A stretch of DNA of 64,000 bases, from assembly GCA_900119285.1 (NCBI GenBank), contig FPIT01000003.1:1-64000 (forward strand), in the 5' to 3' direction. A model generated the notes under the pieces. It was not told the origin of the DNA and ran no database searches. It saw only the letters and a list, made by a program, of their open reading frames with translations. Both the position numbers and the translations under genes were made by a program. This stretch comes from Prevotellaceae bacterium HUN156 (GTDB lineage: Bacteria > Bacteroidota > Bacteroidia > Bacteroidales > Bacteroidaceae). Below, piece by piece: positions 1-64,000 of this stretch. The stretch's first letter is position 1, and the number at the start of each line of letters is the position of its first letter.

Positions 1-408
1 ATTCTTTGGCAGCTCCTCTACTTTGATTCCCTGCAGGAACTGCTTGGTGCGATTGCCAGAGGCGTCGGTAGAGCGTTCTGGGCTAAAGATGACGCGCATG
101 CCCTTGATGTTCTCTGACACGCTGAACTCCTTGGCGCTATTAGCACCGATGGAGCATACACCAATCTTAAACGAGCCGAAGCCGTCGAGCTTGATACGCT
201 TCGAATCCTGCAGCTGGTCGCGCATGGTCTCTACCAGCTCGTCGATGACGGCAAGGATATCCGAGCGCTTCACGGTACAGTTGCGCTGCATGATCTCAGC
301 CAGCTGGCGTGTGTTAATCACTGAAGTTGACACGGCGCGGGCATACCATCTGCCACTGCGCATTGTGTTCTTACTCTTGTCTTGGTTTAATCTGTAAAAT
401 ACACTCAT
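1..408 (-). CDS. HU-like (histone-like) DNA-binding protein, 3' end cut by window
   Basis: 136 codons are visible from the ATG at 408 to the window edge with no stop, so the C-terminus is missing. The protein starts MSVFYRLNQDKSKN, has an N-terminal arm (residues 1-30), then the HU/IHF-type region with INTRQLAEIM and the strand-turn KLDGFGSFKIG near residues 78-88. This is the long HU-related family common in Bacteroidales, often found near mobile or capsule loci. It probably binds or bends DNA without strict sequence specificity. A TACCTTTG -7 box at 549-542 gives a leader of about 130 nt, which contains a GC-rich inverted repeat (451-510). It is the last gene in view of a block of six minus-strand genes. 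Family identification is confident; the exact role is unknown. Confidence 0.85.
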   Translation of the reverse strand, partial: MSVFYRLNQDKSKNTMRSGRWYARAVSTSVINTRQLAEIMQRNCTVKRSDILAVIDELVETMRDQLQDSKRIKLDGFGSFKIGVCSIGANSAKEFSVSENIKGMRVIFSPERSTDASGNRTKQFLQGIKVEELPKN

Positions 409-450
409 GATAAATTAAATTATTAAAGGTTAAACATGAGCCCCCTCCCG

Positions 451-510
451 TCCTCCCCCCACTGGGGAGGGGTTCTGCTGCGCTCTGAGTTCCTCCCCAG
501 TGGGGGGAGG
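451..510. repeat. GC-rich inverted repeat in the HU-like gene leader
   Basis: Two arms, CCTCCCCCCACTGGGGAGG at about 453-471 and CCTCCCCAGTGGGGGGAGG at about 492-510, are inverted copies that can form a strong hairpin. The repeat lies between the TACCTTTG promoter (549-542) and the start codon (408) of the HU-like gene, so it would be in the 5' leader. Related C-run/G-run hairpins occur at 2360-2425, 16762-16782 and 58593-58614. Confidence 0.7.
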
Positions 511-541
511 CTAGGTGGGGGCTTTTCTCTTTTTGGCTCTG

Positions 542-549
542 CAAAGGTA
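542..549 (-). promoter_or_regulatory. Bacteroidota -7 box TACCTTTG for the HU-like gene
   Basis: The minus strand reads GTAGTACCTTTGCAG, an exact match to TAnnTTTG. Transcription would begin near 538, about 130 nt upstream of the ATG at 408. Confidence 0.6.
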
Positions 550-599
550 CTACATTTTCATGGCTATACCAAGCAATGGTGCTATGTGGTGCAGTCCTA

Positions 600-722
600 A
601 AAGTAAGGGATGAGAAAAGTGGCACTATAGCGAGCCAATAGAATAACTATAGCCCGGCAATAGTGCCACTTTTAGAGGTTAATACAATAACTATTGAGGT
701 CCAATACAATAACTATTCACGG
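600..722. repeat. Short-word repeat cluster (CACTTTA / AATAACTATT words)
   Basis: Spacer between the HU-like gene leader and the zinc-ribbon gene. It carries AATAGTGCCACTTTTAG (659-675) and a 37-nt stretch at 681-717 containing AATACAATAACTATT twice. The 37-nt stretch matches 47326-47362 at 35 of 37 positions, and the CACTTTA word recurs inverted at 47369-47385 and 58951-58967. No gene is seen here. Confidence 0.7.
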
Positions 723-890
723 TCAGAAGTTATTGTATTCTTCACGCTTCAAGCGCAACAGGCTGCGCTTGCGCGAGGGTTTGCCGTACAGCACCCATCG
801 GCACTGCCAACATACCTTGCGGTATGTACCGGTCTTATACCGCTCGAAACTCGATAAAGGCAGTTCTCTGCCACAACAGCGACAAATCAT
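723..890 (-). CDS. 55-residue zinc-ribbon-like protein
   Basis: The frame opens at the ATG at 890 and closes with TGA at 723-725. The product begins MICRCCGRELPLSSFERYK and has two cysteine pairs, C3-x2-C6 and C27-x2-C30 (VCWQC), followed by a very basic tail (KPSRKRSLLRLKR). Two CxxC knuckles about 20 residues apart in a short basic protein suggest a zinc-ribbon that binds nucleic acid. It is on the same strand as the flanking HU-like and M15 genes. The cysteine spacing and L-P-x-S-x-F wording argue that the gene is real despite its size. The 5' end overlaps an AACATTGA-type minirepeat (882-898), so the start could differ slightly. Function is unknown. Confidence 0.6.
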   Translation of the reverse strand: MICRCCGRELPLSSFERYKTGTYRKVCWQCRWVLYGKPSRKRSLLRLKREEYNNF

Positions 891-911
891 TGAACATTGA
901 ACGATGTGTAA

Positions 912-1065
912 GGAGTTAGCGGGAGTTAATGGGAGTTAACAGGCTTGCAGCCTGTGAAGTTAACGGACGTATGTTCTGCGGTGGTATTATTCTCAGTTCT
1001 GCGTTTATACTATTGTCCGTTAACTCCATCGACGAAGTCGATTAACTCCCGCTAACTCCCATTAA
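912..1065. repeat. Nested inverted-repeat element, copy A
   Basis: The outer arms pair perfectly over 19 bp (912-930 with 1041-1059; GGAGTTAGCGGGAGTTAAT). Inside are a small hairpin AGGCTTGCAGCCT, an inner arm pair GTTAACGGAC / GTCCGTTAAC, and a terminal hairpin ATCGACGAAGTCGAT. A 38-nt core (985-1022) matches copy B (4274-4311) with a single difference. Copy A lies just beyond the 3' end of the M15 gene and copy B just upstream of the unknown gene at 3709-4125, so the pair brackets that four-gene run. Confidence 0.8.
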
Positions 1066-1093
1066 AAACAATGCTACCGCAGAAGATTGTATG

Positions 1094-1552
1094 TTAGCGG
1101 GCAGGGAAATTAGGTATTGCCATGTGGCGGTTACTTTTGCGGTCACGTCGGCAGGAGATGTGGAGCCATCGGGCACCAGTGCGACGGTATTCGAATAGCA
1201 CCTGGTCGAAGTCGGTATGCTCAACGATGAATTTATACCAGCGACGCCCTGTGTCCAGGTTGGGCAGGTGCAGGTCGGCAGCCTGTCCGTAGAGGTGCTG
1301 TGAGTCGCCTACCCCACGTACAGCCTCGTTGAGCAGCAATGAGCGGTATCCGCTATTGATGTGGATAGGTTGCTGGGCGTAGTCGCGTAGCGGTTGCAGC
1401 ACCTCTCTACAGAGGTTGCGCAGGTTGATTACTGCCTCCCAGTCTGGCCGGTTGTCTATCTTCAGTCGCTCGGCGGTCTGGCTGTCAACAAATTCTTTCA
1501 ACTGGAAGTTCTCTGATAACTTCATTTCTGGATTGTACATTGGTTTATTCAT
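1094..1552 (-). CDS. M15-family peptidoglycan peptidase (D-Ala-D-Ala carboxypeptidase-like)
   Basis: 152 residues. The zinc-binding pattern of M15 peptidases is present: SGYRSLLLNEAVRG, then SQHLYGQAADL (His and Asp ligands) and a downstream WLHIS His. The family cleaves D-Ala-containing cross-links of peptidoglycan. There is no signal peptide or lysozyme-type targeting domain, as in many phage-type endolysins and their domesticated relatives. The next gene upstream (DUF6371-like) ends 28 bp away on the same strand, so the two are probably co-transcribed. In this setting it looks like part of an accessory or prophage-derived cassette rather than normal cell-wall turnover; that is inference. 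Confidence 0.85.
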   Translation of the reverse strand: MNKPMYNPEMKLSENFQLKEFVDSQTAERLKIDNRPDWEAVINLRNLCREVLQPLRDYAQQPIHINSGYRSLLLNEAVRGVGDSQHLYGQAADLHLPNLDTGRRWYKFIVEHTDFDQVLFEYRRTGARWLHISCRRDRKSNRHMAIPNFPAR

Positions 1553-1580
1553 GATGATTTTAAATTATAAGAAGGGATTA

Positions 1581-2330
1581 TTAGAAAATAAAATCTATGA
1601 GGTCTATCTTCCGCTCTTTCTGTTCCTTCGTGGCTCGACGCTCCAGCAGTGAGCTGACGGTGATGTCAAGACCATACTGTCGGTGGGCATCCTGTGCCAC
1701 GGAGTACCAGCGGTTGTAGGCCGTCTGGTCAGTGTCGGTATCAGGGAAGAGCACGATACGATGGTGGCGCAATGGAAACAGCTTCTGCGGTGTCAGCTCA
1801 GTCAGTCCACCGGCTGCCAGCCATAGGTATTGTGGGTAATGTGCTGACAGAATCACTGCCGTCTTCTCCGCCTCCACCACAGCAATGGCTGACGGCTCAT
1901 CTTTCATTTTTAATTTTTCATTTTTAATCTTCACCAAGTGTGTGCCGAACAGACAGTGATGCGAGGCTGGCATCCATTCCTCCATATCGGGGAAGCGCTG
2001 TAGAAACTGGCGCTTCAGCAGGTTTGAGACCCATTGCGGATGGCGGTGGTGGTCGCGGTGGCAGTCGGAACGATAGTACATAATCTTGCCGTCGTAGGTC
2101 TGTCCTAGCGTGTCTATCTGCCAGAAGATGACGCCACCATTGCGTGAGCATCCTAGTCGATAGCGGCGTACGGCCTGCTGCATCTGCTCTTCGGTCATAT
2201 AGCCGTTGGCTACTACGGCCCTGCAGAAGTCGCTGTTGCAGGACTGTCGCTGCTGCCACATCGGAGCCTCTAGTCTTCTATGCTCTCTAATGCTGCTGAT
2301 AGATGATGAAAGAATATCGTTCAGTTTCAT
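1581..2330 (-). CDS. DUF6371-like protein with a TOPRIM-like domain
   Basis: 249 residues. The N-terminal half has basic, primase-accessory-like sequence (VRRYRLGCSRNGGVIFWQID). The C-terminal half looks TOPRIM-like, with an acidic entry AIAVVEAEKTAVI and the motif HRIVLFPDTDTD. Such proteins in Bacteroidales often sit beside RepA-type ATPases on mobile elements, in line with the neighbour at 2425-3522. I assign DUF6371 from memory of the family and cannot confirm it here. Residues encoded by 1902-1934 (KIKNEKLKMK) come from a TTTTTAATTTTTCA-type minirepeat inserted in frame just before the TOPRIM-like core. An IR hairpin (2360-2425) fills the gap to the upstream gene. Confidence 0.65.
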   Translation of the reverse strand: MKLNDILSSSISSIREHRRLEAPMWQQRQSCNSDFCRAVVANGYMTEEQMQQAVRRYRLGCSRNGGVIFWQIDTLGQTYDGKIMYYRSDCHRDHHRHPQWVSNLLKRQFLQRFPDMEEWMPASHHCLFGTHLVKIKNEKLKMKDEPSAIAVVEAEKTAVILSAHYPQYLWLAAGGLTELTPQKLFPLRHHRIVLFPDTDTDQTAYNRWYSVAQDAHRQYGLDITVSSLLERRATKEQKERKIDLIDFIF

Positions 2331-2359
2331 TGTTTCTTTGGAATTTTGCTTCCCTGAGG

Positions 2360-2425
2360 AAACCCACCTCCTATATTGGAGTTCCCCCTAAAGGGGAACG
2401 GAAATATAGGAGGGATGTGGGGTTT
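2360..2425. repeat. Nested hairpin between the RepA-like and DUF6371-like genes
   Basis: Outer arms AAACCCAC...CCTATATT and AATATAGG...GTGGGGTTT enclose an inner hairpin GTTCCCCCTAAAGGGGAAC. It fills nearly all of the 94-nt gap and abuts the stop codon of the upstream RepA-like gene. It could modulate read-through or mRNA stability. There is no T-run, so it is not a classic terminator. Confidence 0.6.
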
Positions 2426-3522
2426 CAGAAGGGCGCCATTGCATAGATAACATGTCCTGTATGATCACAGGACTTCAGGATGATACGATCGCTGACGGCC
2501 TGCTCCAGCAGCTTGTTGTAGAACTTCCAGGAGCTGATGCTGGCTTGTTTACACACCTGCGTCTTCAACTCGCTACCGCTAATTTGTTCACGACCAGCTA
2601 TCACATCGTTCATCAGCCTTCGCAAGTCGATATGCCATGAGCCGTCATCCTCATGGATAATATATTCTTGGTTCAGGCTGGGAAATGATTCACGCCCGTC
2701 ACTACTGCTCTCTACGGGCACGCCTGTCAGTCGGGGCAGTCCCTCTGGGTCCACCTCGAAATACAGCGTCTGCTCAATGTCGTACTTACGTGTCAGCGTC
2801 TGTTCTACCTTGAAGATACGTTGCGGCATCAGTTTCTCGCAGGCATACACCTCGAAGGCCTTGTTCATCAATTCCGTACCTATCCAGCCTCGGAGGTTAT
2901 GGTCCTCCGAGCCCTTATTCTGGTGCAGAATGCAGACTATGCAGCACTTTTTGTTATCTGCCAGATGCATCAACTCTTCCATCACCTCCTGCGCCAGGAC
3001 ACCGTCATTGATGTCGTTTACCAGGTCGCGGATGCCATCAACGATTACCAAGTCAGGACCATAGTGTGACACTGCCTCCAGCAATAGCTGACGACGGTCT
3101 TTCCACGATACGCTGCGCACATTGAATACATCAATGCCCTGCAGATTGTCGTCCGTCATCACTCGGATACGGTTTTTCAGAATATCCTGCGTCGATTCGT
3201 CCGACTGCTCCGTGTCATACCACAGGATTTTCAGTGGTGTCTCGCTGCTACGATGGAAACTCAACACGTCACGAATCACACAACATGCTATCAGCATACT
3301 GGTGACAAACGTCTTGCCCGACTTCGCCTTACCCGTTACCGCCACTAATTCACGACGTGGAAAGCACGGTCTTCCAAACAGTTGGAATAGGAAGTCCATC
3401 TTCGGCAGTTGTTTGTCGGCCGTAATGCGGCAATCATCCAATCTCAGCAAGGTTGGCGTTAGCGAGGGAGCTGTCGTCTCTTGAGCCAGTTGCTCCCCCG
3501 TTTTCTCAATATTGTCGTTCAT
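2425..3522 (-). CDS. RepA-type AAA ATPase (P-loop, replicative-helicase-like)
   Basis: 365 residues. Walker A is seen as VTGKAKSGKTF near residues 62-72 and Walker B as DLVIVDGIRDL near 157-167. Further on is the sensor-like stretch CIVCILHQNKGSEDHNLRG. This layout matches RepA/AAA_25-type hexameric ATPases encoded by plasmids, phages and integrative elements. The C-terminal 100 residues (from about 265) look like a winged-helix region (SGSELKTQVCKQASISSWKFY). A TACCTTTA box at 3587-3580 is a plausible promoter. The upstream neighbour (3709-4125) is co-directional, 186 bp away. It probably acts in replication or maintenance of the element bracketed by the nested repeats. Confidence 0.75.
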   Translation of the reverse strand: MNDNIEKTGEQLAQETTAPSLTPTLLRLDDCRITADKQLPKMDFLFQLFGRPCFPRRELVAVTGKAKSGKTFVTSMLIACCVIRDVLSFHRSSETPLKILWYDTEQSDESTQDILKNRIRVMTDDNLQGIDVFNVRSVSWKDRRQLLLEAVSHYGPDLVIVDGIRDLVNDINDGVLAQEVMEELMHLADNKKCCIVCILHQNKGSEDHNLRGWIGTELMNKAFEVYACEKLMPQRIFKVEQTLTRKYDIEQTLYFEVDPEGLPRLTGVPVESSSDGRESFPSLNQEYIIHEDDGSWHIDLRRLMNDVIAGREQISGSELKTQVCKQASISSWKFYNKLLEQAVSDRIILKSCDHTGHVIYAMAPF

Positions 3523-3579
3523 TTTTACATTACTTTACGTTATTAGTTTTTTATCAATTAAATGCCGGCTTTCATACTG

Positions 3580-3587
3580 TAAAGGTA
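3580..3587 (-). promoter_or_regulatory. Probable -7 box TACCTTTA for the RepA-like gene
   Basis: The minus strand reads AGTACCTTTACAG, one base from TAnnTTTG. It lies 58-65 nt upstream of the ATG at 3522. Confidence 0.4.
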
Positions 3588-3653
3588 CTAAAAATCAGGG
3601 GGATAGGCAATAAAGAAGTAAAGTTCATGTCCCCATAAGCATAGATGCGGAAT

Positions 3654-3689
3654 TCTCTGAAACGCCCTGTATAAAGGCGTTTCCGAGAG
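3654..3689. repeat. Hairpin downstream of the unknown gene 3709-4125
   Basis: Arms TCTCTGAAACGCC (3654-3666) and GGCGTTTCCGAGA (3676-3688) pair with one mismatch over a 9-nt loop. No T-run follows on the minus strand. The 11-mer TCATGTCCCCA occurs on both sides (3626-3636 and 3710-3720), the second overlapping the stop codon of 3709-4125. That suggests a small local duplication. Confidence 0.5.
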
Positions 3690-3708
3690 ATTTGTCCAAG
3701 AGATAAAA

Positions 3709-4125
3709 TCATGTCCCCACATTTTTCAATCGCTGCAAAGCCTTCTTGATACTTTCTGTCGTGCCTAAATTAGAATGCTCTGCCAGATAGCGGCAGAGCT
3801 GGAGGGTGCTGACATTGAAGACAGGAGGTGTCTGAGCCAATGCAGTGGCAAGGGCGCGGAATACGTAATACTTAAGATGGGGAGGAAATAAGAAGAAGGT
3901 AGTTTTTCGTGGATTTAGGTTATCGGTTGTTCGTTTCTGCCATTCAGCTATCATCAACTGGTAATAGGCGAACTGTTGCAGGTTGACCAGTTTGTAGAGT
4001 GGTGTCTCGTTGTCCCACGACGGTTTTCGTCTTTTCTGGTGCTGCGCTGTTAGTTCTCGCTTGCGTTGTCGCAGCTGATTGATTACTGTTTGGTGTTCAC
4101 AAATCAGGAGGTCAATCTGTGCCAC
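3709..4125 (-). CDS. Unknown protein, first gene of the bracketed cassette
   Basis: About 138 residues if translation starts at the GTG at 4125. The N-terminal third is a charged helix (INQLRQRKRELTAQHQKRR); the rest is mixed with no motif I recognise (FLFPPHLKYYVFRALATALA). The reading frame stays open upstream for at least 19 codons of plausible coding sequence (ETDEKNDKALEAWQQEV). The nearest ATGs (4175-4173 and 4169-4167) are in another frame, separated by a run of seven A on the sense strand. So the true N-terminus may be disrupted by a poly-A slip, or begin at the GTG. It sits at the upstream end of the M15/TOPRIM/RepA run, 75 bp from nested repeat copy B. Confidence 0.5.
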   Translation of the reverse strand: MAQIDLLICEHQTVINQLRQRKRELTAQHQKRRKPSWDNETPLYKLVNLQQFAYYQLMIAEWQKRTTDNLNPRKTTFFLFPPHLKYYVFRALATALAQTPPVFNVSTLQLCRYLAEHSNLGTTESIKKALQRLKNVGT

Positions 4126-4200
4126 CTCCTGCTGCCAGGCTTCCAGAGCCTTGTCGTTTTTTTCATCTGTTTCATTGTTTTTGTTTTTTTTATTAAGTTT

Positions 4201-4393
4201 GGAGTTAGCGGGAGTTATATGGAGTTAACAGGCTTTCAGCCTGTGGAGTTAACGGACGAATGTTCAGTGGCAGTATTATTCTCAGTTCTGCGTTTGTACT
4301 ATTGTCCGTTATTGCGTGCCACACTCATACCTTTAGGTGTGAGAACTCCACGAGCCATCGGCTCGTTAACTCCCACTAACTCCCATTAACTCC
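4201..4393. repeat. Nested inverted-repeat element, copy B
   Basis: Same architecture and orientation as copy A (912-1065). The outer arms are built from GGAGTTA / TAACTCC units (4201-4229 with 4365-4393), an inner hairpin AGGCTTTCAGCCT follows, and a 38-nt core (4274-4311) is almost identical to copy A. The right side differs: it carries two extra hairpins, CTCATACCTTTAGGTGTGAG and CGAGCCATCGGCTCG. The conserved skeleton with variable hairpin inserts suggests that secondary structure is what is maintained. Confidence 0.8.
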
Positions 4394-4405
4394 TGATAAT
4401 TAGCC

Positions 4406-4451
4406 ATAAAAAAGAGGGATGCAGAGCGCATTACACAACTCTACATCCCCC
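4406..4451 (-). terminator. Rho-independent terminator of secreted-protein module 1
   Basis: The stem GGGATGCAGAG (4416-4426) pairs with CTCTACATCCC (4439-4449) with one mismatch. Read on the minus strand it is followed by CTCTTTTTT. It lies directly after the small acidic gene (stop at 4471). The same hairpin recurs at 13543-13586 after module 3. Confidence 0.75.
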
Positions 4452-4470
4452 GAAAATAGTAATTGTTTAA

Positions 4471-4626
4471 TTATAGGTCATCGTCGCTATCGTCGAAGCC
4501 ACCATCTACAAGGCCTAAGCCAGCGGAATTGCCTGGAGCAAGACTGTTTACCTGACTGGCAGCCAGCATGCCCTGTGTCTCTACTTCAATGACACATAAC
4601 TCTGGATTGATATATTCTTTTTTCAT
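4471..4626 (-). CDS. Small acidic MKKEY protein, module 1
   Basis: 51 residues, from the ATG at 4626 to TAA at 4471-4473. It begins MKKEYINPELCVIEVETQ, passes through MLAAS, and ends with an acidic tail GGFDDSDDDL. It follows the 1282-residue secreted protein by 40 bp and precedes a terminator, so it is the 3' gene of a two-gene unit. Three more copies of the arrangement lie at 8818-8979, 13649-13834 and 23215-23373. The shared pattern is M-K-K-x-Y-x-x-P, a hydrophobic/acidic stretch, (M/I)-L-x-x-S, then a D/E-rich tail. There is no signal peptide or membrane segment. Function is unknown; a leader-like N-terminus with a variable acidic core is one reading. Confidence 0.7.
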   Translation of the reverse strand: MKKEYINPELCVIEVETQGMLAASQVNSLAPGNSAGLGLVDGGFDDSDDDL

Positions 4627-4666
4627 TGACTTTTCTTTTTTATCAAGAATTTGAGAATTAGAGAAT

Positions 4667-7600
4667 TTACTTAACCACGACCTTCTTTCCGTTTACGATG
4701 TACAGTCCCTTAGTAGGCTGAGCTACTTTGCGGCCCTGCAAGTCGTAGACTGAGTTATCTGAATGTTCAATGTTCAATGTTGAATGTTCAATGTTAGTCG
4801 TTTCATCGCCGAAGTTCATATTGAACTCACGAACAGCATTAACGTCGTTAATCTGGAAGTGAGCACGGAAGCACTTCAGCGTACGGTCGTTCTTAGAGTA
4901 GCCAATCTTGTTGCCACTACCCAGCATCAGAACACAATCCTTATTGCTGCTATTGATAGTGAACGGATTGTACTGACCAACGAAGGTCACCTTACCATCG
5001 GTAGAAGTAACTTCTGTTGGTGTAGTGCTCGTGATGGTGACGCCATTGAATACAGGAGCTACGATGTCAGAACCACTTGCCCACTTGATGAGGTAAGGCT
5101 TACCTGCCTCAATGGCTGTGGCAGTAGCGAAGTTCAGCGTCAGTACACCATTCTCAAGGCTTGTAGTATTCTGCATCTCCATGATGGTGGCACCAGCCAG
5201 AGGACTTGCAGCCAGCTCTGTTTCGTTCAGCGAGAAGGGCAGGCAGATGGTATTCCACTCGCCGTTCTTTTTCAAGGTGCGGTCTGTAAGGGTGACGTTG
5301 GCCTTGCCGCCGTAGTTGTCGATGATATCGTCGATGGCGTCGGTATTGTTGGTGTCGTTGGCGAGTGTGACAGCATAGTAGCTGATGGTGAACGTCTTCG
5401 TCGCCGTACCGACATACAGACCCTTGCCCGTAATGGTTACGGTAGCATCGCCAGCGTTGATGTTGTTGCTGTAGGCGAGCGTATAGTCTGTATCGAGAGT
5501 CAGCGTCGTTTCTCCGTCCTTGACCGTCAGCGCCGGTGTAATGGGACTGCCCGTATAGGTCTGCGCGGCAATATCCTCAATGTTTATCGTAACATTGTCA
5601 AGACTAACCGTCACATCGCTGGCGGGCATGGTTAGTGTGACCGTTCCCGCCGTGGATGTCGCCGCAAGTGTTCCCGCTGTTGCAGCAAGCCTCTTCATAC
5701 CCGATGCGGGAGCTGTAGCGGTCAGCGTTAACACCTCGTTATCTGCAGCATATCTTGGATGCATTACGCCCGTCTCGCCTATTGTGGTAGTACTGACGTC
5801 ATCTGGAAGCGTAATGGCATAACCCCTCACGACTCCGCTGTTAGATGTGAGATCTCCTCCTATCCAGTTGCTGCCCGCACCTACGCCTCTTTGCGGAGAA
5901 GCCGCTGCCGTGTAATAGTTGTTGTAGAACAGATTGCCATAATGATAACATCTTCCGATTAAAGCACCAGAAGTATCCTTAATAGTAGCGTTCACACTTC
6001 CGCTGACGACATTTCCAATCAGCGCTGTTGTATTATTGTTAGCATAGCCTACAAGTCCGCCGATAGAATAATGTCCGCTTACAGAGCAGGTATTGTCGAG
6101 CGTAACCCGCTTGATAGTTGCACCATCTGCATTTCCGAACAAACCGACAAAATATCTGCCGCTCTCATTAATCGTAAGGTGGCTGATAGTGAATCCGCCG
6201 CCGTCATAGACACCGCTAAAGGCACCGGTTGTTGGGGGATCTACACCAATTATCGTTGCTCCGATGGGGTGCATTTCAATGCCAGACATATCGAGGTTGG
6301 CGGTCTGGCGGTAGTGCGCGGAAACGTAACCCGACGTACCATGCTTTACATATCCCGATAGTGCAAGAAGATCGGCAGCCGTCTGAATCAGATAGGGCGA
6401 TTCTGCCGTGCCACTACCGTCAAAGCTATAGGCGACGATGGTAAACGTCTTACTAACACTTCCGACGTATTGTCCCTTTCCGGTGATGGTCACAATCGCG
6501 TCAGTTCCTACATTTACGTTGTCTGTATAAGAAACCTCATAGTCCGTATCCTTTACAAGTTGAGTTTCGTTTAGCGTAACTGTGAAGCTGGGTTTGATTT
6601 CGTAGCCAGTCCAAGTCTGATTGGGAATGTCGCTGATAACGGCACTTGCAAGGCTTATCAATGCAGTGTTCGACGGGACAATTTTATTACCGCCGCTATT
6701 ATCCTTCGTGGCAAGAGTACTAGTGTTTTCAATATCAAATGCCTTTTTAAAGGTGATGCTGTTGATATGATAATTCGATGATTTAACAAAGTCCGTCTGC
6801 GTCGTCCAGTCGAGGGTGAGCGAGCCTTTTGAACTATCGCCATAGACACCGGCGCCTATGCCAACACAAATACTGTTATCATTCAGTTCGCCCCTGGCAG
6901 TTACCTGACCGCCGTTGATGATGATGGTGCCCACTATGCCGTATTGACTATTATCCTTAGACCAGACACCCCCAGCACCGATACCGGCAGAGTAAATCTG
7001 ACCTACGGCATTAACGATGCCGCCATTAATGATGATGGTGCCTCCGTCGGTGTTATAGCAATTGCCACCAATTCCTGCTCCGGTAAGTTCTTGTATACCT
7101 GCGCCTCCGGTTGCGTTTATGGTACCGCCGTTGATAATGATCGTTCCTACTTCGGTCGCACCGATACCAGCTCTGCCGACGGATTTTGAACTGGCATTCG
7201 GTTTATACGATCCCTCATAAGTGTCTCCGTTCGCTGTCAGCGTTCCGGTGCCGCTGATGGTCAGCTTGTTACCTTTGCTCACTTCAATGCCTTTGCTGGC
7301 TGTAAGCGTTGTGCCCTCGCCGAGTATCAATTCCACTTCGCCGCTGATGGTTATGCGGCTGCTGACGATCACATCCTGTGCCACCTTGTACGCACCGGTG
7401 GTCATTGTGGTGGTTTCGGAAGTGACGGGGATGGCATCGCCCACGGTAAAGTTGAATGTCCGAGAGCCACTGTAGGGACTGATTCCTGTTATGGTCAGCG
7501 TGTAATCCCCCTTGTTTCGCACAGTGGCTGGGCTGATGGTCTCGGTGTAGTGGGTGCCTTTTGTCAGCGCAGTGCCGTCCGCTGCCGTCACGGTATAGTC

Positions 7601-8515
7601 GATGGCAATAGCCGAGCCTGTATAGAAGTAGTAGCTATTGATGCCGCTGACGGTGGCAGTACCGAGGTTATTACCATCCATGATGGGAACGACGCTGTTG
7701 CCGCTGACCTGCCAGCCTGAGCCGAGCAGGGCCTGGAGGGCACTGCCGGTGACGGAAGTCTGCGTTCCCTGCACGTCGCCGTATGCGGTCTTGTAGTAGC
7801 AGTTATTGAGCGTCGTATTGCTGCTGTTGTTACGGTTGAAAGTTGCGCTGCCGCTAGTGCTGCTCAGCGTCATGGTGCCCGCCATTAGGCAGCTGTTGAA
7901 CGTCAGCGAACCGTTGCGCCAGCCCACAAAGCCGCCGCAGTTGGTGGCAGCAGCGTCGGTGATACTGCCGTCGAAGAGGCAATTGGTAAACGTGACGGTG
8001 CCACTGGCTACGCCGATGAAACCTCCGTGAGTGGCATCCTTGTTGTCTTCGCTGCTGCGGTCACTGGTGATTGCCACGCTGCTGCGGCAAGCCGTGATGT
8101 TGACCGTACCCTCAGTGCTTCCAATGAGACCGGTGGCATATTTCTGATTGTTGCCATAGATGGTGCCTGCTGTGTTGAGGAACTTGATAGTAGCTCCTTT
8201 GGCATAGCGGAAGGGTGCGGTAAACTCGCTGCCGTCGGTAGTCAGGTTGAGCGTCAGTGTATGCCCACTGCCATTGAACGTGCCGCTAAACTTGTGGTCG
8301 CTCGTACCTGCCATCGTCGTAATGGTGATGTCGGCGGCCAGCGTCACGGTCTGTCCGCTGTACGTCGTACCGCTATTTACACTTGAGGCAAAGGTATTCC
8401 ACTCTTCCGTTGAGCTGATGGTAATGTCGTCTGCCCATGCCGTCGAAGCAGTAAGCAACATCACAAACAGCATCATGACTGCCCGTGATAAGAAAGAAAT
8501 CTTTTTCTTTTCCAT
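4667..8515 (-). CDS. Large secreted repeat protein (GLUG, beta-helix-like, Ig-like repeats; sorting tail), module 1
   Basis: 1282 residues from the ATG at 8515, chosen because it opens a signal peptide (MEKKKISFLSRAVMMLF ... STAWA). The N-terminal 230 residues have GLUG-like turns (GGFVGWRNGSLTFNSCL). Residues of about 400-620 are a glycine-rich right-handed beta-helix-like array of GTIIINGG units. There are three Ig-like repeats with the pattern Y-T-G ... D-Y ... G-x-A-x-V-T-I-T-G-K-G-x-Y, one more GLUG block, and a C-terminal tail YDLQGRK ... GLYIVNGKKVVVK. The tail resembles a type IX secretion signal. The protein is probably surface-exposed or secreted and adhesin-like. An AACATTGA-type minirepeat (4761-4795) encodes the linker just before the tail. 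The minus-strand order is this gene, then the small acidic gene, then the terminator. Confidence 0.8.
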   Translation of the reverse strand: MEKKKISFLSRAVMMLFVMLLTASTAWADDITISSTEEWNTFASSVNSGTTYSGQTVTLAADITITTMAGTSDHKFSGTFNGSGHTLTLNLTTDGSEFTAPFRYAKGATIKFLNTAGTIYGNNQKYATGLIGSTEGTVNITACRSSVAITSDRSSEDNKDATHGGFIGVASGTVTFTNCLFDGSITDAAATNCGGFVGWRNGSLTFNSCLMAGTMTLSSTSGSATFNRNNSSNTTLNNCYYKTAYGDVQGTQTSVTGSALQALLGSGWQVSGNSVVPIMDGNNLGTATVSGINSYYFYTGSAIAIDYTVTAADGTALTKGTHYTETISPATVRNKGDYTLTITGISPYSGSRTFNFTVGDAIPVTSETTTMTTGAYKVAQDVIVSSRITISGEVELILGEGTTLTASKGIEVSKGNKLTISGTGTLTANGDTYEGSYKPNASSKSVGRAGIGATEVGTIIINGGTINATGGAGIQELTGAGIGGNCYNTDGGTIIINGGIVNAVGQIYSAGIGAGGVWSKDNSQYGIVGTIIINGGQVTARGELNDNSICVGIGAGVYGDSSKGSLTLDWTTQTDFVKSSNYHINSITFKKAFDIENTSTLATKDNSGGNKIVPSNTALISLASAVISDIPNQTWTGYEIKPSFTVTLNETQLVKDTDYEVSYTDNVNVGTDAIVTITGKGQYVGSVSKTFTIVAYSFDGSGTAESPYLIQTAADLLALSGYVKHGTSGYVSAHYRQTANLDMSGIEMHPIGATIIGVDPPTTGAFSGVYDGGGFTISHLTINESGRYFVGLFGNADGATIKRVTLDNTCSVSGHYSIGGLVGYANNNTTALIGNVVSGSVNATIKDTSGALIGRCYHYGNLFYNNYYTAAASPQRGVGAGSNWIGGDLTSNSGVVRGYAITLPDDVSTTTIGETGVMHPRYAADNEVLTLTATAPASGMKRLAATAGTLAATSTAGTVTLTMPASDVTVSLDNVTINIEDIAAQTYTGSPITPALTVKDGETTLTLDTDYTLAYSNNINAGDATVTITGKGLYVGTATKTFTISYYAVTLANDTNNTDAIDDIIDNYGGKANVTLTDRTLKKNGEWNTICLPFSLNETELAASPLAGATIMEMQNTTSLENGVLTLNFATATAIEAGKPYLIKWASGSDIVAPVFNGVTITSTTPTEVTSTDGKVTFVGQYNPFTINSSNKDCVLMLGSGNKIGYSKNDRTLKCFRAHFQINDVNAVREFNMNFGDETTNIEHSTLNIEHSDNSVYDLQGRKVAQPTKGLYIVNGKKVVVK

Positions 8516-8608
8516 TGTTTTTTGTTTATGATTATATGTTATACTATTTTTGGTCATCTTATGGTCACACACAATCCGGTTGATTGCGGTTTATTCTTAA
8601 AACGGACG

Positions 8609-8616
8609 CGAAATTA
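8609..8616 (-). promoter_or_regulatory. Variant -7 box TAATTTCG, module 1
   Basis: The minus strand reads GTAATTTCGCG about 95 nt upstream of the ATG at 8515. All three related modules carry TTCG where TTTG is usual. It sits in a leader nearly identical to that of module 2 (13417-13424). Confidence 0.5.
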
Positions 8617-8657
8617 CAAAAAAAAATTTGATTTATACATCTATTTTTTGCAATAGT

Positions 8658-8735
8658 TCTCTTAAAACTTGGTTTTGAGAGAAATTTCTTTTTTAGCATT
8701 TTAGGCGAAAATACAAAAAACGCCCATTTCAACGA
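8658..8735 (-). promoter_or_regulatory. Conserved upstream region with imperfect palindrome, module 1
   Basis: TCTCTTAAAAC-TTG-GTTTTGAGAGA (8658-8682) is an 11-bp inverted repeat with one G-T pair. Flanking words are TTTTTTGCAATAGTT and CGCCCATTTCAACGA. The block recurs at 13465-13540 and 16644-16724, each time 40-65 nt upstream of the -7 box. That is a position typical of a regulator site. Confidence 0.55.
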
Positions 8736-8788
8736 AAAAAAAGAGCAAAAAGTAAACTGCAGAGTTGAAAAGCTCAACTCTGCAGTTC
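8736..8788 (-). terminator. Rho-independent terminator of module 2
   Basis: A perfect 14-bp stem AACTGCAGAGTTGA (8755-8768) pairs with 8774-8787 over a 5-nt loop, followed on the minus strand by TTTACTTTTTGCTCTTTTTTTT-like sequence (8754-8736). It lies 30 bp past the stop codon of the small gene at 8818. Confidence 0.8.
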
Positions 8789-8817
8789 ACAAAAGAAATC
8801 ATGTTTAGTTATTCGTC

Positions 8818-8979
8818 TTACCAGACATCCTCAACTTCTTCGATATCATCAGTAGGATCATCAAACAGGTCGATGGGTGTGTCGTCTAAACCCATGACAT
8901 CGGTGAGACTGTTGCAGAGCATCTGCGTCTGTTGCATCTTCACCACCTGTATTTCAGGATTGATATATTCTTTTTTCAT
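8818..8979 (-). CDS. Small acidic MKKEY protein, module 2
   Basis: 53 residues, ATG at 8979 to TAA at 8818-8820. It begins MKKEYINPEIQVVKMQQ, contains QMLCNS, and continues into an acidic tail with DLFDDPTDD and a final EEVEDVW. The first nine residues match the module 1 copy in all but the last. It lies 56 bp downstream of the large secreted protein and just before a strong terminator. The position and the conserved N-terminus across four copies support a real gene. Function is unknown. Confidence 0.7.
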   Translation of the reverse strand: MKKEYINPEIQVVKMQQTQMLCNSLTDVMGLDDTPIDLFDDPTDDIEEVEDVW

Positions 8980-9035
8980 TGTCTTTTCTTTTTCCTTTTT
9001 ATTCGAACACGGATTAAACAGATTTTACAGATATA

Positions 9036-12000
9036 TTACTTAATCACGACCTTTTTACCGTTTACGATGTAGAGTCCCTTTCCAGGATTGTTTACCTTGC
9101 GGCCCTGCAGGTCGTAGACATCACTGTTCTCTGTTCTCTCTTCACTATTCACCAGCGTCAGCGCGGTAGTGTCATTGTCGAACACGATGTCCAGTTCGCG
9201 GGCTGGATCGACATCAAGTGACAGATAGGCTCTGCGGGCAGGCATCTCGAAACCGGTAAACTTGTGGAAACCGAAGTGATCGTTCTTATTGCCCAGCACG
9301 TATAAGGTGCCGTTGCCAAGAGAATAAATGGAAGTGCCCACATCAACACCTCGTAAGTTGTTTCCAACTGTACGTTCAGCAGGGGCTGTGCTGGCAGTCA
9401 TGCTGATGGTGTTGTCCTCACCTACGATGATGACAGCGGTTTCTGCGGGAATGACCTTGCCCAGCTTATGAAGCGTCAGCGTGCCAGCGTCGTAAGTAGC
9501 GGTATAGGCGCAAGCCTTTTCTTCATCGTCAATCTGGAAACCTGTAGTGCTGTTGTAGTAGGTAGTCCAGTAGGCGCCATTTGCCTGGTTGGCGAAGGCG
9601 ACAGTGGCAGTTACAGGCTGGAGCGTCAGGTAGCCGAAGTACTCTTTATACTTATACTCTACATGACCTTCGCCGTTGATGGTATAGCCACCAGACATGT
9701 ATTTTGCAAACTCCTTCTTTACTCTGTTGGCATTGTAGCCGCTAAGTCTGGCATTTGACAGTACGATAGACGAGGTCTCATCAATGGTCAGGTTGAAACC
9801 ATCGTCGTCGCCACCACCCAAGAATGTTGATCCGCAGATGTACATGACACTACCATTGGTAATAGCGATGTCCGTAGCAAGCCATTCTAAGCAGGTATCC
9901 CATATATCATACTCACTATTATAGGTTCCTTCGCAGTTGAGCACGGCATTGTCGAGCGTCAGCGTGCTGTGATTGCCTGTGCTGAAGTTATCGATACGAC
10001 CGGTAAATGTACCATTCTTGATAGTCAGATCTTTTGCTACGTTAATGCCTTGCACATGAACACTATGGCCGTTCAGGTCGATGGTAATGTCATTGTAATA
10101 GGTCTTAGTAGCGCCATAGGTCTTATTTTTGTCATCTACATCCTGGCAAACTGTCACTACGTCGCCACTCCCTGCATCGGCAAGGGCTGTCTCCAGATAT
10201 GGATATTCCACTTCACCAATCTTGGCAGCAACGCCTGTACGTGGAATCGTTACATCATGGGTATCGCTATACTCAGTGCCATCGACATTAACGCTGGCAG
10301 TATAAGTAAGTACACCGTCGGAAGTAACGGTAGGCTCTGTCGTTACCTCTTCGTCAAATGAAGAAACGATGCTCATATCGACATAATGGCATTTGCTACA
10401 TTCCAGTTTCAGCCTAGCCATCAACATACCGTTATAGTTGTTGTTGTCCCATGTCCACTCAGGATTAACCCATTCGTGGCCTGTTGCAGGAGTCTTATAC
10501 TCTTCAGGACTCAGCACGGTATAGGTAATTCCGTCCTCTTCCTCACGATAGTAGTTGCGATTAGCATAGTAGCAGGCAATCATACCGTCTTCAGTACAAG
10601 TGGCTTCTCTTGCCTCGACGGTAGATACGCGAATCCAGATAGGTTCTATCACGGTGTCTTCTGCAGGCATTCTGCTGGGGAAGTTCTCCCAACCGTAGAA
10701 GATGTACTTAGCCTTTTTGAGCTTCACTGATGGAGGTGTAACCTCTGTGTTGTAATCCTGTGTGATGGACTCAATAGCGGGTACGGCATCGCCAGTATTG
10801 AAAGAGATAGTGAACTGGGCAATATGCCAGTTGGCAGTATAGCTCTTGCTGCCTGTAGAGCCGTGAGGGATAGTAACACTCATGACGGGCTCGTCCTGTC
10901 CTTCAAAAGTCCAACCGGTAAAGTTGTAACCAGTCTTCACGGGAGCAGCCAGAACGATATCGTCATCCTCGACTGTATAAGACAAGGGGTTGCTGGTGGT
11001 TTCTGAACCGCCATTCAAGTTGTAGGTGATGGCATAGGCATTCTGTGTCCACTTAGCATACAGTGTGGTATGCTGGGTAACGTGTTCTTTCCAGAAATTC
11101 CAGCGAGTGGTACATGTCTGCTCCTTAAACCAGCCGCCAAAGGTATAGCCTTCAGCCGTAGGTGCAGCAGGTTCGGTAGCCTTCTGGTCGTAAGGTACTG
11201 ACTGACTCTCAATAGCTTCGCCATGGCCGTTCAGATTAAACTGTACCGTGCGAGGTGCTTCTTTCCATTCTGCTGTGACAGTGGTGTTCTTGGTGATGGC
11301 GATTTCTTCGCCTGCGTTATAGGCACTTTCGTCAACATACCAGTGGAGGAACTCCTTGTCGGTAGGAGGTGTGAAGGTGCATTCGGGTAGAGCGTAGTTG
11401 TGACCATAAGATGTCTTGACATCGTTCATGATGCCTGAACCACCACCAGCGTCGAATGATATGGTAAGTGGTGGAACCAGCGTTTTACCGCTGATGTTAG
11501 TTGGGGTAGCTACCGTTTCGGTATTCTCCAGTACAAATTCCTTCTCCAAGGTGACGTTGCCACCGTAGCCATTGGCATAGATTTCATCGGTGCTATTGCT
11601 CCAGCTCAAGGTGATTTCGCCATCTTTACCTTTTCTGCCCTTACCAATACCGGCACTGCCGCCACCGCCATTATACGCTTTGACGTTACCGCCATAAATG
11701 TGTATGGTCTGAGGATTGGTGAATTTTCCGCTTTCAGAGATTTCGCCTGAACCGATACCGGCACCACCATCGTTACCCCAGGCTGTTACGGTTCCACCAT
11801 AAATATTGATGGTACCGCCGTCGGTTGTCTCCGACTTGACATAACCAGAACCAATACCGGCAGCAGAGCTACCACCCTTGGCTTCAATCGTACCGCCATA
11901 GATGTTGATGGTACCGCAGCTCTTGTCCTCGAAGGTACCTGATCTTCCATTGACGTAGCCACCGCCGATACCTGAGTTGCCGACATCACCGTTAGCCTTG

Positions 12001-13322
12001 ATGGTTCCCGTTCCGCTCAGCTGGGTATAGATATTCAGCGTGTTGCCGCGATGTACCTGAATACCCTGCTTGGCATTCAGTGTAACACCATCGTTGAGAA
12101 TCAGGTTGACGGTGCCGTTGACAACGATACGGCTGTTAAGCTCAATGTATTTGTCGACTACCCACCAGCCGCTGTTCCATGTCTCCATATTATATACAGA
12201 GCTGGGATTCTGGGCTGTCTGCATCTTGCCGTTGGCGTCGATATAGCTGTTGGCGGGAAGGGTAACAGCATCAAATGGACGAATAGAACCAGTGCACTGA
12301 ACATCGGCATCGGCACTGATGGTTACTTTTCCACCTACATTATGACCAGCAATACGTTCACTACTGTAGCCAATGTTGCCATTTGCTTTAATCGTACCGC
12401 CATTCAAGCTGATGGTAGGACAGGTCAGTGTCTCCTTTTCCAACGAACCGTTATATCCACTACCGATGGCCGCAGAACTGTTGCTATTAGCCGTTACCGT
12501 ACCACCATTGATGGTAATAGTCTTGACGGTTCCGCCATTACCGCCACCAATACCTGTACCGCAAAAACCACCAGTAGCATCGATGGTTCCGCCGTTGATG
12601 GTAATGTTGCCGGTAATATTGTTAATGTATCTGCTGTCACCGAATGGTGATTCGGGTTCGGTCATTCCGCTATATTCACTGCTGCCGATACCTGCTGCAC
12701 CGCCAGCCTTATCGAAATAAACATACCAGGTGCCACCCTTTGCATTGATGGTTCCGCCGTTGATGATGATATCGCCTAATCCCTGAGGAAAAATGCTAAA
12801 CGCCTGAGTCTGTGTGTTGGCGTGGTCGCCCAGTGAACCAATACCAGCGCCGCCGCCAGAGCTTTTACCACCGATGGCGTTCAATGTACCCGTACTGGCT
12901 GCCGTAATCTCCAGCGTACAACCTGCTGGCACAGCAATACCTGCACCACCCATGTCGGCATGCAGCGTATTCGTTCCCAGTACGGTCAGGTGCAGCTTAG
13001 CACCATTTCTCAGTGCAATACCTGAAGTACACGAATAGGTCTCGGAATAATCTGCAGAGAAGTTCTCGATGGTCAGGTTCAGCTCGATACCGTCCACAAC
13101 AATGGCGCCATAGCTGTTGAAAACATCGACAGAGCCTGCCTTTGAGTTCTTAGGTATAGAACCCGTGACACTCTTGTTTTCATACGTCGCTTTATTACCG
13201 TTGTTGATGACAACAGCAGAAGTAAGCGTAATGTCTGCTGCCCATGCCGTCGTGGCGGTGAGCAACATCACAAGTAGCGACATGGCTACCCGTGACAAGA
13301 AAGAACTCTTTTTTTTCTTCAT
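9036..13322 (-). CDS. Large secreted protein with four InlB-type B-repeats and sorting tail, module 2
   Basis: 1428 residues from the ATG at 13322, chosen for its signal peptide (MKKKKSSFLSRVAMSLL ... TTAWA). The N-terminal half is a glycine-rich beta-helix-like array of G-x-I-x-I-N-G-G-T units. From about residue 620 come four Listeria-Bacteroides (InlB B/Flg_new) repeats, seen as ISFDAGGGSG, VQFNLNGHGE, ITYNLNGGSE and ISFNTGDAVP, each ending in an aromatic W-x or A-K-W. A second beta-helix-like stretch and the tail VYDLQGRK ... GLYIVNGKKVVIK follow. It is probably exported and surface-attached. The first 50 residues are nearly the same as in module 1, including the upstream DNA, which points to duplication with divergence of the body. 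Its partner small gene lies directly downstream. Confidence 0.8.
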   Translation of the reverse strand: MKKKKSSFLSRVAMSLLVMLLTATTAWAADITLTSAVVINNGNKATYENKSVTGSIPKNSKAGSVDVFNSYGAIVVDGIELNLTIENFSADYSETYSCTSGIALRNGAKLHLTVLGTNTLHADMGGAGIAVPAGCTLEITAASTGTLNAIGGKSSGGGAGIGSLGDHANTQTQAFSIFPQGLGDIIINGGTINAKGGTWYVYFDKAGGAAGIGSSEYSGMTEPESPFGDSRYINNITGNITINGGTIDATGGFCGTGIGGGNGGTVKTITINGGTVTANSNSSAAIGSGYNGSLEKETLTCPTISLNGGTIKANGNIGYSSERIAGHNVGGKVTISADADVQCTGSIRPFDAVTLPANSYIDANGKMQTAQNPSSVYNMETWNSGWWVVDKYIELNSRIVVNGTVNLILNDGVTLNAKQGIQVHRGNTLNIYTQLSGTGTIKANGDVGNSGIGGGYVNGRSGTFEDKSCGTINIYGGTIEAKGGSSAAGIGSGYVKSETTDGGTINIYGGTVTAWGNDGGAGIGSGEISESGKFTNPQTIHIYGGNVKAYNGGGGSAGIGKGRKGKDGEITLSWSNSTDEIYANGYGGNVTLEKEFVLENTETVATPTNISGKTLVPPLTISFDAGGGSGIMNDVKTSYGHNYALPECTFTPPTDKEFLHWYVDESAYNAGEEIAITKNTTVTAEWKEAPRTVQFNLNGHGEAIESQSVPYDQKATEPAAPTAEGYTFGGWFKEQTCTTRWNFWKEHVTQHTTLYAKWTQNAYAITYNLNGGSETTSNPLSYTVEDDDIVLAAPVKTGYNFTGWTFEGQDEPVMSVTIPHGSTGSKSYTANWHIAQFTISFNTGDAVPAIESITQDYNTEVTPPSVKLKKAKYIFYGWENFPSRMPAEDTVIEPIWIRVSTVEAREATCTEDGMIACYYANRNYYREEEDGITYTVLSPEEYKTPATGHEWVNPEWTWDNNNYNGMLMARLKLECSKCHYVDMSIVSSFDEEVTTEPTVTSDGVLTYTASVNVDGTEYSDTHDVTIPRTGVAAKIGEVEYPYLETALADAGSGDVVTVCQDVDDKNKTYGATKTYYNDITIDLNGHSVHVQGINVAKDLTIKNGTFTGRIDNFSTGNHSTLTLDNAVLNCEGTYNSEYDIWDTCLEWLATDIAITNGSVMYICGSTFLGGGDDDGFNLTIDETSSIVLSNARLSGYNANRVKKEFAKYMSGGYTINGEGHVEYKYKEYFGYLTLQPVTATVAFANQANGAYWTTYYNSTTGFQIDDEEKACAYTATYDAGTLTLHKLGKVIPAETAVIIVGEDNTISMTASTAPAERTVGNNLRGVDVGTSIYSLGNGTLYVLGNKNDHFGFHKFTGFEMPARRAYLSLDVDPARELDIVFDNDTTALTLVNSEERTENSDVYDLQGRKVNNPGKGLYIVNGKKVVIK

Positions 13323-13416
13323 CGTTTTTTGTTTATGATTATATGTTATACTATTTTTGGTCATCTTATGGTCACACACAATCCGGTTGGGTTGCGGTTT
13401 ATTCTTAAAACGGATG

Positions 13417-13424
13417 CGAAATTA
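13417..13424 (-). promoter_or_regulatory. Variant -7 box TAATTTCG, module 2
   Basis: Same box and spacing (about 95 nt to the ATG at 13322) as module 1. The surrounding 100 bp are about 95% identical between the two modules by eye. Confidence 0.5.
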
Positions 13425-13464
13425 CAAAAAAAAATTGATTTATACATCTATTTTTTGCAATAGT

Positions 13465-13540
13465 TCTCTTAAAACTTGGTTTTGAGAGAAATCTCTTTTT
13501 TGGGGCATTTCAGGCGAAAATGCAGAAATCGCCCATTTCA
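13465..13540 (-). promoter_or_regulatory. Conserved upstream region with imperfect palindrome, module 2
   Basis: The palindrome TCTCTTAAAAC-TTG-GTTTTGAGAGA is at 13465-13489, and CGCCCATTTCAACGA follows farther upstream. Equivalent to 8658-8735 and 16644-16724. Confidence 0.55.
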
Positions 13541-13542
13541 AC

Positions 13543-13586
13543 GAAAAAAGAGGGATGCAGAGCGCATAATGCAACTCTACATCCCC
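13543..13586 (-). terminator. Rho-independent terminator of module 3
   Basis: Stem GGGATGCAGAG (13552-13562) with CTCTACATCCC (13575-13585), followed on the minus strand by CTTTTTTC. Nearly the same sequence as the module 1 terminator (4406-4451). Confidence 0.75.
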
Positions 13587-13648
13587 CGAAATAATATTTA
13601 TTCTATCTTCTCCTCTTGGAATCTATGATTCCGTAATTTCTTATCTCC

Positions 13649-13834
13649 TTAGAGATTATCCTCGTTGGTAATGACATCATCGTTGAAGAAGTCTGTCACA
13701 GTATCATCATCAAACAAGCGTGACTTGGCAGGATCTGTGGCTGGGTCGTCGTCTATACCACCACTAACACATAACATGCCCATCGTTGCTATCTCTACCG
13801 CCTCCATCAGAGGCTCCATATATTCTTTTTTCAT
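13649..13834 (-). CDS. Small acidic MKKEY protein, module 3
   Basis: 61 residues. It begins MKKEYMEPLMEAVEIATMG, has MLCVSGG, and an acidic tail with LFDDDTVTDFF and DDVITNEDNL. The last motif is echoed in the module 4 copy (DDNVITDEDD). It lies 40 bp downstream of the F5/8-type secreted protein and 60 bp before a terminator. It shares the M-K-K-E-Y-x-x-P start and M-L-x-x-S turn with the other three copies. There is no signal peptide or hydrophobic segment. Function is unknown. Confidence 0.7.
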   Translation of the reverse strand: MKKEYMEPLMEAVEIATMGMLCVSGGIDDDPATDPAKSRLFDDDTVTDFFNDDVITNEDNL

Positions 13835-13874
13835 AACTTATTCTATTTTATCAAGAATTTGAGAATTAGAGAAT

Positions 13875-16517
13875 TTACTTTATCACTACCTTACGTCCGT
13901 TCGCGATATACAGTCCCTTAGACATTGGGGTGTCGATACGGTGACCGTTCAGGTCATACCAGCGTTCTGTGCCGTCACGGTCAATGAGCTGGATAGACTG
14001 GAGGCCTGTAGGCTCACCGAAGTCACCGTCGAGCTGTGTACGGGAACTGTAAGTTACGGCTATGATAAAGGCACGGAATGGTGGGATATAGGCAGTGGTA
14101 TTGCTGCTATCCACCTGGCGCCACTTGTTGCCACTCTGCAGAATATATATGCCATGGCCTGCAGCTTCTGCATTAGTAACACCAATCGTTGTACCTACAA
14201 ACGCATAGTCACCAGCTCTAACGAAGTTTTTGCATCTTTTCCACAACTCCACAGGTTCTGTTACGCTGCCACCAACGCTTGTCGCATCAGAAACGGCTAC
14301 CAAGTATGGTGTATTAGCAACGGGATCACCAGAGATTTCTTCAAACTGCAGTGAAGAGGCTGTAGAGCCACTCAGCGTATAATACTTGATGCCAGCACCA
14401 GTGGCGGGTGCATACGGCAGGCAGAGCGTATATAAATCTACAGGCGTACCATCAATAATGGCATCAGCCGACTCGGCATCAGCAGGAGCAGACAAGTCGC
14501 GAGGATAATCAAGCGAAGGCACTTCGATACGTGAAGAATTAGTAATAACATCGCCAACTCCATTGGTGGGCATCCACAGTGCATAGAATGTTGTGTTACC
14601 CGAGAAATAAGCATCTTCTCCCTCGAGGTAAATATGTCCGTTACCTTCTCTTTGCCATCCCAGGAAGGTGTAGCCCTCACGAGTGAAGGTACATGTTGGC
14701 ATCGTGATATAACCACGGTCTCCTTTGATGACATCATCTATTGAGCCTTCACCGCCATTGGCATTGAAAGACAAGGTGACGGGAAGGCCCCATTCCAGAT
14801 CCACAGTCACACCGCAACCAGGCATAACGAAGGTATATGTGTTATCACCTGTTTGGGTAAGTGGTACGTAGTCATCACCAGATTTTCTCACTCTCAGATA
14901 AGACACCATCAGATTTTTATCTGTAGAAGCAACCGTCAGCGTTACTATCTTTCCCGGAGCAACATAATCATCGGGTTCCACAGCGTTGCCGTCAACGCTG
15001 ACTGCAAGCGAGCATTTTTCTCCTTCCTGTGTCTTCACATAGAATAACCTGAACTTAAGGTCAGCACTGATAGTAATAGGTTGTGCTGGCATAACGAAAG
15101 AATAGTTTCCACCATGATGATCGGTAATAGATTCAGAAGGCACACCTGTTATGCTAAGATTATCAACGCCCTCAGTGCCTGTATACAACCAAATATTATC
15201 ACCCTCGTTGGCCGACTGGGCATCAATATCATATACTGAAACGCGGAGGCTTTCGGAATTAATCTCCGGGGCTATCGAAATAGCATACTTACCCTCGTAG
15301 TGTACGGAGGTCTCAACCCAGACATCAGCGTCAGGCATAATAAAGGTATAATGCGTATCGTCAACCTTGGTCAGTTCAAGATAGCATTTGTCTCTGTCTT
15401 CTTTATTGGCTCGTGACGCCCTGCGAGGAGCTTCGATTTCGCCGCCTTCACTCTTTTTCTTATACGATACTTTCAGGTCATCAATCACAATATTTGGTAT
15501 TGTTGTGAGAGTAAGAGTGACGGTTTCACCTTCAAAGGTTCCTTTAACATCAGTATCATTCACAGAAGGAATGACACTAAATATTAGTTTATCCTCGCCT
15601 TCCTCTTCGCGCGTATATTCTGGATAATTGATCATATACCTAAAGGGACCAAACTCAGCATTCACCGTAATATTGCTGGCTGGCATCTTTAAGGAATATA
15701 TCACGCCACCATTGAGCCAAGTTCTATTTATGATATTCACATTGTTATCGTTCTCATCCTTGATGCTGAAGCTTTCAGAATATAACTCACAGCCGTCATT
15801 CCATGAGAAAACTAATTGTAAATTATCATCCTTATAGGCAGTAGTAGAAGGTACACCTTCTACAAGTGCAGTCACAGAGCCATAGGTATCATCGGTAGGC
15901 AGAGTAATGGTATAAGTAGGCTCACTGGCATCCGCAGTTCTCCATAGCTTCAGCTCCGACATCTGCATAATGTCTTCGATGTTATCCTTTGAGTTATGAG
16001 AGGCTGTTACCTCGAAGCGGTAATACTGATAGGCAGTAGTAACGCTACTTGGTATGGCAAAGTTATACTGTGTGTAGTTCACATCCTGCAGCGTGTTGTC
16101 GTCAGTGACTTCAACTATGGTTACCCAAGCACCATCAGCAGATTCCTTAGCCTTCAGTTTCCATGAAATAGGGTTACGACCAGTAAACTGGCTGTTGTCA
16201 TTTGCTGTACTCAGAGAATAGCCCTTGGGCACAAAAGCCTCAGCACTATTGAACTCTACATAGACACCCTGAGTGGATCCATCCAAAGACTCAAAATATG
16301 TACGGCACCATTTTGTGGTGACATCATCGTCAAAGAGTTTTTGGCAACCTTCATACATACCCAATCCACTTCCCTTAGTAGCGGTCATAGATACTTTTTT
16401 CAGTCCTACTAAGCTGTTGAGGGGTGTTGCGTCCTCTGCCCACATCCCCATAGTTGTGAGCATACATAGCAGCAGCATCGCTGCATGAACCAGAAAAGAA
16501 TGTGTTCTTTTTTTCAT
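13875..16517 (-). CDS. Secreted protein with discoidin-like (F5/8) domain, InlB-type repeat and sorting tail, module 3
   Basis: 880 residues with a signal peptide (MKKRTHSFLVHAAMLLLCML ... MWA). Residues of about 38-190 resemble a discoidin/F5-8 type C domain: LFDDDVTTKWCRT, GVYVEFNSAEAF, and YYRFEVTAS before the end. The middle holds several repeats that end F-x-M-P-x-x-x-V (TFIMPDADV, SFVMPAQPI, TFVMPGCGV), typical of bacterial surface beta-sandwich repeats. One InlB B-repeat follows (LSFNANGGEG ... YALW), then a C-terminal region with the tail WYDLNGHR ... GLYIANGRKVVIK. It is likely exported and may bind carbohydrate. The downstream partner is the MKKEY gene at 13649-13834. Confidence 0.8.
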   Translation of the reverse strand: MKKRTHSFLVHAAMLLLCMLTTMGMWAEDATPLNSLVGLKKVSMTATKGSGLGMYEGCQKLFDDDVTTKWCRTYFESLDGSTQGVYVEFNSAEAFVPKGYSLSTANDNSQFTGRNPISWKLKAKESADGAWVTIVEVTDDNTLQDVNYTQYNFAIPSSVTTAYQYYRFEVTASHNSKDNIEDIMQMSELKLWRTADASEPTYTITLPTDDTYGSVTALVEGVPSTTAYKDDNLQLVFSWNDGCELYSESFSIKDENDNNVNIINRTWLNGGVIYSLKMPASNITVNAEFGPFRYMINYPEYTREEEGEDKLIFSVIPSVNDTDVKGTFEGETVTLTLTTIPNIVIDDLKVSYKKKSEGGEIEAPRRASRANKEDRDKCYLELTKVDDTHYTFIMPDADVWVETSVHYEGKYAISIAPEINSESLRVSVYDIDAQSANEGDNIWLYTGTEGVDNLSITGVPSESITDHHGGNYSFVMPAQPITISADLKFRLFYVKTQEGEKCSLAVSVDGNAVEPDDYVAPGKIVTLTVASTDKNLMVSYLRVRKSGDDYVPLTQTGDNTYTFVMPGCGVTVDLEWGLPVTLSFNANGGEGSIDDVIKGDRGYITMPTCTFTREGYTFLGWQREGNGHIYLEGEDAYFSGNTTFYALWMPTNGVGDVITNSSRIEVPSLDYPRDLSAPADAESADAIIDGTPVDLYTLCLPYAPATGAGIKYYTLSGSTASSLQFEEISGDPVANTPYLVAVSDATSVGGSVTEPVELWKRCKNFVRAGDYAFVGTTIGVTNAEAAGHGIYILQSGNKWRQVDSSNTTAYIPPFRAFIIAVTYSSRTQLDGDFGEPTGLQSIQLIDRDGTERWYDLNGHRIDTPMSKGLYIANGRKVVIK

Positions 16518-16594
16518 TGTTTCGTTTATGATATTATGTGTTTTATGATTTAGTTCTATTATGTGTCGTTAAAGTCTATTACTTGAATTCGGTG

Positions 16595-16602
16595 CGAAGA
16601 TA
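16595..16602 (-). promoter_or_regulatory. Variant -7 box TATCTTCG, module 3
   Basis: The minus strand reads TGTATCTTCGCACC, about 80 nt upstream of the ATG at 16517. It is the third example of TTCG replacing TTTG in these modules. Confidence 0.5.
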
Positions 16603-16643
16603 CAAAAAATAATCTATATATTAAATATATTTTTTGCAATAGT

Positions 16644-16724
16644 TGTCTTAAAACTTGGTTTTGAGAGAAATTTCTTTTTTTAGCATTTCAGACGAAAATG
16701 CAAAAACCGCCCATTTCAACGAGA
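16644..16724 (-). promoter_or_regulatory. Conserved upstream region with imperfect palindrome, module 3
   Basis: TGTCTTAAAAC-TTG-GTTTTGAGAGA is at 16644-16668, preceded by TTTTTTGCAATAGT and followed by CCGCCCATTTCAACGA. The stretch between this and the ATG differs from modules 1 and 2, so the distal block has been conserved separately from the proximal leader. Confidence 0.5.
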
Positions 16725-16761
16725 AAACAGGTCAGATCCAACACTCCTAGCCTTCCCCCCA

Positions 16762-16782
16762 CCCCCTCCCCATAGGAGGGGG
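16762..16782. repeat. C-run/G-run hairpin
   Basis: CCCCCTCC (16762-16769) pairs with GGAGGGGG (16775-16782) across a 5-nt loop. It belongs to the same class as 451-510 and 58593-58614. It lies in the divergent spacer between module 3 and GH43; the rest of 16518-16963 holds only the promoters already listed. Confidence 0.55.
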
Positions 16783-16922
16783 CATGAAACACACAGAAAA
16801 AGGGAGAAAAACAGGAAGGAGGAATTATACATATTCTATTATAGAAATTCAATTATTACTCTTAAAATAAAGGTACCTACAAAAAAATAGAGTTTTTATT
16901 TTGTATTTTGAACACTTATTCG

Positions 16923-16930
16923 TATCTTTG
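16923..16930 (+). promoter_or_regulatory. -7 box TATCTTTG for GH43
   Basis: CGTATCTTTGCACG is an exact Bacteroidota -7 box with TTTTG-type sequence about 20 nt upstream. The start site would be near 16934, 30 nt before the ATG at 16964. Confidence 0.65.
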
Positions 16931-16963
16931 CACGCTGTAGAACTAAAACTTACTATCTCTAAA

Positions 16964-18709
16964 ATGTACAAGAAACTCTTTATGACTGCCGCCGTTATGG
17001 CCGCATGCATGCAAACAAATGCACAATTAGCGCCCGACTATAAGGGCACTGATAACAACAACCCCATCAGCGCCAACATCTTCTGCGCAGACCCTACTTC
17101 TTTGGAGTATAATGGTCGTATGTACGTCTATGGCTCTAACGACCACCAGCAGTTTATTGCTAATGGCAAGAAAGGTGAGAATACCTATGGCGAAATTAAA
17201 TCTCTCGTGGTATTCTCTACTGACGACATGGTGAACTGGACCTTCCACGGCACCATAGACACCAGAAAGCTCTGCGCCAGCTGGACAAACAATCCCTGGT
17301 ATGTAGGCTATGGCGTTTCATGGGCACCATCAGTTACCTGGCGCCACAATGAGGAAAACGGCAAGGACGAGTTCTTCCTCTACTTCTGCAACAGCAGTCA
17401 CGGTGTGGGTGTGCTAACAGCTGAATCGCCCGTTGGTCCTTGGAAATCGCCCAACAAGCAGCTGATGGTTACTTACGACACTCCAGGTGCGAATAAGGCT
17501 GGTACTAATGCCAACTTCGACCCAGGTGTAACGATTGACGAGAATGGTGTGGGCTGGCTCTCATTCGGCGGACTTGGTCCGAGCCAGATTATGCCTGAGG
17601 CTGCACGCATCATCAAGCTGAAGCCCTCAATGACTCAGGTGGACGGTTCGGCAGTAAAGATTCACGCTCCCTACCACTTCGAGGCTAACGAGCTGAACGT
17701 TATCAACGGCAAATACGTATATACCTACTGCTCTAACTGGGCAGAGCGTAAAGATTCTGAATGGAATGCCTACAAAGAGGAACATGGCATCACTGCCAGC
17801 AAGCCAAATACCTGTACGATGTGCTATATGGTGAGCGACAATCCTATGGATCCGAACTCATGGGTATATAAAGGTGTATATGGTCCTCATCCCGGTATGG
17901 GCACCAACAACAACCACTCACATCTGCAGAAATTCGGCAACAACTACTACTATTTCTACCACGGAGCATCACTGATGCAGGAAATGCAAAAGAGGAATGT
18001 CATTGGCAGTGACTGCAGCATCTTCCGCTCTATCTGCGTAAACAAGGCCACTGTCAACGAGACTACTCATACTATCTCTACAGTGTCACCCACCCTTTCT
18101 GGTGTAAAGCAGATTAAGAATATGAATCCATACACTCTCCAACAGGCTGAGACCATGGCGAGCTGTGGCGGTGTGGAATACGAGGACTTTACCAACATCA
18201 AAAAGAACACCAAGGTTAATACGCTGAACAATGAAGTATCAGAGAACCTACAGGTGAACATCAAGCCTAATTCATGGATTAATGTTCGCAAGGTGGACTT
18301 CGGTACAACTGGTGCAGACAGAATAACCATTACAGGTAAGGGAACTGCCAAGATTGATATCCGTACATCAGCGTCACCCCGTGCAACATTGGCTTCTCTG
18401 GAATTCTCTTCAGAAGAGATGGCGGATATAACCTTCGAGATTAACTCAGAGAAATTCAAGGGAGTGAAGAACAACATCTATTTCGTAGTGACCGAAGGTG
18501 AAGACTTCTACATGGACGCATGGAAGTTTACACAGGTAGGTGCTACTGGCATCCATGAGATGGAAGAAGGTGAGGCTGTAAAGCGCGAGAGCTACGACCT
18601 GTCTGGACGCAAGTTGACAGGCAACAGCCAGCAGCGTGGCATTATCATCGAACAATACACCGACAAGAACGGTGTAAAACATAGTAGCAAGAGACTGTCA
18701 GGCAAATAA
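16964..18709 (+). CDS. GH43 glycoside hydrolase with C-terminal CBM6-like domain
   Basis: 581 residues from the ATG at 16964, which opens a signal peptide (MYKKLFMTAAVMAACMQTNA). The five-bladed propeller carries the expected acids: base D43 (FCADPTSLEY), D186 (NFDPGVTI) and acid E240 (YHFEANELN). From about residue 390 a CBM6-like sandwich follows (LQQAETMASCGGVEYE ... YMDAWKF). Relatives are arabinofuranosidases and xylosidases that act on arabinoxylan; the exact bond cannot be read from sequence. The C-terminus has YDLSGRKL, related to the sorting tail of the modules but with a divergent end (SSKRLSGK). The HhH-barrel gene starts 12 bp downstream. Probably secreted or periplasmic. Confidence 0.85.
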   Translation: MYKKLFMTAAVMAACMQTNAQLAPDYKGTDNNNPISANIFCADPTSLEYNGRMYVYGSNDHQQFIANGKKGENTYGEIKSLVVFSTDDMVNWTFHGTIDTRKLCASWTNNPWYVGYGVSWAPSVTWRHNEENGKDEFFLYFCNSSHGVGVLTAESPVGPWKSPNKQLMVTYDTPGANKAGTNANFDPGVTIDENGVGWLSFGGLGPSQIMPEAARIIKLKPSMTQVDGSAVKIHAPYHFEANELNVINGKYVYTYCSNWAERKDSEWNAYKEEHGITASKPNTCTMCYMVSDNPMDPNSWVYKGVYGPHPGMGTNNNHSHLQKFGNNYYYFYHGASLMQEMQKRNVIGSDCSIFRSICVNKATVNETTHTISTVSPTLSGVKQIKNMNPYTLQQAETMASCGGVEYEDFTNIKKNTKVNTLNNEVSENLQVNIKPNSWINVRKVDFGTTGADRITITGKGTAKIDIRTSASPRATLASLEFSSEEMADITFEINSEKFKGVKNNIYFVVTEGEDFYMDAWKFTQVGATGIHEMEEGEAVKRESYDLSGRKLTGNSQQRGIIIEQYTDKNGVKHSSKRLSGK

Positions 18710-18721
18710 TCGATTTCTCTT

Positions 18722-20695
18722 ATGAGATTATTTCTCTTGCTTGTTTGCTGCTCCGTATGCACAATAGGACATGCACAAAGCAGCTGGCAAGAGGCACTAA
18801 ACGCCTGGTTGACAACGGAGGAGATTGAGGAACGCTGTGGTGAGCAGCTCATGGAGCAACTGGAGGAGCTTGCCACAGCGAAAATCAACCTCAACCAGGC
18901 CACTCGCAAAGACTTAGAAGAATTGCCCTTTCTATCTGCACAACAGGTGGAGGGGCTTATTCTTTATCTGGACCGCTATCGCCCCATACGCTCTCTGAAC
19001 GAACTGGAGATGGTGAGCAATCTCAATGAAACAACATGCCGACTACTACGCCATTTTGTATATGTAGGCGAGGAAGCAAAGAAGAGTGTGTGGAGTGACT
19101 TTATGAAATATGGCCATCACCAGTTGGTGATTACAGGCAATATTCCTTTTTATAAACGTGAAGGTGACCGCAACGGATACTTGGGCTTTCCGTATCGTCA
19201 CGACATGCGCTATCAGTTTAGCAATCATCATATCAAGACTGGAGTGACTGCAGCACAAGATGCCGGAGAGCCTTTCTTTGCAGACAGAAACAGTAGTGGA
19301 TACGACCATTATAGCTACTATCTGCAACTGCGCGATATGGGACAACTGGAGGAGCTGAACATCGGCATGTATCGGGTGCAGATGGGGATGGGACTGGTCA
19401 TGAACACAAACTACCGACTGGGAAAGTTGGCTACTCTGCAATCACTGGGGCGCAGCACGCATACACTGACGGCACATAGTTCGCGCTCTTCCGCCAATTA
19501 TCTGCAAGGGGCTGCTGCCAGCATCCGACTCTCAAAAGAATGGAGAGTGACAGCCTTTGCTTCTTATCGCTCTATCGATGCTACGCTCAATGACGACGGC
19601 ACAGCGCGCACCCTACTCTCTTCTGGATATCATCGAACCATCAGCGAAATGGGAAAGAAGAACAACACGCATGAGGTGGACTGCGGTGGCAGCATAGGAT
19701 GGCGTAGAGGAACGCTGCATATCAATGTGAACAGCGTATTCACCCACCTCAACAGACAACTCATGCCACAGGAGACACTCTATCGGAAATATGCAGCTAA
19801 AGGCAACGACTTCATCAACAGCAGCATAGACTATGGTTACAACAATACGCGATGGAGCATCAGCGGAGAGACGGCCATCAACCGAAAGGGAGCACTGGCA
19901 CTCACCCACACTGTGGGCTACAAACTATGCGACGAGCTGTCAGTGATGATGCTACACCGCTATTATGACAAGCGCTATACGGCACTGCATGCTGGCAGCT
20001 TCAGTGAGGGAAGCAATACGCAGAACGAGCATGGCATCTACGTAGGTGCCACATGGATTCCTTCACGACAATGGAACATACAAGGCTATGCTGACTATGC
20101 TCACTTTGCATGGCCACGCTATCAGGTGACAGGCAAGAGCGATGCCTTTGACGGACTACTTGCTGCCAGTCATACAGGAAGGCGCTGGGTGGTGAGCGGG
20201 CGCTACCGAGTGCATATTCGTCAACTGAACAGTAGCGACAAGATGCGCATCGTGAATCGTATAGACCAACGTATGCGGCTGGGAGTGGACTGCAGGCTGA
20301 CATCACATCTGCAGCTATGCACCCAAATAGATGGTATGATATCAACTAAAGAGGGGAAGAAGTCAGAAGGTGTCATGGTGGGTGAACACATCAAATGGCA
20401 ACGAGAATGGCTGCGAATGGACATACATGCGGCATGGTTTCATACCGATGACTATAATAGTCGCATCTATCAACACGAGAGCTCTGTACAAAACGACTTC
20501 TCATTTCCCTGCTATTATGGGCACGGAATACGCTATATGATGATGGCACAGGCAAACATAAAGAAAAAAATAATGGTGACAGCCAAGGTGGGCGTCACCA
20601 ATTACTTTGACCGTAGCAGCATCGGCAGTGGACTGCAAGAGATTAATCAATCGTCACAAACCGACTTGCTGCTGCAACTGCGTTATAGATTATGA
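18722..20695 (+). CDS. Helix-hairpin-helix protein with outer-membrane beta-barrel body
   Basis: 657 residues. A signal peptide (MRLFLLLVCCSVCTIGHAQ) is followed by a ComEA-like HhH pair at about residues 55-110 (INLNQATRKDLEELPFLS, then SLNELEMVSNLNETT). The remaining 530 residues alternate polar and aromatic strands and end in LLLQLRYRL, a typical outer-membrane barrel C-terminal strand. In Bacteroidota this HhH-barrel layout is common but uncharacterised as far as I know; DNA contact at the outer membrane is a possibility, not shown. It follows GH43 by 12 bp and may be co-transcribed. Its 3' end overlaps the convergent GT4 gene by 13 bp. Confidence 0.75.
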   Translation: MRLFLLLVCCSVCTIGHAQSSWQEALNAWLTTEEIEERCGEQLMEQLEELATAKINLNQATRKDLEELPFLSAQQVEGLILYLDRYRPIRSLNELEMVSNLNETTCRLLRHFVYVGEEAKKSVWSDFMKYGHHQLVITGNIPFYKREGDRNGYLGFPYRHDMRYQFSNHHIKTGVTAAQDAGEPFFADRNSSGYDHYSYYLQLRDMGQLEELNIGMYRVQMGMGLVMNTNYRLGKLATLQSLGRSTHTLTAHSSRSSANYLQGAAASIRLSKEWRVTAFASYRSIDATLNDDGTARTLLSSGYHRTISEMGKKNNTHEVDCGGSIGWRRGTLHINVNSVFTHLNRQLMPQETLYRKYAAKGNDFINSSIDYGYNNTRWSISGETAINRKGALALTHTVGYKLCDELSVMMLHRYYDKRYTALHAGSFSEGSNTQNEHGIYVGATWIPSRQWNIQGYADYAHFAWPRYQVTGKSDAFDGLLAASHTGRRWVVSGRYRVHIRQLNSSDKMRIVNRIDQRMRLGVDCRLTSHLQLCTQIDGMISTKEGKKSEGVMVGEHIKWQREWLRMDIHAAWFHTDDYNSRIYQHESSVQNDFSFPCYYGHGIRYMMMAQANIKKKIMVTAKVGVTNYFDRSSIGSGLQEINQSSQTDLLLQLRYRL

Positions 20696-21795
20696 TACAG
20701 TTCTGCCACCTGGGCTGCTACATCATTACCTTCGAAACGACGGATATATTCACGACTGCGACGAATACGCTCCTGACGACCACGGGCACCACGCAAAGAC
20801 ATCTTCAAAGCCTCTGCCATGCCAATAACATCATCAGGACCTACATAACGACTGTCAGGACCACCAGCCTCCTCAAGACAGGAACCTGTGCAAGCCACTA
20901 CTGGCAGACCAGCGGCAATGGCCTCGATGATGGGGATGCCAAAGCCTTCATAACGCGAAGGATAGACAAAAGCCTCTGCCAGAGAATAGATGACAGCCAA
21001 GTCGCGATTAGTAATACCACCAAGCAAGTGGAGACGGTCGCTCTTGGGCAGTTCGCTGGCATAGCTGGTCTGACGACCTACAGCTACCAGATGGATATCC
21101 TGCGGCAAGAGCTCTACAGCCTCAGCAGCTAAAGCGAGATTCTTGCGGCGCTCAATGGTACCTACATTCAAGATGAAACGCTGGGGCAGGTTGTATCGCT
21201 CACGCACCTCTGCCTTCTTCTCGGCACTGATATCCATAGAGAACTGAGGGGCAAAGCTCTGATAGATGACCTTGATACGGTCGTCATATTCCTCACCACC
21301 AAGTTCGAGAATATCCTGACGGGTGCGTTCACTGATGGCTATAATGCAATCTGCCTCACGCAGTGCCTGACGGAACTTCCACTCGTATATCTTTGTATCA
21401 ATCCAGTGATAATACTCTGGATGACGCATAAAGATTAGGTCATGGATGGTGACCACACTCTTGATGCCTGCCTTATGAAGACCTGTAGGCAACTCGCCAG
21501 AAAGACCGTGAAAGACATTCACACCATCACGCAGCAAATCCTTAATGATGCCATGAGAACGCCAATAGGCTTTGCGGATGGAAGAAGGATGACCTTCAGG
21601 ATAACAGAACTGCACGTTGCCGTCGCCTATAATCTGGGTACGCAATTCATCGCGTCCTTCGTCAGGAGCATATAAACGAAGTGACATGTCGTCATCACCT
21701 AATCGTATCAAATCATTTACTAATGTACGACCATAACTACCTAATCCCGTACCATTGCGAACAATACGCTTTGCATCAATACCTACTGTTATCAT
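20683..21795 (-). CDS. GT4-family glycosyltransferase
   Basis: 370 residues with a GT-B fold. The N-terminal half begins GIDAKRIVRNGTGLGSYGR. In the C-terminal half are the family hallmarks NVGTIERRKNL and YPSRYEGFGIPIIEAIAAG, with the E-x7-E pair that contacts the nucleotide-sugar donor. Relatives include mannosyltransferases and other polysaccharide enzymes. The start codon overlaps the stop of the mannose-1-phosphate guanylyltransferase gene (ATGA at 21795-21792), so the two are translationally coupled. That makes GDP-mannose a reasonable donor; this is inference from context. Confidence 0.85.
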   Translation of the reverse strand: MITVGIDAKRIVRNGTGLGSYGRTLVNDLIRLGDDDMSLRLYAPDEGRDELRTQIIGDGNVQFCYPEGHPSSIRKAYWRSHGIIKDLLRDGVNVFHGLSGELPTGLHKAGIKSVVTIHDLIFMRHPEYYHWIDTKIYEWKFRQALREADCIIAISERTRQDILELGGEEYDDRIKVIYQSFAPQFSMDISAEKKAEVRERYNLPQRFILNVGTIERRKNLALAAEAVELLPQDIHLVAVGRQTSYASELPKSDRLHLLGGITNRDLAVIYSLAEAFVYPSRYEGFGIPIIEAIAAGLPVVACTGSCLEEAGGPDSRYVGPDDVIGMAEALKMSLRGARGRQERIRRSREYIRRFEGNDVAAQVAELYHNL

Positions 21796-22883
21796 ACGAA
21801 GTCTTCTCCATATTTCATCTGCACCTCATTGACATACTTGCGGACAAGTGCAGATGAATCACCTTTCTTACATATCAATAAAACATTGCCTTCCTCAGCA
21901 ACAATATAACCATCCAAGCCGTTGATGACACCCAACTTACCCTTCGGCAACTTGATGACATTATTATGCGAATCTTCTATCATTACTTCTGAATCTACTA
22001 CGACATTATCGTCGGCACCCTTGCTCATGCACTCATAAACGGCATGCCACGTGCCCAGGTCTGCCCAACCAAAGTTGCAACGCATGACATATACCTCACG
22101 GCAATGCTCTAAGACGGCATAGTCGATAGAGAGGTTGGGATAGCGCGGATAGTTCTGTGCCACATACTCCAACTCCTCCTCGTAGGTGTAGGTGGGGTTC
22201 TCAAACTTCAGATTGCGCAATACGCTGGGGAAGATATCCTCAAAGCAGAGGGTGAGTTTGCGGGAGTTGGCAACGAAGATACCAGTATTCCAATAGAACT
22301 CATCACTCTCCATAAACATCTTGGCAAATTCGCGCTCAGGCTTCTCAGTAAACGACTTGACACTGAACACCTCGGGATTGCCAGACATATCGCCCAACTG
22401 GATATAACCATAGCCAGGTTCTGGACGCGTGGGCTTGACACCCATCACCAACAACACGTCATGCTCGGAGACATAGTTGACACCCGTCTCCAGACTGTGC
22501 ATAAACGAGTCTTCATCCATCACCAACTGGTCGGAAGGCGAAATGATGATATTGGCATCGGGATTGGTACGCTTAATGCGCATATTGGCCCAAGCCACAC
22601 TGGCTGCCGTGTTACGATTGACAGGCTCCACCAGGATATTATGCTCAGGGAAATCGGGCAGCTGCTCGCGCACCAACTCGTAATACTCCTTACAGGTACA
22701 GATAAATATATTCTCGAGAGGTATTACTTTAGAAAACCTATCGAAAGTGGCTTGAAGCTGGGTGCGACCAACTCCGAAAAAGTCGATAAACTGCTTGGGA
22801 CGCTCCTCACGACTACATGGCCACAGGCGACGACCCTTGCCACCAGCAAGGATTACACAATAGTTATGATTGAATTTCTCCAT
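21792..22883 (-). CDS. manC: Mannose-1-phosphate guanylyltransferase
   Basis: 363 residues. The nucleotidyltransferase signature ILAGGKGRRLWPCSR with PKQF is at residues 11-32. Further family motifs are SPSDQLV and EKPERE. The enzyme makes GDP-mannose from mannose-1-phosphate and GTP. The length matches the short form without the C-terminal phosphomannose isomerase cupin domain. It is the first gene of a two-gene operon with the GT4 gene. A weak TACCTTAG box lies at 22918-22911, about 30 nt upstream of the ATG. The operon probably supplies a mannose-containing surface glycan. Confidence 0.9.
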   Translation of the reverse strand: MEKFNHNYCVILAGGKGRRLWPCSREERPKQFIDFFGVGRTQLQATFDRFSKVIPLENIFICTCKEYYELVREQLPDFPEHNILVEPVNRNTAASVAWANMRIKRTNPDANIIISPSDQLVMDEDSFMHSLETGVNYVSEHDVLLVMGVKPTRPEPGYGYIQLGDMSGNPEVFSVKSFTEKPEREFAKMFMESDEFYWNTGIFVANSRKLTLCFEDIFPSVLRNLKFENPTYTYEEELEYVAQNYPRYPNLSIDYAVLEHCREVYVMRCNFGWADLGTWHAVYECMSKGADDNVVVDSEVMIEDSHNNVIKLPKGKLGVINGLDGYIVAEEGNVLLICKKGDSSALVRKYVNEVQMKYGEDFV

Positions 22884-23002
22884 CTAGTATATAGATTTAA
22901 ATTTCGACTACTAAGGTACATAAAAAAGGGGAGAAAAACAAGAAAATGCAATCTTTTTATAAAAAATTCATAATTCATCACTTGTAATTCAAAATAATTT
23001 TA

Positions 23003-23010
23003 TACCTTTG
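23003..23010 (+). promoter_or_regulatory. -7 box TACCTTTG for tRNA-Leu
   Basis: TATACCTTTGCACC, exact match, 14 nt upstream of the tRNA 5' end. It is preceded by an AT-rich minirepeat tract (22966-22990; TTCATAATTCATC). Confidence 0.65.
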
Positions 23011-23023
23011 CACCGCTTTAGAA

Positions 23024-23105
23024 GCCCAGATGGCGGAATCGGTAGACGCGCTGGTCTCAAACACCAGTGGGGCAACCCATCCCGGTTCGAGCCCGGGTCT
23101 GGGTA
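23024..23105 (+). tRNA. tRNA-Leu, anticodon CAA
   Basis: The acceptor arms GCCCAGA / TCTGGGT pair, the D-arm has GGTAGAC, the anticodon stem CTGGT/ACCAG encloses the loop CTCAAAC (anticodon CAA), a long variable arm is present, and the T-arm has GGTTCGAGCC. The long variable arm and anticodon CAA identify leucine (UUG codon). CCA is not encoded. A promoter is 14 nt upstream and a terminator 16 nt downstream. Confidence 0.95.
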
Positions 23106-23118
23106 CAAGCTGAAAAAG

Positions 23119-23157
23119 CAATCCCTTGCAGTTCAAAGACTTGCAAGGGATTTTTTT
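23119..23157. terminator. Bidirectional rho-independent terminator
   Basis: ATCCCTTGCA (23121-23130) pairs with TGCAAGGGAT (23142-23151), followed by a 7-T run on the plus strand for tRNA-Leu. On the minus strand it is followed by TGCTTTTTC and can end the M60/MKKNY module. Confidence 0.8.
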
Positions 23158-23214
23158 GTGTTTTTCATAAAGACATTCTTTTAAATAACGTACAACATAG
23201 TATATAGATCTAAC

Positions 23215-23373
23215 TCAACCAATATCGTCTTCATCAGTGATGACATTATCATCACCTAATATCAAATCTTGTGGGGTTTCAATATTACCGTCAAAGGTAG
23301 AACCCGCCAAGATGGGCACTGCCACATCTAAGTGGTAGATGACAAGAGAGGGAGATGTATAATTCTTCTTCAT
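23215..23373 (-). CDS. Small acidic MKKNY protein, module 4
   Basis: 52 residues, ATG at 23373 to TGA at 23215-23217. It begins MKKNYTSPSLVIYHLDVAV, then PILAGS, and ends in an acidic tail with GDDNVITDEDDIG. The start codon overlaps the stop of the M60-like gene (ATGA at 23373-23370), so the two are translationally coupled. That is the strongest evidence that these small genes are truly expressed with their large partner. The tail motif D-D-x-V-I-T-x-E-D is shared with module 3. Function is unknown. Confidence 0.75.
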   Translation of the reverse strand: MKKNYTSPSLVIYHLDVAVPILAGSTFDGNIETPQDLILGDDNVITDEDDIG

Positions 23374-26300
23374 CGCTTTACTACCTTTTTACCGTTAATA
23401 ATTACTATTCCCTTATAGGCACTGGAAACGCGCTGACCATTGATGTTATAGATGTTGCCATCTGTGGGTTCAGGCTCGGAGAGGTCGTAGACCTGTGCGA
23501 TACCTGTGGTACCGAAGTCGAGCAGCAAGAAGCGCGCCTCACTGGCAGCCATGAGGTATGCCTTGTAGGCGGGTATGGTGACGCCAGTCTGCACACGGGC
23601 AAAGGCGGTCTGGTCTTTGCGCAGGGCATAGGCATAATCGGAACTCTGCACTGTATACTGGGCATCGGCAGTGGCCAAGAGGGTGTTGAGAGCATAGGCA
23701 TCAGTAACCTCGCTATCTACCCAAGCACCGAGGGAGAGCGTCTTAGTGCCTCCACCATCGCTATAGAGTAGCACACCAGTATTAGCAGGGATCACCTTGG
23801 TCTCCAGCCACTGCACGGTAATCGTATTGGAAGTGGTGCTGGTGGCAATGAAGATATTGACATCGTCGGGCACTACCACTGGTGAAGGATAGCTGAACGA
23901 CGAGAGGTGGCTAGTGAGATTGATGTCGATGGTGGGCACCGGCATAGTGGACTCACCACTTACTGAGATAGCAGAGGAGTTATCTCTATAGAGTATGAGA
24001 TTGGTAGCGTTTCCGCCAGCGTCGTTGAGATTGTAATTCTGACTGGTGTTGGAAGGGATGCCCAAAAGGAACTTATCGCTCTGTGCGGTGGAAGTAATCT
24101 GCCAATTGGTGGTGGGTTCGCTGCTCATCACAGGTGAATTGCTCACGGCACAAAGCCACTGTCCGGTGGCGAGATTCTTGAGATTGTAGCCCTTATAGGG
24201 ATTGCCATAGAAGGCCCACTTGTAGAGAGCATCGTCGGTGGATGTAGAACTCAGCGTAGGTGTGGTGCCGGCTTGATACAGATAGCCATTGCGCACCTTG
24301 ACATAGTAGTAGGTGGCTTGGGTATCACTGGAGGTAGTGAAAGGCTCACTGAGGGTGGCCATAATCTCTATCTCCTTCTCCGTAGAGGCTGCATAGAAAG
24401 TGAAGGCAGTAAGGTCAGGCAGCGCAACATAAGGAGCAGAGAGCTCGTCGGGATAGGCTGTAATCTCCTGTCCTTCGACAACGTGCTGGAAGTGTTTTAT
24501 CAGTACATTGCCAGTAGCTTGGTCTTTTACTACCCACTCCAGGAAGTCGTTGTCAGTTTCCATCTCTTGGTCGTTGCCATCAGCGCCTGCTGCCACGATG
24601 CGGAAATCGCCAGCCCTAATCTGGCTATAGATAGAGGACGGAACAGAGAACTCGTAGGTATTGGAGAGGAAGACCAGACGGTTCTGGCCATCATATACCT
24701 TGAAACCTACAGCGCCCGTGCCATTGGTATGATTTACCTGCACATCGAGATTGCCATCAGTATCTTCTATATAGGAGACACGATAGCCCTGAGCAGCCAC
24801 GGAAGAAACAAAATCGGTGTACTGACCTACATCGCCCTTACCAATAGGGAAGCCATAATATGCCGTCTTCTTCGTGCCTGGTGCGGCACCCTCGTAGGTG
24901 GCATCAGGAGCGGTGACACGGTCTTCGATAAAGACGATGTTGGCTTTAGGCAGATTGAGCGCCTTGACCTCGGCAATAGCGGCTTCAATCATTTCTTTCG
25001 TCACAACAAGATAGAAGGTACCATAGTCGCCCACTTGGAAAGCGTCCTTGGTTACTCCCTTCAGCGTATAACTGGTTTGCTGGGGAACAATGAAGAAACC
25101 GTAGGCCTGGAAGAGCTCAGTGAGGTCGTAGCCACTGACCTCGCAGGCTTTCTTATAGAACTTTAAGTAGTCATCGGTAGCATCAACAAAAGTATCCTTG
25201 ACACGTGTGCAAGGGTCGGCTCGCAAGGCCTTGAAGAAGTCTTGATAGAAGTTGGGACGATAACCCTGAATCTGGCAGAACTGATAGAGCTGGAAATAGA
25301 GGTGGGTGCGCTCCCACAACTCGCGGCTCTGCCAATAGACACCATTTGCCATATTCTGGAAGGTGGTAGAGATGTAATCGGCACGACTGGTGAGGTGGCC
25401 ATTGCGGAACACGGCAATATTGGAGAAGAGGTTGTTGGAAACCTCCGACTGTCCGATGATGTTGATAACAGCCTGATTGATGTGACCAATCTCATGGGCA
25501 GGTCCCCAAAGGCTACCTCCAGCAAAGAGGTTCTCATAACTCATCACCTCGGAAAGAGTAGTTTCATTATAATAGGTACCGAAGCTGCTGGCATACATGT
25601 GGCTGCTACCCGTGATAGATACTGCCATCATAGGGGTATTGAAGTAGTCACCAAACTCAGCCTTCAGGCCCATAATCTCATGCTCCATCTCTACTATCTT
25701 ATCCCACTCTTCAAGCAGCTCGACCATCTTCTCAGGACAAGCGGAAAGCACATAGTCGGCACGCATATTGAAAATCTTCTTTCGACTGCGAAGTTGCAGA
25801 TAGTCGTAGTGTTGGAAGAGCTTTTCCTTCATGAAAGCCCAGTCGGCATCAGTATCGCCACGAAGCGTGGAGAAAGCACCATTAACCTGTCCGCCCTCGA
25901 TATGAAGGGTGACATTGGCATACTGATCTAATGCGGTATAGGGTGCTGCGCCATTGGTGGTATTGTCGACCTCATAGTCAACAAACAGGCAACCTTCTGA
26001 TTGTATCTTCAGAATGTTGAAACCTTGTGTCAAGGTATAGGCATCGCCCGTAGCACTATTCTTCGGCACATTGCGAAGCAGGAGGGTGCCATCTGCAGGA
26101 ATCTCGCCTACATAAACGGTAAGAATATCTCCAGCCTGGACATAAATGCCCGTAGGGTCGGTATTGGGGGAAAGGGCATAGCCCACCTTCACAATACTTC
26201 TCCATCGACTCTCCTTGCTCACAGGCTGATAGTCTGCAATGCGGAAGTGTTGCTCGGTATAGTTCCAATTATCGTCATACTTCTGCCAAGCCTCGTTCTT

Positions 26301-27047
26301 CACCTTTAAAACCATATCTTGAACAAGTTGGGGAAGACCGGAAGTAGTCATTGCACTCGTCAGATCGGCATCATCATAGCTTTTATATGCTGTTTTCAGT
26401 TCAGAACAAGAACTATCCGTAAAATATTCAAGGAGAGCATTGGTAATACCATCTTTATTGTTCATCAAGGTGGTATAGTTATTATAATCAGTTTGTTGAG
26501 CAGCCAAAGCATCGGCATCAATTATTACCTCCTCTAATTGCCACTTAGAAGCAGGAGAGTCAGTACCCCAACTTACCACATCATGTCCATTCTGCTGATG
26601 ATGAAAGCCATTACCATTATATATAATAAAGCCCTCATCAGTCAGTTCAACGGTATACTCCTGCCCAACAGGATATGTATGAAAAATGGCATTATTATTT
26701 ATAGAGGAACGGTTAATATAATTACCTGTAACCGCATTACGAATCTTCAGTTTCTTCTTATTACCGTCTATTTTAAGATCGGTAATCTGCCACACCTGCA
26801 TATAGTCAGCTGCATTGGGCGTATCACAAAAAACATTATTATAGGATTTACCACCGAAGGTAATAGTGGGCGTTTCTGCTTCGCTCATCGCCATAGTCAT
26901 ATTATATGCTAATGAATAGAAGCGAAAATACTTACCTGACCCCACTTGATCAAGTGAAGTCAGGTAATCGGCGTGAACCTGAATGGATACTACCATTAGT
27001 AATGCAGCTAAAATGCCGCGTCGGATTTTTAGTAACCTTATTCTCAT
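23370..27047 (-). CDS. Secreted M60-like metallopeptidase with sorting tail, module 4
   Basis: 1225 residues from the ATG at 27047, chosen for its signal peptide (MRIRLLKIRRGILAALLMVV). A ricin-like or beta-trefoil-like region is at about residues 30-175 (GNYINRSSINNN ... SKWQLEE). The gluzincin site HEIGH is at residues 518-522 with the third ligand E535 (IIGQSE). M60-like enzymes of gut Bacteroidota cleave mucin-type glycoproteins, so host or dietary glycoprotein is a likely substrate. The C-terminus carries IYNINGQR ... GIVIINGKKVVKR, the sorting-tail type seen in the other modules. A -7 box lies at 27175-27168. The small acidic gene overlaps its stop codon by 4 nt. Confidence 0.85.
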   Translation of the reverse strand: MRIRLLKIRRGILAALLMVVSIQVHADYLTSLDQVGSGKYFRFYSLAYNMTMAMSEAETPTITFGGKSYNNVFCDTPNAADYMQVWQITDLKIDGNKKKLKIRNAVTGNYINRSSINNNAIFHTYPVGQEYTVELTDEGFIIYNGNGFHHQQNGHDVVSWGTDSPASKWQLEEVIIDADALAAQQTDYNNYTTLMNNKDGITNALLEYFTDSSCSELKTAYKSYDDADLTSAMTTSGLPQLVQDMVLKVKNEAWQKYDDNWNYTEQHFRIADYQPVSKESRWRSIVKVGYALSPNTDPTGIYVQAGDILTVYVGEIPADGTLLLRNVPKNSATGDAYTLTQGFNILKIQSEGCLFVDYEVDNTTNGAAPYTALDQYANVTLHIEGGQVNGAFSTLRGDTDADWAFMKEKLFQHYDYLQLRSRKKIFNMRADYVLSACPEKMVELLEEWDKIVEMEHEIMGLKAEFGDYFNTPMMAVSITGSSHMYASSFGTYYNETTLSEVMSYENLFAGGSLWGPAHEIGHINQAVINIIGQSEVSNNLFSNIAVFRNGHLTSRADYISTTFQNMANGVYWQSRELWERTHLYFQLYQFCQIQGYRPNFYQDFFKALRADPCTRVKDTFVDATDDYLKFYKKACEVSGYDLTELFQAYGFFIVPQQTSYTLKGVTKDAFQVGDYGTFYLVVTKEMIEAAIAEVKALNLPKANIVFIEDRVTAPDATYEGAAPGTKKTAYYGFPIGKGDVGQYTDFVSSVAAQGYRVSYIEDTDGNLDVQVNHTNGTGAVGFKVYDGQNRLVFLSNTYEFSVPSSIYSQIRAGDFRIVAAGADGNDQEMETDNDFLEWVVKDQATGNVLIKHFQHVVEGQEITAYPDELSAPYVALPDLTAFTFYAASTEKEIEIMATLSEPFTTSSDTQATYYYVKVRNGYLYQAGTTPTLSSTSTDDALYKWAFYGNPYKGYNLKNLATGQWLCAVSNSPVMSSEPTTNWQITSTAQSDKFLLGIPSNTSQNYNLNDAGGNATNLILYRDNSSAISVSGESTMPVPTIDINLTSHLSSFSYPSPVVVPDDVNIFIATSTTSNTITVQWLETKVIPANTGVLLYSDGGGTKTLSLGAWVDSEVTDAYALNTLLATADAQYTVQSSDYAYALRKDQTAFARVQTGVTIPAYKAYLMAASEARFLLLDFGTTGIAQVYDLSEPEPTDGNIYNINGQRVSSAYKGIVIINGKKVVKR

Positions 27048-27167
27048 TATAGTCTGTAGTTCTTGGTAAAAAGGAGGGAGACCGCACACTGTGTCTCCCC
27101 TATTCTAATTTATCATACTCCTCGGTATCTGTAACATTTTCTTTATCTCTTGTAAATGTGTTCAGTG

Positions 27168-27175
27168 CAAATATA
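27168..27175 (-). promoter_or_regulatory. -7 box TATATTTG for the M60-like gene
   Basis: The minus strand reads CATATATTTGCAC, an exact match. The leader of about 115 nt contains a 7-bp hairpin, GGGAGAC (27076-27082) with GTCTCCC (27093-27099). This promoter does not resemble those of modules 1 to 3. Confidence 0.55.
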
Positions 27176-27271
27176 TGGATAATTATGGATAAATCCTAAT
27201 ATTTTATCGATTTATTCTTCCCGTTTAATATTTATTAACTATTTGTGCGTTAACAGCGCGAAGCACAATGC

Positions 27272-27446
27272 AAAAACAAAAGAGGAACACCCTCACGGAT
27301 GTCCCTCTTTGTATGTTTTTCATTTTCCTCGTACCAAATTTACTACATAACCAAAACTACTAACCTAAAACAAAATATGAATGTCTATTATTACTTGAAT
27401 CCTTGAAACAATCTTTAATTTACCTTTAAGACTTCCTCTGAAGACG
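27272..27446 (-). ncRNA. Candidate small RNA with its own promoter and terminator
   Basis: On the minus strand an exact TACCTTTG box (27457-27450) is followed by about 140 nt without a convincing gene. Then comes a hairpin (27309-27280; AAGAGG ... CCTCTT with G-T pairs, GTGA loop) and TTTTGTTTTTG. A transcript of roughly 170 nt is predicted. The promoter-to-terminator layout and size recall the Bacteroidales-1 RNA class, which I know from the literature, but I cannot align it here. A 32-codon frame overlaps the 3' end (MKNIQRGTSVRVFLF) but runs through the terminator, so I do not call it a gene. The flanking spacer (27048-27614) contains nothing else beyond the M60 promoter. Confidence 0.5.
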
Positions 27447-27449
27447 ATG

Positions 27450-27457
27450 CAAAGGTA
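27450..27457 (-). promoter_or_regulatory. -7 box TACCTTTG for the candidate small RNA
   Basis: The minus strand reads TTGTACCTTTGCATCG, an exact match. The nearest downstream gene start is more than 400 nt away, which is why a separate RNA is proposed. Confidence 0.55.
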
Positions 27458-27614
27458 CAAATGTGCCCGCACACAACAAAGTATTTTTGTATTTTTTACA
27501 CTAAAAACCTCATCTTATTGACTTAGGTCAACCAAGCAAAATGAGAAAAGGGTAAAATAGGGGTATAAAACATCTTTTGTGCATCCCTGAAAGGACTCTC
27601 CAAAACGATGTATT

Positions 27615-28481
27615 TTAATACTCAATATAAGGTTCCAAACGGGCAATGGCTTCTGGAGGAAAATCCTTAGACAGTCGGAGTTCCTGAAGACTATGAATAT
27701 TGCCTCGCAACCGGCGATAATCAATAATAGCCTTTGCCTGATAGTAATTTATATAAGGATGACGACGTAGTTCCTGTAGCGTAAGGCGGTTGATTGCCAA
27801 TCGCTGCGGACGAGGATTACTAATAACGAAGTACTTCTTTGCTGATGATGGAAAATTATCTATCTCATCAAGTTGATTAACACTGACATAACCTCCCAAC
27901 CGCTTTCCATGGCGTACTATTTCTTTAGCATAATAAGAGCCAATGCCAGGAACCTTCTTCAACTGAGTGGTATCGGCTGTATTCAATACAACGAATTCAC
28001 CTTCATTCAACTTAACTGGATAGCGCAAGGTATCACGTTGAGACGGTCGGTCATCTACTAATGTAGCGGCAGGCTTATAATCATCGGAAATCTGGATATA
28101 AGGTTCCAAACGTCGATAATCCTTAATAGTTAAACCATAGAGACGGGCAAAGTCTTCTTTCTTCTTATATACACCCCCGCGCGCGCGATACTTATATATA
28201 TTACGAATTTGCCATTTCTGAAGCCCTAATCGTTGTAACTGCACACTATCGGCAGTATTGGGATCAAAGGGGAATTCTTCTATATGACGTTGAGGTAAAG
28301 CACCATACGAATCATTAGAATACGATGATCTGTCATTTGAATAATAGTTACTGATACTATCTTTAGCGCCAGACTTTCCTATAGTCGTAGCATCATCACA
28401 ATCTGTAAAAAACAATAGCACCAAGGCTATAAGAATAACAAAGATGGCGACTATGGCAATACGACGATCATTACGGTTCAT
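27615..28481 (-). CDS. Membrane-anchored helix-hairpin-helix protein (ComEA-like)
   Basis: 288 residues from the ATG at 28481, which overlaps the stop of the upstream NSS gene (ATGA). One transmembrane segment (IAIVAIFVILIALVLLFF) is near the N-terminus. The rest has three helix-hairpin-helix-type units: FDPNTADSVQLQRLGL, LNTADTTQLKKVPGIG and INRLTLQELRRHPYI. ComEA-type proteins bind DNA during uptake; three units on an anchor fit an inner-membrane protein with DNA-binding modules facing the periplasm. It is co-transcribed with two sodium symporters, which gives no functional hint. The true role in Bacteroidota is uncertain. Confidence 0.8.
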   Translation of the reverse strand: MNRNDRRIAIVAIFVILIALVLLFFTDCDDATTIGKSGAKDSISNYYSNDRSSYSNDSYGALPQRHIEEFPFDPNTADSVQLQRLGLQKWQIRNIYKYRARGGVYKKKEDFARLYGLTIKDYRRLEPYIQISDDYKPAATLVDDRPSQRDTLRYPVKLNEGEFVVLNTADTTQLKKVPGIGSYYAKEIVRHGKRLGGYVSVNQLDEIDNFPSSAKKYFVISNPRPQRLAINRLTLQELRRHPYINYYQAKAIIDYRRLRGNIHSLQELRLSKDFPPEAIARLEPYIEY

Positions 28482-29830
28482 AAGATTCCTAGTTGATGCA
28501 GAAATATTAGTAATATACAGAAGGGACAAACATAACGTACTGTGAAGAGATACAACCGATAGAACTGTAGATTGTGCTTTCCACCATTGGTGAACTCTTC
28601 AAACGCTATTTGTTTAGGAATATACCAGCCTACAAACAGACATGCCAGCATACCACCCAAAGGCAGCATGATATTAGCTGTCAGCTGGTCACAGAAGTCC
28701 ATCAACGAATATCCGAACACCTCTATCTTAAAGGCTCCCACAGACCAAGAACAGAGCAGACAGATAACGGCAGCAACTATCGACACTATCCATGCTGCCT
28801 TGCGACGAGGCAGATGGAACTCCTCGGTAAAGAATGCCGTGCCAATCTCATGCATAGAAATGGTGGAGGTGAGAGCTGCAAACACCAAGAGAGCATAGAA
28901 CATAACACTGACGATATAAGCCACCACCGGAACACTACCAAAAGCTTGCTGGAAGACATTAGGCAGGGTGATAAATATGAGCGACGGACCACTGTCGGCA
29001 CCAATTCCTACGGCTGCTGCAGCAGGGAAGATGAGCAGGCCAGAAAGGATGGCTATCAGGGTGTCGAGCAGGGCTATCTGACCAGCGGAATGCAGCAGGT
29101 TGGTCTCACGGGAGAAATAGCTGGCATAGGTGCAGAGACATGCTGTACCCAACGATAAGGAGAAGAATGCCTGACCAAGGGCTTCGAGCATGACATGGCT
29201 ATCAATTTTGGAGAAGTCGGGGCGCAGCAGGAACTTCACGCCTTCTATAGCTCCTGGCAATGAGCAGGAGGCAACAACCAATACCACCAGCAATATCAGC
29301 AAGATGGGCATTAGCCACTTGGAAGCTCGCTCTATACCCTGACGCACACCTCGGATAACCACAATATGCGTGAGAATAATAAAGAAAATACCTACAAGTA
29401 CGGGAGATAAAGAATCGCTGGAGAATTCGGCAAAAGAATCCTTTATAAAATTGGCATCGCCCAGCACTTGTCCTTTTACAGATTCAATAAGGTAGTCGAG
29501 ACACCAACCAGCCACCACAGCATAGAAGCCAAAGATGATGGTAGAGGTAAGGATGCCCAAATAGCCTACAAAGCGCCAAGGACGTCCATCCGACAGCTTA
29601 TCGTAAGCACGGGCGGCATTAGCTTGCGCATGACGACCAACAATAAACTCACTTATCATACCTGGCACACCCAACAAAAGGATGCATGCCACATACATCA
29701 ACAAGAAAGCGGCACCACCATTCTGGCCGGTCATATATGGGAAACGCCATATATTACCCAAGCCTACAGCAGAACCAGCCGTAGCCAGCACGATGCCTAA
29801 CTTACTGCCAAAATTACCACGTTTACTCAT
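28478..29830 (-). CDS. Sodium:neurotransmitter symporter (NSS) family transporter, copy 2
   Basis: 450 residues and about 11-12 transmembrane segments. The N-terminal signature KLGIVLATAGSAVGLGNIWR and FPYMTGQNGGAAF are diagnostic of bacterial NSS (LeuT-like) Na+-coupled amino-acid transporters. It overlaps its upstream paralogue by 8 nt (ATGAGTAA) and the downstream HhH gene by 4 nt, so the three form one operon. The two NSS copies are clearly related along their whole length, which suggests tandem duplication. Substrate unknown, probably an amino acid. Confidence 0.9.
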   Translation of the reverse strand: MSKRGNFGSKLGIVLATAGSAVGLGNIWRFPYMTGQNGGAAFLLMYVACILLLGVPGMISEFIVGRHAQANAARAYDKLSDGRPWRFVGYLGILTSTIIFGFYAVVAGWCLDYLIESVKGQVLGDANFIKDSFAEFSSDSLSPVLVGIFFIILTHIVVIRGVRQGIERASKWLMPILLILLVVLVVASCSLPGAIEGVKFLLRPDFSKIDSHVMLEALGQAFFSLSLGTACLCTYASYFSRETNLLHSAGQIALLDTLIAILSGLLIFPAAAAVGIGADSGPSLIFITLPNVFQQAFGSVPVVAYIVSVMFYALLVFAALTSTISMHEIGTAFFTEEFHLPRRKAAWIVSIVAAVICLLCSWSVGAFKIEVFGYSLMDFCDQLTANIMLPLGGMLACLFVGWYIPKQIAFEEFTNGGKHNLQFYRLYLFTVRYVCPFCILLIFLHQLGIL

Positions 29831-31196
29831 TCAGAAAACCTAATTGATGAAGGAATATAATAAGGATGGCCAACGGACATACATACTTTACCAAGAAAAG
29901 GTAGAAGTGGAAGTATTTGCCACGCAACTGTCCCCAGTTGGTGTATTCGTCTCTTACCACCTTATGGGGTACAAACCAACCTATAAAGATACATGTCAGG
30001 AAACCTACCGTGGGCAGGAAAATCTGACCTGTGATGAAATCAAACCAATCAAAAAGAGAACGACCAAAAAGCACCAATCCATCGACATTTCCGAGCGACA
30101 AAGAACAGAAAGCTCCGATGATAGCTGTCAGGATAGTAACCCATAGCGCAGCCTGCTTACGGGTGGTATGCATCTCTTCTTGCACAAAGGCAGTAGACAC
30201 CTCGTGTAATGACATCAGAGAGGTGAGTGCTGCTAAGGATAACAGAACAAAGAAAAGCAACGAGATAACATATCCCACCACAGGGAATGCGGCAAAAGCC
30301 TGCTGGAATACATTGGGCAGGGTGATAAATATCAGCGAAGGACCACTGTCTGGGTTTACACCAACAGAGAAAGCGGCAGGAAAAATCATCAATCCTGCCA
30401 AGATAGCCACACCACAATCAATCACAGCAATTTGGGTGGCAGATCTCGTTAGATTAGTGTATTTAGAGAAATAGCTGGCATAGGTACAAAGGCACCCCAT
30501 GGCAATGCTCAACGAATAGAACGACTGACCTAATGCGCCCAAGAAGACATCACTCGTAATCTTGGAATAATCAGGCTTGAACAAAAACTCGATACCCTTC
30601 TCTGCTCCAGGCAACATGCAGGAAGCTACTACAATAATAAGCAAGAGAAAGAACAAGGTTGGCATTAAAAGCTTGGAAGCGCGCTCAATACCATCACGTA
30701 CACCATGTTCTATAATTAAATAGGTGATACCCAAGATAACAACAGTCCAGACAACGGGCTTTACAGGGTCGGTGCTGAGAGCTGTGAAATAGGTCTTGAA
30801 GTATTCTGGGTCGCCATGCAGATGACCCACCAACGATGCCCACACATATTGCAAGCACCATCCCGACACCACAGCATAATAGCCTGTAATCAGGAATCCC
30901 GTCAGTACACCCATATAGCCGATAAGTGCCCAAGGGGTACCATTAGAGAGCTTACGATAAGCTCGCGCCGTATTAGCATGTCCGTGACGACCTACAATAA
31001 ACTCACTGACCATACAAGGAATGCCTAATAACAAGACACATAACACATAGATGATGATAAACACAGCGCCACCATTCTCACCAGCCATATAAGGGAAGCG
31101 CCATACATTGCCCAAGCCTACTGCCGAACCAGCAGTGGCAAGAATGACACCTAATTTGCTGCCAAAATTATCTCTTTCGTTATTAATATTCGCCAT
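29823..31196 (-). CDS. Sodium:neurotransmitter symporter (NSS) family transporter, copy 1
   Basis: 457 residues. The signature KLGVILATAGSAVGLGNVWR is followed by FPYMAGENGGAVF, and the fold is LeuT-like with 11-12 predicted transmembrane helices. It is the first gene of the NSS-NSS-HhH operon. The TACTTTTG box at 31212-31205 places the start of transcription within about 5 nt of the ATG, so the mRNA may be almost leaderless. It imports a small amine or amino acid with Na+; substrate not predictable. Confidence 0.9.
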   Translation of the reverse strand: MANINNERDNFGSKLGVILATAGSAVGLGNVWRFPYMAGENGGAVFIIIYVLCVLLLGIPCMVSEFIVGRHGHANTARAYRKLSNGTPWALIGYMGVLTGFLITGYYAVVSGWCLQYVWASLVGHLHGDPEYFKTYFTALSTDPVKPVVWTVVILGITYLIIEHGVRDGIERASKLLMPTLFFLLLIIVVASCMLPGAEKGIEFLFKPDYSKITSDVFLGALGQSFYSLSIAMGCLCTYASYFSKYTNLTRSATQIAVIDCGVAILAGLMIFPAAFSVGVNPDSGPSLIFITLPNVFQQAFAAFPVVGYVISLLFFVLLSLAALTSLMSLHEVSTAFVQEEMHTTRKQAALWVTILTAIIGAFCSLSLGNVDGLVLFGRSLFDWFDFITGQIFLPTVGFLTCIFIGWFVPHKVVRDEYTNWGQLRGKYFHFYLFLVKYVCPLAILIIFLHQLGFLNE

Positions 31197-31204
31197 AGCA
31201 CTTG

Positions 31205-31212
31205 CAAAAGTA
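31205..31212 (-). promoter_or_regulatory. -7 box TACTTTTG for the NSS operon
   Basis: The minus strand reads TATACTTTTGCAAG. It lies 9-16 nt upstream of the ATG at 31196 and is divergent from the VanZ promoter (31225-31232). Confidence 0.55.
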
Positions 31213-31224
31213 TAAAATATTTCT

Positions 31225-31232
31225 TACTTTTG
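31225..31232 (+). promoter_or_regulatory. -7 box TACTTTTG for vanZ-like
   Basis: TTCTTACTTTTGCAAC, exact match, 21 nt before the ATG at 31253. The two divergent boxes are 12 bp apart and must share upstream DNA. Confidence 0.55.
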
Positions 31233-31252
31233 CAACCTAAAAGAAAGATAAT

Positions 31253-31645
31253 ATGCGTTTTTTAATTCAAATTGTAAGGAAATACCCTTTTTCACTATTC
31301 TGTATCCTACTCGTCTGGGTGTTGTCATTGGCACCCTATTTCCCTGAGACTCCACTCGACGATGTCGTCTTCATTGATAAGTGGACACACTTGGTGATGT
31401 ATGGTGGCACATGTACTGTTATCTGGTGGGAATACCTACGCCATCACGATATCTTAAATCGCAGTAAACTCTTGCTCACACTCGTTGGGATGATACTCTT
31501 AGGAGGAGTCATGGAGCTGCTACAAGCCTATTGCACCACCACCCGTTCGGGTGAGTGGTTAGACTTTTGGGCAGATAGCATTGGAGTGCTTCTGGGGTAT
31601 ATCGTAGGACTATTGATGAACGCTTGCTATTTCCACAGGCGATAG
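31253..31645 (+). CDS. VanZ-family membrane protein
   Basis: 130 residues with three or four transmembrane segments (FCILLVWVLSLAPYFP, LLLTLVGMILLGGVMELLQ, IGVLLGYIVGLLMNA). The family signature is DKWTHLVMYGGTCTVI followed by E-L-L-Q and a D-F-W-A-D-S-I-G segment. VanZ-like proteins are widespread in Bacteroidota; the teicoplanin-resistance role of the founding member should not be assumed. The 3' end overlaps the convergent CYTH gene by 19 nt. Confidence 0.8.
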   Translation: MRFLIQIVRKYPFSLFCILLVWVLSLAPYFPETPLDDVVFIDKWTHLVMYGGTCTVIWWEYLRHHDILNRSKLLLTLVGMILLGGVMELLQAYCTTTRSGEWLDFWADSIGVLLGYIVGLLMNACYFHRR

Positions 31646-32100
31646 GGATTGATGCGCAGCTGACTATTATAGTAGCGGCGATCTCCCGTCACCTCTTTTC
31701 CGATGAAATGGGGAATAATTGGCTCTTCATCGGGAGCATTCAGCTCCACTTCAGCCATTACTAAGCCTTCATTTTCGCCAAAGAACTCATCAACCTCAAA
31801 GGTATGATCACCACTTTTTACCAACCAGCGTATCTTGTCAATAATACCTGGTTCGCAAAGGTTCATCAGTTTCTTGGCATCATCCATAGGAATCTCGTAT
31901 TCGAACTCATAGCGCGCCAAGCCTCCATCTACCGAAGGGCCTTTGATGGTAACATAGGCATGCTCATCTCTGATACGAATACGCACCGTACGACCACGTT
32001 CACTACAGATATATCCCTGCTGAATATGGCTTTTTGAAAAAGCCTCGTGCTTATACGAATCGTCAAGCACGAGGAATTTGCGTTCAATCTCCAGCGCCAT
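31627..32100 (-). CDS. CYTH-domain protein (triphosphatase-like)
   Basis: 157 residues. The N-terminal EIERKFL matches the ExExK signature that defines CYTH enzymes, followed by RTVRIRIRDEHAYVTIKG and alternating acidic/basic strands of the triphosphate tunnel. The family hydrolyses inorganic triphosphate or related compounds, or makes cyclic AMP in class IV cyclases. The length fits a stand-alone tunnel without a CHAD domain. The small membrane protein gene ends immediately upstream (32101), so they are co-transcribed. Confidence 0.85.
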   Translation of the reverse strand: MALEIERKFLVLDDSYKHEAFSKSHIQQGYICSERGRTVRIRIRDEHAYVTIKGPSVDGGLARYEFEYEIPMDDAKKLMNLCEPGIIDKIRWLVKSGDHTFEVDEFFGENEGLVMAEVELNAPDEEPIIPHFIGKEVTGDRRYYNSQLRINPYRLWK

Positions 32101-32244
32101 TTATGCCATCATTGAAAAGGCCCAAACCAGATAGATAGCAGCCAGCACAATCAGTGCGCCAAAAATCCATCCAACTACTTTCTTACCCTTCTCTTCTTGT
32201 TTCTTAGCATAAGCTTCGCGCTTAACATTCACTTTCTTGTTCAT
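32101..32244 (-). CDS. 47-residue single-span membrane protein
   Basis: ATG at 32244, TAA at 32101-32103. A lysine-rich N-terminal helix (MNKKVNVKREAYAKKQEEK) is followed by one hydrophobic span (VVGWIFGALIVLAAIYLVWA) and a short FSMMA tail. The layout predicts a cytoplasmic positive helix and one transmembrane span. It abuts the CYTH start at 32100 with no gap and lies 27 bp downstream of the RF2 gene, so it fits in a prfB-small-CYTH operon. I do not recognise a named family. Confidence 0.7.
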   Translation of the reverse strand: MNKKVNVKREAYAKKQEEKGKKVVGWIFGALIVLAAIYLVWAFSMMA

Positions 32245-32271
32245 AGTTAGTTAATATTTAATGTTTAATGT

Positions 32272-33393
32272 TCAATCTTCATCATTGACTGGGAACTCCA
32301 TGAGGTAAGCCTTGATGAATTCATCGATTTTTCCATCCATCACGCCATCCACATCACTCGTCTGATAGTTGGTACGATGGTCTTTCACACGACGATCATC
32401 AAACACATAAGAGCGAATCTGACTACCCCACTCGATTTTCTTCTTGCCTGCCTCAATCTTTGCCTGTGCCTCCAAGCGCTTCTGCATGGCACGGTCGTAG
32501 AGTTGTGAGCGCAGCAATGCCATTGCACGTTCCTTATTCTTTGGCTGGTCGCGCGTTTCAGTATTCTCAATGAGGATTTCTTCCTCCTCACCAGTATCAG
32601 GGTCGGTATACCAATAGCGCAGACGCACACCCGACTCCACCTTGTTCACATTCTGACCACCAGCACCACTACTGCGGAAGGTATCCCACGAGAGTTTTGC
32701 AGGGTCTACATATACCTCGATAGTATCGTCTACCAATGGGGAAACGAATACAGAAGCAAAGCTCGTCATTCGCTTGCCTTGTGCATTATAAGGAGAAACG
32801 CGCACCAGACGATGCACACCATTCTCACTCTTCAGATAGCCATAGGCATATTCGCCACCTTCTATCTGCATGGTAACACTCTTAATACCGGCTTCATCAC
32901 CATCCTGCAGGTTGGCAATAGACACTTTATAGCCATGAGCCTCAGCCCAACGCTGATACATACGCATCAGCATCTGTGCCCAGTCTTGTGCCTCAGTACC
33001 ACCAGCACCCGAGTTAATCTTCAATACAGCCTCCATCGGGTCTTCCTTCTGGCGCAACATATTCTTCAGCTCTAAAGCTTCGATAGCATCGATAGCACGA
33101 CGATAGCCTTCGTCAACCTCCTCCTCGGTTACCATCTCTTCTTTATAGAAGTCGAAAGCCAACTGCAACTCATCGGCAGCGGTACGAACCTCCTGATAGC
33201 CATCAATCCACTTTTTGATAGCCTTCACCTTTTTCATCTGCTCCTCGGCACGCTTTTGGTCTTCCCAGAAGTCTGGAGCCTGTGTACGAAGATCTTCCTC
33301 TTCGAACTCTATCTTCTTTTCGTCAATCTTCAGATAGTGCTTCAGTTTGTCAGCACGATCCAATACATCTTTCAACTGATCTTGTGTTATCAT
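32272..33393 (-). CDS. prfB: Peptide chain release factor 2
   Basis: 373 residues in one frame. GGQ, which contacts the peptidyl-transferase centre, is at 245-247 in SSGAGGQNVNK. The stop-recognition tripeptide is SPY at 200-202 (SPYNAQGKR) where E. coli has SPF. There is no UGA-containing programmed frameshift near codon 25, in contrast to many bacterial prfB genes; the corresponding region reads KHYLKIDEKK. The protein releases nascent chains at UGA and UAA. The stop codon overlaps a TTTAATGTTTAATG-type minirepeat. The acyl-CoA synthetase gene lies 6 bp upstream. Confidence 0.95.
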   Translation of the reverse strand: MITQDQLKDVLDRADKLKHYLKIDEKKIEFEEEDLRTQAPDFWEDQKRAEEQMKKVKAIKKWIDGYQEVRTAADELQLAFDFYKEEMVTEEEVDEGYRRAIDAIEALELKNMLRQKEDPMEAVLKINSGAGGTEAQDWAQMLMRMYQRWAEAHGYKVSIANLQDGDEAGIKSVTMQIEGGEYAYGYLKSENGVHRLVRVSPYNAQGKRMTSFASVFVSPLVDDTIEVYVDPAKLSWDTFRSSGAGGQNVNKVESGVRLRYWYTDPDTGEEEEILIENTETRDQPKNKERAMALLRSQLYDRAMQKRLEAQAKIEAGKKKIEWGSQIRSYVFDDRRVKDHRTNYQTSDVDGVMDGKIDEFIKAYLMEFPVNDED

Positions 33394-33399
33394 AATATC

Positions 33400-35214
33400 T
33401 TATTCTGCGTACATGGCATCTATCTCCGCCTTGTAGTTCTCGTTCAATACACGACGGCGAATCTTCAGTGTGTTTGTCAGTTCTCCCTTTTCCATAGAGA
33501 GGTGGTGAGGCAACAAGGTAAAGCGCTTCACCTGCTCGTAATGGGCCAACTGCTGCTGGAGCGTATCAATACGTTCCTTCATCATATCAATGATGCGCGA
33601 ATCGGCACAAAGCTGCTCACGACTACTAAAGTCAATGTTATGAGCACGAGCATACTCCTCCAGAAGTGAATATACCGGAACTATCAGAGCTGACACAAAC
33701 TTACGCTGGTCGGCAATAATGCAAATCTGGTCGATATACTTATCTACAAGCAGTTTTGACTCAATCATCTGTGGAGCGATATACTTTCCATTAGAGGTCT
33801 TAAAGAGGTCCTTGATGCGCTCTTTCAGGAACAGTTCACCATCTTTCATATAGCCAGCATCGCCTGTACGGAAATATCCATCTTCTGTAAAGGCCTGTTT
33901 GGTCAAATCCTCACGGTTATAATAGCCTTTAGTAATCGTTGGACCTTTCAGCAAGAGCTCGCCCTCTTCGCTAATCTTAATATCGATGCCCTCAATGGGA
34001 ACACCTACAGAACCCACGGTATAAGGCTTGCCCAAATGGTCGCAAGATACGGTAGCCAAAGACTCTGTCAAGCCATAACCTACAATCATGTTAATACCGA
34101 TGGAATGGACAAATTCTTCTACATGAGCAGATACTGCTGCGCCAGCTGTGGGGAAGAAATGGGCATTCTCCAATCCCAGTTCCTTACGAACCAAAGAGAA
34201 TACAGTGCGATTCAGCATCTGATACTCCAAGTGCAATGCCAAAGGTGGTTTCTTGCCTCGACTGAGATAGTCGATATTATGCTTGCGACCAACAGCCAAC
34301 GCATGCTTAAATAGCTTACGCTGCATGGCACTGGAATGCTCAATCCTATCCATAACACCCATATACACCTTCTCCCAGAAGCGAGGTACTGCCGACATAC
34401 AAGTTGGATGTGTCTGGCGCATAGACTGCTGTACCTCCTGCGGATGCGTATTTACAATCATTCTAGCACCCTCTGTCAAGCAGAGCAATGCCCATCCACG
34501 TTCAAAGATATGCGTATAAGGCAGGAAGTTCATTACACGATCATCCTCACCCACAGGTACGCACTTATCATTGGCAATCACAGCAGCACGGAACTGTCCA
34601 TGGGTCAGGATAACGCCCTTTGAATCACCTGTGGTACCACTAGTATACAGGATATTGGCAATATCATCGTAAGAAGCTTCTTGCTGCAGTTTCTCTACTT
34701 CCGTTTGTCTTGGCAGGTTCTCTCCCAATTTCAGGAAGTCACAGAAATAGATAGCATTGGGATCGTGAGAAGAGATATGCACTAATGGATCAAAGACGAT
34801 AATGCGCTCCAATGTAGGGCACAACGAGAATACTCTACGTGCCTTATCATATTGATCCTGCTCTCCAACGAACAAGAAGCGCACTTTAGCGTCGTTAATC
34901 ATAAACTGTATCTGCTGCTCAGAACTAGTGGCATAGAAAGGTATCGTTACTGCACGAATACCCCACGCTCCGAAGTCACACTCGATGTATTGTACCGAGT
35001 TTTGTGAGAAGATACCGATGTTTTCCTGAGGCTTTACACCAAGATTCAGCAGGGCGTTACTTACCTGCTTTACCGTTGCTGATACCTCATTCCACGACAA
35101 CGATTTCCACTCTCCGCCGCCAAAATCCTGATAAATCAGCATCTCGCGGTCGCCATACTTCTTTGCTTGCTCGTGCACCAGCACTGACAAATGACAATTC
35201 GTCTGCATATTCAT
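33400..35214 (-). CDS. Long-chain acyl-CoA synthetase (AMP-forming)
   Basis: 604 residues. The AMP-binding P-loop ILYTSGTTGDSKGVIL is near residues 185-200, and the later motifs VGYGLTES and YFRTGDAGYMKDGELFLKER match the ANL superfamily. The enzyme activates long-chain fatty acids with ATP and CoA (FadD15-like). It lacks a signal peptide and is probably associated with the inner membrane. Promoter TACCTTTG at 35244-35237. prfB follows 6 bp downstream, so these may be one transcript. Confidence 0.9.
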   Translation of the reverse strand: MNMQTNCHLSVLVHEQAKKYGDREMLIYQDFGGGEWKSLSWNEVSATVKQVSNALLNLGVKPQENIGIFSQNSVQYIECDFGAWGIRAVTIPFYATSSEQQIQFMINDAKVRFLFVGEQDQYDKARRVFSLCPTLERIIVFDPLVHISSHDPNAIYFCDFLKLGENLPRQTEVEKLQQEASYDDIANILYTSGTTGDSKGVILTHGQFRAAVIANDKCVPVGEDDRVMNFLPYTHIFERGWALLCLTEGARMIVNTHPQEVQQSMRQTHPTCMSAVPRFWEKVYMGVMDRIEHSSAMQRKLFKHALAVGRKHNIDYLSRGKKPPLALHLEYQMLNRTVFSLVRKELGLENAHFFPTAGAAVSAHVEEFVHSIGINMIVGYGLTESLATVSCDHLGKPYTVGSVGVPIEGIDIKISEEGELLLKGPTITKGYYNREDLTKQAFTEDGYFRTGDAGYMKDGELFLKERIKDLFKTSNGKYIAPQMIESKLLVDKYIDQICIIADQRKFVSALIVPVYSLLEEYARAHNIDFSSREQLCADSRIIDMMKERIDTLQQQLAHYEQVKRFTLLPHHLSMEKGELTNTLKIRRRVLNENYKAEIDAMYAE

Positions 35215-35236
35215 TCTCCTATTTAATTATTAGGTG

Positions 35237-35244
35237 CAAAGGTA
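35237..35244 (-). promoter_or_regulatory. -7 box TACCTTTG for the acyl-CoA synthetase
   Basis: The minus strand reads TTTTGTACCTTTGCACC, 23-30 nt upstream of the ATG at 35214. Confidence 0.6.
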
Positions 35245-35288
35245 CAAAATAATTATGAATAATGAATTACGAATTACGAAATATTTAG

Positions 35289-35296
35289 TATCTTTG
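35289..35296 (+). promoter_or_regulatory. -7 box TATCTTTG for the M20 gene
   Basis: TAGTATCTTTGCCACG, an exact match 8 nt before the ATG at 35305, so the leader is only a few nt. A TGAATTACGAATTACG minirepeat (35258-35280) covers the -33 region. Confidence 0.6.
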
Positions 35297-35304
35297 CCAC
35301 GATT

Positions 35305-36354
35305 ATGAACACCAAACAATACACACTTGAGGCAGTGGAGCTGCTGAAACAACTCATCTGCACGCCATCCGTCAGCCGCGAAGAAACGGCTGCAGCCAAC
35401 ATTTTATCCGATTTCATCGAGAAAAACGGACTGTCCTGTCAGCGTATTGGTAATAATCTGCTTGTGCAGGGAACGCTGGATTCCCAAAAGCCGACAGTAT
35501 TACTCAATGCTCATATTGACACAGTGAAACCTGTCAGCACTTGGACGCGCGATCCGTTTACTCCAATCATAGAAGGTGATCGCCTCTATGGATTGGGCAG
35601 CAACGATTGTGGCGGTGGGCTGGTAAGTTTGCTACAGGCTTTCCGCATTCTTCAAGGCTCTACCTCGAAGTATAATCTGGTGTTTCTTGCCTCTTGCGAA
35701 GAAGAGGTTAGCGGAGCCAACGGCTTTTCACTGGCTTTACCTCATCTTCCTAAGATTGATGTTGCCATCGTGGGCGAACCTACAGGTCTGCAACCTGCTA
35801 TTGCGGAGAAAGGACTGATGGTTATCGATGGAATCGCACATGGAAAGAGTGGACATGCTGCCCGTGAGGAAGGTATCAACGCCATCTACGAGGCCTTGGA
35901 TGATTTGGTATGGTTACGCGACTATCGTTTCAAGAAAGAGAGTGCTTTGTTGGGAGCCACCAAGATGACTGTAACCGTTGTCAATAGTGGCACACAGCAT
36001 AATGTAATACCTGACGAATGCCATTTTGTGATTGATGTGCGTACCAATGAGTTCTATCAGAATGAATACCTGTTCTCCTTTCTTCAGAAGCACATGAAGA
36101 AGTGTGAGCTCAAGGCTCGCTCATTCCGCTTGTCATCATCACACATTGCCGAAGATTATCCTTTAGTACAACGCTGTCTCAAGATGGGTATGACGCCCTT
36201 TGGTTCTCCCACACTCAGCGACCAGGCACTTATGCCCTTCCCTTCCTTTAAGTTGGGTCCTGGCGAGTCTTGTCGTAGTCATTCTGCCGATGAATTCGTG
36301 TGTTTTTCAGAAATAGAGAAAGCAATTGCCACTTACGTGGAATTGCTTTCGTAA
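35305..36354 (+). CDS. M20-family zinc deacylase (ArgE/DapE-like)
   Basis: 349 residues. Metal ligands and catalytic acids are visible as LLNAHIDTV (H, D), GSNDCGGGL (D), SCEEEVSG (catalytic E and ligand E) and VGEPTG (a later acid). Members remove acyl groups from acyl-ornithine, acyl-lysine or succinyl-diaminopimelate. In Bacteroidota a protein of this size acts on N-succinyl-ornithine in arginine synthesis, so that is the best guess (argE-like); LysK or DapE activity is not excluded. The gene is transcribed from a short-leader promoter and is convergent with the EnvC-like gene. Confidence 0.85.
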   Translation: MNTKQYTLEAVELLKQLICTPSVSREETAAANILSDFIEKNGLSCQRIGNNLLVQGTLDSQKPTVLLNAHIDTVKPVSTWTRDPFTPIIEGDRLYGLGSNDCGGGLVSLLQAFRILQGSTSKYNLVFLASCEEEVSGANGFSLALPHLPKIDVAIVGEPTGLQPAIAEKGLMVIDGIAHGKSGHAAREEGINAIYEALDDLVWLRDYRFKKESALLGATKMTVTVVNSGTQHNVIPDECHFVIDVRTNEFYQNEYLFSFLQKHMKKCELKARSFRLSSSHIAEDYPLVQRCLKMGMTPFGSPTLSDQALMPFPSFKLGPGESCRSHSADEFVCFSEIEKAIATYVELLS

Positions 36355-36364
36355 TGATATTTAG

Positions 36365-36384
36365 GCGTTATACCGGTATAACGC
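36365..36384. repeat. Perfect 20-bp palindrome between convergent genes
   Basis: GCGTTATACCGGTATAACGC is its own reverse complement. It lies in the 35-bp gap between the convergent M20 and EnvC-like genes. No T-run follows on either side, so it is either an unusual bidirectional termination aid or a protein-binding site. Confidence 0.6.
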
Positions 36385-36389
36385 AATTA

Positions 36390-37859
36390 TTATCTTCCTA
36401 ACCAAGACTCTGGGTTCAGTTTGGCAGTTTCTTTACGCAACTGGAACTGCAGGATATTGTCGGCACCCACACGACCTAAGGTCTGACGAGTGCTAACGCG
36501 CTGTCCGCGATGCACATTAACGCTGGCAAGATTACAGTACACGGAGATATAACTTCCGTGACGCACCATCACTACCATTGTACCACCAAAGCTAAATACA
36601 CCACTCACCTCACCATCAAAGATGCTGCGAGCCTGTGCACCAGCCTCACCCTTGATATTTATACCTTTATTATCAAGAGTCACATTATGCAGTCCTTCTA
36701 CATTATACTGTCCGAAATGGCTGACGATACGATAAGCACCTGTAATAGGCATGGGCAGACGACCACGGTTGCTCTCAAAGTTACCACTGATACGCACATC
36801 CTCTGAAGGAGCACGCAAGGGCACGCTTTCTGCCTTACGCTGAGCAGCAGCACGTTTTTCCTCTGCTTCACGAACACGACGTTCTGCAGCCTCACGAGTC
36901 TTTTTATCCTTAGCTGCCATTGCTTCTGCACGAGCTTTTTCCTCACGAGCTTTTGCCTCAGCCAATTCGCGCTCACGAGCAGCAGCCTCAGCACGACGAC
37001 GAGCTTCTGCTTCCGCACGAGCTTTCTGACGAGCCACCTCCTCAGCAATCAATCGGTCAATCTGCGCATTCAGTGCAGCGTCCTTTTTCTTTTGCTGAGC
37101 GATAATGCTCTGAATCGTTTTCTGCTCCTTCTGCAAGGTCTTCACCACATTCTGCTGTTCAGCCTGTTTACCCTCCAGAGCAATGCGCTCACGCTCGCCC
37201 TTTGCCAGCAGTTGTGACTTATGCTCCTTAGCCATGCTAATCTCTTGGAGTTTTCTGTTCACCTCTTCCTGCTGAGCCTTTACCTCATCGCCTTGTACAT
37301 GTTGATAGGCAGCATATTCGCGCATAAAGCGCATACGACGGAACATCTGTGTAAAGTTGTCAGCACTGAAGATAAACATCATCTTGCTCTGTGTAGAGCG
37401 ATTGCGGTGCATATAACGCATCGACTTCACATAGCGTTTCTTACAGTCAGCCAGTTGTTTCTTCAACATTTCGAGTTGAACGCCCAGCTGCTCTATCTCC
37501 TGATCAAGATTACTGATGTCATGACGGATAGTATCTATTGTACGACGCTTGCCAGCAATCTCCGTATTCAGTATCATCAGGTTCTGCAGACGCTTCTTCA
37601 CATCCTTTTGCGAAGAGGCCAGTCTACGTTCCTGCTCCTTGATTTGCTGTTGTATTTGTTTACGCTGCTTCTCCAAAGCCTGCACGGTGGTAGGCTGCTT
37701 AGTGTTTTTAGAAGACTTACTTTTTTTGCTTGACTTTTTAGATTGGCCAGACTTACTTGTCTTATTAGTCACAGCAGGTTTCTTCGTACGACGCTGCTGC
37801 GCATACGGAGTCAGGGCAAAGCCCGTGAAAAGAAGAAGTATAATTACTAATCGCTTCAT
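36390..37859 (-). CDS. EnvC-like murein hydrolase activator (degenerate LytM domain)
   Basis: 489 residues: signal peptide (MKRLVIILLLFTGFALTPYA), a long coiled-coil (about residues 55-335, rich in KQIQQQIKEQE and A-R-A-E-A repeats), and a C-terminal LytM/M23 fold (about 370-489). The LytM zinc site is degenerate: the usual GxDI metal ligand is replaced in NKGINIKG and the HxH motif is replaced by LQFQLRK. Loss of both sites fits an activator of amidases rather than an active endopeptidase, as for E. coli EnvC. Last gene of the dut-TPR-DUF4292-EnvC operon. Confidence 0.85.
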   Translation of the reverse strand: MKRLVIILLLFTGFALTPYAQQRRTKKPAVTNKTSKSGQSKKSSKKSKSSKNTKQPTTVQALEKQRKQIQQQIKEQERRLASSQKDVKKRLQNLMILNTEIAGKRRTIDTIRHDISNLDQEIEQLGVQLEMLKKQLADCKKRYVKSMRYMHRNRSTQSKMMFIFSADNFTQMFRRMRFMREYAAYQHVQGDEVKAQQEEVNRKLQEISMAKEHKSQLLAKGERERIALEGKQAEQQNVVKTLQKEQKTIQSIIAQQKKKDAALNAQIDRLIAEEVARQKARAEAEARRRAEAAARERELAEAKAREEKARAEAMAAKDKKTREAAERRVREAEEKRAAAQRKAESVPLRAPSEDVRISGNFESNRGRLPMPITGAYRIVSHFGQYNVEGLHNVTLDNKGINIKGEAGAQARSIFDGEVSGVFSFGGTMVVMVRHGSYISVYCNLASVNVHRGQRVSTRQTLGRVGADNILQFQLRKETAKLNPESWLGR

Positions 37860-37868
37860 CGAATCAAT

Positions 37869-38753
37869 TTAGAGTGACATAAAGCGGCGCAGGATGTCAT
37901 CAACAGGCATCTGACGATACTTACCAGACAGCGTAGTACGCGTTTCCCAATCCTCGTCATTACCCATATAGTTGAGCATCATTTCCAACTTCACCTCCTT
38001 GTCGGGAGTATTGAAAGTCACCTTATGTTGCATAGGGAACATCTTACGATTGTTCATTTTGAAATCACTATAATCCCAGTTTAACTGGTAATTGCCACGC
38101 AGATGGTCAGCATAGCGCACATTTGTCATCTTGATGCGTGCTAAAGTCTGATCTGTCAGCCAACGATAAGACAATTTATCGTTCTCCATTGATACTATAA
38201 TATCATTGTCAACGCCCGCTGCCGCAGAGAACTTCTTCAAGTGCTTATCTGCCAAGTGTGACTTGCCTGGCTGGAAGAGTTCATTCCAGAACAACGCCTG
38301 TAGCATATAGAAGTCAACACCACTTGTACGGAAGAATTCCAGCTGAGCATAAGGCACCTTGAGGTATTGCTTGTTGATGCGGTCCACAATAAGTACATAG
38401 TCTTGTGTGAACTCCAGACGTCCAGCCTCCACAAAGCCGAATGCCATCAACTGAAGACGTATCACGTCATCACGCTTCATCTTCAGGTTACCAGTCAGTG
38501 TCATCTGACGATTGCCCACCTCTACCGAGAATTTCACCTTTGACGTAATGAAACGAACATGCTGGGCATTATCGTTTACCTTCTGCAGATATGCTTCTTT
38601 CTGCAGTGAATCAGCCAACTGTGCTGCAGCAACTGCTGCTGCCGCTGCTGCTTCTTCCTGAGTCTTTTGCAAGTTACGACTGCTTCCGCATGAAACCACC
38701 AAGGCAGCAGCTGCCACCCATACGGTCATCTTCCAAAAACGTAGTAATTTCAT
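37869..38753 (-). CDS. DUF4292 lipoprotein
   Basis: 294 residues. A lipobox ends at Cys in LVVSCGSSRN (near residue 22), so it is probably an envelope lipoprotein. The body is DUF4292-like, with beta-strand-rich, LolA/LolB-like character (SVEVGNRQMTLTGNLKMKRDD and a central aromatic motif). It overlaps the upstream TPR gene by 4 nt (ATGA at 38753-38750) and precedes EnvC by 9 nt. The fixed neighbourhood in Bacteroidota suggests a shared envelope function. Confidence 0.8.
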   Translation of the reverse strand: MKLLRFWKMTVWVAAAALVVSCGSSRNLQKTQEEAAAAAAVAAAQLADSLQKEAYLQKVNDNAQHVRFITSKVKFSVEVGNRQMTLTGNLKMKRDDVIRLQLMAFGFVEAGRLEFTQDYVLIVDRINKQYLKVPYAQLEFFRTSGVDFYMLQALFWNELFQPGKSHLADKHLKKFSAAAGVDNDIIVSMENDKLSYRWLTDQTLARIKMTNVRYADHLRGNYQLNWDYSDFKMNNRKMFPMQHKVTFNTPDKEVKLEMMLNYMGNDEDWETRTTLSGKYRQMPVDDILRRFMSL

Positions 38754-40465
38754 TCTTTCAGGTATTTTTTGAGTTTTATTTTTCTTGTCAGTATCCGATG
38801 GCGTTCATCAGACACATCACTTTGTTCCGATGCTTCTTGCCAGTACTCCAGGGCTTTTTCCTTATCTCCCACATGATAGTAGATATCACCGGCATGTTCA
38901 AAGAGTACTGCCGAGGGAGTGCTATCGTTTTCCAGTGTCTGGTCAATATAGGTCTTCGCCTCGTCATAGCGCTTCTGCATAAAGAGTATCCATGCATAGG
39001 TATCCAGATAGGTAGCGTTCTTCGGCTCTGCCTTAATCGTGCGGTATGACATCTTCTCTGCATCATCCAGACGAATACCCTGCTCACTGAGATAGTAAGC
39101 ATAGTTGTTCAGACAGCCAATATTATCCTCTTTCCATACCAGGCAAGAGTCATAGGCTTCAAATGCCTCTTTCGCCATTCCCTTCTGATGCAAGATATCA
39201 CCCATCACAGCATAGAAGTCGCTCACGATAGACGGGTCACTGTCAGAGGTAATCACACCGATACCATTCTGGAAAGCGTTAAGGGCGTTATCCAAGTCAT
39301 CCTTCTGATAATAGGCAATACCCTGATAGTAATAAAATGCCATTTCATCGGGATTATACTGACGCGCAGCCTTACATAGTTCTATGATGCGATCACGGTC
39401 GCCAGCCTGCCAAGCATAGCTTACCAACTGCAGACGTGCAGCAGCATGGTCGGGTGATACTTCCAACACCTTTTCCAATACCTGACGAATACTATCGTTA
39501 GGCATCTTCTTCATGTTCATGTATGATGCACAGAACAGTGCCATATCGCTATCAGCCTGAGGCATATCTATCAAGCGATGGAACAACTGTAACACACGTG
39601 TAGAGTCGCCTCCTGCTTCCTCGCTCTCTCCAATGACCTGTCGCATCAGTGCCACGCGGTCACTGGTAGAAGCATTCTTATTGAAGAGCACACGCTCTAT
39701 CATGCGGTTCACATTGGCAGAGTCTTTCTGGTCGTTATAGTAAGCCACCATAGCCATCTGTGCATTACGATTGTCAGGCTCTTCTTTCAGCACCTTATCA
39801 TAGATAGCCACCGCTTTCTTCTTCTGTCCGTTGATATACAACGTGTTGGCATACAGACAACGATAGTTATTGTCATTAGGATACTGATCTGCCAACTGCT
39901 TCATCTCTGCGATAGCAGCCTTCTTATCACCTTTCTTGGTATAGAGGTCACTCTTAGCATACGACAATCGCTCACTCTTACCTTCAATGGTTTCCAGTCT
40001 TCCCAATGTACGGATAGCATTATCATAGTCGTTTTCCTGCTCATACAATTGTATCAGCAAAGCCAGCACATCGTCGCGATTGTGTTTTTTCTTACAGAGC
40101 AGCTCCAATACATCTATTGCATCTTTGTATTTGCGCTGGTTCAGATAAGCATTAGCCAGCGTCTCCAGATAAGTAGCATTGTCGGGCTCCAGCTCTACAG
40201 ACTTCTTCAGATAGCTGAGCACCATATCCTTCTGCTTCAATGCCGAATAATACTGCGCCAAGTAATAATAAGCCTCCGAACGAGTGGAGTCGATATCTAC
40301 ACAATGGCGCAACAAGTCGAATACCGCATCATTGTTGCCCTTCTCACGCTGACAAATAGCATCTAAGAAGAACGCATCATAGCGACGGTTCCTATCCGCA
40401 TCCTGTGCCACCGACTGTACAGCGACACACCACAGCATTCCTGCTATATAGCACCACTTTTTCAC
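38750..40465 (-). CDS. TPR-repeat exported protein
   Basis: 571 residues: signal peptide ([20 protein letters not shown]), then about a dozen tetratricopeptide repeats such as [38 protein letters not shown] and [16 protein letters not shown] arrays are protein-binding scaffolds. It overlaps dut by 4 nt upstream and the DUF4292 gene by 4 nt downstream. Probably periplasmic, supporting envelope assembly together with the EnvC-like protein. No enzyme domain is seen. Confidence 0.85.
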
Positions 40466-40899
40466 TTCACTCCTGTATGTCCATAACCGCCTTCGCCACG
40501 CTCGGTCTCATCGAGTTCTTCTACCACAACGAAGTCACCCTGCTCATGACGGGCAATAACCATCTGGGCAATGCGCTCACCATCGTTGATGACAAAGTCT
40601 TCCTGCGACAAGTTGATAAGCACAACACCGATTTCACCACGATAGTCGGCATCGATAGTACCTGGTGTGTTGAGCACAGTCAGACCATGCTTCAGAGCCA
40701 AGCCACTACGAGGGCGCACCTGTGCTTCATAGCCTTCAGGCAGTGCAATGTGCAGACCTGTAGGAATCAGACGGCGCTCCATAGGATGCAGGGTGATAGG
40801 TGCTTCGAGATTAGCCCTCAGATCCATACCGGCACTCTGGGGCGTAGCATAGGCAGGCAGCTGTTGGTGCCCGCGGTTTACGACTTGAATTTTAATCAT
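40462..40899 (-). CDS. dut: dUTP diphosphatase
   Basis: 145 residues with all five dUTPase motifs: I (GMDLRANL), II ([11 protein letters not shown]), III ([10 protein letters not shown]), IV (ERIAQMVI) and V ([11 protein letters not shown]). The trimeric enzyme hydrolyses dUTP to dUMP, keeping uracil out of DNA. It is the first gene of the dut-TPR-DUF4292-EnvC operon. -7 box TACTTTTG at 40933-40926. The gene is divergent from dgt, another dNTP-handling enzyme. Confidence 0.95.
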
Positions 40900-40925
40900 C
40901 TGTCTTTACACGTATAAATAATGTG

Positions 40926-40933
40926 CAAAAGTA
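40926..40933 (-). promoter_or_regulatory. -7 box TACTTTTG for dut
   Basis: The minus strand reads GACTACTTTTGCACAT, 27-34 nt upstream of the dut ATG. Confidence 0.55.
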
Positions 40934-41007
40934 GTCATTTATCTCCAAACATACAAATTATTTTTATTTTTTAATGTTTAATCTCTAATGTTTATTGTTT
41001 TTATTCG

Positions 41008-41015
41008 TACCTTTG
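41008..41015 (+). promoter_or_regulatory. -7 box TACCTTTG for dgt
   Basis: CGTACCTTTGCAGC, exact match; only 4 nt separate it from the ATG at 41020, so a leaderless or near-leaderless transcript is predicted. A TTTAATGTTTAATC tract (40968-40997) lies just upstream. Confidence 0.6.
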
Positions 41016-41019
41016 CAGC

Positions 41020-42363
41020 ATGATGGACTGGAAACAACTCATATCAAACAAGCGGCTCGGTCAGGAGCAGCGCCACACAGAGCGCCATGATGACCGTTCA
41101 GAATTCAAGCGTGACTACGACCGTCTTATCTTTTCGGCACCCTTCCGCCGACTGCAGAATAAGACGCAGGTATTCCCCTTGCCTGGCAGTGTATTCGTCC
41201 ACAACCGTCTGACCCACTCTCTTGAGGTAGCCAGCGTAGGTATGTCGCTAGGTAATGATGTGTCTCAACGCATCATTCAGGAGAAACATCCTGAGTTGAA
41301 GAATACCCTGTTTGAGGAGATTGGTCAGATAGTATCTACTGCTTGTTTGGCTCACGACTTAGGCAATCCGCCTTTTGGTCACTCTGGAGAAAAAGCTATC
41401 CAGACCTTCTTCACAGAGGGCCCAGGTCGCGAGTTGCGCACTCAGCTCTCTCCTGCTTTCTGGGATGACATCACCCACTTCGAGGGTAATGCCAATGCTT
41501 TCCGCTTGTTGACCCATCAGTTCAAAGGCCGTCGTCCTGGTGGCTTCGTGATGTGCTATTCCACCATCGCCAGCATTGTGAAGTATCCCTTTGCCTCTTC
41601 TGCTGCCAGTAAGAAGGGCAAGTTCGGTTTCTTCCAAAGCGAGCAGTCCACTTATCAGAAAATTGCCGATGAAATGGGTATTATTCGTCTTTCTAAGGAA
41701 GGAGAACCTCTGCGCTATGTGCGCCATCCACTGGTTTATCTTGTAGAGGCTGCCGACGACATCTGTTACGAGATTATGGACCTTGAGGATGCTCATAAGC
41801 TGAAGATTATTTCCTTCGAGGAAGCCTCACGCCTAATGCTGGATTTCTTCGATGAAACCGCACAAAAACACATTCTTGAGCGCATCGATAATGAACAGTT
41901 GTTTGATGAAAACGAGAAAATAGTTTACCTGCGAGCTTGTGTTATCGGTAAACTGGAGAACGAATGTGTTAACGCCTTCGTTGAGCACGAAGACGAGATA
42001 CTTGCCGGCACCTTTACGGGTAGCCTCATCGACCACATCTCACCTATGCAGCGCGATGCCTATCGCCGTTGTGCCGACCTATCTGTGAAGCGCATCTATC
42101 GCAGTCGCCCTGTACTCGATGTAGAGTTGTCTGGTTATAAGATTATGGAAACGCTGATGCAGCAGATGGTCGAGGCTGTTATCCATCCAGACCGTTATTA
42201 CTCACAACAGCTCATTGGTCGCGTATCCAGCCAGTATCATATTGATGATCCTAACTTAGAAACGCGCCTCATGGCTGTCATCGACTACATCAGTGGTATG
42301 ACCGATGTCTATGCTCTTGATGTCTATCAGAAGATTAACGGTATCTCGCTGCCTATCATCTAA
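41020..42363 (+). CDS. dgt: Deoxyguanosinetriphosphate triphosphohydrolase-like (HD domain)
   Basis: 447 residues. The HD-domain metal site is seen as NRLTHSLEVASVG (His) and CLAHDLGNPPFGH (HD pair), with a further Asp in EAADDICYE. The family hydrolyses dNTPs to nucleoside and triphosphate. ATG ATG begins the gene; either Met could be used (MMDWKQL). The promoter is so close that translation may start on a leaderless mRNA. The 3' end is 1 bp from the convergent small protein gene at 42365. Confidence 0.9.
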   Translation: MMDWKQLISNKRLGQEQRHTERHDDRSEFKRDYDRLIFSAPFRRLQNKTQVFPLPGSVFVHNRLTHSLEVASVGMSLGNDVSQRIIQEKHPELKNTLFEEIGQIVSTACLAHDLGNPPFGHSGEKAIQTFFTEGPGRELRTQLSPAFWDDITHFEGNANAFRLLTHQFKGRRPGGFVMCYSTIASIVKYPFASSAASKKGKFGFFQSEQSTYQKIADEMGIIRLSKEGEPLRYVRHPLVYLVEAADDICYEIMDLEDAHKLKIISFEEASRLMLDFFDETAQKHILERIDNEQLFDENEKIVYLRACVIGKLENECVNAFVEHEDEILAGTFTGSLIDHISPMQRDAYRRCADLSVKRIYRSRPVLDVELSGYKIMETLMQQMVEAVIHPDRYYSQQLIGRVSSQYHIDDPNLETRLMAVIDYISGMTDVYALDVYQKINGISLPII

Positions 42364-42364
42364 T

Positions 42365-42739
42365 TTACCAATGAGGTGGTAAAACAATGTTTTCTACCTC
42401 ATGGGCAGCTTCAAATAGTGGAGCTATCTCCTCATCCCTGAAGCCAGCGATGCCACAACCGATACGTGTAACCAAGAATGTCAATTCCGGATTCTTCTTG
42501 GCAAATTCAATGAATTCATCCACATACGGACGAATTGTTTCCACTCCACCCTGCATGGTAGGTATGCCGTAGCTCTGTCCTTGCAGACCTACGCCCTGCC
42601 CCATGATGGCTCCAAACTTGCGATAAGCCACCCATGCAGCACCACCGCCATGCATTCCGCTTAGATTACTGCCAAAGACAAATATCTCGTTAGGTGCTAA
42701 CGAGGTAATATTCTCTGGTGTTGTCCTTTTCTCTTGCAT
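42365..42739 (-). CDS. Small phage-related A1S_2505-like protein
   Basis: 124 residues. The wording NEIFVFGSNLSGMHGGGAA, GQGVGLQGQSYGIPT and TRIGCGIAGFRDEEIAP matches a conserved bacterial and phage protein family that I recall as A1S_2505-like, possibly distantly related to macro domains. The conserved G-x-N-x-x-G-x-H-G-G-G loop suggests ligand or nucleotide contact, but no activity is established to my knowledge. The flavin reductase gene lies 7 bp upstream on the same strand. Confidence 0.7.
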   Translation of the reverse strand: MQEKRTTPENITSLAPNEIFVFGSNLSGMHGGGAAWVAYRKFGAIMGQGVGLQGQSYGIPTMQGGVETIRPYVDEFIEFAKKNPELTFLVTRIGCGIAGFRDEEIAPLFEAAHEVENIVLPPHW

Positions 42740-42746
42740 CCTGCGA

Positions 42747-43316
42747 TTACACTAATTGTTTGCCATCAGCAAAAGCCTTACCCACAGTATCGCCCAGTTG
42801 GATATAAGTATGATGAACAGGGTCGAAGATGATGAGCTTCATCTTTTCCACATCGGGTTTACCATCTTCTGCCAGATACTTCTCGTCGCAAAGGATATTC
42901 ACGATTTCTGCTACGAGATAATAACCCGTTTCCGATTCATCCATCTTCTCCTTCACGCGACATTCCAGCGTCATGGGGAACTCCTTAAACAAAGGAGCAT
43001 TCACATTAGGAGCCTTCTCAATAGTCCATCCTGCCTTCTCCATCTTCTCAGGAGTCTTTCTTCCGCTTACGATGCCCACATAGTCTGATGCCACCATAGT
43101 TTCAGCAGTGGCGAAGGCAACCGTAAACTCAGGATTAACAGCAAGATTGTCTGTTGTCTGGTGAGAGCCGAGTGAGATCATAATGTCGTGCATATCCCAC
43201 TGACCGCCCCAAGCAGCATTCATTGCGTTAGGCTTACCATTCTTATCGTATGTGCCGATAATCAGCACTGGTTGTGGAAGAATCCACGCTGTTGATTTGA
43301 AACTTTTCATACGCAT
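42747..43316 (-). CDS. Flavin reductase-like (FMN-binding split barrel) protein
   Basis: 189 residues. The start (MKSFKSTAWILPQPVLIIGT) and the conserved PNAMNAAWGGQW and SDYVGIVSGRK segments match the flavin-reductase-like/flavoredoxin family of FMN-binding split barrels. It probably reduces or carries FMN in a redox pathway; substrate unknown. Promoter TATATTTG at 43345-43338. Farther upstream is a copy of the 48-bp repeat (43356-43403). It is co-directional with the small phage-like gene. An in-frame ATG six bases in (43310) is an alternative start. Confidence 0.8.
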   Translation of the reverse strand: MRMKSFKSTAWILPQPVLIIGTYDKNGKPNAMNAAWGGQWDMHDIMISLGSHQTTDNLAVNPEFTVAFATAETMVASDYVGIVSGRKTPEKMEKAGWTIEKAPNVNAPLFKEFPMTLECRVKEKMDESETGYYLVAEIVNILCDEKYLAEDGKPDVEKMKLIIFDPVHHTYIQLGDTVGKAFADGKQLV

Positions 43317-43337
43317 ACAATTAATTTGATTTCGCTA

Positions 43338-43345
43338 CAAATATA
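43338..43345 (-). promoter_or_regulatory. -7 box TATATTTG for the flavin reductase
   Basis: The minus strand reads ATTATATTTGTAGC, 22-29 nt upstream of the ATG at 43316. Confidence 0.55.
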
Positions 43346-43355
43346 ATGATAATTG

Positions 43356-43403
43356 GGAAATGACGCTCAACAAAGCTGCAAACATTATGATACTTTAGGA
43401 ATT
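43356..43403. repeat. 48-bp direct repeat, left copy
   Basis: Identical to 46249-46296 over all 48 positions, beginning GGAAATGACGCTCAAC and ending CTTTAGGAATT. The two copies flank the GH2 gene, 2.85 kb apart. Weaker similarity continues past the 3' edge (CCTTCTtCTTG versus CCTTCTgCTTG). Confidence 0.9.
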
Positions 43404-43441
43404 TACACGCCTTCTTCTTGTTTCAGGGCAAAGATATAAAA

Positions 43442-46105
43442 TTACTCCATTACAACGTTGAACGTTCCCTGCGCATTGAACTTAGGTGAGGAAGTAGTGA
43501 TGTTTACCACTCCCTTTTCATCTTGCGGTTGGATAATCAGGAGGGCCTGGCCACGGAAGGTGGTGGGCTTCAGCGAGCGGAAAGAACGGACGTCGTAGGG
43601 ATGCCCTGTGCCTGCAACTGCAAGATGTCGGACGCCAGAGGTCTTTATATCGAGAGGTATCTCGGCCGTCGGACAGAGATTACCATCGGCATCCACCACA
43701 CGGAGATAGACATAGGCAAGGTCGTTGTGCGAGGATGAGATGACATAGCTGTCAGCAGGACGCTCGCTCTTCACAGGTACAAACTGTATGGCGGCAGGAG
43801 CTCCGGATGTGTGGAAGGTGACCTCAGCACGTTTCCCCTTCACCACCTCTGCTTTCAGCTCGCCTGGCTCGTATGCTACCCAGAATGTGGCGGTGTAAGT
43901 GTCTTGATTGACATCCTGTTCACCAATAACACGGCCATTGACAGATAGTCGGACACGTGGCTCACGGGTATAAACATTTACACGCAAGGAATCGCTTCGG
44001 TGACCGTTAATGTCGTGCACCACACCTGTCTTCAGCGTGGCATTGCAGTACTTCTCCGGTCGGATGTCAACAGGCAGGTAGCCATACGCATTCGGACCAT
44101 CGTAGTAGGCGTGGTCGTGCCAGTTCCAGTGGTTTTCCTCTGCCGTCCAACACCATCCCTGAGCATCTTCATACTCGCCGTCTATCACCGATGGACGCAC
44201 AGCCATGGCTATCGGGCGCTCACCCCATACCACATCACGATAGTAGGACTGAGGTTTCTTCACACCGGTGAGGTCAAGGTCGCCACACCAGGCACTGAAC
44301 CACGGCCACGCCAGCAGTTGTATCCATCGTCCACGGTCGCTGCGCTCAAGGGCATGGCCGAGACCCGCCTCACCAATATAGTCAATAGCTGTCCACACAA
44401 AGTCACCGATGATATAGGGGTGACGATTGATGACGCTCCAATTGGCGGCCACGGCGTTGGGGTATGTTTCAGAACCGTACATGATGCGCTGGGGGAACTT
44501 CTCGTGGTCGCTCTCGTAGCGGCGCGTCTCATAGTTATATCCGCCCACCTCTACCAGTTCAAAGGCTCTTGGCGAGTCTTTTTCCCATGTCATCTTCTGC
44601 GGCATGCGGTCCCAATAATCGTTCACGGCGAGGGTTGTAGGACGTGTGGCATCCTCATTTTTGATGGCGCAGGTGATAGCATCGGCAATCTCCTTGCCAC
44701 GCGGCACGTCAGAACGCTGGGCTATCTCATTGCCGATGCTCCACATAATGATAGAGGGGTGGTTGCGATCACGACGTACCATCAGTGCTGCATCGTATTC
44801 AAAATTAGTGACACCCGTGCCCACAGGCTTTCCATCGATGATGGTCTGTTTCTCCTTTGAGAAGTAATTGCTATAGTCATCGCGCCGTTTGGCTTCTTCC
44901 CACTGGTCGAAGCACTCGTCGATGACCAGCAGACCGATACTGTCACACGCATAGAGGAATGCCTCAGAAGGCAGGTTATGGCTGGTGCGCACAGCGTTGT
45001 AACCCTGCGCCTTCAGCAGTTCCGCTTTACGCACCTCGGCGCGATCGATGGCGGCGGTACCAAGCAAGCCATTGTCGTGGTGGACACAGCCGCCACGCAG
45101 TTTTGTCGGCTTGCCATTGAGCAGGAACCCTTTATCGGCAGAAAACGATATGGTACGGATGCCAAATGGTATTGTCAGGGCATCGTGCTCGCCCGAGGCA
45201 GTATGTAGACTGATGCGGGCAGTATAACGGAAGGGAGAGTCAGGTGACCACAGACGAGGAGATTTCACTATAAGTTCGGTGGAGATAGCAGCCCCGTTGA
45301 CGGGTTTGTCGGCGTTAGCCACCACACGGCCGTCAGCATCTGTTATCTTCACTTTCATCACACAATAAACCTGTGTGATATTCTCGTTGAAGACCTTTGC
45401 CGAAACCCTGACCTTTGCATTCTTCCCTTCTACCACCGATGCATCAACATAAATGTCCCATTCGTCTAGATGCAGTTTGTCTGTCATCTCCAACCATACA
45501 TGCCGGTAGATGCCGCTGCCAGCATACCAGCGGCAGTTCAATCCTTCGCTTACTGTTCTGACCGCAATGGTAACCAGCTGCTCGTCTTTTATGTTGCGAT
45601 TTGACTTATCGCTTAGAATAGCATTCAAATCCACTACAAAGGGCATGAATCCAAAGACATTCATCGCCGCCTTCTTGCCGTTCACCCATACCTCTGACTG
45701 ATTATAAACACCATCAAAGCGCAGGCGGAACACCTTCTGACGGATGGCATCATCAACGGAATTGCCTGGCAAGCGAAACGTTTTGCGGTACCAACCCGAA
45801 CCGCTTATTGTCTGACCCGAATCGGAGTCGCCAATGCTGAGTCGCGAGAATGGACCTACCTGCCAGTCGTTCCACTCTGAGGTTTGTTCGCGATAGTCGT
45901 GAGAGTATGCCACGGGCTCCATACTGAAGTCGTGGGGTACGATAACCTCACGCCATTTGGAATCGTCGTAATTTACAGCCTCGGCATTGATAGCAGCGCC
46001 GCGATAAAAACGCCATCCTTCATCAAATGATTGTTTACGCTGTGCATTTGCCGTCAGAAGCACACCAAGGCTTATTAAAGTTAATGAGATGAACTTCTTT
46101 TTCAT
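43442..46105 (-). CDS. GH2 family beta-galactosidase-like enzyme (with DUF4982)
   Basis: 887 residues from the ATG at 46105, chosen for its signal peptide (MKKKFISLTLISLGVLLTANA). The GH2 sugar-binding, immunoglobulin-like and TIM-barrel domains follow in order. Acid/base E460 is in MWSIGNE and nucleophile E546 in MYGSETYPN. A DUF4982-like segment follows near residues 685-750 (RVRLSVNGRVIGEQDV). The C-terminus is a further Ig-like domain without the sorting tail. Substrates are beta-galactosides, beta-mannosides or glucuronides; not decidable here. Both flanks carry a perfect 48-bp repeat. Confidence 0.85.
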   Translation of the reverse strand: MKKKFISLTLISLGVLLTANAQRKQSFDEGWRFYRGAAINAEAVNYDDSKWREVIVPHDFSMEPVAYSHDYREQTSEWNDWQVGPFSRLSIGDSDSGQTISGSGWYRKTFRLPGNSVDDAIRQKVFRLRFDGVYNQSEVWVNGKKAAMNVFGFMPFVVDLNAILSDKSNRNIKDEQLVTIAVRTVSEGLNCRWYAGSGIYRHVWLEMTDKLHLDEWDIYVDASVVEGKNAKVRVSAKVFNENITQVYCVMKVKITDADGRVVANADKPVNGAAISTELIVKSPRLWSPDSPFRYTARISLHTASGEHDALTIPFGIRTISFSADKGFLLNGKPTKLRGGCVHHDNGLLGTAAIDRAEVRKAELLKAQGYNAVRTSHNLPSEAFLYACDSIGLLVIDECFDQWEEAKRRDDYSNYFSKEKQTIIDGKPVGTGVTNFEYDAALMVRRDRNHPSIIMWSIGNEIAQRSDVPRGKEIADAITCAIKNEDATRPTTLAVNDYWDRMPQKMTWEKDSPRAFELVEVGGYNYETRRYESDHEKFPQRIMYGSETYPNAVAANWSVINRHPYIIGDFVWTAIDYIGEAGLGHALERSDRGRWIQLLAWPWFSAWCGDLDLTGVKKPQSYYRDVVWGERPIAMAVRPSVIDGEYEDAQGWCWTAEENHWNWHDHAYYDGPNAYGYLPVDIRPEKYCNATLKTGVVHDINGHRSDSLRVNVYTREPRVRLSVNGRVIGEQDVNQDTYTATFWVAYEPGELKAEVVKGKRAEVTFHTSGAPAAIQFVPVKSERPADSYVISSSHNDLAYVYLRVVDADGNLCPTAEIPLDIKTSGVRHLAVAGTGHPYDVRSFRSLKPTTFRGQALLIIQPQDEKGVVNITTSSPKFNAQGTFNVVME

Positions 46106-46248
46106 ATTATGTTTTTGGTAAATAGGAATATACTTTGCATGCCAGAGATACATGGCACATATAATGATTATTTGATAAAACGTAGCAATTTGATATATAT
46201 TGCTCTTTGTAATCAAAAAGTATCTGTTACAATGATTCGAGACAACTA

Positions 46249-46296
46249 GGAAATGACGCTCAACAAAGCTGCAAACATTATGATACTTTAGGAATT
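46249..46296. repeat. 48-bp direct repeat, right copy
   Basis: Perfect copy of 43356-43403, 144 bp upstream of the GH2 start. Both copies lie upstream of a minus-strand gene and on the minus strand contain CATAATGTTTGCAGC, so they could be duplicated promoter DNA rather than a mobile-element scar. The rest of the 46106-46432 spacer contains only the promoter of the next gene. Confidence 0.9.
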
Positions 46297-46397
46297 CTAG
46301 CCTTCTGCTTGAAAGATAAATTAGCTGTCTTGGGCACTAGAAGCTGTTTATCAACAAAAAAGTTTCACATAGAGGAAAGCGTTTAAGGAAAAATGAT

Positions 46398-46405
46398 TAA
46401 ATTTG
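46398..46405 (+). promoter_or_regulatory. -7 box TAAATTTG for the outer-membrane barrel
   Basis: GATTAAATTTGCAACC, exact match, 28 nt upstream of the ATG at 46433. Confidence 0.55.
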
Positions 46406-46432
46406 CAACCGAACATAAAACTATTATAACGT

Positions 46433-47176
46433 ATGAAAACAAAACTATTTGTCGTGGCATCAATGCTTATAATGGGTATGAGCTCGTTTGCACAATCTTC
46501 AATTGACGGATGGAATACTATCTATCTGCAGTGGAATCCTAGTACTTATGTTCCAGACAAAGGAGATTCAGAAAGCTTTAATGGTCTCAGCGTAGGCTAC
46601 AATAGGGCTATCAGCATTTCTCAAAGTTTGCCTCTATACCTTGAGGTAGGACTGGGTGTTCAGTACTCATTCTTCACCAAAGACATAACAGAAGAAGTGG
46701 CTGAAGGATTGGGCGTAACAACTGCTGCTCTTGCCACACTGTTTAGACCTGAGGAGAAGGTTAAGATGTTCTCCGCTAAGGTTCCTGTAAGTTTAGCATA
46801 TGCTTTCCACGTTCCCGATACGAAGTTGACGCTTATTCCTTATCTTGGTCTCGACCTGCGCTGTAATATTATTGGTAGGGCTAGTGCCAAATACAACCTG
46901 ACATCAGCAGGATTGGAACAACTGCTACAAGCGGGATTTACAAAGCAGGAGATAAATGAAAACCTTGCAGATAAAGATCTAGATCTGTTTGATAAAAATG
47001 ATATGGGCAGTGATGCTGCGACATGGAATCGTCTCCAAGTTGGTTGGCATGTAGGACTCAATGCTCGTATCAATGAGCAATTCCTTATTGGTGCATCTTA
47101 TGGTACAGACTTCTCAGAGATAACCCAAAAGGTAAATATCCATACTGCTTCACTCACAGTAGGCTACTGCTTCTAA
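46433..47176 (+). CDS. Outer-membrane beta-barrel protein
   Basis: 247 residues: signal peptide (MKTKLFVVASMLIMGMSSFA), then alternating amphipathic strands (LPLYLEVGLGVQYSF, VSLAYAFHVPDTKLTLIPYLG) and a C-terminal aromatic strand (SLTVGYCF) typical of outer-membrane barrels. One larger loop or helix is around residues 165-185 (LEQLLQAGFTKQEINENL). I cannot name a substrate. It is convergent with the lipoprotein gene at 47885 across a 708-bp palindrome-rich island. Confidence 0.75.
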   Translation: MKTKLFVVASMLIMGMSSFAQSSIDGWNTIYLQWNPSTYVPDKGDSESFNGLSVGYNRAISISQSLPLYLEVGLGVQYSFFTKDITEEVAEGLGVTTAALATLFRPEEKVKMFSAKVPVSLAYAFHVPDTKLTLIPYLGLDLRCNIIGRASAKYNLTSAGLEQLLQAGFTKQEINENLADKDLDLFDKNDMGSDAATWNRLQVGWHVGLNARINEQFLIGASYGTDFSEITQKVNIHTASLTVGYCF

Positions 47177-47884
47177 ACTAAATAGTTTGACGGCATTATT
47201 CTCTTTGAATTATGGCATAATTCGATGAGAATTTACGCATTATTCTCATCGAATTTAGGCTTCAAACGATTCGAATGTAGGCTGCATTCAAATTAGGGGT
47301 TACGAAAGAGCCACTTTAGCATCGCAATACAATAACTATTGATGTCCAATACAGTAACTATTGAACTCCTAAAGTGGCACTATTGGGGTGCAAATATAGC
47401 TATCTCAGCGCTGAGATAGTTGTATTCAGAGTTGGCTTAGCTGTATTTCTCAAATAGTCATAAAGGTATTCCGTATTCTAATAAAGGTTTTCGCAAAAAC
47501 TATTAACCTATTAACATAACCCCTCGCAAACCACGATACACAGGGCGTTTCAGACATGTTAATAGTTTGCCAACTATTAACATACATCTACTATGTTTGA
47601 TGATTTCGAACACGGATTTGACAGATTGAACGGATTTTTCGTCTTTTTCGAATCTACAATTTCACATGTAGGTTATAAGTATGTTAATAGTTGCGGCAAC
47701 TATTAACATGGCTCAATCCCTTTGTACATCGGTATTTCAAACCTGTTAGGTTAGAAGGTTAGATGTTTTTAGGCATAAACTATTTGCAGAGCGAGTAGTA
47801 CAGCTAAATCAGCTCCGAGATAGCTGTAGCCAGTGCCAACTCAGCTACTCTTGGAGGGCAAGAATGCCTGTTGGTATATTAGTT
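47177..47884. repeat. Palindrome-rich convergent intergenic island 1
   Basis: 708 bp between two convergent genes with no credible gene. Contents in order: GAATTATGGCATAATTC; a 14-bp perfect hairpin (47219-47232 with 47242-47255); AATACAATAACTATT words (47326-47362); CTAAAGTGGCACTATT (47369-47385); a 12-bp hairpin (47556-47583, ATGTTAATAGTT arms); a 14-bp hairpin (47681-47709, ATGTTAATAGTTGC arms); and GGTTAGAAGGTTAGATG (47749-47765). Several words recur at 600-722 and 58431-58970, partly inverted. Confidence 0.8.
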
Positions 47885-48529
47885 TCAAAGGAACTGGATG
47901 AACAGGTGGTCGAATGTCATGGAGTGTTCCTTATTGGCTGCCACCGTATATTCCTTATGTATCTTCTTGCCAGGAACGAGATAGTCGCTGCCTATCTGCA
48001 GACAGGTGCCTGTGGCATCAAGATACTCCCACTTAAACTCTACCTCATTATTAACGGGGTTAGTCAGTGTGGCATCGAAGACAATATTGAAATAAGCACT
48101 TTCGCCCTCGATAACCTTCAGTGTGGCTTTGGCTGCAGAGAACTGTTTCTCATTGAATTCCACCTTAATCACCTTGCCGTCGAGTCCATTGATAGCCTCG
48201 TCTATCTTCTTCTGATAGAAGTCCTCTAATGCTTCTTCGGCATCATCGCGGCGATGTCTATTCTTGATGGCTTCATCCATATTATCAGTCTTGAGCGCAC
48301 GAAACCGCTTGTCCAGAATGGTGCTCGCACGAAGCTTCTGTTCGAACAATGAGGGAAGTTTGCCAAAAACGGGTGATTCGATGATAGTAACTTGTGACTC
48401 GGCAGCACTGATGGCATCGTCAACGGCACAGTTGCCTGCAGAAACTCTCTCCTCGTAACAACCAGACAGCGCCAAGCTCAAAAGGGCCATCACGGCCAGA
48501 AAAGCCACTGTTTTTATAGTTCTCTCCAT
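47885..48529 (-). CDS. Unknown lipoprotein
   Basis: 214 residues. A signal with lipobox Cys is seen in LLSLALSGCYEERVS (Cys near residue 24), so it is probably envelope-anchored. The rest has a charged helical middle (MDEAIKNRHRRDDAEEALED) and a beta-rich C-terminal third. I do not recognise the family. Promoter TATATTTG at 48628-48621. It is divergent from the AGCS symporter and convergent with the outer-membrane barrel across island 1. Confidence 0.7.
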   Translation of the reverse strand: MERTIKTVAFLAVMALLSLALSGCYEERVSAGNCAVDDAISAAESQVTIIESPVFGKLPSLFEQKLRASTILDKRFRALKTDNMDEAIKNRHRRDDAEEALEDFYQKKIDEAINGLDGKVIKVEFNEKQFSAAKATLKVIEGESAYFNIVFDATLTNPVNNEVEFKWEYLDATGTCLQIGSDYLVPGKKIHKEYTVAANKEHSMTFDHLFIQFL

Positions 48530-48620
48530 AATCTATAATTTTAGTTATCGATATTTATTTTTCCTCGTAAACAACAAAATCAGGGAATTACACTTGAGTG
48601 AATTCCTATCCTTTCGAGTG

Positions 48621-48628
48621 CAAATATA
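48621..48628 (-). promoter_or_regulatory. -7 box TATATTTG for the lipoprotein
   Basis: The minus strand reads CTCTATATTTGCACTC, about 92-99 nt upstream of the ATG at 48529. Confidence 0.55.
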
Positions 48629-48704
48629 GAGTTTATTATTGAAAAAAGCAAGCAAAACGGCAATTATTTGCCTTTTTTACGTCCTTTGTTTCAAAAATAA
48701 TGCG

Positions 48705-48712
48705 TATTTTTG
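48705..48712 (+). promoter_or_regulatory. -7 box TATTTTTG for AGCS copy 1
   Basis: GCGTATTTTTGCACCC, exact match; the ATG at 48718 is 5 nt past it, so the mRNA is predicted to be nearly leaderless. Confidence 0.55.
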
Positions 48713-48717
48713 CACCC

Positions 48718-50115
48718 ATGAACGAACTGATAACTGCTATTAACGATGTCATTTGGAGCTATGTGCTGATAGTAGCACTGGTGGGTTGTGGAATATGGTT
48801 TACGTGGCGCACACGTTTCGTGCAGTTTCGCATGGTGGGCGAGATGCTGCGCCTGCTCACAGAATCGGCAGTGACTACAGCCAAGGGCACTAAGCATATC
48901 TCTTCGTTTCAGGCTTTTGCCGTTAGCGTAGCTACTCGTGTGGGCACTGGCAACTTGGCTGGTGTAGCTACAGCGATAGCTATCGGTGGACCAGGTGCTG
49001 TGTTCTGGATGTGGGTTATCGCACTGATTGGCTCGGCTACGGCTTTTGTGGAATCTACTCTGGCACAGCTATACAAACAGAAGCATAAGGACTCATTTAT
49101 CGGTGGTCCTGCCTATTATATCCAAAAGGGACTGAAGCAGCGATGGATGGCCATCTTGTTTGCCATCTTGATTACCCTACAATTTGGTCTTTCTAACAAC
49201 TCTATTCAAGCCAACACCATTTGTGGCGCCATGCAAGAAGCCTTTGGCTGGGATCCACTATGGGTGGGAGTTATCTTGGCAGCAATGGCGCTGCTCATCG
49301 TCTTCGGTGGCATTCAGCGCATTGCTCACGTCAGCTCTATCTTGGTGCCTGTGATGGCTGTGGGTTATATCATCCTGGCTGTGATAATAATCGCTATGAA
49401 TATCCAGCAGATTCCTGAGGTATTCAAGGTGATTGTAACGAATGCTTTTGGCTTCGGACAGATTGTCGGAGGTGGCATTGGTGCGGCTATCATGAATGGT
49501 GTGAAGCGTGGTCTCTTCTCCAATGAGGCTGGTGAAGGCAGTGCACCTAATGTGGCTGCTACTGCTACTACAACACATCCTGTAAAGCAGGGATTGATTC
49601 AGGCATTGGGAGTATTTACCGACACACTGCTGGTTTGCTCATGTACGGCATTTATCATATTGATTAGCGGACTCTATCAGGTGCCCGAACTGAATGGTAT
49701 TGCCCTGACGCAATCGGCGCTACAGAGCGAGGTGGGCAATGTAGGTCCAATCTTTGTAGCTATCGCCATCTTCCTGTTTGCATTCTCCAGCATCATCGGC
49801 AACTATTACTATGGAGAAGCCAACATCCGCTTTATCACCGACAACTCATCCGTGATGACTATCTATCGCCTCTGCTCTGGAGGCTTGATGGTTGTCTTCG
49901 GTGCTATTGCCAGCTTTGAACTGGTATGGAACATCGTAGACTTCTTTATGGCATTCCTAACTGCTTGTAACCTTGTAGCCATCGTATTTTTAGGGCGCTA
50001 TGCCTTCCGATTGCTCGACGACTATCGCCAGCAGAAGAAACAGGGTATAAAAGAACCCGTCTTCCATCGCAGTCAATTGCCTGAGATAGAAGACGAGATT
50101 GAGTGTTGGGAATAA
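48718..50115 (+). CDS. Alanine/glycine:cation symporter (AGCS), copy 1
   Basis: 465 residues from the ATG at 48718, just after a -7 box. About 11 transmembrane segments. The signature RVGTGNLAGVATAIAIGGPG and the central GLFSNEAGEGSAP are characteristic of AGCS sodium symporters. It imports small amino acids (alanine or glycine) with Na+ or H+. The C-terminal tail is charged and cytoplasmic (DDYRQQKKQG). A second AGCS gene (59731-61089) is only distantly similar. Convergent with GH67, 9 bp apart. Confidence 0.9.
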   Translation: MNELITAINDVIWSYVLIVALVGCGIWFTWRTRFVQFRMVGEMLRLLTESAVTTAKGTKHISSFQAFAVSVATRVGTGNLAGVATAIAIGGPGAVFWMWVIALIGSATAFVESTLAQLYKQKHKDSFIGGPAYYIQKGLKQRWMAILFAILITLQFGLSNNSIQANTICGAMQEAFGWDPLWVGVILAAMALLIVFGGIQRIAHVSSILVPVMAVGYIILAVIIIAMNIQQIPEVFKVIVTNAFGFGQIVGGGIGAAIMNGVKRGLFSNEAGEGSAPNVAATATTTHPVKQGLIQALGVFTDTLLVCSCTAFIILISGLYQVPELNGIALTQSALQSEVGNVGPIFVAIAIFLFAFSSIIGNYYYGEANIRFITDNSSVMTIYRLCSGGLMVVFGAIASFELVWNIVDFFMAFLTACNLVAIVFLGRYAFRLLDDYRQQKKQGIKEPVFHRSQLPEIEDEIECWE

Positions 50116-50124
50116 ATCCCCTAT

Positions 50125-51990
50125 TTACTTTTCTGCAAACTGACGGAAGTAGCCGATGCATACATCGCGCCACTCACGAGCATTTTCTACCTGATGCTGC
50201 ATGCGCTCGTCAACTTCGCGCCAACGCTGTTCGTCAATATAGGGGCGCATCTTGTTGTGCCACAGGTTGTAGTTCTCTTCTACGGTGATGACACCCTCAT
50301 TATAGCGATACTGCAACTCCTCCCACAAAGTATTACCACTAGACATGCGATAATCCCAGGGCACATGGTGGAACCAAAGCAACAGGTTCTCAGGACAGGT
50401 CTTGATATTATCGTAGGTGCGAGCTAAGTCTGCACGATACTGACTTACTGCATTAGAGCCCTTGCTAGAACGATCAAAGCCTACACCATTCTTGTCTGCC
50501 TGATGATAATAAACAGGACACCACTCACGTGGATAACTTGCCTTGAAGCCATCAGGCTCGGGACCATAGTGGTGATCAAACTTGAAAATATGGTGTAAGC
50601 CAAGAGGCATCATGTAGTTGACACAAGCCTCACGAGAGTGCTGCATAACATCAGCCATCGCACGATTGAAAGTCTCGGGAGCACTAAAGGTCAGCTGCAA
50701 CCACTCGTTGGCAATGCGATAGCTATCAAGACGAGGATTCCATGCCAGACGACCAAAGGCATACCAGTTGGCCTGTGAGAAGTGATGACCACACCAGTTG
50801 CGATCCAATCCGATATTAGCCACACCAGCAATACCCTTGAGCTTCTTAGCATCTACCTGCGAGAAGAACTCCTGCCACATGGGAGCAAGATACACCAAGT
50901 GGCGACTCTGACCGAGATACTCCTGAGTAATCTGAAGCTCTACCATATTAGGTGTCTTCGTAATCTGGTCGAAGATAGGACTATAGGGCTCACGTGGCTG
51001 GAAATCCAATGGACCATTCTTTGTCTGCAGGATGACATTATCGCGGAATTGACCATCAAGAGGCTTGAACTCAGATACAGCCTGCTTAACGCGATCTTCA
51101 CCTTTATGATTAGCACCATAGACAAAGCAGCGCCACATCACAATACCCTTATAGGGCTTTAGCGCATCTGCCAGCATATTGGCACCATCAGCATGAGTGC
51201 GATGATAGTCGCCAGGACCAGGCTGTCCCTCGCTATTAGCTTTTACGAGGAAGCCACCGAAGTCAGGAATAAGCTTATAAATCTCCTTGGTTTTCTTCTT
51301 CCACCACTTCACAACAGAGGGATCCAGTGGGTCGGCAGTTTTAGTATCCTTGAGAGCCATTGGAGAGGCGAAGTTGATACTGAGATATACCTTGATATTG
51401 TAGGGACGCAGGATATTGGCAATCTTCTGCACTTCCTTCAGATAAGGAGTAGTCAGCATCTTAGGAGATGCATTGACATTATTCAGCACCGTACCATTAA
51501 TACCGATAGAGGCATTGGCACGAGCATACTCCTTGATCAGTTGAGAGTTGAAAGTTGAAAGTTGACCGTTCTCTAACTTCCAGAAGATGCTTTTGCCTGC
51601 ATAGCCACGCTCGATAGAGCCATCGAGGTTGTCCCAATGGTTTAAGAGACGGAGCGAGAAGGCTGGGTGCGACTCAATCTTGGTATCTCCACGCAACAGA
51701 GCATAAGCACCATAAAGCAGACCAGCATCACGACGAGCACTAAGTGTAGTGCCATCGAAGCGATAGCCATCATCATCGGGCATAGAGCTATCGAGCTTTA
51801 AGGCGATATGCTCTCCTTGATAATAGGTCTCCAACTCCTGCTTAGCCAGCTGAGCGGTGGGTGTTGATACGTTGGTAGTAACTTTAGCCTTGTTGAGTGG
51901 CTGATAGCGCAGCCACAAGGCATGTCCGTCTTCAGCACTCATGGGAAGTACGAAGAGTACGGTTAAGAGTGATAAGAGTATTTTCTTCAT
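50125..51990 (-). CDS. GH67 alpha-glucuronidase
   Basis: 621 residues with signal peptide (MKKILLSLLTVLFVLPMSA). The catalytic acids of the family are present: E254 in the signature KANSEGQPGPG, D329 in GPLDFQPREP and E357 in QITQEYLGQ. The enzyme removes (4-O-methyl-)glucuronic acid from the end of xylo-oligosaccharides, so it fits with GH43 and GH3 in xylan use. Residues of about 142-151 (GQLSTFNSQL) come from a TTGAAAGTTGAAAG minirepeat (51543-51566) inserted in frame. It is downstream of GH3 on the same strand. Confidence 0.9.
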   Translation of the reverse strand: MKKILLSLLTVLFVLPMSAEDGHALWLRYQPLNKAKVTTNVSTPTAQLAKQELETYYQGEHIALKLDSSMPDDDGYRFDGTTLSARRDAGLLYGAYALLRGDTKIESHPAFSLRLLNHWDNLDGSIERGYAGKSIFWKLENGQLSTFNSQLIKEYARANASIGINGTVLNNVNASPKMLTTPYLKEVQKIANILRPYNIKVYLSINFASPMALKDTKTADPLDPSVVKWWKKKTKEIYKLIPDFGGFLVKANSEGQPGPGDYHRTHADGANMLADALKPYKGIVMWRCFVYGANHKGEDRVKQAVSEFKPLDGQFRDNVILQTKNGPLDFQPREPYSPIFDQITKTPNMVELQITQEYLGQSRHLVYLAPMWQEFFSQVDAKKLKGIAGVANIGLDRNWCGHHFSQANWYAFGRLAWNPRLDSYRIANEWLQLTFSAPETFNRAMADVMQHSREACVNYMMPLGLHHIFKFDHHYGPEPDGFKASYPREWCPVYYHQADKNGVGFDRSSKGSNAVSQYRADLARTYDNIKTCPENLLLWFHHVPWDYRMSSGNTLWEELQYRYNEGVITVEENYNLWHNKMRPYIDEQRWREVDERMQHQVENAREWRDVCIGYFRQFAEK

Positions 51991-51993
51991 ATT

Positions 51994-52059
51994 TTATCGA
52001 ATGACGATTTTGGTTCCATTCTTGATATAAATGCCCGATTTCAACGAGCTTTTGTTGCG
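51994..52059 (-). pseudogene. Orphan secretion-tail fragment (remnant of a C-terminal sorting signal)
   Basis: On the minus strand 21 codons read SLKSGIYIKNGTKIVIR then TAA, matching the KGLYIVNGKKVVIK tail of the module proteins, although no gene body precedes it: an in-frame stop lies directly upstream and there is no start. It lies in the 163-bp spacer between GH3 and GH67. The simplest reading is the decayed end of a lost secreted-protein gene, or a tail that GH3 has lost. Confidence 0.65.
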
Positions 52060-52153
52060 TTAGTCAGATGCTCATAAGGTGCAAGTCGTAAGGAAATCCG
52101 CAAGGCCCATTACGATTCTCTTCACACCTATATGTTTTAGTGATTTAGTGCCC

Positions 52154-54499
52154 TTATTGTTTTAGAAGTCTAAGCGGATGCTTGGGAGCCATCACATTAT
52201 GTACTTTCTCAGTATATTCCGTCAGTTTAGCAGTAGCTGTCTGATGGATATCACGAGAAGAAGAACCAATACGGAAGGTATATGTACCGGCCTCTGCCAA
52301 CCACTGTGAACCAGCCTCATCGAAAGAGGCGAGGTCACGACGATCAATCTGGATAGTCAGTGTTTGGCTCTCACCAGGTTTCAACTCGCGAGTCTTGGCA
52401 AAGCCCTTCAACTCCTGAACGGGCTTCTCAATCTTACCCTTAGGAGCAGCAACATAAACCTGTGCTACTTCCTTACCGCTAACCTTACCGGTATTCTTAA
52501 CAACTACAGATACATTCACCTTATCGGCACTAACCTTTACAGTAGGCTTAGAGAACTCGAAAGTGGTATAACTCAGACCAAAGCCAAAGGGATAAGCCAC
52601 TGGTCTTTCGAAGGTATCGAAATAGCGGTAACCTACATAGATATCCTCTTCGTGATTGGTATAGTCTTCATTGGGAACACCACCCCAACCCTGCATATTC
52701 TGGTAGGTATACATATCAAGTTCCTGTGGGAAGTTCTTAGTAGAGGGATGATCTGTAGCAGAGATAGGCCAAGTCATAGTAAGTTTACCACTTGGATTAG
52801 CCTTACCAGTCAACACATCGGCAACACTATTACCGCCTTCCTCACCAGGCTGCCAAGCACAAAGGATGGCATCAACACGATCGCGCCATGAACTTGTCTC
52901 CATCACAGAACCAGAGTTGATAATAACGATAACTGGTTTGCCTGCTGCATGGAACTGGTTGCTGACACGATAAATCATATCCTGTTCTATCTGTGAGAGA
53001 TTGAACTCACCCTCAATCTTACGATCCATACCCTCACCAGCCTGACGGCCAATAGTGATGATAGCTGCATCTGCCTCACCTACTTCGTGAGAGACACAAC
53101 GATCGGTAATCTCAATCTCATCAAGCTTAGGCTGTCCCTGATCAAGGAACCACATCATAGGATTCTTATCTGCCTTAAGCTTCACCTTGGCATATTTTAC
53201 GTAATTCTGATAGATTTCAGTCAGCAGAGGAGTTGTAGAAACACCTGCATTCTTAAGTCCCTGCACCATATCAACAACATAAGGTACATTGACACAGCCA
53301 GAACCCAAACCACCAGAGAAGAAATCGTAAGAGTTGACACCAAAGAGAGCAACTTTCTTAAGATTATTCATAGGCAGTATGCCTGTATTTTTGAGCAGCA
53401 CCATACCTTCTGTAGAACTCTGACGCGTGATAGCAGCATGAGCCTGAAGGTCAGGCTTATTGGAATATTTGTAGGCCTTGAAGCGAGGAGTCTTCACAAT
53501 ATACTCAAGCATATTGCGGACATTGCGGTCTACATCCTTAATATCGAGACGTCCGCTCTTGACAGCCTCAACAATATCGTTCACCTGAGCAGGATAGCCT
53601 GGCATCATCAAGTCATTGCCAGCCTGCACTTCCTGTTCGGTTGGCAACTTAGGACGCTTGCCATTCCAGTCGGTCATCACAATACCCTTGAAGCCCCACT
53701 CATCGCGCAGGATAGTGCTCAGCATATCTTTATTTCCCTGAGCATAAACACCATTGATGATATTATAAGAAGACATCAGTGTCCAAGGAGCAGCACGACG
53801 AACCATCAGTTCGAAACCTTTCAGATAGAGTTCACGAAGAGCACGCTGCGAAACACGCTCATCGACTTTGGTTCGAGCAGTCTCTTGTGAGTTAACGGCA
53901 AAGTGCTTGGCAGAGACGCCAACGCCCTGACTCTGAATACCTTTCACAACGGCAGTACCAATAAGTCCTGTCACAATAGGATCTTCAGAATAATATTCAA
54001 AGTTACGACCACATAATGGGTTGCGATGCAGGTTCATACCTGGACCCAAGATAACATCGCAGCCATATTCCAAAGTCTCATTACCAATGGCTCTACCTAC
54101 CTGTTCTACTAATTCCGTATTCCATGTAGAAGCCAGACAAGTACCAATAGGGAAACCCGTGGCAGCATAGTTGTTGGGATCATTAGGACGATGTGCATCA
54201 ATATGAACACCAGCAGGGCCATCAGCCAAGACGGTGGCAGGAATACCCAGTCGGGGAATAGCCACAGTAATTCCAGCAGCACCAGCCACTATCTTCTTTT
54301 GATGTCCCATCATGGCACCAGAGCCTGCAAAGTCGTTATTACCACCACCCACAAGGAGTTGGGCTTTCTCTTCTAAGGTCATTGCCTTTAATACCTCATC
54401 GATATTGTTGGCATTCAATTGTGGGGTTTGTGCATTCATTGTTGTTGCTGTAAGCAAGGCTGTTACGCCTATAAGAATGAGTTGTTTAGATTTGGTCAT
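52154..54499 (-). CDS. GH3 beta-glucosidase/beta-xylosidase-like enzyme
   Basis: 781 residues: signal peptide (MTKSKQLILIGVTALLTATTMNA), a TIM-like barrel with nucleophile D277 in GIVMTDWNG and the substrate-binding KHFAVNSQE, an alpha/beta sandwich, and a C-terminal fibronectin III-like domain (about residues 650-760). GH3 enzymes remove beta-linked glucose or xylose from oligosaccharides. It lies upstream of GH67, with the orphan secretion-tail fragment between them; its own end (APKHPLRLLKQ) lacks that tail. A TAATTTTG box at 54534-54527 gives a leader of about 24 nt. Confidence 0.9.
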   Translation of the reverse strand: MTKSKQLILIGVTALLTATTMNAQTPQLNANNIDEVLKAMTLEEKAQLLVGGGNNDFAGSGAMMGHQKKIVAGAAGITVAIPRLGIPATVLADGPAGVHIDAHRPNDPNNYAATGFPIGTCLASTWNTELVEQVGRAIGNETLEYGCDVILGPGMNLHRNPLCGRNFEYYSEDPIVTGLIGTAVVKGIQSQGVGVSAKHFAVNSQETARTKVDERVSQRALRELYLKGFELMVRRAAPWTLMSSYNIINGVYAQGNKDMLSTILRDEWGFKGIVMTDWNGKRPKLPTEQEVQAGNDLMMPGYPAQVNDIVEAVKSGRLDIKDVDRNVRNMLEYIVKTPRFKAYKYSNKPDLQAHAAITRQSSTEGMVLLKNTGILPMNNLKKVALFGVNSYDFFSGGLGSGCVNVPYVVDMVQGLKNAGVSTTPLLTEIYQNYVKYAKVKLKADKNPMMWFLDQGQPKLDEIEITDRCVSHEVGEADAAIITIGRQAGEGMDRKIEGEFNLSQIEQDMIYRVSNQFHAAGKPVIVIINSGSVMETSSWRDRVDAILCAWQPGEEGGNSVADVLTGKANPSGKLTMTWPISATDHPSTKNFPQELDMYTYQNMQGWGGVPNEDYTNHEEDIYVGYRYFDTFERPVAYPFGFGLSYTTFEFSKPTVKVSADKVNVSVVVKNTGKVSGKEVAQVYVAAPKGKIEKPVQELKGFAKTRELKPGESQTLTIQIDRRDLASFDEAGSQWLAEAGTYTFRIGSSSRDIHQTATAKLTEYTEKVHNVMAPKHPLRLLKQ

Positions 54500-54526
54500 G
54501 ATAATGTTACATTATTAATCGGTTGA

Positions 54527-54534
54527 CAAAATTA
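54527..54534 (-). promoter_or_regulatory. -7 box TAATTTTG for GH3
   Basis: The minus strand reads CGTAATTTTGTCAACC, exact match, 28-35 nt upstream of the ATG at 54499. Confidence 0.5.
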
Positions 54535-54679
54535 CGATTTTTCCTTGTAACATACAAATTTAACGACCCGTTTTCATGTTTTTTACAATAAAAGCCATCC
54601 TTTTGTACTTACAAATCAACTATTGTCCTAAAACGAAAAGAAAAACAAGTTTTCCTTTTGTATTTCTTTCGTTTTTTCG

Positions 54680-54687
54680 TAACTTTG
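54680..54687 (+). promoter_or_regulatory. -7 box TAACTTTG for the SpoIIE-type phosphatase
   Basis: TCGTAACTTTGCAGCG, exact match 9 nt before the ATG at 54696, giving a leader of about 5 nt. Confidence 0.6.
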
Positions 54688-54695
54688 CAGCGCTA

Positions 54696-56780
54696 ATGAA
54701 GATGAAAATGCAGAAAGGACTGCGGGTTCTTACCGTTATCATAGCTATTGCTGGAATAGTTATGGTATCTTTTTCGTGTGATAAAGAAAAACGGCAAGCA
54801 GAGCTAAAGGCTAGTCATGCTGATAGCCTACTCTTTGAAACAGGAACCTTAATGCAATATGGTCGTATGCTGGAACTGGTTGACAGTTTCGAGCAGAACA
54901 AGGACATCTCCTCTGTTTGTGCCAACCGATGGCGCGGAGTAGCCTATTATCATCAGAATCAGTATCAGATGTCAGAGTTCTTCTATCGCAAAGCGGTGGA
55001 GGGCGAAGTAAAGACGGATGCCGACCAGTTGAGCTACAACAAGTCTGCTCGACGCCTTTCTGAGTTGTTGCTGACCAAGGGCGATTATGAGGGAGCGTTG
55101 CAAATCGCGATTCCTGCTGTTGCCAAGATGGAGAAGTCGGGCATTGGTTCGGATATCGACTACGGTATTCTCTTCAACAATATTGGTTGTTGCCAGTTAA
55201 ATCTGGGCAAGGACAAGGAGGCTGAAGCCAATTTCCGAAAGGCACATGAGCATTATGCCAACCGATGGAAAGCCGACTCGACAAGTCGTGGTTACCAGGA
55301 GGCGATTGTCGGTACGATATATACCTGCATGGCTTATACCAACAACCGACACTACTCAGGAGCGCTCTATTGGATTGACCGTGCCAAGAAGTTGCTGAGC
55401 AACTATCGCTTGATACATGATGCCCGTAAAGACTACTTTGACGAGTATCAGGGCGAGATAGAGATTATGCGAGCTGTGGCACTGCAAGGCCTGCATAAAG
55501 AGAAGGAAGCTCAAGAGGTTTATGAGCGCTTCTTGCAGACAGACTATTCGAAGACAGGCGGTGGTCGTATCAATGCCAACGACTATCTGGTAGCTGCAAA
55601 ACGCTATCAGGAGGCTGCCGACAACTATCGCTATCTTGACCAGGCGCTCAGCGAATGGCGTAAGGACCTTACACTGGAGAATATCCAGCTCTATCTGTTG
55701 CCCAAATATCAGGCTAACAAGATGAGTGGTCATCGCGACTCTACACGTGCAGTGGCCGAATATATTCTTTCACTGCTCGACTCAGCCATCACTGCTCAGA
55801 AGAATAGTTCTACAGCAGAGTTGGCTACTATCTATCAGACCAACGAGAAGGAGGCCGAAATTGCTCGTCAGCATGGAGAGATGTCTAAACAGCGCTTTGT
55901 GGGTGGCATCGTAGCCCTGGCGCTGATTGTCATCTTCTTGTTGCTCTATATGCTGCACAAGCGTAAGGCTCAGCACCGTTTGGCTATGGCTCACGATAAG
56001 CTGGCAGAAGCCCACGCACAGCTACGCACGGCCTACGACCAGCTGGAGACTACCACCAAGGCAAAGGAGCGTATTGAGAGTGAGTTGCGCATTGCCCGTA
56101 ATATACAGCAGTCTATGCTGCCAAGCATATTCCCTAATCGTGAAGGCGTTGACCTGTATGGTTTGATGTCGCCTGCAAAAGAGGTGGGTGGCGACCTTTA
56201 CGACTATCTGCTGAAAGACGACCATTTGTATGTCTGCCTCGGTGACGTATCTGGCAAGGGTGTTCCTGCTTCACTCTTCATGGCACAGGCCATCCGTATG
56301 TTCCGTGCCTTGGCCAAGCAGGGCAGCATGCCTGCCGAGATAGCCACAGGACTGAACGACGAGTTGGTGCTGGGTAATGAGAGTGGCATGTTTGTCACCA
56401 TGTTTATTGCACTGATAGACTTGAAAACGGGACACATGGACTTCTGTAATGCCGGTCATAACCCACCCGTACTGAACAACAACTTCCTGAAGATGGAATC
56501 GAATGTTCCCATTGGTATCTGGGAGGGCGTCAAATATACAGGTGAACAGGTGGAGAGCATCAAGGGTATGCCTCTGTTTATCTACTCTGACGGACTGAAC
56601 GAAGCAGAGAATCCTAATCAGAAGCAGTTTGGCGAAGAGCACCTGCTAAGCATCATACAGAAGAATCATTTTGATAGTGCACGTCAGATGATTGAGACCA
56701 TGAAGGAAGAGGTGGAGAAACATCGCAATGGAGCAACTCCCAATGATGACCTCACGATGCTGTGCATGAAGATTAGTTAA
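54696..56780 (+). CDS. TPR-containing SpoIIE-family (PP2C-like) phosphatase
   Basis: 694 residues from the ATG at 54696. The N-terminal signal ends in a lipobox-like FSCDKEK. A TPR-like helical domain spans about residues 40-370, a transmembrane segment follows near 405-425 (GGIVALALIVIFLLLYML), then a coiled coil, and a C-terminal SpoIIE phosphatase (about 480-690) with EVGGDLYDY, GDVSGKGVPASLFMA and GHNPPVL motifs. The family dephosphorylates serine in anti-anti-sigma factors, so it probably senses an envelope signal and controls a partner-switching pathway; the partner is not in view. gpmI follows 46 bp downstream. Confidence 0.85.
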   Translation: MKMKMQKGLRVLTVIIAIAGIVMVSFSCDKEKRQAELKASHADSLLFETGTLMQYGRMLELVDSFEQNKDISSVCANRWRGVAYYHQNQYQMSEFFYRKAVEGEVKTDADQLSYNKSARRLSELLLTKGDYEGALQIAIPAVAKMEKSGIGSDIDYGILFNNIGCCQLNLGKDKEAEANFRKAHEHYANRWKADSTSRGYQEAIVGTIYTCMAYTNNRHYSGALYWIDRAKKLLSNYRLIHDARKDYFDEYQGEIEIMRAVALQGLHKEKEAQEVYERFLQTDYSKTGGGRINANDYLVAAKRYQEAADNYRYLDQALSEWRKDLTLENIQLYLLPKYQANKMSGHRDSTRAVAEYILSLLDSAITAQKNSSTAELATIYQTNEKEAEIARQHGEMSKQRFVGGIVALALIVIFLLLYMLHKRKAQHRLAMAHDKLAEAHAQLRTAYDQLETTTKAKERIESELRIARNIQQSMLPSIFPNREGVDLYGLMSPAKEVGGDLYDYLLKDDHLYVCLGDVSGKGVPASLFMAQAIRMFRALAKQGSMPAEIATGLNDELVLGNESGMFVTMFIALIDLKTGHMDFCNAGHNPPVLNNNFLKMESNVPIGIWEGVKYTGEQVESIKGMPLFIYSDGLNEAENPNQKQFGEEHLLSIIQKNHFDSARQMIETMKEEVEKHRNGATPNDDLTMLCMKIS

Positions 56781-56826
56781 GAAAAGAAACAAAGTAATAA
56801 TGGTTAAATAGTAAATCGTACAAATT

Positions 56827-58347
56827 ATGGCAAAGAAAGCATTATTGATGATTCTCGATGGATGGGGAATCGGAAAGCATGGTAAGGGCGATGTCATCTA
56901 CAACACGCCAACTCCTTATCTGGATTATCTCACAGCTATCTCAGCTCACTCTCAGTTGCAGGCCAGCGGTGAGGACGTAGGTCTGCCCGACGGACAGATG
57001 GGTAACTCTGAGGTAGGACACCTCAATATTGGTGCCGGTCGTATTGTTTATCAGGATCTTGTAAAGATTAACCGTGCCTGCAAGGACGGCTCTATCGTAG
57101 AGAATCCTCAGGTAAAAGCCGCATATACCTATGCTAAAGAAAACAATAAGAAACTCCACTTGATGGGTCTCTGCTCAGATGGTGGCGTACACTCTTCTCT
57201 CGACCACCTCTTCAAACTCATCGAGGTAGGTAAGCACTATGGTCTGAAGAACCAGACCTTCGTACACTGCTTCATGGATGGTCGTGATACAGACCCCAAG
57301 AGCGGCAAAGGCTTTATTGAGCAGGTTACTAAGGCTTGTGCCGACAACGATGCGGCTATTGCCAGCATCATAGGCCGCTTCTATGCTATGGACCGCGACA
57401 AGCGCTGGGAGCGCGTTAAGGAGGGCTACGACCTGATCGTAAATGGTACTGGTAAGCAGGCTACCGATATGGTAAAGGCAGTAGAAGAGAGCTATGCAGA
57501 GGGCGTAACCGACGAATTCATCAAGCCTATCCACAATAGCAGCGTAAATGGTTGCATCGAAGAGGGTGATGTAGTTATCTTCATCAACTTCCGTAACGAC
57601 CGTGCTAAGGAGCTCACTATCGTACTCACCCAGCAGGATATGCCTGAGCAGGGCATGAAGACCATTCCTGGCCTGCAGTACTACTGCATGACTCCATACG
57701 ATGCCAGCTTCACAGGTGTCAACATTCTCTTCCCCAAGGAGAACGTAGAGAACACACTGGGCGAATACCTCTCACAGCAGGGCAAGAAGCAGTTGCACAC
57801 TGCCGAGACAGAGAAGTACGCTCACGTAACCTTCTTCTTCAATGGTGGTCGCGAGCAACCCTACGAGGGCGAGGATCGCATCCTGGTACCTTCTCCAAAG
57901 GTAGCTACCTACGACCTGAAGCCAGAGATGAGCGCCTACGAGGTAAAGGATAAGCTCGTAGCTGCTATCAACGAGTCTAAGTACGACTTCATCGTTGTCA
58001 ACTTCGCCAACGGTGATATGGTAGGCCACACTGGTATCTACAACGCTATTGCCAAGGCTGTATGGGCTGTTGACAACTGCGTAAAGGATGTTATCGAGGC
58101 TGCTAAGGCTAACGACTACGAGGCTATCATCATTGCCGACCACGGTAATGCCGACAACGCTATCAATCCCGATGGTACTCCTAACACTGCGCACTCACTG
58201 AACCCTGTTCCATTTATCTATGTTACGGACAACAACAGTGCTACAGTCAAGGATGGTCGTCTGGCCGATGTTGCTCCCTCTATCCTGCACATCATGGGTC
58301 TGGAGCAGCCTGCCGACATGACTGGTGAAAACCTGATTATCGACTAA
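56827..58347 (+). CDS. gpmI: 2,3-bisphosphoglycerate-independent phosphoglycerate mutase
   Basis: 506 residues. Metal ligand D11 is in [10 protein letters not shown], and the nucleophile serine is S61 in [16 protein letters not shown]. Further motifs are [19 protein letters not shown] and the metal site IADHGNADN. The enzyme converts 3-phosphoglycerate to 2-phosphoglycerate in glycolysis, using Mn2+. Near-optimal codon use is consistent with high expression. Followed by a strong terminator (58381-58430). Convergent with the AlkZ-related gene across island 2. Confidence 0.95.
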
Positions 58348-58380
58348 GCGAAATAGATTTTCTATTTCTTAGAATTAACT

Positions 58381-58430
58381 AATCACACCTAATTGCGCTA
58401 TATCACAGTGCATTAGGTGTGATTTTTCTT
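58381..58430 (+). terminator. Terminator of gpmI
   Basis: AATCACACCTAATTGC pairs with GCATTAGGTGTGATT (58410-58424) with one bulged T, followed by TTTTCTT. Confidence 0.75.
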
Positions 58431-59053
58431 ACTTTTATACACCATAATCCACGTTAAATAATTTAAAGTTAGAAATACATCTAGTTAGAAACGAAATACA
58501 GCTAGTTAGACGTACTAAATAGCTGTATTTGGAGTGCCACTACAACTAACTAGCGCGCCAATTAGCAGTATTCAGAACCGAATGTAGCCCATTCTTACCT
58601 CCTCCCACTGGGGGAGGAATATCTTCCGAAAAGTATTATGCGTAAATACTTCTTGAATTATGCCTAAATTCAAGTCGAATTATGCCGTCAAACTATCCGT
58701 AAAGTGTCGTCAAACTATTGGGCTATAAAATTACAAGAAAAAGAGTTTGTTTGCAAAATCATCTAACCTTCTAACCCAACACCCTTCAAATGCCTATCTG
58801 CATTGAGTTTCAGGCGGGTTAGAAGGTTAGATGATTTTTGAAATAAACTTTTCGTAGAGTCGGAACGGAGCCACTTTAGCACTGGAATAGTGCCTGTTTT
58901 GGAGGTCAATATAGCTTGTTTTGCCTTGCAATAGTGGCACTATTCCGATGCTAAAGTGGCACTATTCTGGGAGTTTCCGAAAAATTGCTGTTATTTAATT
59001 CCGAAAACATGCGAAAATAACAAAATATACGAAAACCAATATTATACTAGTAT
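58431..59053. repeat. Palindrome-rich convergent intergenic island 2
   Basis: No credible gene. It contains GAATTATGCCGTCAAACTAT (58677-58696; inverted copy at 47181-47201), a perfect 23-bp inverted repeat around CATCTAACCTTCTAACCC (58755-58777 with 58816-58838), a C-run/G-run hairpin at 58593-58614, ATAGTGGCACTAT (58931-58943) and CTAAAGTGGCACTATTC (58951-58967). Total convergent spacing is 706 bp, almost the same as island 1. Confidence 0.8.
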
Positions 59054-59725
59054 TTATCTGATTAGTTTCAGAATCTGTTTCTCAGTAGCTTCTGGCAGGA
59101 GGGCGGTAAGATGGGTGACGAGGCGACGGAAGGATTCTTCTGGGGTGCGAAGACACTGACATGCCTCACGACCGTAAAGCTGCTCAGGGGTGGTGAGTAA
59201 CGACCAGCCCCAGCCGTATTCTTTGCCATGCTTGTCGGTAGGATAGACAAAGTCTTCGGTCACGATATAGCAGCCCATCTGCAAGCGGGTGACAAAGCTG
59301 TCGAACTTGCTACGCATCTTAGGACCAGTAAAGCCACAGGCTGCACGTAGTTCGCGAGTAATCATACTGCCCTGCTCCTGTAGGGTAAGGAGGATGGCTT
59401 CCTCGATACTGCCTTCTTCGGGCTGAGGATGCTGGCTGCGACGATAGTTGTAGAAGTCGGGCCACCACTCACGACTGATAAATCCAGCCTTCTTATCAAA
59501 GAACTTACCATAGACCACATCGCCCTCGGTTACAATAGGTCCTTTCCATTTCCATAGAGGCCAATCCCATCCGCCATCGGGGAATACGACATAGCGACAG
59601 TCGTCACTGACTATCTCTTCGGCAGAAAAGCCCGAAATGCCACTGTCTAGCAAGGGAAGGAAGCCAACCTGCTGAATCAGCTGCATCAGTTGTGCTTGGC
59701 TGTAAATCTCTGGATGTTCTATCAT
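59054..59725 (-). CDS. AlkZ-related winged-helix protein
   Basis: 223 residues. The pattern VVYGKFFDKKAGFISREWWP followed by NYRRSQ and a C-terminal helical section (LRAACGFTGPKMRSKFDSFV) matches the AlkZ-related family in Bacteroidota, which borders the AlkZ/YcaQ interstrand-crosslink glycosylases. Whether it has glycosylase activity is not known to me. The upstream AGCS symporter gene (59731-61089) ends 5 bp away on the same strand, so the two are probably co-transcribed. Confidence 0.7.
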   Translation of the reverse strand: MIEHPEIYSQAQLMQLIQQVGFLPLLDSGISGFSAEEIVSDDCRYVVFPDGGWDWPLWKWKGPIVTEGDVVYGKFFDKKAGFISREWWPDFYNYRRSQHPQPEEGSIEEAILLTLQEQGSMITRELRAACGFTGPKMRSKFDSFVTRLQMGCYIVTEDFVYPTDKHGKEYGWGWSLLTTPEQLYGREACQCLRTPEESFRRLVTHLTALLPEATEKQILKLIR

Positions 59726-59730
59726 GATTG

Positions 59731-61089
59731 TTATTCCTCTTCCATCACCTCATCTATCCTGCCACTCCAAAGGTATTTCTTGGTCTCCTGGGCAGCCACA
59801 CCACTTAACAGCAATAGCGCTACGAGGTTAGGAATAGCCATCAGGGCATTCATGCAGTCGGCTATATTCCAGATGATATCGAGGTTGATGATGCTGCCAA
59901 AAAACAGGGCAACGATATAGAGGATGCGATAGAAACGATTGGTACGGCGACCTTCGATATAGTTGACCGCACTCTCACCATAATAACTCCAACCCAGAAT
60001 GGTGCTGAAAGCAAAGGTCAGAATGCCAAAGGCCAACAGAGGGGCTCCTACATAAGGAATCTTAGAGAAGGCTACCTTGGTCAGAGCAGCACCATCGGCA
60101 AAGGTGATGTCGGGATAGGCAAGGATGCTGCTGACAAGTACTAAGCCCGTGAGGGCACAGATGACGACGGTATCCCAAAAGGTACCTGTGCTACTTACCA
60201 AAGCCTGTCGTACGGGATTGCGCGTCTGTGCGGCTGCAGCAACAATAGGGGCTGAGCCAAGACCACTCTCGTTAGAGAAGAGTCCACGAGCAATACCATA
60301 GCGGGCTGCCATCATGACGGATGCGCCAAGGAATCCACCACCTGCGGCAGAGGGATTAAAGGCGGAATCAACAATCAGCTGAATAGCGGGCCATACGTAG
60401 GCGTTGTTGAGGCAAAGGATGATGATACACCCAAGCACATATAAAACGGCCATAAAGGGCACTAGAAAGGTGCATACGCGGGCGATAGCCTTCACACCAC
60501 CAAGAATAACGGAGGCGGTAAGCAAGCAAACGACAAGGCCGATAATCCACGTCTGGACACCAAAGGTTTCGTGAGCGAGCAGGGCAATACTGTTGGCTTG
60601 TACGGTGCAACCAATGCCAAAGGAGGCTAAGGCGGTGAAGACAGCAAAGAGCACTGCCAGCCACTTCAGTCCTAAGCCACGCTCCAAGGCGTACATAGGA
60701 CCACCATACATCTTTCCATTTTCGCCCCTTACGCGATATTTGACGGCAAGCAGTCCTTCGGCATACTTGGTGGACATGCCGAAGATGCCCGTTAGCCAGC
60801 ACCATAATACGGCACCAGGGCCACCTAAAGCAACGGCGGTGGCCACACCAACGATATTACCTGTGCCGATAGTAGCAGCTAAGGCGGTGGCCAAAGCACC
60901 AAACTGGCTGACCTCGCCTGCTGCATCGGGATCTTTCTTAACGGATAGGCGAATACCTGTAAGCAACTTGCGCTGTGGGATGCGTAGTCGGAAGGTCAGG
61001 AACAGATGCGTTCCCAACAGTAGAATAATCATCGGCCAGCCCCACAGGAAGCCACTTAACAGCGAGAAGAATTCGTTAATCGTATCCAT
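59731..61089 (-). CDS. Alanine/glycine:cation symporter (AGCS), copy 2
   Basis: 452 residues with about 11 transmembrane segments. The signature IGTGNIVGVATAVALGGPG and GLFSNESGLGSAP are diagnostic. Imports alanine or glycine with Na+ or H+. It lies 37 bp downstream of ftsZ on the same strand, so it may be carried on the ftsA-ftsZ transcript. Only distantly related to copy 1 at 48718-50115. Confidence 0.9.
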   Translation of the reverse strand: MDTINEFFSLLSGFLWGWPMIILLLGTHLFLTFRLRIPQRKLLTGIRLSVKKDPDAAGEVSQFGALATALAATIGTGNIVGVATAVALGGPGAVLWCWLTGIFGMSTKYAEGLLAVKYRVRGENGKMYGGPMYALERGLGLKWLAVLFAVFTALASFGIGCTVQANSIALLAHETFGVQTWIIGLVVCLLTASVILGGVKAIARVCTFLVPFMAVLYVLGCIIILCLNNAYVWPAIQLIVDSAFNPSAAGGGFLGASVMMAARYGIARGLFSNESGLGSAPIVAAAAQTRNPVRQALVSSTGTFWDTVVICALTGLVLVSSILAYPDITFADGAALTKVAFSKIPYVGAPLLAFGILTFAFSTILGWSYYGESAVNYIEGRRTNRFYRILYIVALFFGSIINLDIIWNIADCMNALMAIPNLVALLLLSGVAAQETKKYLWSGRIDEVMEEE

Positions 61090-61126
61090 ATCCTATCAGC
61101 AAGGCATTGTTAAGAAACTATGCGTT

Positions 61127-62449
61127 TTATGAGAACTTGATAGTTCCTTGGATAGCCTCAGGCTGAGGTTCGTTCTTCTGCTGTAGTTCCTCACCGGTAG
61201 CCTGCTGATAGATGCTATCGAGAATCTCCTTCGTACGCTTATAGGTAGGCGTAGACTCTACAGCAGAGATGACATCATCGTTGTCGAGATCATCTGGACG
61301 GAAGAGGTAGATATGTGGACGGCGCTTATAGCGACGTGTCTGTCCGTCGCCACCATAGAAGCGGTTGCGGCGATCCATACGCTTAGCCTCTTCTTCCTGC
61401 TGAGCAGCGATACGTGTAGCTTCTTCCTGTGTATTATGACGCTGACGGTGGTTAGACATACCGTCAACATTATCAATGCCAAAACCAGTAGCAAGGATGG
61501 TAACCTTTACCTTCTTGCCCAACTCTGGGTCGGTGGCAAGTCCCCACTTAATCTCGAAGTCGTTGCCAAACTTAGCCATGAAGTCGTTGACATCGTTCAT
61601 CTCCTCCATCATGAGTGAACCCGTGCCGTCTTTATTTCCTGCAAACGAGATGCTGAGCAGAATCTTCTTAGAGTTGAATACGTCGTTCTCGTTGAGCAAG
61701 GGAGAGTTGAGGGCATCATCGATAGCCTTCTTTACACGGCCTTCGCCTTCGCCATAACCGGTTGACATGATGGCTACACCACCATCCTTCAAGACAGTCT
61801 TAACATCATTGAAGTCAAGGTTGATCAGTCCGTGAACAGTAATAATCTCAGCAATAGACTTTGCAGCAACACTCAATGTGTCATCAGCCTTACCAAAGGC
61901 ATCAAGCACGGTGAGTTCAGGATAAATTTCGCGCAAACGCTCATTATTGATGACAAGTAGCGCATCAACATGTTTAGACATCTCCTCTACTCCATCCAAA
62001 GCCTGATCAATCTTGCGATCACCCTCGAAGCGGAAAGGAATTGTAACAATACCTACGGTAAGAATACCCATCTCCTTAGAAATACGAGCGATGACTGGAG
62101 CAGCACCAGTACCTGTACCACCACCCATACCAGCTGTGATGAATGCCATACGTGTACCATCATTGAGCATATTCTTGATATCCTCAAGACTTTCTTCGGC
62201 TGCAGCACGAGCTTTCTCGGGCTTATTACCAGCACCAAGACCTTCCTTACCCAGTTGCAGATGCACAGGTACGGGAGAGTCGTTGAGTGCCTGATTATCA
62301 GTATTACAGAGCACGAATGTCACATCGTGAATACCTTCACGATACATGTGGTTGACAGCATTACCGCCACCGCCACCAACACCAATCACCTTGATGATGC
62401 TGTTCTCCTTTTCGGGTTCACCGAAGTCGAGCAATATATTGTTGTCCAT
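61127..62449 (-). CDS. ftsZ: Cell division GTPase FtsZ
   Basis: 440 residues. The tubulin signature GGGTGTGAAP is near residues 110-120, and the T7 loop region NLDFNDVKTVLKDGG is near 210-224. FtsZ polymerises into the division ring. The C-terminal 110 residues are a long charged linker (MDRRNRFYGGDGQTRRYKRR) ending IQGTIKFS. It lies 35 bp downstream of ftsA in the usual order, the end of the division cluster as seen in this window. Confidence 0.98.
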   Translation of the reverse strand: MDNNILLDFGEPEKENSIIKVIGVGGGGGNAVNHMYREGIHDVTFVLCNTDNQALNDSPVPVHLQLGKEGLGAGNKPEKARAAAEESLEDIKNMLNDGTRMAFITAGMGGGTGTGAAPVIARISKEMGILTVGIVTIPFRFEGDRKIDQALDGVEEMSKHVDALLVINNERLREIYPELTVLDAFGKADDTLSVAAKSIAEIITVHGLINLDFNDVKTVLKDGGVAIMSTGYGEGEGRVKKAIDDALNSPLLNENDVFNSKKILLSISFAGNKDGTGSLMMEEMNDVNDFMAKFGNDFEIKWGLATDPELGKKVKVTILATGFGIDNVDGMSNHRQRHNTQEEATRIAAQQEEEAKRMDRRNRFYGGDGQTRRYKRRPHIYLFRPDDLDNDDVISAVESTPTYKRTKEILDSIYQQATGEELQQKNEPQPEAIQGTIKFS

Positions 62450-62484
62450 ACTAATTACTTTTTTACGTTCACAATTTACAAAAC

Positions 62485-63936
62485 TTATTCTTCCTCTGCA
62501 ACCATTGTCTTACCGAATTCCTTCAGTTTGTTCCAGCTTTTGTTCCAGAAACTATTCTTCCTGCGCTCCTCGGCCTCTTCACGGGCTTTAGCCTCAGCTT
62601 CCTCACGAGCGATGCGTTCTTCCTCATCTCTCTTACGCTGAGCTTCTTCCTCGGCACGACGTATTTCCTCGGCAGTACGTACAACACCAGCTGGAGTCTC
62701 TGAAGCCTGACGAGCGCGACGCTGCTCGACAGTCTCAGACGCCTGAGATTTCTGTGAAGCAAAGAGATCTCCATTGGGGTCATATTCACCACCGGCACAA
62801 TTGATATCACCCTTGGCTAACAATCCTAATACTGTATTCATCATACCATCATGGGTGGTTGCCTCAGGAATAGCTGAAGTAATGGTCTGAGTAACGAACT
62901 TAGCATTGCGAATCTTATCAACATGTGTATAGTTCTGGAAAGCCTTTTCGATGTCTTTCATATTAGAACCACCACCAGTAAGGATGATACCACCTAACAA
63001 TTTGTCACAATACTCTTCCGGTACCTGACACCATACATTAGCAATTATTTCTTCCAAACGACCTTCAACAATCTCAATAAACTTACGTGTCTCTACCTGA
63101 CGCTCTGAGTCGATAGAATACTTCATATTGTTATCGATATCGTTGTTGTCGGTATAAGCACAGCCATACTTAATCAGCATGTGTTCAGCCACACTTTCTT
63201 CCATCTGCAGCGAAGCAATATCTTTGATGATATTGTTGAAACCAAGAGGAATCACAGCCAAGTGACGAAGAATGTTCTTAGAATAAACACTAACAGTAGT
63301 GGTGTCTGCGCCAAGGTCAACCAAAGCACATCCAGAACGGCGCTCAGCTTCAGTAAGTACACTATCTGCAAGAGCTAACGGAGCAAGATACATCTCTGCC
63401 ACATTGATTTCTGCATTCTCAAAACACTTGTTCAGGTTCTTATAGAATGTCTTACGCTGCAAGATATTCAGGAAATTGCCCTCAATACGTGTACACTGAA
63501 TACCAACAGGATCGAGCTGATATTGAGAATCAACTTTATATTCTTGTACGGCAGCATCGAGAATCTCCTGGTCAGGATAAATCACATTGCGATTAGCATC
63601 CATCAATTCAATCACCATATCCTGGGTAACGACAGTTTCATTAGGCAGGTCTTTGGCAATCACATTATGAATAGAGCGGATAGACTGTCCACCAACACCT
63701 ACATAAACCTGTGTGATGGTAGTCTTCAGTTGTTTCTCCAAACGACTGACAATATTGGTCAGGCATTGGGCTGTCTTGTCGATGTTGTAAACCACACCTT
63801 TGCGGATAAATGATGAAGAGTCCTCTTTGACACAAGCCAACACCTGGATGCTTCCGTCGAGATTCTTCTTACCCGCAATACCAGTCATCTTTGATGACCC
63901 CAGTTCGATAGCTACGATAAAATCCTTTGGCACCAT
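62485..63936 (-). CDS. ftsA: Cell division protein FtsA
   Basis: 483 residues. An actin-like fold opens with IVAIELGSSKMTGIAG and has the nucleotide-binding ALVDLGADTTTVSVY and GIILTGGGSNMKDIEKA. FtsA tethers FtsZ to the membrane. The C-terminus, after a long acidic/basic repeat helix (about residues 400-450, E-E-A-x-R), ends in an amphipathic helix (NSFWNKSWNKLKEFGKTMV) expected to insert in the membrane. The upstream neighbour is outside the window. Confidence 0.95.
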   Translation of the reverse strand: MVPKDFIVAIELGSSKMTGIAGKKNLDGSIQVLACVKEDSSSFIRKGVVYNIDKTAQCLTNIVSRLEKQLKTTITQVYVGVGGQSIRSIHNVIAKDLPNETVVTQDMVIELMDANRNVIYPDQEILDAAVQEYKVDSQYQLDPVGIQCTRIEGNFLNILQRKTFYKNLNKCFENAEINVAEMYLAPLALADSVLTEAERRSGCALVDLGADTTTVSVYSKNILRHLAVIPLGFNNIIKDIASLQMEESVAEHMLIKYGCAYTDNNDIDNNMKYSIDSERQVETRKFIEIVEGRLEEIIANVWCQVPEEYCDKLLGGIILTGGGSNMKDIEKAFQNYTHVDKIRNAKFVTQTITSAIPEATTHDGMMNTVLGLLAKGDINCAGGEYDPNGDLFASQKSQASETVEQRRARQASETPAGVVRTAEEIRRAEEEAQRKRDEEERIAREEAEAKAREEAEERRKNSFWNKSWNKLKEFGKTMVAEEE

Positions 63937-64000
63937 ATATTTATTTTTTACTGATTATCGTTATTTCTTCTTTCTTATCTTTTCTTACAAATAATTTGAT

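Follow-up and report, generated by a model that had tools for sequence, protein, structure and literature searches.

The first 64,000 nucleotides of contig FPIT01000003.1 of Prevotellaceae bacterium HUN156 (assembly GCA_900119285.1), the window of this analysis, contain two similar nested inverted repeats, copy A (912–1065) and copy B (4201–4393), that lie in the same orientation on both sides of four genes. This layout raises the question of whether the two copies delimit the genes, as the ends of a mobile unit would, or belong to a repeat family with its own history. A and B are most probably (probability about 0.7) two copies of a dispersed, non-autonomous palindromic element of the MITE/REPIN-like type, whose presence beside the cassette is incidental.

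Architecture of copies A and B

The positions and common orientation of the two copies, their arms, the AGGCT..AGCCT hairpin and the 38-nt core with a single mismatch, all described in the initial annotation, were recovered by sequence comparison, as was the difference between their right hairpins. A and B match at 90% over the first 111 nt, and the core occupies 985–1022 in A and 4274–4311 in B; a 22-nt stretch of it occurs twice in the window and in 0 of 100 shuffles. A search for the core in other genomes, which the annotation had proposed, gave only chance matches in GTDB contigs and none in viral contigs. The exact core was found only in A, B and a decayed duplicate of the cassette (L045, see below), which makes A and B close relatives, probably connected by local duplication or conversion.

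Each copy is a nested palindrome, and both fold to the same cloverleaf. The outer stem consists of 10-nt units (GGAGTTANNN on the left, NNNTAACTCC on the right), with arms of 10-nt periodicity, and encloses a left hairpin (7 bp, 3-nt loop), a right hairpin and, between these two, a central stem-loop (GRAGTTAACGGAC...GTCCGTTAACTCC) whose core varies. In A, the left arm (912–938; three 10-nt GGAGTTANNN units) pairs with 1041–1059 and is followed by the left hairpin (939–955; ACAGGCT-TGC-AGCCTGT) and the central stem-loop (956–1027; GAAGTTAACGGAC...GTCCGTTAACTCC), both placed by fold and covariation, and then by the right hairpin (1028–1042; ATCGAC-GAA-GTCGAT), placed by fold, and the right arm (1043–1065; TAACTCCNNN units). 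The left hairpin (4228–4244; ACAGGCT-TTC-AGCCTGT) and right hairpin (4350–4366; ACGAGCC-ATC-GGCTCGT) of B are likewise placed by fold, and its right arm (4367–4393) has three TAACTCCNNN units; B carries one hairpin more than A (4324–4343; CTCATACC-TTTA-GGTGTGAG), a module that is also present in L033 and L045. Folded as RNA on the strand of the neighbouring genes, A reaches -64.6 kcal/mol (z -9.4) and B -83.3 kcal/mol (z -8.7), relative to shuffles.

Just beyond the right arm of A, positions 1067–1087 hold an inverted copy of A's core motif (971–991; 81% complementary), and similar flanks occur at two other loci (L041, L037), so A may extend past its right arm. Stop codons are present in all six reading frames inside A and inside B; the 10-nt unit contains TAA, and three arm units suffice for stops in all frames of one strand. 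Further palindromes of the CCCCACCTCC type lie in gaps nearby (439–523 and 2367–2413), and four iteron-like 27-nt repeats with 22-nt spacing (624–716) separate the HU gene from a small ORF.

The gene cassette between the copies

The four genes that the initial annotation placed between the copies are present, all on the minus strand and outside the element. They encode a peptidase M15 (1094–1552; PF08291, Peptidase_M15_3; phrog_894), a DUF6371 protein (1581–2330; Pfam), a DnaB/RepA-like AAA_25 ATPase (2425–3522; Pfam) and an unknown protein with no Pfam match, for which a GTG start is assumed (3709–4125). By PHROG comparison, the M15 protein is similar to phage endolysins and the AAA_25 protein to phage helicases; relatives of AAA_25 are found on Bacteroidales plasmids and phages at 30–38% identity. 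Defence-system models gave 0 matches for five cassette proteins. Two small peptides sharing MKKEYINPE are encoded beside B (4471–4626) and near a large adhesin-like gene (8818–8979), with matching relatives in L040 and L041.

In one reading offered by the annotation, the four genes form a composite mobile unit bounded by A and B; the shared orientation, and a core found elsewhere only in L045, are consistent with it. However, the cassette occurs without such ends. AAA_25 loci were found in 18 other genomes of the genus (18 loci), adjoined by DUF6371 in 17 and by HU in 13, and none of the 18 has an element arm pair in the 3–10 kb read per locus. The cassette thus does not require the element, and M15-DUF6371-AAA_25-HU is a separate conserved gene set, independent of the element. 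The decayed duplicate L045, which lies at the end of contig C13, corresponds to window positions 2320–4472 with two internal deletions; it includes B and breaks at about 4472, approximately 80 bp past B, and the duplication therefore ran on beyond the element. In this second copy of the cassette (L045:16874–17578), the AAA_25 gene is reduced to its two ends. Since the remaining HUN156 copies also adjoin unrelated genes, a composite transposon ending in A and B was rejected, and the composite reading is largely refuted and very improbable. What stands of the annotation's interpretation is the structured elements themselves, with co-varying hairpins and empty sites; what falls is their role as bounds of the cassette, and the position of A and B on its two sides looks like chance.

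Dispersal of the family and its likely route

With copy A as query, BLAST returns 29 matches in HUN156, spread over many contigs, and the arm motif matches 40 times. In addition to A and B, this genome has about 17 element sites, most of them between unrelated genes, and the element is non-coding and about 135–195 nt long. Fourteen stretches around copies were read. The neighbouring genes in them, judged from translations without a family search, include a tadA-nrdG-like pair (L040), proC next to an HTH gene (L042) and, at L046, a gene resembling peptidyl-prolyl isomerases. Five copies adjoin small 'smalltalk' genes, with an HU gene also at two of the five. Cassette proteins have no match near the other copies, except at L045 and, for HU alone, at these two smalltalk/HU sites. 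The ends of contigs C12, C13, C14 and C17 fall at HU/smalltalk/element duplicates; because the assembly breaks there, the number of repeats from this region may be an underestimate.

The family is patchily distributed. Its arm pattern occurs in 97 of 348 genomes of the genus, with up to 188 matches in one, and a reversed control pattern gives no or almost no matches in the positive genomes of the genus. In the order the arm pattern occurs in 19 of 393 genomes (11 genera), and a few order genomes match the control too. No published description of this repeat was found in the literature searched, and the family seems to have been undescribed so far. The usual position is after a stop codon and before the next gene. 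Empty sites, which the initial annotation had suggested looking for, do exist: the proC-XRE gap measures 174 nt in HUN156, where it holds the element, and has the element in none of 29 other species (0/29). Many of these gaps are bare (2–51 nt), often they carry a 7-nt microsatellite (including GTTAAGA), and two have other palindromes.

Transposition is directly apparent in another species (genome G180), in which the copies share a 167-nt unit with the ends CCTGAATTATTCAT / CTTATATTATTCACG as terminal inverted repeats. Among the 14 copies with both ends, 6 have identical 4-nt flanks and 5 have flanks that agree at three of four positions; the mean match is 3.14, versus 2.04 for cross pairs (0/50000 permutations, p<2e-5), and the signal is confined to the exact element end. 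The target TTTTCTAGAAAA is found uninterrupted 9 times. Several copies sit at the centre of AAATTTTCTAGAAAATTT, a repeat that is also found uninterrupted. The matched 4-bp flanks, together with the uninterrupted occurrence of this repeat, show that the G180 copies arose by transposition with target duplication. The target YTAR is known from the IS5 group; an enzyme of that kind was looked for and not found. A second palindromic repeat, CGCGATTAAGCGAGAGC..GCCGAGCGTGAGCGGATT, is inserted in or beside element cores at four G180 loci (L165, L187, L194, L211), and a relative of it is present in the HUN156 locus L041.

Several findings weigh against the preferred explanation of A and B. The target duplications sought by the annotation were found in the G180 subfamily but not in HUN156, in which 12 copies, whose outer ends are ill defined, showed no more direct repeats than expected by chance (p 0.22). 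Neither was an autonomous partner found: in the G180 draft (85% complete), ends are paired only about 150–250 bp apart. The PF01609 transposase is absent from G000 and G180, and among 14 genomes searched, PF01609 genes have flanking arms at 0 of 17 loci, on which ground this enzyme was rejected as partner. A separate IS lies about 470 bp from the element at L254. The ends of the HUN156 elements consist of the arms only; the G180 subfamily has its own outer ends, and transposition there may therefore not describe all subfamilies.

Element growth in place, by short-repeat slippage and palindrome-forming replication errors with no transposition, would fit the frequent 7-nt microsatellites in orthologous gaps (GTTAAGA among them), the merging of 7-mer and 10-mer GGAGT arrays in G180, and the 10-nt arm-like arrays without a partner arm, which pure transposition leaves unexplained. 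It is nevertheless quite unlikely as the origin of the family, given that near-identical 138-nt copies occur at unrelated sites and have both ends of their own and target duplications.

A REPIN-type origin, with mobilization of the element by a RAYT (Y1/HUH transposase) via single-stranded hairpins, would suit a palindromic, intergenic element of many copies, and HUN156 has two Y1_Tnp genes. There is also a precedent in Bacteroidetes RAYT subclass 2.6, for which 'atypical secondary structures' are copied elsewhere in the genome (PMC6006769). However, the element flanks neither of the two HUN156 RAYT genes (0/2), and among 23 Y1 genes in 16 genomes (2 in HUN156 and 21 in 15 relatives), just one has an element within 1.5 kb, on one side and at 700 bp. 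A cognate RAYT was thus rejected. Two genomes with elements (G058 and G202, 99% complete) have no Y1_Tnp match, and the target duplications seen in G180 point instead to a DDE enzyme, which leaves a RAYT origin decidedly improbable. One HUN156 RAYT-like gene is flanked by GGTTCCTGACACA repeats of its own (L031:1001–1060).

The preferred reading of A and B as copies of a dispersed element would then involve MITE-like spread, most likely through a transposase acting in trans to insert the element into short intergenic gaps. Such transposition is backed by the 4-bp target duplications in the one related species, and A and B may have arrived by the same route as the G180 copies. Comparison of copies suggests that slippage of the 10-nt unit alters arm length and that entire hairpins are exchanged without loss of pairing. 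The two cassette gaps would simply have happened to receive copies, one of which was perhaps derived locally from the other.

Fold conservation, possible function and relation to known systems

The covariation check suggested in the annotation gave a signal across species. Six species contributed 14 copies to it; their left hairpin is 95% paired, 6 of its 7 pairs show changes on both sides, and the 19 pairs tested contain 26 double-change cells versus 8.2 in shuffled data (0/500 shuffles as high). Hairpins are replaced as blocks, so the independent covariation events are fewer than these cells, and within G180 there is no excess. Rfam 15 at gathering score has no match in the window, and a known RNA family was rejected on that basis.

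Selection could keep the cloverleaf as a functional RNA within operon mRNA, where it would separate or stabilize parts of the transcript, an account that is compatible with a mobile origin. The strong predicted fold of A and B and the covariation across six species agree with it. So does the gene setting: 43 of 60 classifiable copies in two genomes lie between co-directional genes, 14 between convergent and 3 between divergent ones, versus 129/37/37 for neighbouring HUN156 gene pairs, with genes taken as simple open reading frames. However, orthologous sites are not conserved (proC-XRE), block-swapped hairpins represent few independent events, G180 shows no covariation excess and the window no Rfam match, and avoidance of promoters is equally expected from selection against harmful insertions. 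Such a role is possible but rather doubtful.

A more tentative and unlikely extension is that this Bacteroidales-wide cloverleaf family, with a GRAGTTA outer stem at the 10-nt helical turn, is a candidate recognition platform for a mobilizing or RNA-binding protein, and that it spreads through gaps between co-transcribed genes, swaps hairpins while keeping its three-branched fold, and resets operon expression. The conserved 7-mer at 10-nt spacing in several families would point to one protein to look for. If the family is as proposed here, dozens of unannotated structured repeats lie between operon genes in many genomes of an abundant gut genus; they would break assemblies, make unrelated neighbouring genes resemble bounded islands, and possibly alter operon expression. 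The bracketed cassette itself is ordinary; what deserves to be retained is the element family.

Among known systems, the GTAG/CGTC-tagged palindromic repeats (PMC3733652) are likewise short palindromes of many genomes; however, they are 20–40 bp single hairpins with an unpaired tag, and neither tag stands beside the A or B hairpins. REPINs and REP-RAYT systems (PMC3116915) share with this family an intergenic position, palindromy, many copies and compensatory hairpin changes, whereas this family is three-branched, shows no RAYT association, and has a 4-bp target duplication in one subfamily. The family has several features of MITEs: it is short, non-coding, multi-copy and dispersed, with inverted ends and target duplication in the G180 subfamily. 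Parallels in the same order are BrickBuilt and MITE464/PgRS of Porphyromonas gingivalis (PMC4596501), which are also non-coding and dispersed and have inverted ends and internal tandem repeats; as in this family, some of their copies carry target duplications. In BrickBuilt, the internal repeats are 23 nt long and the ends are IS5-like (GAGACCTTTGCA), whereas in the present family a 10-nt unit builds both arms of a cloverleaf with exchangeable hairpins.
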